Assembly: GCA_900197615.1 (NCBI GenBank)
Contig: FZLR01000016.1
Coordinates: 1 to 43,752, forward strand
Reading direction: 5' to 3'
From: Rhodospirillaceae bacterium Spongia-Bin9
GTDB lineage: Bacteria > Pseudomonadota > Alphaproteobacteria > Bin65
Length of the DNA stretch: 43,752 nucleotides
The notes below the pieces were generated by a model. That model saw only the letters and a program-made list of their open reading frames with translations. It did no database searches and was not told where the DNA came from. Shown here in pieces: positions 1-43,752 of this stretch. The position numbers and the translations under genes were made by a program. Position 1 is the stretch's first letter. Each line of letters begins with the position of its first letter.

Positions 1-527
1 ACATGGCACATCGCGATGCCGTCGGGAGGGGCGTCCACTCCATCGCTTACCCCTTCCGCACTCTCCGACGCGGGAAGACCCAGCGTCCGCGCCCGCTCGC
101 AAACAGCCGCAGGCGCATCGTGGGCTACGCGCTCGGCCGGCGAATCGATGCGCGGTTGACCCTTGCAGCGCTGGAGACGGCGATCGAGGGCCGCAACCCG
201 CCACCCGGATGCATTCATCACTCGGACAGGGGCTCGCAATACGCCGCCCAGGCCTACCGGGCACTGCTCGATGAACACGGCCTGGTCGGCTCGATGGCGC
301 GGCGTGGCAACCCCTACGACAACGCGATAATGGAAAACTTCATGAAGACGCTGAAGGTCGAGGGCGTCTATCCCATGGCCTTCGAGAGCGCAGATGACGT
401 CGCCGAGCACCTGCCGCGCTTCATCGACAGCTACAACGAGAGGCGCCTACACTCCGCCCTCGGCTATCTCAGCCCCAACCGCTACGAGGAGAAACAACCC
501 CGCACCCCGGTCAAAACCGCCGCCTGA
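1..527 (+). pseudogene. IS3-family transposase (OrfB), C-terminal part, frameshifted
   Basis: This is the DDE integrase core of an IS3-type transposase. Seen: HHSDRGSQY (second catalytic Asp region), RGNPYDNA, and the C-terminal SYNERRLHSALGYLSPN block with the catalytic Glu just upstream (MENFMKTLK). The intact frame runs from about nt 105 (RRIVGYALG) to the stop at 527. The first 30 nt read as transposase (TWHIAMPSGG) in a different frame, and the distance to the RRIVGY block is about 40 nt too long. I infer an insertion or frameshift, so the copy is probably dead. The 5' half lies outside the window. Confidence 0.8.
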
Positions 528-530
528 AAC

Positions 531-559
531 TGTCCGACCCCAGGGGCCCACTTCAATTC
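531..559 (+). repeat. Putative right terminal inverted repeat of the IS3-type element
   Basis: Just after the transposase stop the sequence reads inwards from the right as TGAAGTGGGCCCCTGGGG followed by TCGGACAG. It starts with TG and has the size and position of IS3-family ends. The left end is not in the window, so the match cannot be confirmed. Confidence 0.4.
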
Positions 560-589
560 CGGGTCAACTTTGAAAGCCGATTGTTACTG

Positions 590-979
590 TCATTTCATCT
601 CCAGCTGATAGGTTACTTTGCGTCCGTTCCCTTGGTCCCTGATATAGGAAATCTTGTCTTCGGCTATCAGGACGATTTGACAATCTCTTCCGAGATTTCT
701 TGCGCCTATCTGCACGGTTCTGCAATAAAATCGATCCACCCAAATCCACGCACCCGTCAGATTCTTGCCATTGACCACGCCTGTGATCCTAGCGTCGCTG
801 TGGAACTTTACCCATCCCCAATCGGCAATAACTCTCTTGCCGACCACCAATTTTCGATACTCTTCTTCGGTCGTGATTCTCCTTTCCTCTGCGCCGAAAC
901 TTGAGAAGGCAAGAAACGAAAGGCCTGCGACAGAAACAACGAGGAAGATGCCTTTGCGGGCGAAATTTGTAAGTTTCAT
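590..979 (-). CDS. Small exported protein, 129 aa, unknown function
   Basis: Starts at ATG 979 (MKLTNFARKG), which gives a clean Sec signal peptide: basic N-terminus, then a hydrophobic run FLVVSVAGLSFLAF and a likely cut near FGA. The mature part has two Cys (FYCR, RDCQ) and a pattern around GAWIWVDRFYCR and ISYIRDQGNG. From memory this resembles small alphaproteobacterial secreted proteins that are sometimes misannotated as dihydrodipicolinate reductase. An upstream in-frame ATG (1051) would overlap the previous gene and bury the signal peptide, so I reject it. It lies 71 bp behind the 1051-1518 gene on the same strand and is probably co-transcribed. Function is unknown; a periplasmic location is inferred. 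Confidence 0.6.
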   Translation of the reverse strand: MKLTNFARKGIFLVVSVAGLSFLAFSSFGAEERRITTEEEYRKLVVGKRVIADWGWVKFHSDARITGVVNGKNLTGAWIWVDRFYCRTVQIGARNLGRDCQIVLIAEDKISYIRDQGNGRKVTYQLEMK

Positions 980-1050
980 CGAATTGCTCCACTCGGTTGC
1001 GGGTTGTGTATGTTTCGAATTGTGATGCGAAAGCGAGGGCCGTCCGGCCA

Positions 1051-1518
1051 TTATTCGCCGAAGCGACGCAGGGTGATGAGTACATCTCTGCCGCGATAAC
1101 TGTATGTGCCGTGAAGCGCGCCGCCATCATAGCGGTATTCGAGGTTCCCCCAGCCGCCATATCGCGAAAAGGACGCTCTTAGAGTGTTTCCCTCAATACG
1201 AGCACCGTGCCGTCTATAGCCGGGATCATGGATATTCCATTGCGGCGCGATTCCCCATCCGTATACGATATTGGCAGAACCATCGGGCGCAATTTTTTCG
1301 ACCACAAGACAGTGCGGAAGCACGTCGTTCCACTTCTGCTCGCCCCAAATTCCACGAAACCTTGTCTGTGAATGTTTGAGGCTTAATGGGCATTCCACAA
1401 ATGTTACCGGCAGGAATCCGCACCCGCTGGCAAGCGCAGATCCGGGAGCGCCGACACCGAGAACCGCAGCGCCAAAGGCCGCAAACAAAAGATTCTGGTT
1501 CTCTTGGACAATGTTCAT
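1051..1518 (-). CDS. Small exported protein, 155 aa, lipocalin-like beta fold possible
   Basis: The N-terminus (MNIVQENQNLLFAAFG then AAVLGVG...ALASG) can act as a signal peptide. The mature part has FRGIWG, LVVEKIAPDGSANIVYGWG, GNTLRASFSRYG and GALHGTYSYRGRDVLITL. This alternation of short strands recalls a domain seen in exported alphaproteobacterial proteins, often beside hydrolases. I cannot assign an activity. It is the first gene of a likely two-gene minus-strand unit with 590-979. The 227 bp upstream (1519-1745) hold no gene that I can support. Confidence 0.6.
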   Translation of the reverse strand: MNIVQENQNLLFAAFGAAVLGVGAPGSALASGCGFLPVTFVECPLSLKHSQTRFRGIWGEQKWNDVLPHCLVVEKIAPDGSANIVYGWGIAPQWNIHDPGYRRHGARIEGNTLRASFSRYGGWGNLEYRYDGGALHGTYSYRGRDVLITLRRFGE

Positions 1519-1745
1519 CAGGATTTTCCAGTGAGAGGCTTCCGTTTGGAGGAATAAGGATAGTTTGAGAGGCTAGATCTGGTCAACTAATTCGGTATCA
1601 AATCCAGCGCCTAGTTGTCGAAAGACGAGCGCAATAACGAACCGGTCTGGACCATATCTGAGGAGCGGCTGCACAGCCGAAAGGGCGACCGGAGAGAACG
1701 CCAAGGTTCCATGACCATGTTTTCCAGGGCCAAGCTTCTGATCCA

Positions 1746-2936
1746 TCAGAACCCTCTTGAAATTCCGAATACAGCGCCGTGGTTGTCATAGGTATTGATC
1801 GAAATATTGGAACGGTTCCACTCGAACGAATAACCGGCATATGGCGCGAAGCCGCGATATTGCAGAGCCCGGTGAAGCAGGTTGACAGAAACTCGCGCGA
1901 GCCGGTCTGACCGCGTCTTCTGAAACAGCGGATCGACACCGTTGAAGCGTCGCAGGCTGTAGGAAAGACGGGGAGATATCGAGAGTCCGCCTTCGAAGGC
2001 ATGCGACAGGGCAAGAGCAAGGCCGGCAAGGCGGCTGCCGTGACGCTTTTCGCGCGCGCAGTTCCGTTCCAGGTCGATCTCCATCCGGAGTCTCGTTCGC
2101 GCGCTGAACCCATAATCCAGACCGGAGCGCAGGCTGAATACCCAGCCGTCCATGCCCGGCAGATCCGCATGCTTTCGGCGCTCGGCGCCGAGAACGAGAT
2201 CGGCCCGAATTGCCGGAGAAAGACGCATGTGGCCGCGCGCCCAGGGGCCGATCCCGGTGCTGTAGCCCTCGCCGCCGAGCCATCGCTGGGTCAACCGGAT
2301 TCCGCCGGCGGCTTCACCCTGGTCGAACAGCCGCGCAATGCCGAGATCACCCTGGATCGAAATATCGTTCCAATCGCGGTTGCGATAGATTTTCCCGGCT
2401 GCGGAAAGCGCCAGAACGCCTCTCAAATCTTCGCCGATCACCGGCGCGTATTGGCCACCTGCATTGACGAACAGGCCGATACCCGAAGCAGCCCGCGCAT
2501 CGTCGTTTAGGCGGAACGGGACGCCGCCGATGCGAATCTCCCGGGCGTCAGTGCGCTTGACCGGGTTGCTCTCGGGCAGCAGGGACATCGAGAAGGCGGC
2601 CGACCATCTCTTCCGCGCATCGATGCTGTTCAGGTAGGCGTCGACCGCATCCTCGACCGAGGACGGCAGGCGGTCGGCGAGCGAGGCCCTGAAGTGAAAT
2701 GTCGCTTTCTCGTCGCGCCCGAGCGCGTGATAGACCCTGGCCAGCTCAAGCCGGACGCGGGTCAGGTCCGGGCGGCGGGCCAGTATGGTCTCGAACCGTT
2801 GCGCCGCCGACCGGAGCGAGCCCAGACGGAATTCGGCCCACCCCCGCCCCGCCCACCTCCAGCCAGCCGTTTCCGCATAATCCGGCGCGTTTCGACGGTA
2901 TGGTTTCGTTGCTGTTCCCGTGGGCGCAGGGGAGCG
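1746..2936 (-). pseudogene. Slam (surface lipoprotein assembly modifier), 5'-truncated
   Basis: Slam proteins are outer-membrane translocators: an N-terminal periplasmic TPR domain and a C-terminal 14-strand barrel (DUF560) that export lipoproteins to the cell surface. Seen: the TPR part in frame upstream of the first ATG (RFETILARRPDLTRVRLELA, then FHFRASLADRLP and AYLNSIDARKRW), then the barrel, ending FAPYAGYSFEWNRSN and the terminal GISRGF, a normal outer-membrane end. The frame is open back to a stop at 2982-2984 but has no ATG, GTG or TTG before 2588, and no signal peptide fits. A protein from ATG 2588 (280 aa) would lack the TPR and signal. I infer a 5' deletion or frameshift. It lies directly behind its likely substrate gene (2939-4717). 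Confidence 0.75.
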
Positions 2937-2938
2937 CG

Positions 2939-4717
2939 TTATTGGTCCTTCTTGCCTCCGAAATAGCCGGAGATGACACGGTTACCCGTTGTATCCTGGG
3001 CGTCGAAGACTCCGCCCATTTCTTCTGCGGCCGGGCCGTAGAACGAACCTCTGACTCCTCCGTTCTGGAAACCTGCCAAGTCGCCAGTACCGGTCAGATC
3101 GCTCGCCCTCAGCCCGTTGCCGCTGATTTGGGCGTTGAAGGTCGCGCCGCCGATTGCTGCCGTCCATTGCCCTCTAGAGCCTGGCTGCTTTCTGCGAACG
3201 CTCAAGGTGCCTGTAACGCTGGACGCCGCAAAATCGGCAGTCATATCAGCACTTCCGCTGTACCTGACAACTGCCGGATTGGAGGTGAACAGGGCCTGAT
3301 CGCTCGGGAACTCTCTGGCACCCATTTCTCCCGAATATGTTGCAGTCCCGCTCGTCGGCACGGCATCTTCGGGAGTTCGATTGCCATGCACCAGATAGAC
3401 GTAGTCGGCGATTGTTGGATTGTTCAGTCTGGGTTCACTCGTGCCCCATCCCTTGACATCGAAATGGTCGAACCTTGATGTCGGTCCAAAGCCTCCAGTC
3501 CAGGTCCAGAACACCCGTACACCGTTGGCGTCTGTGATAGAGTATTGATCCGGAAATCTGGCATCGGATCGAAAAGCGGTGTCGGCTACTGTGAATGTCC
3601 GTCCTCCTACAGTCACATTCCATCCGTTTGCGGTCCGCTCGACTGTCGCCATGCCGTCGTCGGCGAACACCACCGAATCCCGCTGATCAAATCGGCGCTT
3701 TGTGCCCGCAACGTTAGCTGCAGAACCCAACGAGGGTGGCGCGAACTCAGTTGCTCCAATAAAGCCGTAAAGGTTGAGATCGTTATCGGTATTTGCGAGG
3801 TCACGAGTAGCGGTGACTGTACCACCGATCTCCTCTGCATTCGGCCCGTAGAACCTGGCAACGATTTGGCCCATGAAGCCGCGCACGCTTTCCGCGTCCG
3901 GTACCGCCGAATCGCTGTCCGTCCCGGTCAGGGTTGCGGTATACTGTCCGTTGCTGAATCGTCCGTTGGTAATGGTGAAGCTGCTCGTCGGCCAACTGAC
4001 CCTGGTATTGGAGCCTGGCGCAGAACCGCGGACGTAGAAGATATTGCCTGTCAACTGGCCTATGTCAAAATTGGCCACAAGTCGAATATTGCCGGAATAC
4101 CTCTGCCTCGAATTAGTAGAGGTGGAATCGGCCCTGTAGGCATCGGCTCGAAATCGCCCGCTGTATTTTGCTTCGCCCGAGGCCGGAATGGCGGATGCTG
4201 CCGTACCCAACCCAAAGACGAAATACGTTCGCGTTCCACCGACATCCAAATGGGGCGCGGCCATATAGGTGAATTCGCTTGGCTCGCCAAGCGATTCGCC
4301 GTTTCGGGTCCCGGTAGCGCTGAAAAACCCGTAAGTTTGCCCGGTACCCGCGTCGGTATAACTGCAGTATCCATCCACACAGTGCTCAGGCAAAAACGTA
4401 GCGGTTTCTTCTTCGTCGCCGTCCTGGAATGCGACGGTATACCCGCCCGCAGAAGTTCTCTGGATGGATGTTACACGAAAGGTATCTGAAATCGATGTTG
4501 TTCTGGATTCTCTGGCCAGAGATGCATTGGACAGTGAAAATTCCTGGTCTTGCCCTGTAGCGAAGGCCTCAGTCAGTGTGGGTCCTTCATGCGTCGGCGC
4601 ACCTCCGGTGCCCGGCTGCATAGTCGCTGAGCCGCCGCCACCGCCGCAACCCGCCAACATCAGCAACGCAACGACCGGAAGTGCGGCCGAAGCCTTCAGA
4701 ATCCTGGGAATGGTCAT
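2939..4717 (-). CDS. TbpB-like surface lipoprotein with two beta-barrel domains, probable Slam substrate
   Basis: 592 aa. Signal peptide with lipobox LAGC (Cys24), followed by a Gly-rich anchor, as in transferrin-binding-protein-B-like lipoproteins. Two copies of the barrel-domain ending are visible: ARFYGPNAEEIGGTV near residues 285-300 and GSFYGPAAEEMGGVF near the C-terminus, which closes with GYFGGKKDQ. Proteins of this class are moved to the surface by Slam, whose gene follows directly. The ligand cannot be read from the sequence. The start ATG 4717 has a strong Shine-Dalgarno (AAGGAGGT, 4722-4729). About 200 bp upstream lies the inverted pair of lox-like sites, so its expression may depend on the orientation of that segment. 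Confidence 0.85.
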   Translation of the reverse strand: MTIPRILKASAALPVVALLMLAGCGGGGGSATMQPGTGGAPTHEGPTLTEAFATGQDQEFSLSNASLARESRTTSISDTFRVTSIQRTSAGGYTVAFQDGDEEETATFLPEHCVDGYCSYTDAGTGQTYGFFSATGTRNGESLGEPSEFTYMAAPHLDVGGTRTYFVFGLGTAASAIPASGEAKYSGRFRADAYRADSTSTNSRQRYSGNIRLVANFDIGQLTGNIFYVRGSAPGSNTRVSWPTSSFTITNGRFSNGQYTATLTGTDSDSAVPDAESVRGFMGQIVARFYGPNAEEIGGTVTATRDLANTDNDLNLYGFIGATEFAPPSLGSAANVAGTKRRFDQRDSVVFADDGMATVERTANGWNVTVGGRTFTVADTAFRSDARFPDQYSITDANGVRVFWTWTGGFGPTSRFDHFDVKGWGTSEPRLNNPTIADYVYLVHGNRTPEDAVPTSGTATYSGEMGAREFPSDQALFTSNPAVVRYSGSADMTADFAASSVTGTLSVRRKQPGSRGQWTAAIGGATFNAQISGNGLRASDLTGTGDLAGFQNGGVRGSFYGPAAEEMGGVFDAQDTTGNRVISGYFGGKKDQ

Positions 4718-4916
4718 CTCTACCTCCTTCGACGACGGTTAGACCGTAGGTGCTCCCGCTGAGAGAGTGAGCCGGCCGGGTATGGTTTGTGGAGGTCAAT
4801 CGAGAGGCAAAGCCGCGAACCAGCCGCAGGGCACCGTAACGCCCTGCGCCTGGCACGGGCGACTTTCAACTCCGCCTGACACCGTGTGGCCCATGTGGCC
4901 GTGCACATCCTCAGCA

Positions 4917-4950
4917 ATTGCGCGCGATAACTGTCATTATCGGGCGCAAT
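4917..4950 (+). other. Lox-like recombination site A (13-8-13)
   Basis: Left arm ATTGCGCGCGATA, spacer ACTGTCAT, right arm TATCGGGCGCAAT. The arms are inverted repeats with one mismatch in 13. The spacer is asymmetric. It can also be read as a dif-type 11-6-11 site, with ATAA and TTAT around a 6-bp core. It pairs with site B at 5272-5305, whose spacer is the exact reverse complement. It is inferred to be a substrate of the Cre-like recombinase at 5414-6397. Confidence 0.75.
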
Positions 4951-5184
4951 CCGGCGCCCCCTGTCGAGATGGCGCGGAGGCGAGCCGGCATATCCGGAAC
5001 CCCGGCTCGACCCCCGGGAATCGCCGGAAACGTGCGGCGGAGCGGCGGTCCCGGAGCCGTCCGGAGACGCCATGCAGGCCGCCCGCAGCTGTGTGTTTGC
5101 GGCGGCACCAGCGGGCCGCCTGTCGGAACCCGGCCTCAACGCCAGGCGGGGACAGTTACGGGCGGGACTTGCGCAGGCCTCGTC

Positions 5185-5223
5185 GCCGGCAGGTAAAGCA
5201 AGCCGTTTCAATTACCTGGCGGC
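5185..5223. repeat. Inverted repeat inside the invertible segment
   Basis: GCCGGCAGGTAA (5185-5196) and TTACCTGGCGGC (5212-5223) pair in 11 of 12 positions with a 15-nt spacer. There is no T-run on either side, so an operator is as likely as a terminator. Confidence 0.5.
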
Positions 5224-5263
5224 GGCGGGAAGGAAGCTGCCCGGAGCCCAGCCAACTAAGAGG

Positions 5264-5269
5264 TTGACA
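5264..5269 (+). promoter_or_regulatory. TTGACA -35-like hexamer at the edge of the invertible segment
   Basis: A perfect TTGACA reads rightward 2 bp before site B. There is no good -10 at 16-18 bp. GATAAT lies only 11 bp downstream, inside the left arm of site B, and would need an unusual spacing. It is a candidate promoter element only. Confidence 0.3.
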
Positions 5270-5271
5270 AG

Positions 5272-5305
5272 ATAGCGCCCGATAATGACAGTTATCGGGC
5301 GCAAT
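5272..5305 (-). other. Lox-like recombination site B (13-8-13), inverted relative to site A
   Basis: Left arm ATAGCGCCCGATA, spacer ATGACAGT, right arm TATCGGGCGCAAT. The right arm is identical to that of site A and the identity continues as CCGG. The spacer is the reverse complement of the site A spacer, so the pair predicts inversion and not excision. The 11 bp on each side of the central TGACAG form a perfect palindrome (GCGCCCGATAA / TTATCGGGCGC). Confidence 0.75.
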
Positions 5306-5380
5306 CCGGGGCCAACAATGGCTGCCCTATGCCGCCGGAATTCCGGCGCAACGGATTGGTTTCCATGACTTTATTCGGAC

Positions 5381-5399
5381 CCGCCCGGCCGCCGGGCGG
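5381..5399 (-). terminator. GC-rich hairpin behind the recombinase gene
   Basis: CCGCCCGGC (5381-5389) and GCCGGGCGG (5391-5399) form a perfect inverted repeat 15 bp past the stop of the minus-strand recombinase. There is no T-run, so termination is only suggested. It would separate the recombinase from the switch and the lipoprotein gene. Confidence 0.35.
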
Positions 5400-5413
5400 C
5401 GTCGCCGCGCCGG

Positions 5414-6397
5414 TCACTTCCGCCCCTGCTTGCGGGCGAGCTTGGCGGCCGCGCTGCGCTTCACCAGCAGCCGCTCGCCATAGCGGTTGACCATGGACGT
5501 CGACTTCCACCGCCCTGCCTGGAGGATCGCCGGCAGCTCGATCCCGGCGGCGATCATGTCCTGGGCGGCGCCGATCCGCGCGCTGTGCCCCGACAGGCCT
5601 CGCACCACCGACTCCGGCAGGCCGGCCCTGCGCGCCATCCGCTTGAAGATGCGCGCCACCTGGCCCGGCGGGAGGGCACCGAGGACCCTCCCGCCCTTGT
5701 CGAGGGAGCGGAACAGGAAGCCGTCCCCGATGCCGCCGCGCCGGCGCCAGCGGCGCACCAGCCGCAGGCTGTCCGGCCCGACCCAGACGATCTCGCCCTG
5801 TCCCTCGGCGTCGGTCTTGCTGCGGCGCACGAGGAGGGTGCCATGACCGCCGACCTCCTCGAGCAGGTCGGAGACTTTGAGCGAGGTCATCTCCGAGCGC
5901 CGGAGCATCGCATCGTAGGCGACGGCGAGCAGCGCCCGGTTGCGGTCGTCGATCAGCCGGTCGCCGGCGGCCTTCAGCAGGCGCTGGCGCAGGGGCCAGG
6001 TCAGCCCGTGCGCCTGGACCTGGCGGCGGCCTCTGCTCTGGTGCATGCGCTTGAGCGCGAGCTTCACCAGCGGGCTCGCCACCGTCCCGCCGGCGCCCAC
6101 GGCGCGGTGGGCGATTGCGATGCTGGCGAGGTAGCGGCGCACGGTGGCCGGCGCCCGGACGCCGGCCATGGCGTCGACGAAGGCGGCGACCGTTTCCGGA
6201 ATTGCCGGCAGCGCCCGCTTGCCCTCGCCGGCGCACCATGCCGCGTAGATGCCGAGATCCGACCGCACCGCCCGTCCGGTGTTGCCGCAGATCGCGCCGC
6301 CGGCGTCCCGGGCGATCTGCTCGATTTGGTCCCCCGGCGGCGGGCCGCCGTCACTCGCCGGCGCCCCTGTAGTGTCCAATGGCGATTCGAGATACAT
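5414..6397 (-). CDS. Cre-like tyrosine recombinase, probable invertase of the adjacent lox-like sites
   Basis: 327 aa. N-terminal helical core-binding domain (about 25-125), C-terminal catalytic domain (about 135-320). Visible catalytic set: R166 (AMLRRSEM), K194 (RRSKTD), H271 and R274 (SGHSARIGAAQD), W297 (QAGRWKS), Y306 (VNRYGE). The intervals R-K 28, H-R 3, R-W 23 and R-Y 32 equal those of P1 Cre (R173, K201, H289, R292, W315, Y324), and the GHSAR-GAA block is very Cre-like. There is no arm-binding domain, as expected for a simple two-site recombinase. Start ATG 6397 has GGGAGG upstream. Two loxP-shaped inverted sites lie 109-497 bp past its stop, so it probably flips the segment between them. 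Related enzymes also occur on alphaproteobacterial plasmids. Confidence 0.88.
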   Translation of the reverse strand: MYLESPLDTTGAPASDGGPPPGDQIEQIARDAGGAICGNTGRAVRSDLGIYAAWCAGEGKRALPAIPETVAAFVDAMAGVRAPATVRRYLASIAIAHRAVGAGGTVASPLVKLALKRMHQSRGRRQVQAHGLTWPLRQRLLKAAGDRLIDDRNRALLAVAYDAMLRRSEMTSLKVSDLLEEVGGHGTLLVRRSKTDAEGQGEIVWVGPDSLRLVRRWRRRGGIGDGFLFRSLDKGGRVLGALPPGQVARIFKRMARRAGLPESVVRGLSGHSARIGAAQDMIAAGIELPAILQAGRWKSTSMVNRYGERLLVKRSAAAKLARKQGRK

Positions 6398-6666
6398 GAG
6401 CGGCCTCCCGAACGTCCGGCAGGACGGGCAGGAATACCGGACGGCCGCCTGGCCCCGCCGGGGGGTTCCACGACTGCCCCTTGGCCCGTCTCCCTTTCGG
6501 TTGTGGGCTCAAGGGAAATTCTGCCAAATCTACAATTTCCTGGCACTACAAACAGGGTTCAAGACGACAATCGAAATATAGGGACATACCCTTCGATCCA
6601 ACGCTATATCTGGTGTATCAGGCGGGAGAATCTGGCCAAATCGGTGCCGGACAAACGCGAAAAGTG

Positions 6667-7408
6667 TCAACTTGGGTCAAGCTGATCGAGTAGTCCCAGC
6701 CCCGCGCCGGCAGTACGCGATGAGTTCGCCGCGATAGTAGGCGTTGTCTGCGCGCAGCCACACCGGCGTGCCTTAGGGCAGGCACGGTGCCACGTCGCTG
6801 TCGAGTTGCTCGCGCCAGCCTCCAGCCACGTCGCCGCCACCCGGGTGCAGCCGGCCGCTCGCCCACAGCGAGCCGATGAACACCCCGTGCAGCCAGTACT
6901 GGCGCGTGCCGTCGTAGCCGCGCCGCGCCTCCTCGAACAACTTCCCGTCGACCTCGATCGCGGCACCGTCGATGAACACCGGAACGTAGCCGCGCACCAC
7001 CGCTTTGTGTTCCACCACCGCCGGAGCCACCTGTGCGGCCAGCGAGCGCGCTACCTCCAGCAAGGTCGCGACCTGCGCCTCGTCGATCCGTGCCAGATAC
7101 TCGCCAAGACGCCGGCCCGAGAGCACGTGGCCAAGACCCGGAAGCCGTTGGCCGACCCGGTCCTCGCGCAGCGCGTCCAGATCCGACAGCGCGCCGTTGC
7201 CCGCCGCCAGCGAGGCGATCGGGCTCCACAGCGTCTCCGCGTCGCTCGCGCCCCGCGCCCGCAGCTTGACCGACAGGGCCGACAGCGCCCGCGGCAAGTT
7301 CAGGCGCTCCGCCATCCGGCCCAGAACCGACCAGCCCCCGAAGCCGGTGAGCTGCGCGTCGGTGAAGTCCATCTCGACTTTGGGCGGCCGGGGAATTACC
7401 GTGTTCAT
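6667..7408 (-). pseudogene. IS1380-family transposase remnant
   Basis: From ATG 7408 the frame gives an IS1380-type N-terminus (FTDAQLTGFGGWSVLGRMAE, then DLDALREDRVG and FIDGAAIEVDGKLFEEARRG). The frame stops at 6773 after about 210 aa. Beyond the stop the same frame continues as GTPVWLRADNAYYRGEL, a conserved IS1380 block. A frame change then gives GWDYSISLTQ, where the similarity ends. The family is usually well over 400 aa, so about 40 percent is missing. In-frame stop, frameshift and truncation together mean it is inactive. Confidence 0.8.
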
Positions 7409-7611
7409 CGCGCACCTGCGAGGTGATCTCATGTCCAACGGCAATATTGCCGATTTCGCCCGCAGCGTACGCACTTTTTCGGACCCGGTAACCGCCTTAT
7501 CCGGGAATCAGGGGAAGGAGAATTGCACGTCGAGTGGTTTCGAGTCACACTCAATGGGCTGGGAGGGTTCCATATGGGGAATCCCGGCTAAATTGTCGGT
7601 GAGGGAATCTG

Positions 7612-7968
7612 ATGGCGAGCATAGAGGCACTTTGGGCCGTCCATTTTCAGAGTGACTTTGGCATGGCGGGGGATGGTGTCGTTGTTTTCGAGACCAACCG
7701 CGCTTACGGCGGCGACAGCGGATGGTACTACCTTGGGGATTACGAAGCAAATGACGGTGGGCTTCGTGGCCGCATTCAGGTCCACCACTACGGCGCAGAA
7801 TTGCCAACGGTATTCGGTCATCTGCCCGGCAATTCGTTCGAACTCGATTTGGCCGGCAAGTTCGACGGCGAAAATGCGATCCGCGCGGCGGGCGCCGTCG
7901 TAGGGATGCCGAATTTGACGATGTCGCTAACTTTTCGCCGACTGGCTGATCTACCCAATCCTAGCTAG
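7612..7968 (+). CDS. GrlR-family small protein
   Basis: 118 aa. The pattern WAVHFQSDFGMAGDGVVVF, then GGDSGWYYLGDY and ELPTVFGH matches the GrlR fold: two repeats of a short beta-meander that resembles a calycin barrel. In enteropathogenic E. coli GrlR binds and blocks the activator GrlA. Homologues in many proteobacteria have no known partner, and no GrlA-like gene is present here. It sits between an IS1380 remnant and a dam fragment, so it was probably acquired. Its 3' end overlaps the stop of that fragment. Confidence 0.65.
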   Translation: MASIEALWAVHFQSDFGMAGDGVVVFETNRAYGGDSGWYYLGDYEANDGGLRGRIQVHHYGAELPTVFGHLPGNSFELDLAGKFDGENAIRAAGAVVGMPNLTMSLTFRRLADLPNPS

Positions 7969-8138
7969 CTGCCGTTCCCGATCAGTAGTTCCCCCACCCG
8001 CCGCGTCGCCTTCGCGTTGGCGGAATAGCGAGTCGTCACCGCCTCGATCGCGAAGCCCGCGAAGGTTTCCCGCACTTCCGGCCGGTCGTTGAGCGACAGG
8101 ACGAACCGGCCCTTCAGATCGCGCAGGATCTCCGCCAT
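7965..8138 (-). pseudogene. C-terminal fragment of a DNA adenine methylase (Dam/D12 class)
   Basis: The minus strand reads AEILRDLKGRFVLSLNDRPE, then VRETFAGFAIEAVTTRYSA and a closing RRVGELLIGN. This is the typical C-terminal end of phage-type Dam proteins. A stop lies two codons upstream of the Met at 8138, so only about 58 codons remain and the catalytic DPPY part is gone. It suggests that a prophage or plasmid segment was here. The 8139-8326 stretch shows nothing else. Confidence 0.65.
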
Positions 8139-8326
8139 CCGGGTTTAGAGCGCAAGCCGGACGACGGAAATTCAAGATTATATTGCTTGAACAACCGAAC
8201 TACATGAGCAACCGGATACAATGCGGTCCCTGACTGTGACATTTCACAGTCGAGAGGGCGACCGGCAACCTGCGTTTTCGGGGCTCCCATCCGCGACCCG
8301 TTCGACATCGGACAGCCCCATCGAGA

Positions 8327-9559
8327 TCAGCCTTGCGCCAGCGCGTCGATCCTGTCCGCCACCCGCTGCGCCGGCTCGCGCAGCTGCCCGACCGTCCAGT
8401 CGGCAGCGTAGCCCTCGGTCACGTCGCCGGGACGGGCGTGGTTGACCAGCCGCTTGGTCAGGGACCGCGGCAGCGTCAGCTCGCGTTCGGCCACGGTGAT
8501 GAAGGCGTTGCGCAGGCCGTGGAACCAGAATTTCGCGCCGCCGGCCTCCGTAATGTGGTCGTAGTGCTGGTGCAGCTCCTCGACATGACCAGAGAGGCTC
8601 GTCGGCGACGGGAACACCCACGCGCGCAGGTTCTCCGGCAGGACCTCGCCGTCCACCCGGCGCCGGGCGAGGATGTCCCCGAGCTGGCGGGTTACGGGAA
8701 GCTCCAGCGGCACGCCGGTCTTGGTCTCCTCGACCCGGAACAGGCCGGCCTCCAGGTCGACCCGGTCCCAGGCCAGCGCCATGATCTCGCCCCGGCGCAT
8801 GCCGGTGTAGAGCCCGAACAGCAGCAGGTCCCGGTGCACCGGGTTGGCCACGGCGGCCTTGATGCCCTTGCGCCAGCGCGGCAAGACCTCGGCCGGCGCC
8901 GAGATCCGCCGCCGGGTCTTGCGGTGATAGCGCCCGCCTGCGGCCAGCCACTGCTCGACCGGATTGCGCAGCTCCTCGTGATCGACGCAGGGCCGGCGGT
9001 AGACCGAGCGCAGGAAGGACAGGCACTGGTTGGCCGGCATCCTGCCGTGGCGCTCGGTGATCGTATGGAACCGGGCCTCGACGTCCCGGCGGCCGATCGC
9101 GTCGAGCGGACGCTTCAGCCAGTCGCCCAGATAGAGGTCCCTGTAGCGGCGGTAGCAGCGCTGGGTCGCCGCCGACCGCCCGTTCCCGGCCTCGATATAC
9201 TCATTGCAGGCGTCGCCCAGGGTCGGCAGGGCGCGCGCGCCAGCGCGCTCCCCGGCGGGATCGTCGCCCCCCGCGACTCGCCCGAGCAGTTCCTGGGCCA
9301 GGCGCCGGGCCCGGTCCGGCGTGACCCGGCCGTAGCGGCCGACCACGACGCGCTTGTTGGGTGCCTTGCGCCCGCCGTCTCCGGCCCGGTAGTTGACGAT
9401 GAAGGACTTGGTGCCCGAGGGCTGGACCCGGCAGCCGAAACCGGTCAGTTTGTCGTCCCAGGCGATCCAGGGCCTGTCTTCCGGCTCCAGGGCGTCGACG
9501 GTGCGCTTGGTGAGCGTCAGCTTCACCCTGGCGGTGCGTTTTGCGGTCGTTTGCTCCAT
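8327..9559 (-). CDS. Phage-type tyrosine integrase with N-terminal arm-binding domain
   Basis: 410 aa. Residues 12-95 form the DUF4102-like arm-binding domain (TKRTVDALEPEDRPWIAWDD, GFGCRV, SFIVNYR). The core-binding part spans about 110-210. Catalytic residues: R255 (TGMRRGEI), K280, H347 and R350 (FHGLRNAF), H374 and Y384 (TEGYAADW). It is full length and looks functional. It resembles integrases of prophages and genomic islands and is unlike the Cre-like enzyme at 5414. No cargo clearly belongs to it; the dam fragment and IS debris downstream may be remains of its island. No tRNA or att pair was found nearby. Confidence 0.85.
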   Translation of the reverse strand: MEQTTAKRTARVKLTLTKRTVDALEPEDRPWIAWDDKLTGFGCRVQPSGTKSFIVNYRAGDGGRKAPNKRVVVGRYGRVTPDRARRLAQELLGRVAGGDDPAGERAGARALPTLGDACNEYIEAGNGRSAATQRCYRRYRDLYLGDWLKRPLDAIGRRDVEARFHTITERHGRMPANQCLSFLRSVYRRPCVDHEELRNPVEQWLAAGGRYHRKTRRRISAPAEVLPRWRKGIKAAVANPVHRDLLLFGLYTGMRRGEIMALAWDRVDLEAGLFRVEETKTGVPLELPVTRQLGDILARRRVDGEVLPENLRAWVFPSPTSLSGHVEELHQHYDHITEAGGAKFWFHGLRNAFITVAERELTLPRSLTKRLVNHARPGDVTEGYAADWTVGQLREPAQRVADRIDALAQG

Positions 9560-9742
9560 GCGCCGAATCTACTCCAGAGGGCAGAATAGTCAACCCAGAG
9601 ATCAACACATGAAATCGATACCAGGCGCATTGCTGCGCATCTGAGTCATCTTGAGTCAGTTCAGAGGTTCTTCAAGCCGTTGAAATTATATGCTTTCAGT
9701 CCCTTTCAGCGCTCCCAAGCGCAACTGTGTCGCAATATGACA

Positions 9743-9762
9743 GGGAGGTTTGAAACCCTCCC
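9743..9762 (-). terminator. Hairpin behind the desaturase gene
   Basis: GGGAGG (9743-9748) and CCTCCC (9757-9762) pair with an 8-nt loop, about 30 bp past the stop of the minus-strand desaturase. The following T content is weak. The rest of the 9560-9794 gap shows no gene. Confidence 0.4.
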
Positions 9763-9794
9763 CTACAAATTTGCCGGCATTCTCTTGTCTCGGC

Positions 9795-10811
9795 TCACCC
9801 GCCCGGCGTTCCCCACGCCAGCCGCACGGCGTAGCCCACGGGCCTGACCTCCGCACCTTCCAGCAGGCCGCTCTCGCGCAGGGCCCGGTGGGCTTTCGGC
9901 AGGTTGTAGTGCGGGAGCGACGGATAGAGGTGGTGCTCCAGATGGTAATGGACGTTGTGGGGGAAGAGCAGCCACATCAGCCACCTGGGCCCCAGATTGG
10001 TGCGCGCGTCGCGCCAGGCGTCGCCGGTCTCCGTCGTCATGCCGTGCTCCAGGATAGAGCGGAAGCGCAACAGCGGCTGGAGCAGGAACCAGAGCGGGAT
10101 TGCCCAGAGCAGCAGATATTCGGTGAAGAAGCCGAAGGCGAGCGCCGCCGCCGGCAGGGCCAGATGGAAGCCGGCCACGGCCCAGCGGTCGTTGAGCGCA
10201 TCGCGGCGCAGCCTGGGTGAGGTGTCGCCCAGCGGATCGCTCTTCGTCCCGTCGGTCCGGGCCGCGGAAGGGGCGCCCCAGAAATAGGCATAGGTTTTCC
10301 AGGCGGTCAGCCCGCCGACGTCCTTGAGCAGCTTGCCGGCGAGATAGGCCCGCCCGCGCGGATAGCCGCCGTGGATCGGCGTATCCGGGTCCTGTTTGCC
10401 GAACAGGTGGTTGTGGTGCAGCCGGTGGATCACCCGGTAGGCGAACATCGAGATGCCGACCGGCGTGGCGCAGATCCGGCCGACCAGGTCGTTCAGCCAG
10501 CGGGTCTCGTACAGCCGGTAGTGGACCGCCTCGTGGGACAGCACGAACAGCGCCAGCGCCCGGGTTGCGAGCAGGACCATGCAGGGCGCCACGATCCACC
10601 ATTCCGGGAACAGGACGGCGAGCGCCAGCAGCCCGGCGGTTTCCAGCCAGGTCCGCACGACGGAGACGGTCGAGCGCAGCGGGTCGAGCCGCGTCAGCGC
10701 CTTGATCAAGGCCGGGTCGAGTCCGCGCCGGCCGCCGAGGTCGTCGTGGAACTCGTCGCCGGCCGTCGGGGCGGTCCGGGATGCGCCGGTTCGGGGCGGG
10801 ATGGCGTTCAT
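9795..10811 (-). CDS. Membrane fatty acid desaturase
   Basis: 338 aa from ATG 10811. The three histidine boxes of membrane di-iron desaturases are present: HEAVHY, HRLHHNH and HYHLEHH. Hydrophobic segments flank them (LLALAVLFPEWWIVAPCMVL, LLLWAIPLWFLLQPLLRF). The enzyme uses O2 and electrons from a ferredoxin or cytochrome to introduce double bonds in acyl chains, or to hydroxylate related lipids. The exact substrate and position cannot be read. A start at 10883 would add a basic, non-conserved leader, so I prefer 10811 although its Shine-Dalgarno is weak. Confidence 0.8.
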   Translation of the reverse strand: MNAIPPRTGASRTAPTAGDEFHDDLGGRRGLDPALIKALTRLDPLRSTVSVVRTWLETAGLLALAVLFPEWWIVAPCMVLLATRALALFVLSHEAVHYRLYETRWLNDLVGRICATPVGISMFAYRVIHRLHHNHLFGKQDPDTPIHGGYPRGRAYLAGKLLKDVGGLTAWKTYAYFWGAPSAARTDGTKSDPLGDTSPRLRRDALNDRWAVAGFHLALPAAALAFGFFTEYLLLWAIPLWFLLQPLLRFRSILEHGMTTETGDAWRDARTNLGPRWLMWLLFPHNVHYHLEHHLYPSLPHYNLPKAHRALRESGLLEGAEVRPVGYAVRLAWGTPGG

Positions 10812-10902
10812 GGCCACAGGATAGCGAAAGCGGGCAGTCCGGCGAAAGCTATTCTTCGCCCCAAGGGTTGACAATCGCCGCACCGGTCCCGGCGAAATCT
10901 TG

Positions 10903-11160
10903 TTACCTGCGGGTCAGGTCGAGTTTCGAAATATCGACCGGCGCGTTGAACAGCCAGTCCTTGAAATCCTTGTACTCTGTTGCTGTTTCACGGCCTTCCG
11001 CCGCCCTGCCAATCCTGGCTTCGAAGCGATCGGAGTCCTCTCGCGAGACGATCACCGCACAGGCCTTGCCGCGCCGGGTGACATGTTGCGGCCCTTCTTG
11101 CAGCGCCCGCCGGACCAATTCGCTGAACTTGGATTTGGCTTCCGACAAGGACCAGGTCAT
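10903..11160 (-). CDS. Phd/YefM-family antitoxin, no toxin partner seen
   Basis: 85 aa. WSLSEAKSKFSELVRRALQEGPQHVTRRGK followed by ACAVIVS is the DNA-binding N-terminal fold of Phd/YefM antitoxins. The C-terminal tail (KDFKDWLFNAPVDISKLDL) would wrap a toxin. Neither side has a RelE, Doc or PIN gene: the 91 bp downstream and 47 bp upstream are too short. It is probably an orphan left after toxin loss, or it acts in trans on another module. Confidence 0.75.
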   Translation of the reverse strand: MTWSLSEAKSKFSELVRRALQEGPQHVTRRGKACAVIVSREDSDRFEARIGRAAEGRETATEYKDFKDWLFNAPVDISKLDLTRR

Positions 11161-11207
11161 TGGTTTCGCGTTCGTAGCTCTCCGGTTGGTGCCAATGCCC
11201 GACTATA

Positions 11208-11774
11208 CTACACCCCCAGCGCCGCCCGGAACCGTTGCGTGAGATGCACCCCGTCGCGCGGCGGCAGGACCAGCTCATGCTCCGCCGGCTCGATCTTGAG
11301 CGTGACGAAAACCGGGCCGCGGGCCGTCCGGGCGAGGGACACCGCTTCGTCGAGCCGGGCCGGACTGCCGACGGTCGCGACGACCGGGATGCCGGCGGCC
11401 TTGGCGACGGCCGCCAGGTTTGTGCCGCGGCCGGTATTGGTTCGCTGCATGCCGGTCTCGCCGTAGCGTTCGTTGTCGAGCACGACGATGGCGAGATTGG
11501 CCGGTTTCCGCGCGCCGACGGCGGTCAGGCTGCCCAGGCCCATCAGCATCTCGCCGTCGCCGGTCACCACCAGAACCCGCTTCTCCGGCTGCGCCTGCGC
11601 GAGGCCGAGGCCGATCGGCACCGCGCCGCCCATCGCGCCCCACAGCGGGAAGGTCAGGTCGTGGTCGCCAGCGGCGGTGCAGTCCCAGGCCGGGGCGCCC
11701 AGGCCGGCCACGACGAGCAGGTCGTCGCCCCGGTTCTTGAGCAGCTCTGCGACGGCGGCGCGGCGGTCAAGCAT
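11208..11774 (-). CDS. TPP-dependent 2-oxoacid decarboxylase, beta subunit (sulfopyruvate/phosphonopyruvate type)
   Basis: 188 aa from ATG 11774, which overlaps the stop of the alpha gene by 8 bp. The TPP-binding motif is visible: GDGEMLMG, with the closing N in VVLDNERYGETG. Also WGAMGGAVPIGLGLAQAQP near the N-terminus. The small separate alpha and beta subunits are typical of ComDE sulfopyruvate decarboxylase and of split phosphonopyruvate decarboxylases. The upstream BenE permease suggests that the operon handles an imported organic acid. Substrate is not determined. Confidence 0.75.
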   Translation of the reverse strand: MLDRRAAVAELLKNRGDDLLVVAGLGAPAWDCTAAGDHDLTFPLWGAMGGAVPIGLGLAQAQPEKRVLVVTGDGEMLMGLGSLTAVGARKPANLAIVVLDNERYGETGMQRTNTGRGTNLAAVAKAAGIPVVATVGSPARLDEAVSLARTARGPVFVTLKIEPAEHELVLPPRDGVHLTQRFRAALGV

Positions 11775-12354
11775 CGGGAGTCGGGGCATCGCCCTCTCCC
11801 CGGCCTTGGCCCTCGCCGTTGAAGCCTTTGAAGCCGATGACCGACTGGGCGATCTGCACGCAGATCTGCCGGTTGCCTTCGAAGGCATCCGCGCCGGCCC
11901 GGGCGAGCGCCGGGCCGATTTCAGCCGCGCTCTCGACCCGGCGCACCTCGACGCCGGCCGCATCGAGCAATGCCGGCACCGCCCGGCCCATGGCTTCCTG
12001 CCACGGGTTGGCCTCGCCCGGCTCGCCGCGCATGGTCACCAGCATGAGCAAGGGCATGCCGCAGACCCGCGGCAGCGTCAGCATGTTCACGATATTGCCG
12101 ACGCCGGACGACTGCATGGCGGCGAGCGCCCGCTGCCCGCCCAGCCAGGCGCCGCTGGTGAGGGCGACGGCGTCCTCCTCGGTGACGACGGACGTCATTG
12201 CGATGCCGTCCTCTTCCTCCGCCAGGGTGAGAAACCGGGTCAGGCCGGCATCGGGAACATAGGCAACCTGCTCGATATCCAACGCGCGCAGCGCAGCAAC
12301 GGCATCGGCGGGCCAATCGGCGGCAGGGGTAGGAGAAGATTCCGTCACGGGCAT
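11767..12354 (-). CDS. TPP-dependent 2-oxoacid decarboxylase, alpha subunit (sulfopyruvate/phosphonopyruvate type)
   Basis: 195 aa. This is the pyrimidine-binding (Pyr) half of a TPP enzyme: YVPDAGLTRFLTLAEE, VVTEEDAVALTSGAWLGG with the conserved Glu, and QSSGVGNIVNMLTLPRVCGM. It pairs with the PP-domain subunit encoded immediately downstream with overlapping stop and start, and it follows benE by 34 bp. The set reads as one minus-strand operon: benE, alpha, beta. It is similar to ComD and to the N-terminal half of phosphonopyruvate decarboxylase. Confidence 0.75.
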   Translation of the reverse strand: MPVTESSPTPAADWPADAVAALRALDIEQVAYVPDAGLTRFLTLAEEEDGIAMTSVVTEEDAVALTSGAWLGGQRALAAMQSSGVGNIVNMLTLPRVCGMPLLMLVTMRGEPGEANPWQEAMGRAVPALLDAAGVEVRRVESAAEIGPALARAGADAFEGNRQICVQIAQSVIGFKGFNGEGQGRGEGDAPTPDA

Positions 12355-12388
12355 ATCGCCGGGTTGTCGAGTCGGTTCGGTACGCAGG

Positions 12389-13573
12389 TTAATCCGCCGT
12401 TCGATCCGGTTTCGTCAACCGGGCTTTCGCCCAGCCCTTCACCCGGTCCAGTCCCAGGACGGTCAGCCCGGCCAGCAGGCCCCAGAAGGCCGAGCCGGTA
12501 TCGAGCAGGGACACGCCCGACGCGGTCACCGCCAGCGTGACGACCGCGGCGAAACGGGTCGCTTCCTCCTTCAGCGCGCCGCCGGCGGCGACGACCAATG
12601 GCGAAATCAGCGCGAGGCCGGCGATGGCCGCGATCAGGGCCGGCGGCAGGCTGGCGAACAGGGCGACGAAGGAGGCTGCGAACGCCGCGAGAAAAACATA
12701 GCCGAGCGCGTAGAACGGTCCGGTCAGCCAGCGCTTCGCCGGGTCGGGATGGGCGTCCGGCCCGTTGCAGATCGCGGCGGTGATCGCCGACAGGTTCGTC
12801 ATATGCGCGCCGAACGGCGCTGTCGCGGCGGAGGCAAGGCCCGTCACCAGCAGGATCGGGCGGGTCGGCGGCGTGTAGCCGAAGGTGCGCTGGACGGCGT
12901 AGCCCGGCAGGTTCTGACCTGCCATGGTCACCAGATAGAGCGGCAGCCCGAGGCCGACGATGGCCCCGACCTCGAAGGTCGGGCGGATGAAAACGGGATC
13001 GGTGAGCCGGAGGGTCAGCGTCATCCCTTCCGCCAGGCCGAGGAAGCGGGCGAGCAGGATGCCGGCGACCAGGACCAGGATGACCGCCCAGGACGGGCTC
13101 ACCGTGCGGAGCGCCAGGAACAGCAGGACGAGCGGAAGCACCAGCGCCGGCGCCACGCCGGCCTGCACGAAGACTTCCAGCACGAAGCGCAGCAGGATGC
13201 CGGCCAGCATGGCCGCCGCCACCGCCACCGGCAGCTTCTCGACCAGCCGGCCGAGCGGCTTCACGGCAGCGGTCAGCAGGATCAGGCCTGCCGCGGCCAG
13301 GAACGCGCCGACCGCTTCGGGCATCGCGATTCCCGTCGTGCCGACGATCAGCGCAGCGCCGGGTGTCGACCAGGCGGTGACCGTGGGTATCCGGTAGCGG
13401 AGGCTCAACACCGCGGTCGAGACGGCGGTGGCAAGGCAGAGCATGGCCAGCCAGGACGCGGTCTGCGCCTCGGTCGCGCCGAGCGCCTGGGCGGCCGAGA
13501 CGATCAGCGCGATCGTGCTGCCGAAGCCGACCAGGACGGCGACCAGCGCCGCGGTGACGACCGACAGTCTCAC
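12389..13573 (-). CDS. benE: BenE-family benzoate/H+ symporter-like permease
   Basis: About 394 aa with 11-12 hydrophobic segments along its whole length. BenE-type blocks: TASWLAMLCLATAVSTAVLS, PTVTAWSTPGAALI, NLPGYAVQRTFGY and FGAHMTNLSAITAAICNGPD. The start is uncertain. GTG 13573 (VRLSVVTAALVAVLVG) gives the normal short cytoplasmic end; an ATG at 13642 would add a Cys/Arg-rich leader. The family name comes from benzoate transport, but next to a two-subunit TPP decarboxylase another carboxylate is equally possible. Confidence 0.8.
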   Translation of the reverse strand: MRLSVVTAALVAVLVGFGSTIALIVSAAQALGATEAQTASWLAMLCLATAVSTAVLSLRYRIPTVTAWSTPGAALIVGTTGIAMPEAVGAFLAAAGLILLTAAVKPLGRLVEKLPVAVAAAMLAGILLRFVLEVFVQAGVAPALVLPLVLLFLALRTVSPSWAVILVLVAGILLARFLGLAEGMTLTLRLTDPVFIRPTFEVGAIVGLGLPLYLVTMAGQNLPGYAVQRTFGYTPPTRPILLVTGLASAATAPFGAHMTNLSAITAAICNGPDAHPDPAKRWLTGPFYALGYVFLAAFAASFVALFASLPPALIAAIAGLALISPLVVAAGGALKEEATRFAAVVTLAVTASGVSLLDTGSAFWGLLAGLTVLGLDRVKGWAKARLTKPDRTAD

Positions 13574-13768
13574 GGGGAAAATCTCATGGCGGCGGAGGCG
13601 TAACGCTGCAGCGGCGCCGACGCAATGGCATCGACCGGACACGCCCGATGAACTTCCCTCTGGCCACGGCAGCCCAAATCGGCCGGCGCGACTAAGGATC
13701 GACTGGCCAGCCGTGCCGGAATACGGGATTCAACCCGATAATCCGGCGCAACAATCGGCCTCGACACC

Positions 13769-15199
13769 ATGGAACGAAATGCAATGCCGTCCAACGCGCG
13801 ATGGCCCGCCAGGGAACGGCGCCTGGCTGTCCAGCAGGAACTCAGCGCCCGCCTGGCAGATGCCATTGACGCGCTGCAATCCGGACCGGTCGATCCGCAG
13901 CCGGACGCCGAAGCGTTGCGGGCCAGCCTCGAACGCTTCGATTTCCGCGAGCCGATGGGCCTGCTGGACGCATCGCAGAGCGTCATAGACCTGCTGCAGC
14001 ACGGAACCGTCCACCTGATGCATCCGGCCTATTTCGGCCTGTACAATCCGAGCGTGACCTTCCCGTCGATTCTGGCGGACCAGATCGCCGCGCATTTCAA
14101 TCCCTGCCTTTCGGTCCGGTCGCACGCGCCGGCCGCGGCGGAGATCGAGCGGCACGTCGTCGGGGCGGTCGGAGGCCTTGCCGGCTGGCGCCCCGATGAG
14201 ACCGCAGGCCATTTCACCACCGGGGGCGCGGAAGCCAACAACACGGCGGCGCTCATGGCGCTGACCGCGGCGTGTCCCGACTATGCCGAGCGCGGCGCGC
14301 GGGCCTTCGCCGGGCGGCCCCGCCTCTATGTCTCCGCAGAAAGCCATCACGCCTGGTTCAAGATCGCGCATCAGACGGGAATCGGCCGGGAGGCGGTGCG
14401 GATGGCGCCGACGGACGGCACGGGAAAGCTCGATCCGCAGGTGCTCGAAAGAATCATTCAGGCGGACAGGGCGGAGGGCGACGTTCCGGTATTCATCGGC
14501 GCGACCGCCGGCACGACCAATGCCGGCATGATCGATCCGCTCGAGGACTGCTTTGCGATCTCCCGGGCGCATGGCGCGTGGTTTCACGTCGATGCCGCAT
14601 GGGGCGGCGCAGGGCTGGTGAGCCCGGCCTGCGCCGAAAGCCTGCGCGGCATCGAGAAGGCCGATTCGATTACCCTCGACGCCCACAAATGGTTTGCGGT
14701 TCCAATGGGCGCCGGCATGTTCCTGTGCCGCGACAACGCCCTGCTCGGCGAGACTTTCCGCGTGGCCGCAAATTACATGCCGCAAAGCACGGCGGACGGG
14801 GTCGATCCTTACACCCACTCCCTCCAGTGGTCGCGGCGGTTCATGGGCCTGAAACTCTTCCTCTCGCTGGCCTGCATGGGCTGGCCGGGATATCGGGAGC
14901 ATGTCGAACAATCGCTGCGGCTGGCGGAGGCGTTGAAGGCGCGCCTCGCGGAGAACGGCTGGCGCGTCGTGAACGACAGCCCGCTCGCGGTCGTCTGTTT
15001 CGTCGACGGGCGCGGGCAGGCCGAGCCGGAAAAGACGGTCGACGATGTCGTCAGGGCCGGACGCACCTGGCTTTCGGCAGCCGTGTTCGAAGGCCGGTCC
15101 GTCCTGCGCGCTTGTCCGGTCAGCCATTTCACCGGCGAAGAACACATCGCCGTGCTCGTGGACGAATTGAACCGCTCGCGGTCCGCGCAACGCCGGTAG
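13769..15199 (+). CDS. Group II PLP-dependent decarboxylase (aromatic amino acid/glutamate decarboxylase family)
   Basis: 476 aa. Conserved PLP fold type I landmarks: HPAYFGLYNPSVTFPSILAD near the N-terminus, FTTGGAEANN (phosphate binding), SAESHHAWFKIA (His that stacks on PLP), ATAGTTNAGMIDPL, FHVDAAWGGAG (Asp that binds the pyridine N) and TLDAHKWFAVPMGAG with the Schiff-base lysine K307. The family decarboxylates amino acids such as aromatic amino acids, glutamate or diaminobutyrate; specificity is not readable. It is divergent from benE with a 195-bp gap and convergent with the MetE-like gene. Confidence 0.85.
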   Translation: MERNAMPSNARWPARERRLAVQQELSARLADAIDALQSGPVDPQPDAEALRASLERFDFREPMGLLDASQSVIDLLQHGTVHLMHPAYFGLYNPSVTFPSILADQIAAHFNPCLSVRSHAPAAAEIERHVVGAVGGLAGWRPDETAGHFTTGGAEANNTAALMALTAACPDYAERGARAFAGRPRLYVSAESHHAWFKIAHQTGIGREAVRMAPTDGTGKLDPQVLERIIQADRAEGDVPVFIGATAGTTNAGMIDPLEDCFAISRAHGAWFHVDAAWGGAGLVSPACAESLRGIEKADSITLDAHKWFAVPMGAGMFLCRDNALLGETFRVAANYMPQSTADGVDPYTHSLQWSRRFMGLKLFLSLACMGWPGYREHVEQSLRLAEALKARLAENGWRVVNDSPLAVVCFVDGRGQAEPEKTVDDVVRAGRTWLSAAVFEGRSVLRACPVSHFTGEEHIAVLVDELNRSRSAQRR

Positions 15200-15218
15200 C
15201 GCCGGTTTCCCGTCCGCA

Positions 15219-16367
15219 CTAACCCCACACCCTTTCGGCGACGTCGAGCATGACCTCCAGCTTGCGCCATTGTTCGTCCTCGGTGAGGAGATTGCCGCCG
15301 ATGCCGGAGGCGAAGCCGCATTGCGGGCTGAGTGCAACCCGGTCGAGGTCGATGAACCGGCCGGCCTCCTCGATCCGGGCGATCAGGTCGTCGGCCCGTT
15401 CGATCGCGCCGGTCTTGGTGGTGATGAGGCCGAGGACCACGACCGGGCCGTCTTTCGGCACGAAGCGCAGCGGCTCGAATCCGCCGGCGCGCCCGGTGTC
15501 GTATTCCAGCAGCAGCCGGTCGAACGTCAGGTTGCCGAACAGGTATTCGGCGATGCCGTCATAGGCGCCCTCGCGGTGCCACATGGAGGCCCGGTTGCCG
15601 CGGCAGATGTGCAGGCCGAAGCAGGCCTTGCCGCGATGTCCTTCGATCGCGGCGTTCGAGGCCTCGACGGCGTTGCGGAGATTGCGCGCCGGGTCTTCGC
15701 CGCGCGCCGCCATGCGCTCCAGGGTCGCCCGGTCGACATAGCCGGTGTAGCTCGGCTCATCGAGCTGGATATAGCGGCATCCGGCCTCGACGATCTCGCC
15801 GACCATGCGGTTCTGGATCGCCGCGACATCGTCGAGGAAGGCCTGCCGGTCGGTGTACCGGGGCGCCGAGTTTTCGATATCGCACATCTGCGCGACCCGG
15901 TCCGGCCCCATCAGCATGACCTTGGCCGGCGTTGCCGCCACGCTATTCAGGAAAAGATATTCCTCCAGCGGCGCGTTGCGTTTCAGGGCCAGCTTCCCCG
16001 TTGCCGGCGCCTTGAAATGCTCGACCGCGTCCGCGCCGCGCGTGCCCGGCTTTTCGCCCTCCATCACGTTGGACGGGCTGGCCATGAAGGCGCGCCACGA
16101 GCCCTCCCACTGGTCCCAGCCCTCGACCTCGGAGAAGCTGACCTGCCAGTTCAGCCGGCGATACTCGCCGTCGCTGACGACAGGCAACCCCAGGGTCTCC
16201 TGCCTGGCGACGACCTCCCGGATCGCCGCGTCCTGCGCGGCGGCGAGCGCGTCCCCGTCGATCTCGCCCCGGCCGCGGCCGAGAAAGGCGTCGATCAGCG
16301 ATTGCGGCCGCAGCAGGCTGCCGACATGATCGACGCGAAGATCCTGTATCCGGGCGTTCATGCTCAC
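15219..16367 (-). CDS. MetE C-terminal-like methyltransferase (cobalamin-independent methionine synthase family)
   Basis: 382 aa, the size of the stand-alone C-terminal barrel and half that of full MetE. Zinc-site residues are visible: His and Cys in LHICRGN, Glu in LLLEYDT and Cys in LSPQCGF. The substrate face shows YIQLDEPSY, and the N-terminus carries DHVGSLLRP. Such short forms transfer methyl groups from various donors to thiols; the donor here is unknown. The start is GTG 16367 or ATG 16361, directly behind the stop of the HigA/ImmA gene, with no clear Shine-Dalgarno. Confidence 0.8.
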   Translation of the reverse strand: MSMNARIQDLRVDHVGSLLRPQSLIDAFLGRGRGEIDGDALAAAQDAAIREVVARQETLGLPVVSDGEYRRLNWQVSFSEVEGWDQWEGSWRAFMASPSNVMEGEKPGTRGADAVEHFKAPATGKLALKRNAPLEEYLFLNSVAATPAKVMLMGPDRVAQMCDIENSAPRYTDRQAFLDDVAAIQNRMVGEIVEAGCRYIQLDEPSYTGYVDRATLERMAARGEDPARNLRNAVEASNAAIEGHRGKACFGLHICRGNRASMWHREGAYDGIAEYLFGNLTFDRLLLEYDTGRAGGFEPLRFVPKDGPVVVLGLITTKTGAIERADDLIARIEEAGRFIDLDRVALSPQCGFASGIGGNLLTEDEQWRKLEVMLDVAERVWG

Positions 16368-16369
16368 AA

Positions 16370-17353
16370 TTAGCCCGTTCCGGTCGGACGCGGAAGCGAT
16401 GGCCTCGCAGCATGTCGATACGGTGGCAAACCGTCACCGGTTTGCCGGGAATCCAGCTGGCTCAATGCCCACTCATTGGCCTCGGCTTCGATCCCGGTAT
16501 CGTCTTTGTGCGCCGCGTCGACGAAGATTCTCTTCTTGCTGTGAAGCAGAATGTGCGCCGCCTCGTGGAAGAAGCCGAACCAGAGCCGGCTATCCGACTT
16601 ATGCCGCGTGCTGAGTTGGATGACGGCTTTTCTGGGCGAGAGCCACCGGGCGGCGGCGGTCAGCACCGATTTCGGTAGCGGCGGCACCAGTGCAAGGGCA
16701 ACGCCGTTCTCATTGCAAAGCGTTGCGGCCTGCCGCAGGGATTCGGTCGCCGGGTCGCCGGTCAGGCCACGAATTTTCCGAATCGCCCGCCTGAAGCCGG
16801 AAGCGGTGTAGTCCGCACAATCCTGACGTTCGGCGTCGATCTCCCCGAGCCGCAACCAGGTGGCCAGCGTGGCTTCGTCATCCATGCAGTTCGACGAGCA
16901 CCGATAGGCGCCGTTCGCAAGGCCGTATCGTCTCTCCCACGCATCGACAGACGCGACACCGAAGAAGGTAAGCAGCTTGGTCGCTGCATCGGCCTCCGAC
17001 GCCGGGCGTTCGAAACACCCACGCCGAACAAGGCTTGCAACAGGAAAGGACCTGGCCCACGCCGCCGAAAATCCGGCCTCAGCTTCAATCCATCTCGCTC
17101 TGTCGAGCCGATAGTCGGATTCGATTCCGAGCCATATGTCGGCGTCCACGCCGAGCACCCTCTCGAACTGGAGGGCGGTCTCCGGCTCAAGAGACGCCTT
17201 TCCTGCGACGATCTCGCTGATCAATTTCGTTGAGCGGCCGCACCGGCGCGCCAACTCGGCCCGCGACATGCCGCGGCTCTTGAGTCGTTCCTCCAGGATC
17301 CACCCAGGAGGGACGGCGTAGTCCGGTCGGTAAGGATTGGTGTCGGTGGTCAT
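16370..17353 (-). CDS. HigA-type antitoxin with HTH and ImmA/IrrE metallopeptidase domain
   Basis: 327 aa. Residues 15-70 form an HTH of the HigA type (ILEERLKSRGMSRAELARRC, then SEIVAGKASLEPETA). The C-terminal half contains HEAAH at 263-267 with a downstream Glu (EAEANEWA), the zinc site of ImmA/IrrE peptidases. It lies 12 bp behind the RelE/HigB-like toxin gene, the usual toxin-first HigBA order. It likely represses its own operon and neutralises the toxin; the peptidase domain may control its turnover or that of another repressor. Confidence 0.82.
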   Translation of the reverse strand: MTTDTNPYRPDYAVPPGWILEERLKSRGMSRAELARRCGRSTKLISEIVAGKASLEPETALQFERVLGVDADIWLGIESDYRLDRARWIEAEAGFSAAWARSFPVASLVRRGCFERPASEADAATKLLTFFGVASVDAWERRYGLANGAYRCSSNCMDDEATLATWLRLGEIDAERQDCADYTASGFRRAIRKIRGLTGDPATESLRQAATLCNENGVALALVPPLPKSVLTAAARWLSPRKAVIQLSTRHKSDSRLWFGFFHEAAHILLHSKKRIFVDAAHKDDTGIEAEANEWALSQLDSRQTGDGLPPYRHAARPSLPRPTGTG

Positions 17354-17365
17354 CCGTCCTTCCTC

Positions 17366-17701
17366 TCAGTGATAATCGATCACGTCCAGAATCGTGATCG
17401 AGGTCACCCGTTCGATATCGATCCCGCCATCCGCCCGACGCGGAAGCGGCGCATGATTCGCTTCGAAAACAAGCCGCTGGGGGTGGACGAGATCGACTGC
17501 GAATTGTTCGTCTCGATTTCCCCTGAGCAGGTGCCGTCTCTCCGGCGGGGTAGCGGGCACCGAAGAGAGGTTTCGCGCAGCCTTGAGGACCGCCATTCGC
17601 ATCATGATGACCTTCGCCGTCCGCTCCCCATAGGTTTTCCGCAGTCCGACGGCCTCGTTAAACGTCTTTTCGAGCTTTCGGGTACGAAAAGCGATGTTCA
17701 A
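17366..17701 (-). CDS. HigB/RelE-superfamily toxin
   Basis: 111 aa. KLEKTFNEAVGLRKTYGERT, then GNRDEQFAVDLVHPQRLVFE and ITILDVIDYH are the helical start and beta-sheet core of the HigB-like (plasmid killer) subgroup of RelE toxins. This group usually cleaves mRNA on the ribosome. First gene of the toxin-antitoxin operon. A dyad lies just upstream of the start. Confidence 0.75.
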   Translation of the reverse strand: MNIAFRTRKLEKTFNEAVGLRKTYGERTAKVIMMRMAVLKAARNLSSVPATPPERRHLLRGNRDEQFAVDLVHPQRLVFEANHAPLPRRADGGIDIERVTSITILDVIDYH

Positions 17702-17715
17702 GATTTTCTCAAAAT

Positions 17716-17753
17716 CATTACGTAACAGGTAATGGAAAACATCTTCCTGTCAA
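17716..17753 (-). promoter_or_regulatory. Probable promoter/operator of the HigBA module
   Basis: CATTAC (17716-17721) and GTAATG (17729-17734) form a dyad around an inner palindrome TTACGTAA, 15 bp before the toxin start. On the minus strand TTGACA (17748-17753) lies upstream as a -35 candidate; the -10 (around TACCTG) is weak and would lie in the dyad. This is the usual place for autoregulation by HigA. Confidence 0.5.
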
Positions 17754-17901
17754 GGATGCGACGCATGGTCTGCTTCGCCCGACCAAAGCCGTTTGCCGGA
17801 ATTTGGAGCCTCTCTATTACGATTGTGTCGCTTGGAAGGCTTGCGTTCGGCCCGGCCCTGTGATGATGCTCGGCATGGCATGGCGAGGAAAGGGCGGGCC
17901 C

Positions 17902-18858
17902 ATGGATACCGTCTTCACCGGCTGCATTCCCGCGCTGATGACCCCGTGCACGGCGCAGGGCGAACCGGACTTCGACCGGCTGGTCGATACGGCCCAAAGG
18001 CTGATCGCGGCCGGCATGCGCTCGGTCGTCTATTGCGGCTCGATGGGCGACTGGCCATTGCTGACCGACGCCGGGCGGCAGGATGGTGTGGCGCGCCTGG
18101 CCGCTGCCGGCGTGCCCACGATCGTTGGAACAGGGGCGCAGAACCCCCGCTCGGCCGCAGCCCACGCCGCCCATGCCCAGGCCTGCGGGGCGCAGGGGCT
18201 GATGGCGATTCCGCGGGTGCTGTCGCGCTCCGCCTCGCCGGCGGCACAGCGGGCGCATTTCGCCGGCATCCTCGCCGCCGCGCCGGACCTGCCGGCGGTG
18301 ATCTACAACAGCCCCTATTACGGCTTCGAAACGAAGGCCGACCTGTTCTTCGACCTGCGGCGCGATCATCCGAACCTGATCGGCTTCAAGGAGTTCGGCG
18401 GCGCGGCGGCGCTCAGCTACGCCGCCGAGCACATTACCAGTCGCGATCCCGGCCTGTCGCTGCTGGTCGGCGTCGATACCGCCGTCGTCCACGGCTATGT
18501 CCGGTGCGGCGCGACCGGGGCAATCACCGGCATCGGCAACGTGCTGCCGCGCGAAATCCTGCAACTGGTGTTGCTGTGCGAACAGGCGGCGGCCGGCGAC
18601 GCAACCGCCCGGCGGCTGGCGCAGGAGCTGGACGAGGCGCTGGCCGTGCTCGCTTCCTTCGACGAGGGGCCGGACCTGGTGCTCTACTACAAGCATCTGA
18701 TGACGGTGGCGGGCCATGCCGGCTATGACCGGCACTTCAATGCCACCGACGCGCTGAGCGAAAGCCAGCGGCGCTATGCCGAGGCGCAATTCGCCCTGTT
18801 CAGGGCCTGGCACGCCGACTGGATGAAAGACCCGGACGCCGCCCGCCTGTGCGCGTGA
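17902..18858 (+). CDS. DapA-family lyase, probable 1-pyrroline-4-hydroxy-2-carboxylate deaminase
   Basis: 318 aa from ATG 17902, which has AGGAAAGG upstream and the conserved start TGCIPALMTPCTAQGEPDFD. It is a class I aldolase barrel with the Tyr in VIYNSPYYGF and the Schiff-base Lys in LIGFKEFGG. On its own the family covers several lyases. The 10-bp overlap with a 4-hydroxyproline epimerase gene argues for the hydroxyproline catabolic deaminase. N-terminal extensions from upstream starts look non-conserved. Confidence 0.8.
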   Translation: MDTVFTGCIPALMTPCTAQGEPDFDRLVDTAQRLIAAGMRSVVYCGSMGDWPLLTDAGRQDGVARLAAAGVPTIVGTGAQNPRSAAAHAAHAQACGAQGLMAIPRVLSRSASPAAQRAHFAGILAAAPDLPAVIYNSPYYGFETKADLFFDLRRDHPNLIGFKEFGGAAALSYAAEHITSRDPGLSLLVGVDTAVVHGYVRCGATGAITGIGNVLPREILQLVLLCEQAAAGDATARRLAQELDEALAVLASFDEGPDLVLYYKHLMTVAGHAGYDRHFNATDALSESQRRYAEAQFALFRAWHADWMKDPDAARLCA

Positions 18859-19823
18859 TCGATTCCCATACCGCGGGCGAGCCGACCCGCACGATCGTCG
18901 AGGGCGGCCCGTACTTGGATTCCGGCCTGGGCGCCGGTACGCTTGCCGAGCGGGCGGCCCGGTTCGAGGCCGGCGACGGCTGGGTCCGCAGCGCGCTCCT
19001 GACCGAGCCGCGCGGCTTCGACGCCATGGTCGGCGCGCTGCTGTGCCCGCCGGACGATCCGGCGTGCGAGACCGGCGTTATCTTCTTCAACCCCGTAGGC
19101 AAGATCGGCATGTGCGGCCACGGCACGATCGGCGTCGCGGCCACGCTGGCCTTCCTCGGCCGGATCGCGCCGGGGACGCACCGGTTCGAAACGCCGGTCG
19201 GGATCGTCTCGGTCGATCTCCGGGACGCCAACACCGCCGCCGTGGAGAATGTCGAGAGCTATCGGACGCAGGCCGGCGTCACCGTCGAGGCCGAGGGGCT
19301 TGGGCGCGTAACCGGCGACGTGGCGTGGGGCGGCAACTGGTTCTTCCTGTGCCAGGAAGCGCCGCTGCCGCTTGCCATGGAGAACATTCCGGCGCTGACC
19401 GAAGCGGCGGCGCGGGTGCGGATTGCGCTGGCGCAGGCCGGCATCGCCGGCGACGACGGTTCGGAGATCGACCATATCGAGTTCTTCGGCCCGCCGGTTT
19501 CGGCCGATGCCGGCAGCCGCAATTTCACCCTCTGTCCCGGCGGGGCGTACGATCGTTCGCCCTGCGGCACCGGGACCAGCGCCAAGCTCGCCTGCCTGGC
19601 CGCCGACGGCGCGCTCGCGCCGGGCGCGCTTTGGGTGCAGGAGAGCATTATCGGCAGTACCTACCGGGCGCATTACCGGCCGGGCGCGCGAGGCGGGATC
19701 GTCCCGACGATCGAAGGGCAGGCCTTCGTGGTCGGCGAGACGCGGCTGCATTTCGCGCCGGACGATCCCTACCGGGCCGGGATCGGATCGCCCTTCCTTG
19801 TTGGCGGCGGCGGGGGCCGCTAA
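18849..19823 (+). CDS. 4-hydroxyproline 2-epimerase (proline racemase family)
   Basis: 324 aa, starting with GTG inside the end of the preceding gene. The two catalytic Cys are visible: KIGMCGHGTIG (deprotonating) and DRSPCGTGTSAK. DSHTAGEPTR near the start and GSTYRAHY near the end are typical. Cys at both active positions separates it from the Ser/Thr-containing dehydratases of the family. It converts trans-4-hydroxy-L-proline to cis-4-hydroxy-D-proline. The D-hydroxyproline oxidase and the ketoglutarate semialdehyde dehydrogenase of the pathway are not in the window. Confidence 0.85.
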   Translation: MRVIDSHTAGEPTRTIVEGGPYLDSGLGAGTLAERAARFEAGDGWVRSALLTEPRGFDAMVGALLCPPDDPACETGVIFFNPVGKIGMCGHGTIGVAATLAFLGRIAPGTHRFETPVGIVSVDLRDANTAAVENVESYRTQAGVTVEAEGLGRVTGDVAWGGNWFFLCQEAPLPLAMENIPALTEAAARVRIALAQAGIAGDDGSEIDHIEFFGPPVSADAGSRNFTLCPGGAYDRSPCGTGTSAKLACLAADGALAPGALWVQESIIGSTYRAHYRPGARGGIVPTIEGQAFVVGETRLHFAPDDPYRAGIGSPFLVGGGGGR

Positions 19824-19922
19824 TGTTTCGGACCAGCCGGTCCGCAACCCGGCAGCCCGCGAACGGCTACGCATTGGAACCCGCATGATCGCTCACCGGC
19901 GCAAGCCCGCAGGCAGGCCCGC

Positions 19923-20810
19923 ATGACCGTATCGAGCATGACCGGCTATGCCCGTGCCGACGGCGCGCTCGACGGAACATCCTGGTTCTGGGAAGCGCGC
20001 AGTGTCAACAGCAAGGGCCTCGATGTCAGGTGCCGGGTGCCGCCGGGCAGCGACGCCATCGACGCTGCGGCGCGCAAGGCCGCCGCCGCCGCGTTCGGGC
20101 GCGGGGCGCTGTCCCTGTCGCTCCAGCTCGACCGGGGCGAGCGTCAGGTCGGTCTGAAGATCAACGAGGCCGCCCTGGAACAGGTGCTGGCGTTGCAGGA
20201 CGCGCTGGGAGACCGGGTCGATCCGGCGCCACCGCGGCTCGACGCCCTGATCGCGGTCCGCGGCATCGCCGAGACCGTCGAACCGGCCGAGGACGCTACC
20301 GTTGCGGCGGTGCGGGAGAAAGCGGTCCTGGAGACCCTGGCCGATGCGCTGGACCGGCTGGCTGTCGCGCGGGCGGAGGAAGGCGCGCGTCTGCTGCCCG
20401 TGCTGCGCGATCACCTTGGAAACATCGAACGGCTGACCGCTGCTGCGGCGGCGTCTGCGGAAGCCCAGCCGGCCATGCTGCGCCAACGGTTCGAGCAACA
20501 GGTGGCCGAACTGCTCGAGGCCCGGGTCGGTGTCGGCGAGGAGCGTCTGGCGCAGGAAGCCGCCCTGCTGGCGGCAAAGGCCGATGTCCGCGAGGAAATC
20601 GACCGGCTCGAAAGCCATATCGAAGCGGCGCGCGCCCTGCTGGACGGGGGCGGCCCGATCGGGCGCAAGCTGGATTTCCTGTGTCAGGAGCTCAACCGCG
20701 AGGCCAACACCCTGTGCTCCAAGGCGGCGGACATCGCGCTCACCCGCATCGGCCTCGATCTCAAGGCCGCGATCGAACAGTTCCGCGAGCAGGTGCAGAA
20801 TGTCGAATAA
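19923..20810 (+). CDS. yicC: YicC/YloC-family endoribonuclease
   Basis: 295 aa. SSMTGYARAD at the start and the C-terminal DUF1732 block (GGGPIGRKLDFLCQELNREA, NTLCSK, LKAAIEQFREQVQNVE) identify the family; YicC-type proteins are involved in RNA processing and turnover. yicC is usually followed by gmk, and here gmk is 12.1 kb away. The last 19 bases of the coding part lie in the left att repeat; the stop TAA is completed by element DNA in place of the native TAG. Confidence 0.9.
   Translation: MTVSSMTGYARADGALDGTSWFWEARSVNSKGLDVRCRVPPGSDAIDAAARKAAAAAFGRGALSLSLQLDRGERQVGLKINEAALEQVLALQDALGDRVDPAPPRLDALIAVRGIAETVEPAEDATVAAVREKAVLETLADALDRLAVARAEEGARLLPVLRDHLGNIERLTAAAAASAEAQPAMLRQRFEQQVAELLEARVGVGEERLAQEAALLAAKADVREEIDRLESHIEAARALLDGGGPIGRKLDFLCQELNREANTLCSKAADIALTRIGLDLKAAIEQFREQVQNVE
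20789..20809 (+). repeat. attL: 21-bp direct repeat at the left end of the integrated element
   Basis: Begins GCAGGTGCAG and ends GTCGAATA; identical to 32908-32928. It is the 3' end of yicC. In the uninterrupted chromosome this stretch would hold both the yicC stop (GAA TAG) and the gmk start (ATG TCG AAT AGC). Confidence 0.9.
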
Positions 20811-20877
20811 GGATTTGGACTAGAGTAACATATTGTTTTTTAACGATAATTTTGTTGACCGCCAACGGCATGTCAAT

Positions 20878-20899
20878 TTGACACACCATATGACACACA
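20878..20899 (+). repeat. Left copy of a 22-bp subterminal direct repeat, probable integrase arm site
   Basis: Begins TTGACACACC and ends TGACACACA; identical and in the same orientation at 32782-32803, ahead of the integrase gene. Both copies are internal to the att repeats, as expected for arm-type integrase binding sites. Confidence 0.7.
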
Positions 20900-21282
20900 T
20901 TCGTTGCCCGTTTTCAGGCCAGCCCCGCCGCCTTCGCCGCTTGCCAGACCGTCCTTCGCCGCCCCGGCACTCGATAGCGCCTAGGGGCCGGGCCACGGTG
21001 ACGGTTGCCGCCGAAGCCCAACAGCCAAGCCCGGCCTTCGCGCTGCCCGGTCGCGGGCCACAACGTCAAGGGCAGCGGTTCGGGTGTTTCGATATGGACG
21101 CGGGCGGCTTTCATGGTCCAGAACCTGTACCATGCCGGCCCGGATCAAGCAAAATCGCGGCCATGGCCTGCCGGGGAGCGCTCAGGACGGGCGGGAAGGC
21201 TTTGGGATAGGGTTTTCACCATGCCGGTCCTAGCGCCGCTGTACGGCGCTATGGACAGACCGGGAACAAACGCGCCGATATT

Positions 21283-21298
21283 CGTTTGTATACAAACG
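21283..21298. promoter_or_regulatory. Perfect 16-bp palindrome CGTTTGTATACAAACG
   Basis: Perfect dyad about 180 bp upstream of the plus-strand operon. It is a candidate operator; the binding protein is unknown. A related but imperfect sequence (CGTTCGTATATAAATG) lies near 21976, ahead of the gene at 22016. Confidence 0.45.
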
Positions 21299-21429
21299 AC
21301 CCCTCCCCCGCTTGCTTTTGTATGCGCGCGGCGATGTTGGGGGGTGGGGGCCGGCCTCGCGCGGGAGGCCCTCCCGCGACGCAAAAACCAAACCCCGGCC
21401 AAGCGTAGTAATAGGAATTAATATCTATT

Positions 21430-21445
21430 GGGCAAACGTTTGCCC
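21430..21445. promoter_or_regulatory. Palindrome GGGCAAACGTTTGCCC, copy 1
   Basis: Perfect 16-bp palindrome, 35 bp upstream of the first gene of the left operon. Three more identical copies lie in the element. The GCAAACGTTTGC centre is like operators of LacI-family repressors (for example the PurR box). Confidence 0.65.
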
Positions 21446-21480
21446 ATTCCGGCAATCTCGCCTAATTTGGGAGACGATTG

Positions 21481-21735
21481 ATGAAGTGGGCGTTGGTCGC
21501 AATAATCACATGCTGGTCGTACGCGCCGGGCGCACCGCCAAAATGCGATAGGTTGATGCCGCAGTCCGAATACATCCCGATGACTACCCTTGAGTTCAGC
21601 ACCGAACGGGAGTGCTTGGCTGCCGGCAAGATGCAGGGGCGTCGAATATTGGAATGGACCAGAGAGAACGTGAGTGACTCGATCTCCGGACGTTCTATTC
21701 CAGTGTGCATCAAAGGCGGAGGGCAATCGCTATGA
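21481..21735 (+). CDS. Small exported protein, 84 aa, unknown
   Basis: Start ATG 21481 has GGGAGACG 7 nt upstream. N-terminal hydrophobic stretch MKWALVAIITCWSYAPGAPP, a short signal peptide. The mature part has a conserved-looking Cys pair (PKCDRL, RECLAAG) and a third Cys near the end. Family not recognised. First gene of the plus-strand operon of the element; its stop overlaps the next start (ATGA). Confidence 0.5.
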   Translation: MKWALVAIITCWSYAPGAPPKCDRLMPQSEYIPMTTLEFSTERECLAAGKMQGRRILEWTRENVSDSISGRSIPVCIKGGGQSL

Positions 21736-21965
21736 AGGTCGGTGTACCGAACGCCAAGGGCCAAATTCTGGTTTGCAAGACATCGGTTCTATCGCCGCAA
21801 TACCACCCTCGTCCCGATCATCTTCCCAAGGTGTACATCTGGGTCATGGAATGCAGCAAATGCGGGTTCAAGTACGGGGCAAATAACTGTGACGCGCATC
21901 ACCGAAAATGCCCAAAGCACCGAAGCGGTAAGCCCGGCCTTGATGTTTATGCGACCTTAAACTAG
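21732..21965 (+). CDS. Small zinc-finger-like protein, 77 aa, unknown
   Basis: ATG 21732 overlaps the previous stop. The C-terminal half holds a metal-binding pattern, MECSKCGFKYGANNCDAHHR followed by KCPKH: Cys-x2-Cys, further Cys and His. This suggests a single zinc site that could bind nucleic acid or protein. No family recognised. Confidence 0.5.
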   Translation: MKVGVPNAKGQILVCKTSVLSPQYHPRPDHLPKVYIWVMECSKCGFKYGANNCDAHHRKCPKHRSGKPGLDVYATLN

Positions 21966-22015
21966 GAAATTCCGTTCGTATATAAATGCCCTAATTTACG
22001 GTATAGGGAAGCGCC

Positions 22016-22354
22016 ATGATAGAAGTCGAAACCGCGTACACGATAGCCGCCGCGGGCGACTGGACGCTGCCCGCGATCCGGGAAGCGTTGCAGGTGTTTG
22101 CCGGGAACGTCGCGGCCATGGCCATGACACCGGAACGGCTTGACGCTGCCCTAGCAGCGGGCGGCGCTGATACCAGCCGCGGCGTGTTCTCGATAGACGT
22201 TATCGAGATAACCGCTGCCGACTATCTGCGGGCCGGCCTGTTGGAAACCGTCTTAGTCGCTATGGTTGCGACGGCGCTGGCGCTGGCCATGCGCAAGACG
22301 CTCCCGGCGCTGGCCTCTGCCGGTGTTGTCGTCGCGGCGCTGGCGCTTGTGTGA
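22016..22354 (+). CDS. Small membrane protein, 112 aa, unknown
   Basis: AGGGAAG precedes ATG 22016. The first two thirds are soluble (TIAAAGDWTLPAIREALQVF). The C-terminus carries one or two hydrophobic segments (ETVLVAMVATALALAM, ALASAGVVVAALALV). Family not recognised. Its stop overlaps the GTG of the next gene. Confidence 0.45.
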   Translation: MIEVETAYTIAAAGDWTLPAIREALQVFAGNVAAMAMTPERLDAALAAGGADTSRGVFSIDVIEITAADYLRAGLLETVLVAMVATALALAMRKTLPALASAGVVVAALALV

Positions 22355-22725
22355 TTATGCGGCTTCCGGCAGGGGAATATTATATCGGCGACTATCGCTA
22401 TATTAACCATGAAAAAGAAAACTCTTTGTGTTGGTTATGGCCGGCTGATTTTTCTCACGATGTTGTATGGCAACCGCAACATAGTTTCGCCGTAGAAGGT
22501 GCAGACCGGGAAGCGCAAATACTTATTACATCCGGTCGCCTTGTCGCTTTTCCGACAACGCACTTACCCAAAGATAAAGATGGCAAGCCTGTATTGGACA
22601 TGCTTTCCGGTGAAATGATTCCGAACCAAGGATATATGATTGAACTTTTTTCGGAACCGTTCGATTGCGAAATTAGAGACGGAATAATTTGTATCGGCCA
22701 TTTGACCGTTAACGCAACTCACTAG
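22351..22725 (+). CDS. Hypothetical protein, 124 aa
   Basis: Starts at GTG 22351 overlapping the previous stop (or ATG 22357). Globular and rather AT-rich compared with the chromosome: LPAGEYYIGDYRYINHEKE, LCWLWPADFSHDVVWQ, GRLVAFPTTHLPKDKDGKPV. The lower GC content fits acquisition from elsewhere. Its position in a tight operon supports expression. Family not recognised. Confidence 0.5.
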   Translation: MIMRLPAGEYYIGDYRYINHEKENSLCWLWPADFSHDVVWQPQHSFAVEGADREAQILITSGRLVAFPTTHLPKDKDGKPVLDMLSGEMIPNQGYMIELFSEPFDCEIRDGIICIGHLTVNATH

Positions 22726-22742
22726 AAATCGGAGAAAAGGGA

Positions 22743-23015
22743 ATGCCTAGTCAAGTGTCCATTGCCAACATAGGGTTGACCTATTTGGAGAATGCTGTCC
22801 TAGATGCGCTCACCAAATCCAACTATACCCCGGCGCAACTGGCAAGAATATTAGGCTTAAATGCGGACGTAAGGGGCAACGAAAGGTCCGCTGGAAAAAT
22901 GATTACGCGGGCAGTCCTAGAGGCTCTGGAACAAGATCAGCGCGTGCAGCGTTGTTCTGGGTATCCCACTTGGGGTTGGGAACTAACCGAAAGGGAACGC
23001 CGTATCAGGCGTTGA
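22743..23015 (+). CDS. Small protein, 90 aa, possible winged-helix DNA binder
   Basis: GGAGAAAAGG precedes ATG 22743. LENAVLDALTKSNYTPAQLA followed by RILGL reads as a helix-turn-helix start, followed by KMITRAVLEALEQDQRVQR and a Trp-containing wing (YPTWGWELTERERR). This is a structural guess; family not recognised. Last gene of the operon, followed by two hairpins. Confidence 0.5.
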   Translation: MPSQVSIANIGLTYLENAVLDALTKSNYTPAQLARILGLNADVRGNERSAGKMITRAVLEALEQDQRVQRCSGYPTWGWELTERERRIRR

Positions 23016-23035
23016 TTTATTTGTTACTAAAAGGA

Positions 23036-23082
23036 AACCCCGTCGATCCGGCGAGCGTATTAAACCGGACCAACGGGGTTTC
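23036..23082 (+). terminator. Nested hairpin between convergent operons
   Basis: AAACCCCGT (23036-23044) pairs perfectly with ACGGGGTTT (23074-23082), with an inner CCGG/CCGG pair. It lies 21 bp past the last plus-strand gene. Confidence 0.6.
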
Positions 23083-23085
23083 ACG

Positions 23086-23114
23086 GGGTTAGCTGCGGTC
23101 GCCGGCTAACCCCT
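23086..23114. terminator. Second hairpin, probably bidirectional terminator
   Basis: GGGGTTAGC (23086-23094) and GCTAACCCC (23106-23114) form a perfect 9-bp stem, followed by TATTCTTT on the plus strand. It sits between the stops of the two converging operons. Confidence 0.6.
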
Positions 23115-23119
23115 ATTCT

Positions 23120-23665
23120 TTACCAAGCAAACGGATCGTACGGCGGTTCGGGTTCGCGCCGAAACAAGCCCGCGCGGTCAATCTGGCCGGACGGTATGTC
23201 GCCATCTGGCCAGTACATCGGCTCAGGGGCCGCTTCCGGCTCTACAGCTTCAACCGGGGCAGCCTCTACGGGTTCCGGCTCTACAGGGGCAGCCTCTACG
23301 GGTTCCGGCTCTACGGCTTCAACCGGGGCCGGCTCTACAGGGACCGGCGGCAACCCCTCACGGTTGCACCAAACTGCCGGGCGGCTCGGATACATGGTTT
23401 CGTGACGGCGCTTTGCCGGGCCGGCGCGCGCGGCGAATAGCCGGTGAAACTCCGAACCTTTGTCGCCGCGCGCTTTGTAGACTTCCAGATACTTGCGGAT
23501 TGAACCGATCGGAGCCAAAACGGTAGCCGTGGCCAGAAACCTAGCGGCCTCGCCTTGTGAGAAGAAAACGCCATCTGGGGCATACTTAAATGCCACGATT
23601 AGCTTGGCTTCCAGCAAATCCGCCTTGCGTTCATTCGCGCGCTTGGCCTGATCGGTTTTATTCAT
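23120..23665 (-). CDS. Hypothetical protein with Pro-Val-Glu repeat region, 181 aa
   Basis: The N-terminal 90 residues are basic and helical (NKTDQAKRANERKADLLEAK, FSQGEAARFLATATVLAP). Then follows a low-complexity stretch of PVEP/PVEA units encoded by a short tandem DNA repeat (about 23245-23345), and an acidic tail ending PPYDPFAW. Such a linker often separates a binding domain from a short C-terminal interaction motif. Last gene of the long minus-strand operon; ATGA overlap with the preceding gene. Function unknown. Confidence 0.55.
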   Translation of the reverse strand: MNKTDQAKRANERKADLLEAKLIVAFKYAPDGVFFSQGEAARFLATATVLAPIGSIRKYLEVYKARGDKGSEFHRLFAARAGPAKRRHETMYPSRPAVWCNREGLPPVPVEPAPVEAVEPEPVEAAPVEPEPVEAAPVEAVEPEAAPEPMYWPDGDIPSGQIDRAGLFRREPEPPYDPFAW

Positions 23666-24423
23666 GCCGCCGGCACTTCGGGCCAGTCTGCGGTTTCGTC
23701 CTTGCTTCGCAGATATGTTGCGGCCTCTTTCCTGTTCCGATCTTGCGAAACCGCAAAGGCTACATCGTCATTCCGGTCTTTCAGGTCCGGCATGTTGTCC
23801 GGTTTGGCCTTTGCAACAATGTCCTTTGCTTCGGCGCGGTCCCGCCAATGATCGCCGCGCCAGTACAGGCTTACCAATTCGCTGCCCCGGACTTCGCCAA
23901 GCCAGTAATCGGTTTCCGCCGCAAGCCGGTCGAATTGGGCCAGCGGCACGCCGCCCCCCAAGCCGCCTAGTCGGCTATTCAATTCGCGGTTTCGTTCGGC
24001 CTCGATTGCCCCCGGCAGGCTGGCCAACATCTCCGCTTCGGTCATTCGCTTGTCGCCCGAAAGCAATTCGCCAATGGCCTTGGCAATCGCGTATTCGGCG
24101 CATTCAAGATCGAACCGCGTTGCTTCAAGTTTGGCCTTCGCGGCCTTCGCGGCCTCGGCAGTTTCGGCAGCCTCGGCTTGCGCCGCTTCCAAAGCCTTAG
24201 CATTGTCCGCCGCAACACCGCTGCGCAACTCGACTAGACTGGCCAGCCGCGCGCGTTCTTGCTTGGCTTTCTTCTCTGCATCAATTTCGGCTTTCGCAAC
24301 GCGCGAGGCTTCCAATTGTTGGGCGGCCTTCGCGGCTTCCACTTCGGCGCTGTGCAGTACACTAGCCGCCTTCAAGCGCGCGGCTTCGGCAGCCTTGGCC
24401 TGTTCCTCGATAATGTCCAACAT
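23662..24423 (-). CDS. Coiled-coil protein, 253 aa, paralogue of the 25073-25807 gene
   Basis: Residues 1-110 are an Ala/Glu/Lys coiled coil. Then comes a conserved block: IAKAIGELLSGDKRMTEAEM, ASLPGAIEAE, GGVPLAQFDRLAAETDYWLG. The same block with the same order appears in the 244-aa protein at 25073-25807 (TEAELIAEIPAVVNELQ, then GVSLEAYEKARDFTEHWL). Two paralogues in one operon suggest partner proteins, perhaps a hetero-oligomer. Function unknown; phage scaffold-like or structural roles are possible but not shown. Confidence 0.6.
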   Translation of the reverse strand: MLDIIEEQAKAAEAARLKAASVLHSAEVEAAKAAQQLEASRVAKAEIDAEKKAKQERARLASLVELRSGVAADNAKALEAAQAEAAETAEAAKAAKAKLEATRFDLECAEYAIAKAIGELLSGDKRMTEAEMLASLPGAIEAERNRELNSRLGGLGGGVPLAQFDRLAAETDYWLGEVRGSELVSLYWRGDHWRDRAEAKDIVAKAKPDNMPDLKDRNDDVAFAVSQDRNRKEAATYLRSKDETADWPEVPAA

Positions 24424-24426
24424 CGG

Positions 24427-24756
24427 TTATTTGCTCCCCTTCAAATGGTCGCCCTTCAAGAAAGAGCCGAAACGGCCCGTGACTTGGGTTTGGTCGTATC
24501 GCTTCGGGTGCGGATTTTTCATGGCCCGTTGTGCGGTGTTGTACTTTTCCGCCCATATCGGCGACAACTTTGCGAGATTGTCTTGCGGGCTATTGTTCGG
24601 GTTCTCTGCGAAAGCGCGCACGATATGCGGGTTGTTTTCTAGCTTGTGTTCGCGCAAGAACCCGCGCAAATCCTCGTTATCCTTGACGGCGACTTGCGCC
24701 GCAGCAATCGTTTCGTCCGACAACTCTGCAACTGCATCATCGTAATTATTCGCCAT
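24427..24756 (-). CDS. Hypothetical protein, 109 aa
   Basis: A purine-rich AGAGGAG lies upstream of ATG 24756. Soluble, helical: DDAVAELSDETIAAAQVAVK, then HIVRAFAENPNNSPQDNLAK and a basic C-terminus (KNPHPKRYDQ, GDHLKGSK). Family not recognised. It starts inside the end of the 49-aa gene and ends 3 bp before the next start, so it is clearly operonic. Confidence 0.5.
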   Translation of the reverse strand: MANNYDDAVAELSDETIAAAQVAVKDNEDLRGFLREHKLENNPHIVRAFAENPNNSPQDNLAKLSPIWAEKYNTAQRAMKNPHPKRYDQTQVTGRFGSFLKGDHLKGSK

Positions 24757-24895
24757 TGTCTTTTTTCTCCTCTGTAGATCGCCGTTCTTTCATGGCTTCG
24801 GCCAATCTCAAATCCGGCAGGGTGTTCACTGTATCGCGGCGTGACGGCTTCAACATCAAAGGCCGCGGCGCGTGTTTGGGTGCATCGTCGCTCAT
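24746..24895 (-). CDS. Small hypothetical protein, 49 aa
   Basis: ATG 24895 opens a frame of 49 codons (MSDDAPKHAPRPLMLKPSRR to STEEKKDNGE) whose stop TAA overlaps the start of the next gene (ATGGCGAATAA). Highly charged. It fits the tight tiling of the operon. No family recognised. Confidence 0.4.
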   Translation of the reverse strand: MSDDAPKHAPRPLMLKPSRRDTVNTLPDLRLAEAMKERRSTEEKKDNGE

Positions 24896-24900
24896 AACTA

Positions 24901-25089
24901 TCAACAGTTTCTCCAATCCTGATAACGGTCGGCGCTATCATCGACAAATTTCGGCGGCGGGTTCTTGCCGAACAAATCATCTTCGTCCGGCAAGTATTCC
25001 CGCACTGAAACTTGCGTTACAACACCGTCAGCGTTTTCTTGCTGTGGTTGCGAAACGCGATAGTTAAAACTCTTACGCCGCCGCGGCAT
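24901..25089 (-). CDS. Small hypothetical protein, 62 aa
   Basis: ATG 25089 lies inside the 3' end of the preceding gene. Sequence MPRRRKSFNYRVSQPQQ, then SVREYLPDEDDLFGKNPPPK and a C-terminal DRYQDWRNC. Basic start, acidic middle. Tight overlap with its neighbours supports it as a gene; no family recognised. Confidence 0.4.
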   Translation of the reverse strand: MPRRRKSFNYRVSQPQQENADGVVTQVSVREYLPDEDDLFGKNPPPKFVDDSADRYQDWRNC

Positions 25090-25807
25090 ATTCTTCGGCC
25101 TCGATCCGGTCGCGCTCAATGCGCGCGTCGCGGCGTTCGCGGTCGGTTGCCGACATGCCCTTGTGCGTTTCCGGCAAGCCGCGGTTTCGCTTCGCCGCTT
25201 CCAATAACTGCATACCGGCAGCGGTGCGCTTCCAAACGCCCCGCGAATAGAAGGCACTTGCCAGGGACTTGTGATCGTCCCGCATGACGGTCAGCCAATG
25301 CTCGGTAAAGTCACGCGCCTTTTCGTAAGCCTCAAGCGACACGCCCCGGCTGCCAAACTCGCCAAGCCGCAGCCGAATATCGGTTTCCTGCAATTCATTC
25401 ACAACGGCGGGAATTTCCGCGATCAATTCCGCTTCGGTCGTGTCACTGTCGCCAACCGCTTCGGCGATGGCCAGTGCCATAACGAAATTCATTTCGTCGT
25501 GTTCTGCCCGCGCGGCGTTGACGTTGGCAGCCGCCGTCTCCTCGCCTTCAATAGCTTGGGTAGGGTTCGCGGTTGCTGTCTCTACGGCCACGGCAGCCGA
25601 CTTCACGGCTTCCAAACGCGGGCCATGTTCGGCTGCCAGCGCTTCGGTCTCCCGCCAGCGTTGCACCTTCGCGGCGGCATTGGCAGCCGGTGTTAGCGCC
25701 GTGTCGGCAGCGTGTTTCGCGTCATTGGCCTTCACCATTGCTGCATCGGCTTCAACTCGTGCAGCGGCGGCTTCGTCGGCAGCCTGTTGCATTCTCTCAA
25801 CTGTCAT
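25073..25807 (-). CDS. Coiled-coil protein, 244 aa, paralogue of the 23662-24423 gene
   Basis: Residues 1-110 are an Ala-rich coiled coil. The middle block (FVMALAIAEAVGDSDTTEAE, then RLRLGEFGSRGVSLEAYEKA) matches the 253-aa protein downstream. The C-terminus is basic and helical (SATDRERRDARIERDRIEAE). AGAGAGGA precedes ATG 25807. Unknown function; duplication within the operon is visible at the protein level. Confidence 0.6.
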   Translation of the reverse strand: MTVERMQQAADEAAAARVEADAAMVKANDAKHAADTALTPAANAAAKVQRWRETEALAAEHGPRLEAVKSAAVAVETATANPTQAIEGEETAAANVNAARAEHDEMNFVMALAIAEAVGDSDTTEAELIAEIPAVVNELQETDIRLRLGEFGSRGVSLEAYEKARDFTEHWLTVMRDDHKSLASAFYSRGVWKRTAAGMQLLEAAKRNRGLPETHKGMSATDRERRDARIERDRIEAEEYAAAA

Positions 25808-25822
25808 TGCAATTCCTCTCTG

Positions 25823-26008
25823 TTAGGTTTTGACGCTTGCTGCATCCATCGCAGCCCGCGCATTGGTTGCAACCCTCGCCGCTCTATTGGCTTCGGCCCG
25901 CGCTTCGGTTGCAATCTTCTCTGCCCGGTCGGCTTCGGTCTCCGCTTCCGAAGCATACAACGCTGTATCGGCAGCGCGCTGGGCAAGAACTGAATAGGGT
26001 ACTGACAT
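25823..26008 (-). CDS. Small Ala-rich helical protein, 61 aa
   Basis: ATG 26008 is preceded by AGAGGAAAAAT. One long amphipathic helix: YASEAETEADRAEKIATEAR and further EANRAARVATNARAAMDAA. It resembles the coiled-coil start of the next gene and may be a related short partner. Function unknown. Confidence 0.45.
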   Translation of the reverse strand: MSVPYSVLAQRAADTALYASEAETEADRAEKIATEARAEANRAARVATNARAAMDAASVKT

Positions 26009-26053
26009 TGCCTATTTTTCCTCTGTAGTTGCGCCCGTGTTCGGGCATGGGTT

Positions 26054-26069
26054 GGGCAAACGTTTGCCC
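26054..26069. promoter_or_regulatory. Palindrome GGGCAAACGTTTGCCC, copy 2
   Basis: Identical to the copies at 21430, 27564 and 28320. It lies 3 bp past the stop of the RepA-like gene and 45 bp ahead of the next gene, where it could act on transcription of the downstream part of the operon. Confidence 0.6.
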
Positions 26070-26072
26070 GGT

Positions 26073-27599
26073 TCAACCGGCTTCGCTGGCCGGTACCACG
26101 ATTTTTCCGTCGCGGTAAAACTTGCTGGCTGGCAACTTGCGCTGCCGCAACGTGTTTTCCGTAAATGGTACTGCCGGTGCGATTAGTTTTGCCGTTTCCC
26201 GCAAACTGTATTCGCCCGGTTCTAGTTGCATCAACGCCGCGTCAATCGCGTTGTTTTGCGCGGTTGTCTCCGGCGCAACCGGGGTTTCCGCTGTGCAGTC
26301 CAGAACGATATTGTCATGGCCTTCAACCTTGCGGGTTTGGAACCGCAAAGGCTTTGTCCATCTCGGCGCGTCGCGGAATTTCGACGCGATCAACTCGATA
26401 GTCTTGCGCGACCGGATATGCAACATGGCGTCTGCATCGCCGCGGAAAGCGTTAGTGCCGGCTTCGTCGTCGCCATACTTGACGGTATGATGCAGCAACA
26501 GGACTGGGCATTGAAACCCATAGCGGATTTTATCGACCGCGGACTTAAGCGCCGGGGCAGCGGCGGGATTGCGTTCGTTCAATTCGCTCCCCAAAGCCCC
26601 GCGAACAGTATCCAAAACGACTAGATCGTAAAAATCGCTTCCCGCCCGCATTTGCGAAATCAGCCTATCGAAACCGTCGCCTTGCACAAGCGGCATTTGA
26701 TCTAGTGTTAGAAAATTGTCTAGCTGTATGCCGTCATTACGTTCGGCAATCCAAGCGTCAACCCGGCCTTGCAATCCTGAATAGCCTTCGCTGGCGACAT
26801 ACAAGACAGGATAACCGCTGCAATTGATCGCCCGGCCATCGCGCCAAGTGTCATGGCCCGCCCCGATTGACAACGCAATATCGAGTGCAAGATAAGTCTT
26901 GTAGTGGCCCGAAGTGCCATACAACATGCAGTAGCCTTGCTCCGGTATCAAACCGTCAATGGCCCATGTTAGTTTTGGCAAAGCGTGTTGCATGTCGCTT
27001 TGCCGGACCAAATAGGGCAGGCCATCGTTTGTGGCTTCGCGGCGCTCTTGGGCAAATTCTTCGCGGCGCTGTTCTTCCGGCGATAGGCTATCCCATCGCT
27101 CTTGCTCGGCGCGCTCGGCTTCAAGGCGCTCTTGCTCGGCACGCTCGGCTTCAAGGCGCTCTTGCTCGTTTATCTTTGCCGTAATTCGCTCTCGCTCGGC
27201 GCGCTCGGCTTCTGCGCGTTTGGCCTCAAATTCCGGTTTTGCTTTCTGAAATTCCTTTGCGCCATAGCGCAGCCAAGATGCATCCATAACATCCGGCCCG
27301 CCGCCGTAACCGTTCGGGTGGATATGTAGGTCTCGCAAGTCAACCGCGGCTTGCCGGTCAATATCCCATAACGCATTAAACGTGCGGTGCCATTCGCAGA
27401 AATCCAAATATTCTTGCCGGCGCTCTTGCGGGATTTTCGTAAAATCGAAAACGCCAAAGCGGGCCAGTGCGGAGCATACTCGGCTTGTATGTCGCGCCGC
27501 GTTTTTTGCAGCCCTCAACGCTGCATCGGAAATTATCTTCGGCTTGCGCGTAGTGCGCTGTTTGGGCAAACGTTTGCCCATGTCTTTCGGTTCGGTCAT
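26073..27599 (-). CDS. RepA/RecA-like AAA ATPase (hexameric helicase-type)
   Basis: 508 aa. Basic N-terminus, a Glu/Arg coiled coil at about 122-190 encoded by short tandem DNA repeats, then a RecA-fold ATPase: Walker A GTSGHYKT (228-235), a catalytic Glu in ASEG (271), Walker B LVVLDT (327-332), and LLLHHTVKYG with FRGDADAMLHI further on. This is the AAA_25/RepA class found in plasmids, satellites and prophages. With the iterons at 28702-28769 it suggests that the element can replicate after excision. ATG 27599 has a poor Shine-Dalgarno; ATG 27581 is an alternative whose codons lie in a copy of the 16-bp palindrome. Confidence 0.75.
   Translation of the reverse strand: MTEPKDMGKRLPKQRTTRKPKIISDAALRAAKNAARHTSRVCSALARFGVFDFTKIPQERRQEYLDFCEWHRTFNALWDIDRQAAVDLRDLHIHPNGYGGGPDVMDASWLRYGAKEFQKAKPEFEAKRAEAERAERERITAKINEQERLEAERAEQERLEAERAEQERWDSLSPEEQRREEFAQERREATNDGLPYLVRQSDMQHALPKLTWAIDGLIPEQGYCMLYGTSGHYKTYLALDIALSIGAGHDTWRDGRAINCSGYPVLYVASEGYSGLQGRVDAWIAERNDGIQLDNFLTLDQMPLVQGDGFDRLISQMRAGSDFYDLVVLDTVRGALGSELNERNPAAAPALKSAVDKIRYGFQCPVLLLHHTVKYGDDEAGTNAFRGDADAMLHIRSRKTIELIASKFRDAPRWTKPLRFQTRKVEGHDNIVLDCTAETPVAPETTAQNNAIDAALMQLEPGEYSLRETAKLIAPAVPFTENTLRQRKLPASKFYRDGKIVVPASEAG
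27564..27579. promoter_or_regulatory. Palindrome GGGCAAACGTTTGCCC, copy 3, inside the start of the RepA-like gene
   Basis: Codes for GKRLP right behind the Met at residue 7. A palindrome kept within the first codons suggests selection for binding as well as for coding. Confidence 0.6.
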
Positions 27600-27671
27600 T
27601 GTGCGCTCTTTGGTTCGGGAAGGAAAAAGGCGGGACCGGGCAAGGAGGAATTAACCCGGCCCCACAAGTTA

Positions 27672-27694
27672 AGGGCCGGTCGAGTTCCGGCCCT
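27672..27694 (-). terminator. Hairpin between the 53-aa gene and the RepA-like gene
   Basis: AGGGCCGG (27672-27679) and CCGGCCCT (27687-27694) pair perfectly with a 7-nt loop, followed on the minus strand by TTAACTT. It may be a terminator or attenuator ahead of the RepA operon. Confidence 0.5.
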
Positions 27695-27720
27695 AGGCAC
27701 CTACAGAGGAGATTTGCAGA

Positions 27721-27882
27721 TTAGGCGGCGAATTGCTCCGGGAAATGATGCACCATGTATGAGCGGCGCGCGTGATACCAGCGCCCGCCGGCAATGGCAA
27801 TGCAGCGGCAATCGCCGGGGGTTTTCGGCGGCCATTTGTCGTCGGAAACGATGATCGGCACTTCGGTTGTGGTTTTCGGCAT
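27721..27882 (-). CDS. Small hypothetical protein, 53 aa
   Basis: From ATG 27882 (preceded by GAGGGAG): MPKTTTEVPIIVSDDKWPPK, TPGDCRCIAIAGGRWYHARR and a closing VHHFPEQFAA. Compact, with two Cys and several aromatic residues. It has its own terminator-like hairpin behind it. An in-frame ATG at 27927 would add 15 residues. No family recognised. Confidence 0.45.
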   Translation of the reverse strand: MPKTTTEVPIIVSDDKWPPKTPGDCRCIAIAGGRWYHARRSYMVHHFPEQFAA

Positions 27883-28243
27883 GGGCGGTAACTCCCTCGA
27901 TTTGGCGGCAAGCGACAACCCGGCCACGGGCAGCCGGGTTGATAATCTACGATAGCACGAAATCGCCCGCTAAGTCAAGGTTGGCGCGGGCGATAACAAT
28001 GCTACAGTCCACAACATAACATAACATGAAACGGCTTCGTTTGTCAATGGGATGGCGGTTTCCCGCGGTGTTGGGGCGGTACTGGCGCGGGTTGGGTTTT
28101 GGGGCGGTAAGCGTGGCCGGAGAAAGGTTGGCAAGCGGGCGGTTTCCTTGGAATAGTGGGCAGATTGGCCGGAATGTAATTTTTGAAATGCGGCGGAATA
28201 GTGTTGAAAATCAGGGGTTTGTTTGAGGTGATCGCATGGGGTG

Positions 28244-28269
28244 TTAGCTAAGTAGGTTAGCGAAGTTGG
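28244..28269 (+). repeat. Two tandem 13-bp units, iteron-like
   Basis: TTAGCTAAGTAGG followed directly by TTAGCGAAGTTGG (11 of 13 identical) and a partial CTAAG. A related GTTAGCTAACTTACTTAA lies at 28341-28358, just past the palindrome. Confidence 0.45.
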
Positions 28270-28319
28270 CTAAGATCGCCGTGACGCACAATCTCTTTTC
28301 CCGCCAGCCGTGGGAAACC

Positions 28320-28335
28320 GGGCAAACGTTTGCCC
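28320..28335. promoter_or_regulatory. Palindrome GGGCAAACGTTTGCCC, copy 4
   Basis: Perfect copy in the intergenic control region, flanked by TTAGCTAA-type repeats on both sides. Confidence 0.6.
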
Positions 28336-28370
28336 ATACTGTTAGCTAACTTACTTAAATAAATCTGCCC

Positions 28371-28522
28371 TGCCGGCCCCTCTGGCGCTGGTACGGCCCC
28401 TGCCGGCGCTGTATGGCGCTCCGGCCCCTGTAGGGCGCTCCCCCCCGGCCCTTGCCGGCCCCTCTGGCGCTGGTACGGCCCCTGCCGGCCCTAGGCGGCG
28501 CTCCGGCCCCTGTAGGGCTGCC
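28371..28522. repeat. GC-rich 70-bp direct repeat, two copies
   Basis: The unit beginning TGCCGGCCCCTCTGGCGCTG at 28371 recurs at 28453 with a few changes in the middle, giving an 82-bp period. Similar GC-rich motifs (ccggcc, ggcgct) are scattered, more degenerate, at about 30550-30720. Confidence 0.6.
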
Positions 28523-28594
28523 CTGCCGGTTAGACACTTGCTCCGGCCATGCCGTATGATCGCCCGTGCTGGCGACATGAAAAGGGGAACAGGC

Positions 28595-28693
28595 ATGACC
28601 ACGAAATTCGCAAAAGCCCTAATCGAAGGATATATTGCAGGATACTCGGCAGCGACGGAAACGTTGCGGGCGGAACCATATAAAAGCCTGTAG
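28595..28693 (+). CDS. Possible small protein, 32 aa
   Basis: AAGGGGAA lies upstream of ATG 28595 (MTTKFAKALIEGYIAGYSAA to EPYKSL). The helical, Ala-rich composition and good ribosome site make it plausible, but its short length leaves it unproven. Directly followed by the iteron cluster. Confidence 0.3.
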   Translation: MTTKFAKALIEGYIAGYSAATETLRAEPYKSL

Positions 28694-28701
28694 TGTTGAA
28701 A

Positions 28702-28769
28702 AAAGTTGATATTGGCGTATCAACTTTCGTATCAACTTTGTATCAAATATCAACTTTTGTATCAACTTT
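28702..28769. repeat. Iteron-like TATCAACTTT repeats
   Basis: TATCAACTTT occurs at 28718, 28730, 28748 and 28760, pairwise 12 bp apart, with a partial TATCAAA at 28741. An inverted copy AAAGTTGATA at 28702-28711 forms a perfect 10-bp dyad with the first unit (6-bp spacer). A degenerate inverted copy follows at about 28804. The array is AT-rich inside a GC-rich element, as at iteron-type replication origins. Confidence 0.6.
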
Positions 28770-28895
28770 TAGGCCATGAAATGGCGGTTTTCTGCCGTTT
28801 TCAAGTTGATATTGGTACTTGATACGCGGGATTGGGGGCCTGTAAAGGCCCCATCCATATCAACCGCAGTATGTAAAATATCAGGAAATGGGAGA

Positions 28896-29171
28896 TTATG
28901 GCCTAATTGCTTTAATTTCGCTTTCCAGAAAATCGGCCCATCGCTGCAATATATCCCGTCGCATATAAATCGGCCCGGTGTTGGCATGGCCTCGAATTAC
29001 CAAAGGCCGCGCGGCCTCGATATTCGCCGGCTTCAATATTTTCGCGAACGCTGTTTCGGTTATCATGCGCCTGCCCGGAAAATCAAACCGCCGTGGCCTA
29101 GCTTTCGCGCTTCCCGCAATATCGCGACGGCCGCGCGGGGCAGTGCAACAATGCGCTTGCGCCCGTGTCAT
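28896..29171 (-). pseudogene. Remnant of a second tyrosine integrase (C-terminal pieces)
   Basis: The open frame ends RRDILQRWADFLESEI, the usual extreme C-terminus of P4-type integrases, and contains RMITETAFAKILKPANIEAA, the stretch before the missing HxxR box. Just upstream but in another frame the DNA reads RIVALPRAAVAILREARKLG then HGGLIF, an integrase block (compare VPLSDAALAVLREAR). The catalytic His, Arg and probably Tyr regions are deleted or scrambled. The ATG at 29171 overlaps the upstream stop, but a translated product would be a fusion of fragments. Confidence 0.45.
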
Positions 29172-29707
29172 TGCGCTGCGCGCCATTCAGCCATCGTTTT
29201 GCCGCTCTTGCTGCGGTTGCAACCGGAGCATAGCAGTTGCAAGTTGTCAGGATGATCGGTCCCGCCACGCGACCGTGGCAGGATATGGTCAACGTCCATG
29301 ACCCGGAACGGGAAATGCGTGTCACAGCCGACGCAAACGCCTTCTTGCTCGCCATACAGGCGGTGACGGTGTGTCCGGTAATTCGGCAGGTCGCCCAAGT
29401 CAGTGCGCTTTGGCGGTTCCGTTAGTGCCGTAGCGCGGAACAATCCGCCGCCGATATGCTCGCCGCCCTTCTTGTCCGCCCGATCTTCGGCAATCCGGTC
29501 ATTGACTAGTTTCACCGCCAGTTCGGACAAGTCGATTCCGGCCCAGCGGCGGCCCAGTCTGTCGGCGGCCACAAGTGCGGTTGCGCAACCGCAGAACGGG
29601 TCGAGGATCATGTCGCCGGGATTGCTGCTGGCAGCGATGATGCGCTCCAACAGCGCCAGCGGCTCTTGAGTCGGATAGCCGCACCCAAAAACAACAAAAT
29701 GACTCAA
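29168..29707 (-). CDS. C-terminal part of a beta-class DNA methyltransferase fused to an HNH endonuclease domain
   Basis: 179 aa from a TTG. Residues 10-80 are the end of an N4/N6 methyltransferase: GYPTQEPLALLERIIAAS, then DMILDPFCGCATALVAADRL (motif I, SAM binding) and WAGIDLSELAVKLVNDRI. Residues 110-179 are an HNH nuclease: GVCVGCDTHFPFRVMDVDHI, PRSRGGTDHPDNLQLLCSGC. The DPPF motif and the central domain are missing; a matching N-terminal piece lies at 30076-30417. The HNH part is complete and may still act. The fusion could be a self-modifying homing-type enzyme that has decayed. Confidence 0.65.
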   Translation of the reverse strand: MSHFVVFGCGYPTQEPLALLERIIAASSNPGDMILDPFCGCATALVAADRLGRRWAGIDLSELAVKLVNDRIAEDRADKKGGEHIGGGLFRATALTEPPKRTDLGDLPNYRTHRHRLYGEQEGVCVGCDTHFPFRVMDVDHILPRSRGGTDHPDNLQLLCSGCNRSKSGKTMAEWRAAQ

Positions 29708-30073
29708 TTAGAATTGGCCCAATTTCTTAGCTAATCGAGACCTTTTCTTAATTCGTTTCGTTAATTCTTTCGGGTTGCACAACCAGTACTCTGTATTCTG
29801 GTCGATCCAAGCTTCGTCGTGGGTGAACCTTCCACACGCTTGGCACTGCCATCCCAAAGTGCCCGAAGGAGACATGAACGTGGAACGCATAGCCGGTTTA
29901 CCGTCAACGTAGCTCGGTTGCACGTGAGGACACAGAGCCCATAGGTTCTCCTCCTTTTGCTTTCTTCTGTCTCGCAACCACTCGTTAACGTCGAAACGAA
30001 CTATTCCACGAACAGCGATGATTGCGGCCACGAACGCTGCGACCCAAAATATCCAATTCCATGTTTCTTCCAT
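29708..30073 (-). CDS. Small membrane protein with zinc-ribbon-like Cys, inserted between methyltransferase halves
   Basis: 121 aa from ATG 30073. One N-terminal transmembrane helix (WNWIFWVAAFVAAIIAVRGI), then a basic stretch (EWLRDRRKQKEE), Cys residues in LWALCPH and WQCQACGRF that may bind zinc, and a basic tail. Its GC content is lower than that of the flanking methyltransferase pieces. It lies exactly where about 150 codons of the methyltransferase should be, so it looks like an insertion-replacement. No family recognised. Confidence 0.5.
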   Translation of the reverse strand: MEETWNWIFWVAAFVAAIIAVRGIVRFDVNEWLRDRRKQKEENLWALCPHVQPSYVDGKPAMRSTFMSPSGTLGWQCQACGRFTHDEAWIDQNTEYWLCNPKELTKRIKKRSRLAKKLGQF

Positions 30074-30075
30074 TG

Positions 30076-30417
30076 CTACAACCGCATCCGTTTCATGTGT
30101 TCCTCGCACCCGTCCTCCCGGTGCGTCGTCGGGTTCCGGTTGGCCTGTTCGCCGTGCTCATGCACGTCGATATCGTCCAGCGTCCATGCATCCTTGAACG
30201 CCGCGCCGGCCGCCTTGCTGCCTATCGGGGCCTCATAGTGACGGTTGCTGTTGAACGGCGGGTCCAGATAAATCAGGTCAACGCAGGCATCGTTCATGCC
30301 GCGCATGACCGGCAGGTTGTCGCCAGTCCAGACCGTCCCGCTGGCAAAGTTTGGATCGCTCATCAGTTTCGCAAACGTTCTTACAAGGCGAGAACCGGAC
30401 CCTGTGTGATTGGCCAA
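30076..30417 (-). pseudogene. N-terminal part of the beta-class DNA methyltransferase
   Basis: 113 aa. The true start is likely ATG 30363 (MSDPNFASGTVWTGDNLPVM). CVDLIYLDPPFNSNRHYEAP carries the catalytic DPPF motif, and FKDAWTLDDIDVHEHGEQAN is the usual following segment. After that the frame leaves the family and stops. The target-recognition region is gone. Motif I is in the 29168-29707 piece, so neither half alone can methylate DNA. Confidence 0.65.
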
Positions 30418-30862
30418 GCGTCGTCAAGCGCCGAACGCTGTCGGGTGCCACGGAACAGGCCGGCATAACCGACAGGACAGATTGGCGAAACCTTCCCGCG
30501 GAAGCGCCGGCAACCGCGGGTGACGCGGCTACGGCCGATCATGTTCCTGCGGCGCTTCCGGCCGTCCTGTGGCCTCTGCCGGTTCTGTAGGGTGCTAGGA
30601 CGGCCTATCCATGCCCGCTGGCGCTCCCGGCCATCTCTGGCGCTTCCCCGGCGACTGTACGGCGACCGCGCCTCGATACCGGCGGCAAGGATACTCTCCG
30701 GTGCCGTTTGGCTGCCGTGAGGCGCTTGCCCGGCCGTCCAAGGGATGATATCTACCGGATCAAATGCGGAACACGGGACAGGCCCGTATCGCGTCAGTAG
30801 TCTAGGGATTGCGGCGAACCTGTTAAGGGTGTCGTCTCGGTCCCGAAATTTGGAGAAGGTTA
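30418..30862. other. Intergenic stretch with degenerate GC-rich repeats
   Basis: 445 bp with no supported gene. It contains many short GC-rich motifs like those of the 28371-28522 repeat and the leader of the next plus-strand gene (TTGGAGAAGG before ATG 30863). Confidence 0.5.
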
Positions 30863-31255
30863 ATGCCGACATCGTTCGAAAAACGCTACCAGCAAGAATG
30901 CGCAGAAGATGAAAAAATCGGCCGCAATGAAGCGGCAGAGCTTAGGGTCGGTTCGCGCGAACCAGAATTACGAGAATTGGTAGAAATTTTTGCTTCCCAA
31001 AATGAACAAATTGCTTCCCAAAATGAACAAATTGCCGGCCTAAATGCTACAGTAGAGCAGCTTGCACATGCCAACGCATTGAAACACCAAGACGATGAAC
31101 GCCGTTACCGCGAATTGCTCCGGGTGTTTGATGCTCTACACCATTCGTTGTCTGAACCCGCTATCCCAACACTCGGAAATATGGGGCGCGGAAGCTGGCC
31201 GCTGAAGCAAATCCCTAACCCAACATACGAAAATTTGCGACCCGGAAGGCATTAG
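30863..31255 (+). CDS. Coiled-coil protein, 130 aa, unknown
   Basis: GGAGAAGG precedes ATG 30863. Residues 30-90 form a coiled coil that includes a tandem SQNEQIA unit encoded by an exact 21-bp DNA direct repeat. The start is charged (MPTSFEKRYQQECAEDEKIG) and the tail Pro-rich (PNPTYENLRPGRH). It is a separate plus-strand unit between the methyltransferase debris and the integrase. Family not recognised. Confidence 0.55.
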   Translation: MPTSFEKRYQQECAEDEKIGRNEAAELRVGSREPELRELVEIFASQNEQIASQNEQIAGLNATVEQLAHANALKHQDDERRYRELLRVFDALHHSLSEPAIPTLGNMGRGSWPLKQIPNPTYENLRPGRH

Positions 31256-31296
31256 CCGCAGCTTGACTAGTTTTGCGCACAGTTTCCAAAAGTAAA

Positions 31297-31316
31297 GGCC
31301 GGCGCGATGGCCGGCC
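31297..31316. terminator. Hairpin between convergent genes
   Basis: GGCCGG (31297-31302) and CCGGCC (31311-31316) lie between the stop of the coiled-coil gene and that of the integrase. No strong T-run. Confidence 0.4.
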
Positions 31317-31341
31317 CTAGGTTCGCCGTGGCGGAGCGCTG

Positions 31342-32745
31342 TTAGGCCACGGCGCGATTGATCGGAATGACGTTGCCGCTATTGTCCGTGCCGCCGGTCA
31401 CGAATTCACCCCATTGCTGCATCAGCGGGATACGGCGGCGATAGAGTGTGGACCTGTCGTAAGCGGCATGAACGCCAGACCTTGAATGCGCCAGCGCCGC
31501 TTCGGCCAAGAAGAAATCAACACCCTGTTCTGCGCACCATGTTCGGAATGTGGCCCGCGCAATGCCGTGGGGTTTGGCATCCATGCCGAGCTTTTCCAGC
31601 ATCTTGCGCAAGGTGTCGCTGGAAATGGGCTTGCCGGATCGAGGCGAGGGGAACAGCAATGCGCCCGGCGATTGATCGGCCCGCAACGCCTTGGCCCGCT
31701 CAAGACACTCTAGGGCAGCACTGGACAGGGGAACGTCATGCGGCTCGTCCATCTTCATCTTGCCGGCCGGGATACGCCAGCGCGCCGCCTCTAGGTCTAT
31801 CTCGCCCCATGTCGCTTGCCGTATTTCAATGAAGCGGCTGGCGCACAATATGCCGAACCGGAATGCCAGCTTGACGGCTTCCGACGATGTACTTGCTTCA
31901 ACCGCTGCCAGCGCGTCGGCTATCTCACCCGGATCGAGTGCCTTGATATGCCTTTTCACTGCCGGGTTAGGATGGCGCACCGCGTCAACAGCCTCGCCAG
32001 CCGGGTTATCGCCCTTGTAGTGGCCTAGCGCCTTGCTCCGGGCAAACACAACCCGAATGCGCTGTAGAACCCGGCGCGACTGGCCCGGCTTGTCGCGCCA
32101 AAATTCGGGCGTGAGTGCGTTCAGCACGTCCGGCGTTTCAATCTGGTCAATCGGCATGTTGCCCAAGATCGGAAACGCATGTTTTTCCAGCACGGCTATC
32201 CAGCGTTTCCGGTGCTCGCCATCTTCGCGCCAGCGGTCCTTGTTTTCGGCAAAATACGCTTCCGCCGCTTCGGCGAATGTCGGCACGCGGCGCGTCTTTT
32301 CCCTGCGTCGCTCCGTAGCCGGATCGAAACCGATTGCCTTTCGGTCGCGTTCGACCTGCGCCAGCTTCCGCGCTGCCTGTATCGACACGGCGGGAAAGCT
32401 GCCCAAGGTGACGGATTTGCGCTTACCATTGGCCGCGTACTTGTAGAGCCATTGAGGCTTGCGAGCGCTGCCCGGAAAAATGCGCAGATACAGCCCGGCC
32501 CCGTCGCTAATGACGCTGCCCTTGCCTTCCGCCGCTGCCCGGATTGCCGCTTTGATCTTGGCGTCGGTCAGCTTGCCGAAGACCGATGCAACCTTGAAGG
32601 CCGGTCGCGGCGGTTCCGGGGCGTCTTCGATTGCCGACGCGATCACGCCGCCATCGTCGCCGATCACGTCCACAATCGCTGCGTCCGGCTCTATGCCGTC
32701 CAGAATTTCGCCATCTGTCGGGCCACGCTTCTTGACCTTGGCCAT
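31342..32745 (-). CDS. Tyrosine integrase of the element (DUF4102 type)
   Basis: 467 aa. An acidic 50-residue leader, then the DUF4102 arm-binding domain (KLTDAKIKAAIRAAAEGKG, GLYLRIFPGSARKPQWLYKY, SVTLGSFPAVSIQAARKLA), a core-binding domain (about 155-255) and the catalytic domain: R304 (CASRFIEI), K331, H393 and R397 (PHGIARATF), H420, Y429 (AAYDRS). The His-Arg spacing is HxxxR, one residue longer than the common HxxR, which I note as odd. Shine-Dalgarno GGGAG precedes ATG 32745. It sits at the right end next to attR and the arm repeats, so it is almost surely the enzyme that inserted the element at yicC-gmk. Confidence 0.9.
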   Translation of the reverse strand: MAKVKKRGPTDGEILDGIEPDAAIVDVIGDDGGVIASAIEDAPEPPRPAFKVASVFGKLTDAKIKAAIRAAAEGKGSVISDGAGLYLRIFPGSARKPQWLYKYAANGKRKSVTLGSFPAVSIQAARKLAQVERDRKAIGFDPATERRREKTRRVPTFAEAAEAYFAENKDRWREDGEHRKRWIAVLEKHAFPILGNMPIDQIETPDVLNALTPEFWRDKPGQSRRVLQRIRVVFARSKALGHYKGDNPAGEAVDAVRHPNPAVKRHIKALDPGEIADALAAVEASTSSEAVKLAFRFGILCASRFIEIRQATWGEIDLEAARWRIPAGKMKMDEPHDVPLSSAALECLERAKALRADQSPGALLFPSPRSGKPISSDTLRKMLEKLGMDAKPHGIARATFRTWCAEQGVDFFLAEAALAHSRSGVHAAYDRSTLYRRRIPLMQQWGEFVTGGTDNSGNVIPINRAVA

Positions 32746-32771
32746 AGTCCCTGTCTCCCTCTAAAATGCGG

Positions 32772-32798
32772 TTGACACACCTTGACACACCATATGAC
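32772..32798 (+). promoter_or_regulatory. Candidate outward promoter for gmk inside the element
   Basis: TTGACA (32772-32777), 15-bp gap, TATGAC (32793-32798), reading toward gmk. The gap is short and the bases overlap the integrase arm repeat, so this is only a candidate. Some outward transcription is expected because gmk is normally read through from yicC. Confidence 0.3.
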
Positions 32799-32803
32799 AC
32801 ACA
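32782..32803 (+). repeat. Right copy of the 22-bp subterminal repeat, probable integrase arm site
   Basis: Same sequence and orientation as 20878-20899. An extra half unit (TTGACACACC) precedes it at 32772-32781. The cluster lies in the leader of the integrase gene, so it may also regulate integrase expression. Confidence 0.7.
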
Positions 32804-32907
32804 ATCGGCCTCAAAACAAGGAACAGCAAGGCTTTGACGATACCTAGCCCTTCTAGCGTTTTCGCAGAAAACCGCAGAAAACTGCCATTTCTCTATGCCA
32901 TCGAAAC

Positions 32908-32928
32908 GCAGGTGCAGAATGTCGAATA
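32908..32928 (+). repeat. attR: 21-bp direct repeat at the right end of the element
   Basis: Identical to 20789-20809. It contains the gmk ribosome site (AGG) and start codon (ATG at 32919), so gmk keeps a complete start after insertion. Confidence 0.9.
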
Positions 32929-33587
32929 GCGGAAGCGGACCGGACGGCGGCCCGGACGGAGGCGTCGCGCGCCGTGGCCTGATGCTGGTGTTGTCGTCGC
33001 CCAGCGGGGCGGGAAAGACGACGATTTCGCGGGCGCTGCTGACCGGCGACGACAATCTCACCCTGTCGATTTCGGTAACCACACGGGCTCCGCGGCCGGG
33101 CGAACAGGACGGCGTCGACTATCGCTTTATCGACAGAGGACGATTCGACGCGATGGCGAAGGCCGGCGACTTGCTGGAACACGCTGAGGTCTTCCGCAAC
33201 GGCTATGGCACGCCGCGCGCCGAGGTCGAAGCGGCGCTGGCCGCCGGGCGCGACGTGCTTTTCGACATCGACTGGCAGGGCACCCAGCAGCTTGGCGAAA
33301 AGATGCGGGACGATCTGGTCAGCGTCTTCATTTTGCCGCCTTCGACGGCAGAACTGGAGCGGCGGCTGCACGAACGGGCCCAGGACAGCGCCGAGACTGT
33401 CCGCGCCCGCATGGCCGAGGCCTCGGAAGAGATGAGCCACTGGCCAGAATACGATTACATCATCGTCAATCTGGACATAGGCGAGAGCGTGCGCCAGGCC
33501 CGGTCTATCCTTGAGGCGGAACGCTTGAAGCGGGATCGGCAGGTCGGCCTGCGCAACTTCGTCGAACGCCTGCGCCGCCCTCAGTAG
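32919..33587 (+). CDS. gmk: Guanylate kinase
   Basis: 222 aa; phosphorylates GMP to GDP. P-loop SSPSGAGKTT, GMP-binding SVTTRAPRPGEQDGVDY, and DIDWQGTQQL. I choose ATG 32919 (MSNSGSGPDGG), which lies in the att repeat and is the native start overlapping the original yicC stop. An ATG at 32895 lies in element DNA and would give a chimeric leader. gmk is generally essential; here it has been cut off from yicC by 12.1 kb. Its last codons overlap the convergent DUF2927 gene. Confidence 0.92.
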   Translation: MSNSGSGPDGGPDGGVARRGLMLVLSSPSGAGKTTISRALLTGDDNLTLSISVTTRAPRPGEQDGVDYRFIDRGRFDAMAKAGDLLEHAEVFRNGYGTPRAEVEAALAAGRDVLFDIDWQGTQQLGEKMRDDLVSVFILPPSTAELERRLHERAQDSAETVRARMAEASEEMSHWPEYDYIIVNLDIGESVRQARSILEAERLKRDRQVGLRNFVERLRRPQ

Positions 33588-34336
33588 CGCATCCGGCCGC
33601 GCACGGCCGGCAGGATCTGCCGGACGCGGCGCGCGGTTTCGGCCCGGCTCAGTCCCGCCTCGAGCCGCGGATGGTAAAGCAGGGCGACGAACAGCCGGTC
33701 GAGCCGCGACAGGGCGGTCGAGCGGTCGGCGTCGTTGAACACGGAGCGGACGCCGCCGTCGGCATCGTTGGGCAGGCCGAGCACCTGGGCGGTTTCCTCG
33801 ACGATGCAGCGTTGCAGCAGCCGGCGCCGCGCTGCCCGGTCGACCGGGATGATGACCCGGGCGTTGACGATGGCTCCGGTCTCGATGTCCTGGCCGAAGA
33901 AGCCGGCGCAGTTGGCGTCGGCGATGCGGCCGCCGAGCCGGCGGTTGGCGGCGGCGAGCGCCCGGCGGATCTGCCAGGCGAACAGGTCCTCGCCGGTCAG
34001 CGCAATCAGGAAATTGGCGTCGAACACGGTGGTGCGGGCGATCGGCAGACCGGTCAGTCCGGCGAGGTCGCGCATCTGGCGGTGCAGCGCCGCCTCGGCC
34101 TTCGCGACCTCCGGCCCGCCGGCCCAGCGCACGATTCTGTAGCGGATGCCGTCCCGCCATTTCGCCAGACGCTGCCCCGGCCCGTCGGCGTGCTCGCGGC
34201 CGAACGCAATGGTGAGGAAATGCCGGGCAATCCGCGCGTCGGAGAGCCGTTGCGGCGCCAGCTGCCAGGCGGCCAGCGCGGCAGCGGCGACGGCGAGCAC
34301 AAGCAGCAGGAAAAGGGATGCCGCGCGGCGATTCAT
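33581..34336 (-). CDS. DUF2927-family exported protein
   Basis: 251 aa from ATG 34336, which gives a signal anchor (RRAASLFLLLVLAVAAAALA). The C-terminal part matches DUF2927: CIVEETAQVLGLPNDADGG, SVFNDADRST, LSRLDRLFVALLYHPRLEAG. The conserved Glu in EET and the pattern around it recall a zincin-like fold, but no full HExxH is present. A TTG start at 34372 is possible. Function unknown; periplasmic. Confidence 0.75.
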   Translation of the reverse strand: MNRRAASLFLLLVLAVAAAALAAWQLAPQRLSDARIARHFLTIAFGREHADGPGQRLAKWRDGIRYRIVRWAGGPEVAKAEAALHRQMRDLAGLTGLPIARTTVFDANFLIALTGEDLFAWQIRRALAAANRRLGGRIADANCAGFFGQDIETGAIVNARVIIPVDRAARRRLLQRCIVEETAQVLGLPNDADGGVRSVFNDADRSTALSRLDRLFVALLYHPRLEAGLSRAETARRVRQILPAVRGRMRY

Positions 34337-34368
34337 GCGCGAGAGGTGACGACGGACATCAAGCTCTT

Positions 34369-34905
34369 TCAAGATTGAATTTTGAAGTAGCCTGGGATTT
34401 GCCGTTCGGGCGGCCCCGGATTCGATGCTGGAATACGGATTTGCCTATCCGATCGAGCGACCGCCTTCGACATGTAAATGCGGTCGAAGCCGCGTTCGCT
34501 CGCCCGGTGGGTCACCGCAAAGCCGAGGTGCTCGTACAGGGCGACGTTCGCGACCATCGTTTCATGGGTGTAGAGCCGGACGGTGGCATAGCCCAGGTTT
34601 CTTGCGACGTCTTCGGCCGCCTCGACCAGCCGCCGCCCGAGGCCGAGGCCCTGCGCCTCCGGGGCGACGGCGACATTGTCGAGCAGGAGATGGTCGTCCT
34701 TCCCGATCAGCACCAGGACGCCGCAGATCCGCCCGTCGCGGCACGCAACCCGGACCAGCCCGTCGGCGATCAGCGCGGCGTAGTTGTCCAGCATCGGGCC
34801 GGGCTTGCGGCCTATCCGTGCGATGTAGCCGGCGTAAGCCCGATCCACCAGCGCCGCGACCTCGGATACGTCCTCTGCGACGGCGAGGCGAAGGCCGTCG
34901 TCCAC
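34369..34905 (-). CDS. GNAT-family N-acetyltransferase
   Basis: 178 aa starting with GTG 34905. The acetyl-CoA motif is clear: LLLDNVAVAPEAQGLGLGRR (Q-x-x-G-x-G/A), then LYTHETMVANVALYEHLGF. The substrate is unknown. The C-terminal 25 residues (RQIRIPASNPGPPERQIPGY) extend past the fold. Confidence 0.85.
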   Translation of the reverse strand: MDDGLRLAVAEDVSEVAALVDRAYAGYIARIGRKPGPMLDNYAALIADGLVRVACRDGRICGVLVLIGKDDHLLLDNVAVAPEAQGLGLGRRLVEAAEDVARNLGYATVRLYTHETMVANVALYEHLGFAVTHRASERGFDRIYMSKAVARSDRQIRIPASNPGPPERQIPGYFKIQS

Positions 34906-34933
34906 GCGGTCAGCGTCCCCCAGGCCGGCCTGG

Positions 34934-35341
34934 TTACCGTTGCTCGCCGGCCCGCTTCGCCTCCAGACCGTCGATAATCGGGCAGTCGGGCCGGTGGTCG
35001 CCGCGGCAGGCCTCGACCAGGTGGGCGAGTTCGTCGTGCAGCGATTGCAACTCGCGCTGCTTCTCGGCGATCTCGTCCAGCCGCCGGGCCGCGATCCTCT
35101 TCACGTCGGCGCTGGAGCGATGCCGGTCCTCGTACAGATCGAGCAGTTCCCGGCATTCCTCGACCGAGAAGCCGAATTCCCGCGCCCGCCGGACGAAGAC
35201 CAGCTTGCGCACCGCGGCGTCGTCGTAGCTGCGGTATCCGGCCGCCGAGCGGGCCGGCGCCGGCACCAGGCCGATGTCCGAATAATAGCGCACCGTCTTG
35301 ACCGGCAGCCCGGCGGCCCCGGCCACAGCGGAGATGTTCAT
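34934..35341 (-). CDS. cueR: MerR-family copper-responsive regulator (CueR/HmrR type)
   Basis: 135 aa from ATG 35341. N-terminal HTH: ISAVAGAAGLPVKTVRYYSD, GLVPAPARSAAGYRSYDD. A long dimerisation helix (KRIAARRLDEIAEKQRELQS) precedes the metal loop: Cys-x7-Cys in ACRGDHRPDC, the spacing of Cu(I)/Ag(I) sensors. Divergent from the copper operon, with the operator in the shared region. An ATG at 35422 would run through the operator and is rejected. Confidence 0.88.
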   Translation of the reverse strand: MNISAVAGAAGLPVKTVRYYSDIGLVPAPARSAAGYRSYDDAAVRKLVFVRRAREFGFSVEECRELLDLYEDRHRSSADVKRIAARRLDEIAEKQRELQSLHDELAHLVEACRGDHRPDCPIIDGLEAKRAGEQR

Positions 35342-35351
35342 GGCGAACCCC

Positions 35352-35382
35352 TTGACCTTCCAGTAACTGGAAACACTAGATT
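35352..35382 (+). promoter_or_regulatory. CueR-type promoter with 19-bp spacer
   Basis: TTGACC (35352-35357), a spacer of exactly 19 bp containing the dyad CTTCCAGTAACTGGAA, then TAGATT (35377-35382). The overlong spacer and dyad are the hallmark of MerR-family activation. It reads toward the copper operon at 35413. Confidence 0.8.
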
Positions 35383-35412
35383 GCGCCCGACGAAAAAGCA
35401 ATCGGGGCGGAT

Positions 35413-35859
35413 ATGGTCGCAATTGCCCAAAACCTGGCGATAAACTGGCACTGCCGCCACACTTGGCGCCGGGCGTCGAAGAACACGGCCTGGTGCCTCC
35501 TGGGCTGCGCCATCGGCGATTTCGGCACCATCGCCTTCTTCCAGTTTACCGGCATACCCTGGCCGACCCTGGCGATCATGATCCTCGCGATCGTCAACGG
35601 CCTGCTGACCTCGATCGCGCTGGAGACCTTCATCCTGTCCCGGCAGATGGATTTGCGGATTGCCTTCCGCACCGCCATCGGCATGTCCTTCATCTCGATG
35701 ATTTCCATGGAGGCCATGATGAACGCGGTCGACTGGGCGCTGACCGGCGGAGCCATGCTGACATGGTGGGTCGTGCCGCTCATGCTGGCGGCCGGTTTCG
35801 TCACGCCGCTGCCCTACAACTATTGGCGGCTCAAGGCGCTGGGCAAGGCATGTCACTGA
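35413..35859 (+). CDS. DUF4396 membrane protein in a copper operon
   Basis: 148 aa, four hydrophobic segments: TAWCLLGCAIGDFGTIAFFQ, LAIMILAIVNGLLTSIALE, FRTAIGMSFISMISMEAMM and TWWVVPLMLAAGFVTPLPYN. Possible metal ligands: NWHCRHTW near the start, Met-rich MSFISMISMEAMM in helix 3, and a closing CH. It is the first gene behind the CueR promoter, so a role in copper handling at the inner membrane is inferred. The stop overlaps the cytochrome start (ATGTCACTGA). Confidence 0.75.
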   Translation: MVAIAQNLAINWHCRHTWRRASKNTAWCLLGCAIGDFGTIAFFQFTGIPWPTLAIMILAIVNGLLTSIALETFILSRQMDLRIAFRTAIGMSFISMISMEAMMNAVDWALTGGAMLTWWVVPLMLAAGFVTPLPYNYWRLKALGKACH

Positions 35860-36293
35860 AACAGTCCGCCATCCTGCTCGTTCTGGCCGTTCTCGCCGTT
35901 CTGGCCGGCAACTACATGTTCGGCGGTTCCGGCCGCGAGGCCGGGACGGAGGCGCAAAACGGGCCGGACGGCGCCCCGATGGTCGAAATCGTTCTGCCGG
36001 CGGCCCTGTCGGCCGCAGCGCAGGCCGGCAAGCGGCTGTACGACGAAAAATGCGTCTCCTGCCACGGCCGCAACGCCGTGGGGCAGGAAGAGGTCGCGCC
36101 GCCGCTGGTTCACATCATTTACGAACCCGGCCATCATGGCGATGAATCGTTCCAGCGGGCGGTCGCCCTCGGCGTGCGCGCCCATCACTGGCGGTTCGGG
36201 AATATGGCGCCGGTCGAAGGACTGACGCGTGAGGATGTCGCTCTGATCGTGGCCTATATCCGCGAACTCCAGCGCGCCAACGGGATCGAGTGA
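35850..36293 (+). CDS. Membrane-anchored c-type cytochrome in the copper operon
   Basis: 147 aa. N-terminal anchor or signal (LKQSAILLVLAVLAVLAGNY). One haem site CVSCH with GKRLYDEKCVSCHGRNAVGQ; a Met in FGNMAPVEGL is the likely distal ligand. ATG 35850 overlaps the preceding stop by 10 bp. An electron-transfer role in Cu(I) oxidation or thiol redox is possible but unproven. Confidence 0.82.
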   Translation: MSLKQSAILLVLAVLAVLAGNYMFGGSGREAGTEAQNGPDGAPMVEIVLPAALSAAAQAGKRLYDEKCVSCHGRNAVGQEEVAPPLVHIIYEPGHHGDESFQRAVALGVRAHHWRFGNMAPVEGLTREDVALIVAYIRELQRANGIE

Positions 36294-36302
36294 GGCAGCG
36301 CG

Positions 36303-36644
36303 ATGAAGCCGATCGTCTTGGCCGCCCTGTTCGTCCTGGCGGCGACCGCCGTATCCGCCCATTCCCGGCTCGATACGACGATGCCCGCAGACGGCGCGGT
36401 ATTGGCGCAGGCGCCGGCGCAGATCGTGCTGAGCTTCGCCCAGCGGCTGCGCCTGACCCGGGTCCGGATGATCCACGATGACGGCCCCGCGCTCGATCTC
36501 GACCTCGGCGGGCAGAAATCGTTCAGGACCCGGTTCGCCCTTCCGCTGGCCGGCAAGGGCAGGGGCCATTACCGGATCGAATGGCGCGGACTGGCGGCGG
36601 ACGGCCACGTCATGCGCGGCGGCTTCGCGTTCCGGGTGAAGTAA
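36303..36644 (+). CDS. copC: CopC-domain periplasmic copper-binding protein
   Basis: 113 aa. Signal peptide ending SAHSRLD, so the mature N-terminus carries the His that binds Cu(II) in CopC proteins. TMPADGAVLAQAPAQIVLSF is the typical CopC start, and HVMRGGFAFRV closes the domain with another His. It lies between the cytochrome and copD genes in the CueR-controlled operon. Confidence 0.85.
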   Translation: MKPIVLAALFVLAATAVSAHSRLDTTMPADGAVLAQAPAQIVLSFAQRLRLTRVRMIHDDGPALDLDLGGQKSFRTRFALPLAGKGRGHYRIEWRGLAADGHVMRGGFAFRVK

Positions 36645-36647
36645 CCC

Positions 36648-37514
36648 TTGCCCGATTCCTGGGAACTCGCCTCCATCCTTCTGAAATTCCTGCTGTATCT
36701 GGGGGTGCTCGGCAGTTCCGGGCTGGTTCTGGTGCGTCTCTTTTTCCGGCGGGAAACCGACAGGATGCGCGGCCCGATCGCCAGGCAGGCCTCGGCCCTC
36801 GCGCTGCTGGCGCTGCTCGCCGGCGGGCTCGGCTTCCTGCTGCGCGGCGCGGCGATGGCCGGAGATGCGTCCGGCATGACGGACCCGGAGATGCTCGGCC
36901 TGCTCTGGCGCAATCCGCCCGGAACCCGGCTGTTGCTGCTGGCCTCGGGCCTGATCCTGTTGCTTGCCGGGCTGCGGGCGGCCGGAACCGGCCTCTGGAT
37001 CGCCGCCGCCGGCGTGTCCCTGGCGTTATGGTCCTTCGCATGGATCGGCCATGTGCCGGATGCGGGGTCGGTCTGGCTGGAAGCGCTGCTGGTCGTGCAT
37101 CTCGCGGCGGCGGCCTTCTGGATCGGCATCCTGTCGCCCTTGCGCAGGTTGGCCGTGTCGCCGGAACACCTGTCCGAGGCGGCGCAACTCGGCCATCGAT
37201 TAGGGCGGATCGCCAGCGTCACCGTGCCGGTCCTGATCGCCGCGGGCATCGTCATGGCCTGGCACCTGGTGGGAGATGTCACGGCCCTGACAACGACGGG
37301 CTACGGCCTCACCCTGCTCGCCAAGATTGCTGCGGTGCTCGTCCTGCTCGGTGCCGCGGCGCACAACAAGCTGCGCTTCGTGCCGGCCATGCGGAGAGGC
37401 GATCCGGCGGCGGCGGTCCGCCTGCGCCGCTCCATCGCCGTCGAATGGCTCGCGGTCTGCGCCATTCTGCTGGTCACGGCGACGCTGACGACAATCCAGC
37501 ATCTGCCGGGTTGA
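36648..37514 (+). CDS. copD: CopD-family copper import membrane protein
   Basis: 288 aa, about 8 transmembrane segments (for example SILLKFLLYLGVLGSSGLVL, LEALLVVHLAAAAFWIGILS). His residues in the helices (LVVHLAAAAFW, AWHLVG) fit the CopD copper path. The frame opens at a TTG 3 bp behind the copC stop; no better start is seen. CopC and CopD usually work as a pair. Confidence 0.8.
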   Translation: MPDSWELASILLKFLLYLGVLGSSGLVLVRLFFRRETDRMRGPIARQASALALLALLAGGLGFLLRGAAMAGDASGMTDPEMLGLLWRNPPGTRLLLLASGLILLLAGLRAAGTGLWIAAAGVSLALWSFAWIGHVPDAGSVWLEALLVVHLAAAAFWIGILSPLRRLAVSPEHLSEAAQLGHRLGRIASVTVPVLIAAGIVMAWHLVGDVTALTTTGYGLTLLAKIAAVLVLLGAAAHNKLRFVPAMRRGDPAAAVRLRRSIAVEWLAVCAILLVTATLTTIQHLPG

Positions 37515-37598
37515 ACGATTTAACGAAATTGTGCAATTTCCGATTGAATCCGGGCGCGGAATTAGCTAAGTTTAACGGACTAAGTTCAGAGATATCCG

Positions 37599-37835
37599 AT
37601 GAAGACCGTCAACATGCACGACGCCAAGACCAACCTGTCGCGCCTCGTCGCGGCGGCGGCCGCGGGTGAGCCCTTCATTATCGCGCGTGCCGGCAAACCG
37701 CTGGTCAAGGTCGAGGCGCTGGAGCAGCTTGAGGCGCCGCCCAGCCGGCTGGGCATGCTGAAAGGAAAGATACTGGTGCCGGACGATTTCGACACGATGT
37801 TCGAGGACGAGATTGCCGAGATGTTCAACGGGTGA
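37599..37835 (+). CDS. Phd/VapB-family antitoxin
   Basis: 78 aa: VNMHDAKTNLSRLVAAAAAG then EPFIIARAGKPLVKV is the Phd fold. The C-terminal acidic helix (DDFDTMFEDEIAEMFNG) should bind the PIN toxin. Stop and start overlap with the next gene (GTGA). Confidence 0.85.
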   Translation: MKTVNMHDAKTNLSRLVAAAAAGEPFIIARAGKPLVKVEALEQLEAPPSRLGMLKGKILVPDDFDTMFEDEIAEMFNG

Positions 37836-38218
37836 GTCTGCTGCTCGATACCCACATCCTGCTCTGGGCCGCCGGCCCGGCAGAGATGTTGTCGCCGGAA
37901 ATCGTACCGAGACTCGAAGATCCCGATGAACAGCTTGTCTTTAGCGTCGCCAGCATCTGGGAAATCGCGATCAAGAGCAGCCGGGGCCGGGAAAATTTTC
38001 GGGTAGACGGCGCCGAACTGCGGCGGGTTCTCCTGGCCACAGGCTATAACGAGTTGCCGGTGACGGGGCCGCACGCGCTCGAAACCGCCGCCCTGCCGGC
38101 AATTCATGGCGATCCGTTCGACCGGATCCTGGTCGCGCAGGCGCGGTACGAGGGAATCACCCTGCTTACAGCGGACTCGAAAGTCGCCCGCTACCCTGGT
38201 CCGATCGAACTGGTGTAG
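37832..38218 (+). CDS. vapC: PIN-domain toxin (VapC type)
   Basis: 128 aa from GTG 37832. Acidic PIN residues: D in LLLDTHILLW, E in SVASIWEIAIKSS, D in DPFDRILVAQA and D in LLTADSKV. Predicted Mg-dependent ribonuclease. Translationally coupled to its antitoxin. Confidence 0.85.
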   Translation: MSLLLDTHILLWAAGPAEMLSPEIVPRLEDPDEQLVFSVASIWEIAIKSSRGRENFRVDGAELRRVLLATGYNELPVTGPHALETAALPAIHGDPFDRILVAQARYEGITLLTADSKVARYPGPIELV

Positions 38219-38274
38219 GGATGCCGGCCCGGTTCCGCTTGCCGGCGCCGACGAAGTAGCCGGCGCTATGCCGC

Positions 38275-38619
38275 TTACTGGAGGCCCTTTCCGGCCATGT
38301 ACTGCTCGAGCTCGCCTTCCTCGAACATCTCTCGGACGATGTCGCAGCCGCCGACGAATTCGCCCTTGACGTAGAGCTGGGGGACGGTCGGCCAGTTGCT
38401 GTAGGCCTTGATGCCTTCGCGGATTTCCATGTCGTCCAGCACGTTCACGCCTTTGAACTTGACGTTCATGTGCGACAGGATCTGGACCACCGCCGCCGAG
38501 AAGCCGCACTGCGGAAACACCGGCGTGCCCTTCATGAACAGGACGACATCCTGCTCATCGATCTCGGTCTTGATGCGTTCGAACACGGGATGATCGGCAG
38601 TCGCGGTAGCCTGGGTCAT
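38275..38619 (-). CDS. grxD: Monothiol glutaredoxin, Grx4/GrxD family
   Basis: 114 aa from ATG 38619 (GAGGACC upstream). CGFS active site in VFPQCGFSAAVVQIL; WPTVPQLYVKGEFVGGCDIV is the glutathione-binding part. It carries [2Fe-2S] clusters with BolA, whose gene lies 86 bp upstream. An ATG at 38691 would add a non-conserved leader. Confidence 0.9.
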   Translation of the reverse strand: MTQATATADHPVFERIKTEIDEQDVVLFMKGTPVFPQCGFSAAVVQILSHMNVKFKGVNVLDDMEIREGIKAYSNWPTVPQLYVKGEFVGGCDIVREMFEEGELEQYMAGKGLQ

Positions 38620-38705
38620 GGGAAGGTCCTCATCTGTTTGCGTCCGGGGTTGCATCGTCCCGGCCGGTTTGCGTTTGAAGAGTCCGAACATGGCAGCCGG
38701 TCCGG

Positions 38706-38942
38706 TTACGCGTTCGGCGCGCTGGTGTTGAGGGCGAGGGCGTGCAGCACGCCGCCCATCCGGCCCTGGAGCGCAGCATAGACCATCTGGTGCTGCTGCA
38801 CCCGGGTCTTGCCGGCGAATTCGGAGGAAACGACTTGCGCGGCATAGTGGTCGCCGTCGCCGGCGAGGTCCTGGATAGTCACCTGCGCATCGGGCAGGGC
38901 CTGCTTGATCAGGGATTCGATCTCGCGTGCATCCATCGCCAT
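38706..38942 (-). CDS. bolA: BolA-family protein
   Basis: 78 aa. IESLIKQALPDAQVTIQDLA, DGDHYAAQVVSSEFAGKTRV, QQHQMVYAALQGRMGGVLHA: the class II KH-like fold with the invariant His of RVQQHQMVY. Partner of the glutaredoxin encoded downstream. It lies 31 bp behind purL. Confidence 0.9.
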   Translation of the reverse strand: MAMDAREIESLIKQALPDAQVTIQDLAGDGDHYAAQVVSSEFAGKTRVQQHQMVYAALQGRMGGVLHALALNTSAPNA

Positions 38943-38973
38943 GGGCTGCGGCGCTCCGGCGGTCGTTTGTCGG

Positions 38974-41202
38974 TCAGGATCGGGCGGCGGCCGTAGCGGA
39001 TTGCGAACCCCCGATCCAGCCCGGCAGCCAGCCTTCGTGCGCCTCCCGGAGGCGCGCGAGCGATATAGGGCAGCCCTTCCGGAGGGTCAACGTAGGCTCC
39101 GCGACAGTTTGGCCAATGATCGCGGCGGGCACGCCGGCGGTCCTGGCCGAGTCCGCGATGGCGTCGCCGTCGGCCGTTTCGACCAGATAGCGGCCCTGGT
39201 CCTCGCCGAACAGCCATGCGTGCAGGGGCAGGCCTTCCGGCGTTGCATCGAGCGCGATGCCGGTCCGGCCGGCCAGCGCCATCTCCGCCAGCGCGATTGC
39301 GAGGCCGCCGTCCGAAAGGTCGTGGCAGGCCAGGACCGCGCCGCCGCCGATCAGGCTGCGCACCAGATCGCCGTTGCGCCGCTCGGCCGCAAGATCGACG
39401 GGCGGCGGCGCGCCTTCGGCCCGGCCGAGCACGTCGCGCAAATAGAGCGAAGCGCCGAGATGGCCTGTCGTCGCGCCGATCAGGACGAGGGCATTGCCGG
39501 GTGCGGCCGTGCCCCGGTCGACCGCCTTCGCGCCATCCTCCAGCACGCCGACGCCGCCGATCACTGGGGTCGGCAGGATCGCTTCGCCGCCGGTCTCGTT
39601 GTAGAGCGAGACGTTGCCGGAAACGACCGGGAAATCGAGGGCCGTGCACGCCTCGGCCATGCCGGTCACGCAGCCGGCGAGCTGGCCCATGATCGGCGGG
39701 CGCGTCGGGTCGCCGAAATTCAGATTGTTCGTGACCGCCAGCGGCGTCGCGCCGACCGCCGTCAGGTTGCGCCAGGCTTCGGCGACCGCCTGCCGACCGC
39801 CCGCAACCGGGTCGGCGCGGCAATAGCGCGGCGTGCAATCGGTCGTCAGCGCGAGAGCGCGGCGGCTGTCCGGCAGGCCGACGACCGCGGCATTGCCGCC
39901 CGGCCGGATCCGGGTGCGGCCCATGACGAGATGGTCGTACTGCTCCCAGATCCAGCGCTTGCTCGCCTGGTCCGGGCAGCCGAGCAGGGTCAGCAGCGCA
40001 TCTTCCGCGCCGGCCGGCGGGGCGCAACCGGCGGGATCGACCTGGGCCGGAGGCGGCGTCGCTTCCCAGGGCCGGTCGTATTCCGGGGCCTGGGCGACCA
40101 GCGGATCGACCGGGATGTCCGCCACCGTCGCACCCCCCATCCGCGCCACGAAGCGCCCGCTGTCCGTGATTCTGCCGATGACGGAGAAATCGAGCTCCCA
40201 TTTGCCGAAGATGGCGCGGGCTTCGTCCTCGCGGCCGGGCTTGAGCACCATCAGCATCCGCTCCTGGCTCTCCGAGAGCAGGATTTCGTAGGCCGTCATG
40301 CCGGTTTCCCGCATCGGCACCCTGTCGAGGTTCAGTTCGATGCCGACGCCGCCCTTGGACGACATTTCGACCGAGGATGAGGTCAGGCCCGCCGCGCCCA
40401 TGTCCTGGATCGCCACGATGGCGTCGGTCGCCATCAGCTCCAGGCAGGCTTCGAGCAGCAGCTTCTCGGTGAACGGGTCGCCGACCTGCACGGTCGGGCG
40501 CTTCTCTTCGCTGTCGTCTTCGAAGGTCGCCGAGGCCATCGTGGCGCCGTGTATGCCGTCGCGCCCGGTCTTCGAGCCGACATAGACTACCGGATTGCCC
40601 GGCCCGGCCGCCGCCGAATAGAAGATCCGGTCCGCCGGCGCGATGCCGACCGTCATCGCGTTGACCAGGATGTTGCCGTTATAGGCCGGGTCGAAATCGC
40701 ATTCGCCGCCCACGGTCGGCACGCCCATGCAGTTGCCGTAGCCGGCGATGCCCGCCACGACGCCGGAGACCAGATGGCGCGATTTCGGATGCGCCGGATC
40801 GCCGAAACGCAGCGCGTTCAGGTTGGCGATCGGCCGGGCGCCCATGGTGAACACGTCGCGCATGATGCCGCCGACGCCGGTCGCCGCGCCCTGGTAGGGC
40901 TCGATAAAGGACGGGTGGTTGTGGCTCTCGATCTTGAAGACGCAGGCGAGGCCCTCGCCGATATCGATGACGCCGGCATTCTCGCCCGGCCCCTGGATGA
41001 CGTGGGGCGCCTCGGTCGGCAGGATTTTCAGCCACCTTTTCGAGGATTTGTAGGAACAGTGCTCGGACCACATGACCGAGAAGACGCCCAGTTCGGCCAT
41101 TGTCGGCTCGCGACCCATGATGGCGAGCAGCCGCTCATATTCTTCCGGCGTCAGGCCGTGGCCGGCGACGAGTTCGGGCGTGATGGGCGACGGGTCGGTC
41201 AT
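38974..41202 (-). CDS. purL: Phosphoribosylformylglycinamidine synthase subunit PurL
   Basis: 742 aa from ATG 41202 ([20 protein letters not shown]). Size and motifs of the small bacterial Pur[56 protein letters not shown], and in the second half [10 protein letters not shown] and [15 protein letters not shown]. It makes FGAM from FGAR in purine synthesis, together with PurS and PurQ (not in the window). The purL-bolA-grxD order is common in Alphaproteobacteria. Confidence 0.95.
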
Positions 41203-41349
41203 GCGATGCGAAAGAGAAACCTTCGGCGACCGTTCAGGTTCTAGTTTCCGCCCGCCCCCGCGTAAACCGTGCGATGTCGAGCGACTGCAATCGCCCCTTG
41301 CGCCCGCAAAATCACTGGACAACTCTCCGGGCAACGCAGAGGAAGCACG

Positions 41350-41625
41350 ATGGAACTCAGGAAATTCGACCCGATCGACTTTCTCGACAGCGACGAGGCT
41401 TTGGTCGAGTATCTGAACGTCGCGCTCGAAAAAAACGATCCGAAATACTTCGCCAAAGCGCTCGGCAACGTCGCGCGGGCAAAGGGAATAACCTCGGTAT
41501 CCGAAGCGACCGGGCTGGGGCGGCAAGCGCTCTACCGCTCGCTTTTCGGCGATGGCAATCCGCGCCTCGATACGCTGTTCAAGGTTCTCAACATGCTGGA
41601 TATGCGGCTTGCCGTGACCCGGTAG
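41350..41625 (+). CDS. HigA-like addiction-module antidote, no toxin seen
   Basis: 91 aa from ATG 41350 (AGAGGAAG upstream). [60 protein letters not shown]: the HTH family usually found behind a RelE/ParE-like toxin. The 147 bp upstream are too short for a toxin and show no remnant, so it is an orphan. Confidence 0.8.
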
Positions 41626-41726
41626 CGGCCGGAGCGCGGCACCCCTGACCCGTAAGGCGCGGCGCACATTCGCCCCATGCGCCGGGTACCCTCGCCATAG
41701 CGGGTTATCGGCTCTATAGCAGCGCC

Positions 41727-43109
41727 ATGGCCCGGCCTCCCGAACCGTCCCGCCCGCTTTCGCCGCTTGCCCGCTTCCCCGTCTACTACGGCTGGGTCGT
41801 CCTCGCAGTCGCCTTCGTGACCATGGCGATCGGCGCCAATGTCCGCGTCGCCTTCTCGCTGCTGTTTCCGCCGATCCTGGAAGAATACGGCTGGTCGCGC
41901 GGCACCACGGCGGCGATCTTCTCGATGGGCTTTCTGGTCTCGCTGTTCTTCTCGCCCTTCGCCGGGGTGCTGATCGACCGGTTCGGCATCGGCCGGATCG
42001 TGGCAATCGGTGTGCTGTTCTGCGCCGGCGGGCTGGTGCTGTCGACCGGCGTCGATTCGGTGGCGGAACTCGCCGTCACCATGGGCTGCATGACGATCGG
42101 CGGCAGCGTCATGTTCGCCTACGTCACCCATAGCTATTTCCTGCCCTACTGGTTCGTGCGCCGGCGCGGGTTGGCGGTTGGCCTGGCTTTTGCCGGCGTC
42201 GGCATCGGCGCGATCCTGCTCTTCCCCTGGTTGCAGGACATCATCGGCGCCGACGGCTGGCGCCGCGCCTGCTACGCCCTGGCGATCCTGATGGTCGGCC
42301 TGGTCCTGCCGCTCAACCTGTTGTTCCAGCGCCGGCATCCCCACGATATCGGGCTGGAACCCGATGGCGAGAACCGGCCCGGCCGCGCGCCGCGCAAGCC
42401 GGCGGCCGACGCCGTCGTCGATCCGGCCTGGGCGCACCGGGAATGGACCCTCAGGACCGCGGCGCGCACCGGCCGCTTCTGGTGGCTGCACGTCAGCTAT
42501 ATGGCCGGCATGTTCGCCTGGTATTCAGTGCTGGTCCACCAGACCAAGTTCCTGACCGAAATCGGCGTGTCGGCCGTGGCGGCGGCCTTTGCGCTGGGAC
42601 TGGTCGGGCTGAGCGGCGTCGCGAGCCAGATCGGCATCGGCATGCTCTCCGACCGGATCGGCCGCGAGTGGGGCTGGAGCATCGCCTTCGGCGGTTTTTC
42701 CGCATGCTATGCCATTCTGCTGGTCCTGCCGCATTACCCGGCGCTGTGGCTGGTCTACACCATGGTCTTCGTGCAGGGGCTGATCGGCTACGGCGCATCG
42801 GCGGTCTATCCGGCGGTGCCGGCCGAACTGTTCCACAGCCCGAAATACGGCCAGATTTTCGGCATCTACGGCGCGACCAGCGGTTTTGGGGCGGCGCTGG
42901 GGCCGTGGGCGACCGGCGAGCTTTACGACATTACCGGCGGCTACGAGACCGGCTTCGCCGTCGGGGCGGCGGCCGGGCTCCTCTCGATCGCCACCATGTG
43001 GCTGGCCGCGCCGCGTAAGGTCCGCCTGGTCGCCGGACAGGCGAAAAAACGGGCCCGGCAGCTGCAACGGCAGGCGGCCCTGGAGGCCGGGCGGGCGGCG
43101 GCCGGATGA
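41727..43109 (+). CDS. MFS transporter (OFA/monocarboxylate-like)
   Basis: 460 aa, 12 transmembrane segments with a soluble middle loop at about 215-235. [40 protein letters not shown] and the loop-2 motif [12 protein letters not shown] (D-R-x-G) are typical of OFA-type carboxylate carriers. The substrate is unknown. Its stop overlaps the start of a close paralogue. Confidence 0.85.
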
Positions 43110-43752
43110 CCGGCGGTCCGCCGGAAGGCGCCGCACGGCCGGCCGGCTTGCTGGCCCGCCTGCCCTTCTACTACGGCTGGGTCGTCGTCGCGGTCGCCTT
43201 CGTCACGCTCGGCGTCGGCGTGAATGTGCGCACGTCCTTCTCGCTGCTCTATCCGCCGATGCTCGACGAATTCGGCTGGCCGCGGGCGGAGACGGCGGCG
43301 ATCTTCTCGGTCGGCTTCGCGACCTCGATGCTGCTCACGCCCCTGCTCGGCGTGGCGATCAACCGGCTCGGGCCGGGCCTCGTCATGGCCGCCGGCTCGG
43401 TGCTCGTCGGCGGCGGCCTGATCCTCGCCACGGTCGCCGGCGGGCAGGGCGCGATCTTTCTCAGCCTGGGCTGCGGCGTGGTCGGCGGCGCGATCATCCT
43501 GGGCTATACCGGGCACGCCTATCTGATGCCCTTCTGGTTCGTGCGGCGGCGCGGGCTGGCGACCGGGCTGGCGTTTTCCGGCGCCGGCGTCGGCTCGATC
43601 CTGATGTTTCCCTGGTTGCAGGACATCATCCGCGACGACGGCTGGCGCGACGCCTGCATGGCGATGGCACTGATCCTGTTCGTCGTCGTGCTGCCGCTGA
43701 ACCTGCTGCTGCAGCGGCGCCGGCCGGAAGACATGGGCCTGAAGCCGGACGG
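43106..43752 (+). CDS. MFS transporter paralogue, cut by the window end
   Basis: About 215 codons are present. [60 protein letters not shown] and [17 protein letters not shown] match the upstream transporter block for block, so this is a tandem duplication that has diverged. ATG 43106 overlaps the preceding TGA. The 3' end is outside the window. Confidence 0.85.
   Translation, partial: MTGGPPEGAARPAGLLARLPFYYGWVVVAVAFVTLGVGVNVRTSFSLLYPPMLDEFGWPRAETAAIFSVGFATSMLLTPLLGVAINRLGPGLVMAAGSVLVGGGLILATVAGGQGAIFLSLGCGVVGGAIILGYTGHAYLMPFWFVRRRGLATGLAFSGAGVGSILMFPWLQDIIRDDGWRDACMAMALILFVVVLPLNLLLQRRRPEDMGLKPD

Follow-up and report, generated by a model that had tools for sequence, protein, structure and literature searches.

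Cre/lox is among the most used of all genetic tools, and the natural systems of Cre type have a role in multimer resolution. These natural systems are known from phages and plasmids, and the sites nox and pox were found by a search for this same site architecture (PMC4957104). The locus described here is like Cre/loxP of phage P1, Dre/rox, Vika/vox, Nigri/nox and Panto/pox in the homology of its recombinase, in its 34-bp site of 13-8-13 architecture and in the position of that site beside the recombinase gene, but differs from them in its inverted pair of sites, which flank a piece of chromosome ahead of a surface gene.

The described invertible switches closest to this locus use other enzymes or act in other ways. 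The recombinases of ipuS and fimS are of the FimB/IpuA type and not of the Cre type, the IVp promoters belong to Bacteroidota and have a different recombinase family and different repeats, and control of CwpV acts after transcription start. At ipuS, which serves the autotransporter UpaE of uropathogenic E. coli, a tyrosine recombinase encoded by the adjacent gene inverts a promoter element of 260 bp with a mapped start site inside it (PMC6083910). Both ipuS and fimS resemble the switch proposed for our locus in being short inverted elements that carry the promoter of a surface protein, but their repeats measure only 7-16 bp and lack the palindromic 13-8-13 lox architecture. In Bacteroides fragilis, a single tyrosine recombinase, BF2766/Tsr19, flips two promoters that stand upstream of surface genes, one nearby and one distant, and wild-type cells have IVp-I mostly in its OFF form (PMC4747536), a precedent for the predicted prevalence of OFF described below; no lox-type sites have been described for the IVp promoters. 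CwpV of Clostridioides difficile is a large, phase-variable surface protein whose invertible switch has a tyrosine recombinase (PMC2784873) and is not of Cre/lox type. A genome-wide survey of inversions reported none in the four alphaproteobacteria that it sampled (PMC5903667), and our search of the literature on Cre-like phase variation, mainly in open-access papers, found none that joins Cre/lox to a surface switch.

Here we analyse a 43,752-nucleotide stretch of DNA from Rhodospirillaceae bacterium Spongia-Bin9 (hereafter the window), which we infer, with a probability of roughly 0.7, to contain a DNA-inversion (phase-variation) switch run by a recombinase of the Cre family. In function such a switch resembles fimS, ipuS and the IVp promoters of Bacteroides, while its enzyme and site are those of Cre/lox. 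If this is correct, a chromosomal family of inverted Cre/lox pairs shows how a plasmid maintenance system can become a phase-variation switch, adds naturally orthogonal sets of recombinase and site, and helps to explain surface variation in these uncultured bacteria.

A pair of inverted lox-type sites

The end of the segment towards the lipoprotein gene is formed by site A (4917-4950, plus strand; ATTGCGCGCGATA-ACTGTCAT-TATCGGGCGCAAT, with spacer ACTGTCAT at 4930-4937), and the far end by site B (5272-5305, plus strand; ATAGCGCCCGATA-ATGACAGT-TATCGGGCGCAAT, with spacer ATGACAGT at 5285-5292), which is inverted relative to A. An earlier sequence-only reading had proposed this 13-8-13 pair, and its positions, the one arm mismatch in each site, the identical right arms and the exact reverse complementarity of the spacers all hold; its estimate of about 350 bp for the segment is corrected to 321 bp between the sites (4951-5271, the presumed invertible segment) and 389 bp with the sites included. 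Measured as 35-nt arms with 319 nt between them, the repeats are 94% complementary. When no more than one mismatch is allowed, just three 13-8-13 palindromes exist in the whole window, and this is the sole pair among them with inverted identical spacers. In 40 first-order shuffles of the window the sites averaged 0.175 and no pair arose; the window pair is thus not a product of chance. The core pattern has five matches against 0.17 expected. Across the 4.06-Mb assembly (316 contigs) the pair is unique, and a search of the same assembly for a junction in the opposite orientation returned none. The third palindrome (4820-4853, one mismatch) is unrelated in sequence, lies between site A and the lipoprotein gene, and would fold into a hairpin within the 5' untranslated region.

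The presumed target of the switch is a gene for a TbpB-like, Slam-dependent surface lipoprotein (2939-4717, minus strand; 592 aa, lipobox LAGC), downstream of which lies a gene for Slam, the surface lipoprotein assembly modifier with its SlipAM barrel (1746-2588, minus strand). The assignment as Slam-dependent, first made from the letters and open reading frames, is borne out by a score that exceeds the NCBIfam cut-off for Slam-dependent surface lipoproteins and by the adjoining SlipAM gene, and the product also matches TbpB chains. No orthologue of the lipoprotein was found in 10 genomes of the family, so the window locus affords no comparison with an empty site or an opposite orientation.

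A recombinase of the Cre family

The gene that presumably encodes the invertase for these sites (5414-6397, minus strand; 327 aa) had been described as adjoining them; it begins 108 bp past the right site and hence is not part of the segment. Its full-length product matches Cre structures with an E value of about 1e-25 and 94 bits, against 23 bits for the best non-Cre chain (XerC-like); Xer models match it weakly and far below their cut-offs, and its phage matches are mostly Dre and Cre. The catalytic R, K, H-x-x-R, W and Y are intact, in motifs LRR, SKT, GHSAR, GRW and NRY that align with those of Cre. The protein, which the sequence-only reading had called Cre-like, is by homology a true Cre homologue. 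Beside its own start codon we looked for a lox-type site and found none. Close relatives of the recombinase at E 1e-85 were absent from 397 other Pseudomonadota genomes, which marks the family as rare. A phage origin was considered and is unsupported, as the viral contigs searched contained neither a relative of the recombinase nor a copy of the B-site pattern. The surrounding part of the window is rich in mobile genes, including a remnant of a DDE transposase upstream of the recombinase (6773-7474) and, separately, an integrase that has an Arm-DNA-binding domain (8327-9559).

Related site pairs in other genomes

We scanned relatives of the window recombinase for sites, using open-frame calls for the genes of related loci, and obtained 11 complete pairs in seven genomes, the window's own included, every one of them with two inverted sites; all these genomes are assembled sequences, among them several MAGs in short contigs, and some loci are related by descent, so that these counts are not fully independent. 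The pairs are that of the window, two in the sister genome G006 (C55 and C11), one on another contig of the window's own genome (L027), and those of loci L012, L013, L014, L015, L051, L072 and L073. The 13-8-13 site, which the sequence-only reading had suggested seeking in related genomes, recurs at 11 loci in inverted pairs with matching spacers. Some of the source MAGs carry isolate names that point to sponge samples, a hint that comes from the names only.

Eight of the 11 pairs enclose the recombinase gene, while the window and the two G006 pairs have short segments (368-389 bp) and a recombinase elsewhere. The window segment is homologous to both short G006 segments and aligns with them over its full length (66% identity to C11). 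Its first 64 bases after site A (4951-5014, plus strand) match the leaders and 5' ends of recombinase genes, 43 of the 64 agreeing with locus L011, a match that no other window stretch of like composition equals; this indicates that the window segment derives from a recombinase-carrying element and that a decayed leader and 5' end remain in it. The short segments are derivatives that have lost the recombinase and are presumably served by one encoded outside them.

A conserved single-arm half-site, (T/C)TATCGNGNGTAAAA, occurs between the recombinase gene and site B in L012, L013, L014, L051 and L072 (also in L015 and L027), at a nearly constant distance of about 212 bp from the end of site B, and is absent from the short segments; it is possibly an additional binding site for the recombinase or a regulator. 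Elsewhere in G006, contig C67 carries near position 188234 (L042) a 97% identical copy of the flank of the C11 switch, in which a deletion fuses the segment to the 3' part of the adhesin gene.

Covariation of the spacers

The spacers vary from locus to locus (ATGACAGT, GTGACAGT, ACAACAGT, AATACCGT, ACTACAGT, GCGACAGT and others) and differ even between copies within one genome, yet within a locus the A and B spacers, read in inverted orientation, match at 6-8 of 8 positions, an agreement that strand exchange of Cre type demands. In total 81 of 88 positions match, against 61.4 in shuffled pairings, which never reached 81 (permutation P at most about 2e-5, and 2e-5 with near-duplicates removed). 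Sites that varied independently in relatives, or that lacked inverted spacers, had been named beforehand as evidence against a switch, and the opposite was found, with inverted sites at all 11 pairs. Of the 8-bp spacer, the part that Cre exchanges is an overlap of 6 bp. Ten of the 11 pairs agree throughout the central 6 bp, the exception being L027 with two central mismatches, and of the seven mismatches in all, five are at the outermost spacer base; mismatches lying mostly outside the overlap are the pattern expected if recombination of Cre type maintains the pairs.

Surface genes beside site A

In nine of the 11 pairs the A-side neighbour is a surface-protein gene, for either a giant repeat adhesin or a lipoprotein beside a Slam gene. 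The giant secreted proteins (at L040/C11, L027, L012, L013, L014, L072 and L028/C55) have Calx-beta, fn3, cadherin, SWM or Ig-like repeats. The arrangement of lipoprotein and Slam is shared by the window and one other MAG, where the A-side gene of L073 encodes a protein of 396 aa that has a lipobox (LSGC), and a SlipAM gene comes next. BLASTP and Pfam gave no clear relation between this protein and the window lipoprotein, so we dropped the label TbpB-like for it and term it a lipoprotein beside a Slam gene; a single-sequence AlphaFold model of it (pLDDT 31) gave no usable structure. At L015 and L051 no surface gene was evident on the A side.

Some further arrangements were seen at these and related loci. 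At L017 an A site lies beside the gene of such a surface protein and the B site is absent. In the same MAG, at a contig start, a B-type site with TTGACC (L018, 358-391) faces a 918-aa LuxR-type regulator and could be ON-oriented or differently used. About 800 bp beyond site B of L051 and L072, and reading away from it, lie related genes for outer-membrane beta-barrels (L051, 3746-4678; L072, 6455-7312) with weak matches to OMP_b-brl, so that the far side of a switch may also have a target.

Promoter-like elements and orientation

A TTGAC box stands just inside site B in all 11 pairs and never at site A. In the window it is part of a -35-like TTGACA (5264-5269, plus strand) that points, as assembled, away from the lipoprotein gene. 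The pattern TTGAC-N11-CGATA-N8-TATCG occurs in five of the 385 genomes of alphaproteobacteria searched, and its reversed control in none; the recombinase is present in three of the five. With one mismatch allowed, the pattern occurs in eight of 10 genomes that were tested on account of their recombinase or sites, and the control again in none. At most loci a hexamer such as nACAGT follows TTGAC at 17 nt, within the spacer. Its counterpart in the window, GACAGT (5287-5292, plus strand, in the spacer of site B and 17 nt after TTGACA), is a tentative, weak -10-like element, which is also present in site A in the outward direction. The -10 match is weak (three or four of six positions), and a strict sigma-70 scan found no promoter. 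The spacer's final base belongs to the outer flank and is thus not exchanged; it is T at all 11 A sites and at six of the 11 B sites (Fisher P 0.035), and the hexamer would be improved on the A side after inversion in five loci. This bias fits a promoter that is completed on the A side.

Taken together, these elements suggest how the switch might work. The recombinase of 5414-6397 would bind the two inverted sites, exchange strands within the spacers and flip the 321-bp segment. As assembled, with TTGACA inside site B directed away from the lipoprotein gene, the switch would be OFF; after inversion TTGACA would stand just inside site A, directed into the lipoprotein and Slam genes, and the switch would be ON. 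Inversion would in this way assemble a promoter before the surface gene, a step kept tentative by the weak -10. We infer that TTGACA belongs to a promoter and that nine pairs were assembled in the OFF state. All nine pairs beside surface genes have the predicted OFF orientation and none the ON. The bias may mean that the switch is mostly OFF, that it is locked, or that OFF and ON have been assigned the wrong way round.

Sequence similarity runs about 130 bp past site B in several loci. Exactly 44 bp outside B, six loci have an IHF-like YAANNNNTTG with an A/T tract about 11 bp further; in the window the putative motif is at 5349-5358 (minus strand), again with the tract 11 bp beyond it. A part for IHF at this position, and with it a departure from the accessory-free recombination of Cre-type systems, is a guess from the motif.

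Alternative explanations

It is conceivable, though improbable, that the site pairs are the ends of an IS-like mobile element with a Cre-like recombinase, that its proximity to surface genes reflects an insertion preference and that the window holds a derivative without recombinase. The presence of the recombinase between the sites in most elements, the several copies per genome and the resemblance of the short window and G006 segments to internal deletion derivatives would all suit such an element. However, the similarity past B takes in the fixed +44 motif, so that the sites are not the ends of a conserved unit, and the spacers differ between copies in one genome, the same end faces surface genes in nine of 11 pairs, no target duplication was seen, and Cre-type recombination at inverted sites leads to inversion and not to excision. 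We consider it somewhat less probable still that the switch is now locked or dead, its sites having once served inversion or plasmid resolution before the state became fixed. The single orientation of all assembled pairs beside surface genes, an assembly without the second orientation, and the decay of a window segment that stands apart from a recombinase element speak for a fixed state; but spacer covariation and intact arms have been kept across divergent loci, the recombinase is complete and retains its catalytic residues, and a minority orientation would be hidden by consensus assembly.

Least probable is that the sites act as transcribed hairpins (attenuators or terminators) or as operator palindromes, the recombinase being incidental. 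Each site can fold into a stem of about 11-13 bp, and site B was scored as terminator-like on the minus strand, but hairpins and operators need no asymmetric 8-bp centre matched in two distant inverted copies, and the sites track the Cre-like gene down to its plasmid relatives with a fixed spacing of 38 bp. The phase-variation switch first proposed for the window is instead supported by the recurrence of inverted pairs, nine of 11 of them facing surface genes, and the finding has widened from a single locus to a small, apparently undescribed family of inversion switches with Cre-family recombinases.

A possible origin from plasmid-type systems

In Methylobacterium-type plasmid relatives of the recombinase (about 48% identity), a single site ends 38 bp before the recombinase start, and site A of L011, L012 and L013 has the same 38-bp geometry. 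Since these relatives carry a single site, the second, inverted one seems to have been added later, and in the simplest history a plasmid-type, single-site Cre/lox system would have gained an inverted second site with a TTGAC box. We suggest, tentatively and with the odds somewhat against it, that the result is a new class of switch, a plasmid-type system for Cre/lox resolution having become a family of chromosomal surface-protein switches with a split promoter and insulating spacers. The -35 box would lie on the invertible segment and the -10 box would end in the fixed, gene-side base of the lox spacer, so that recombination itself would build the promoter, while different spacers would insulate several switches under one recombinase. 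The recombinases of the chromosomal loci group in a single clade (14 rows, support 100/99).
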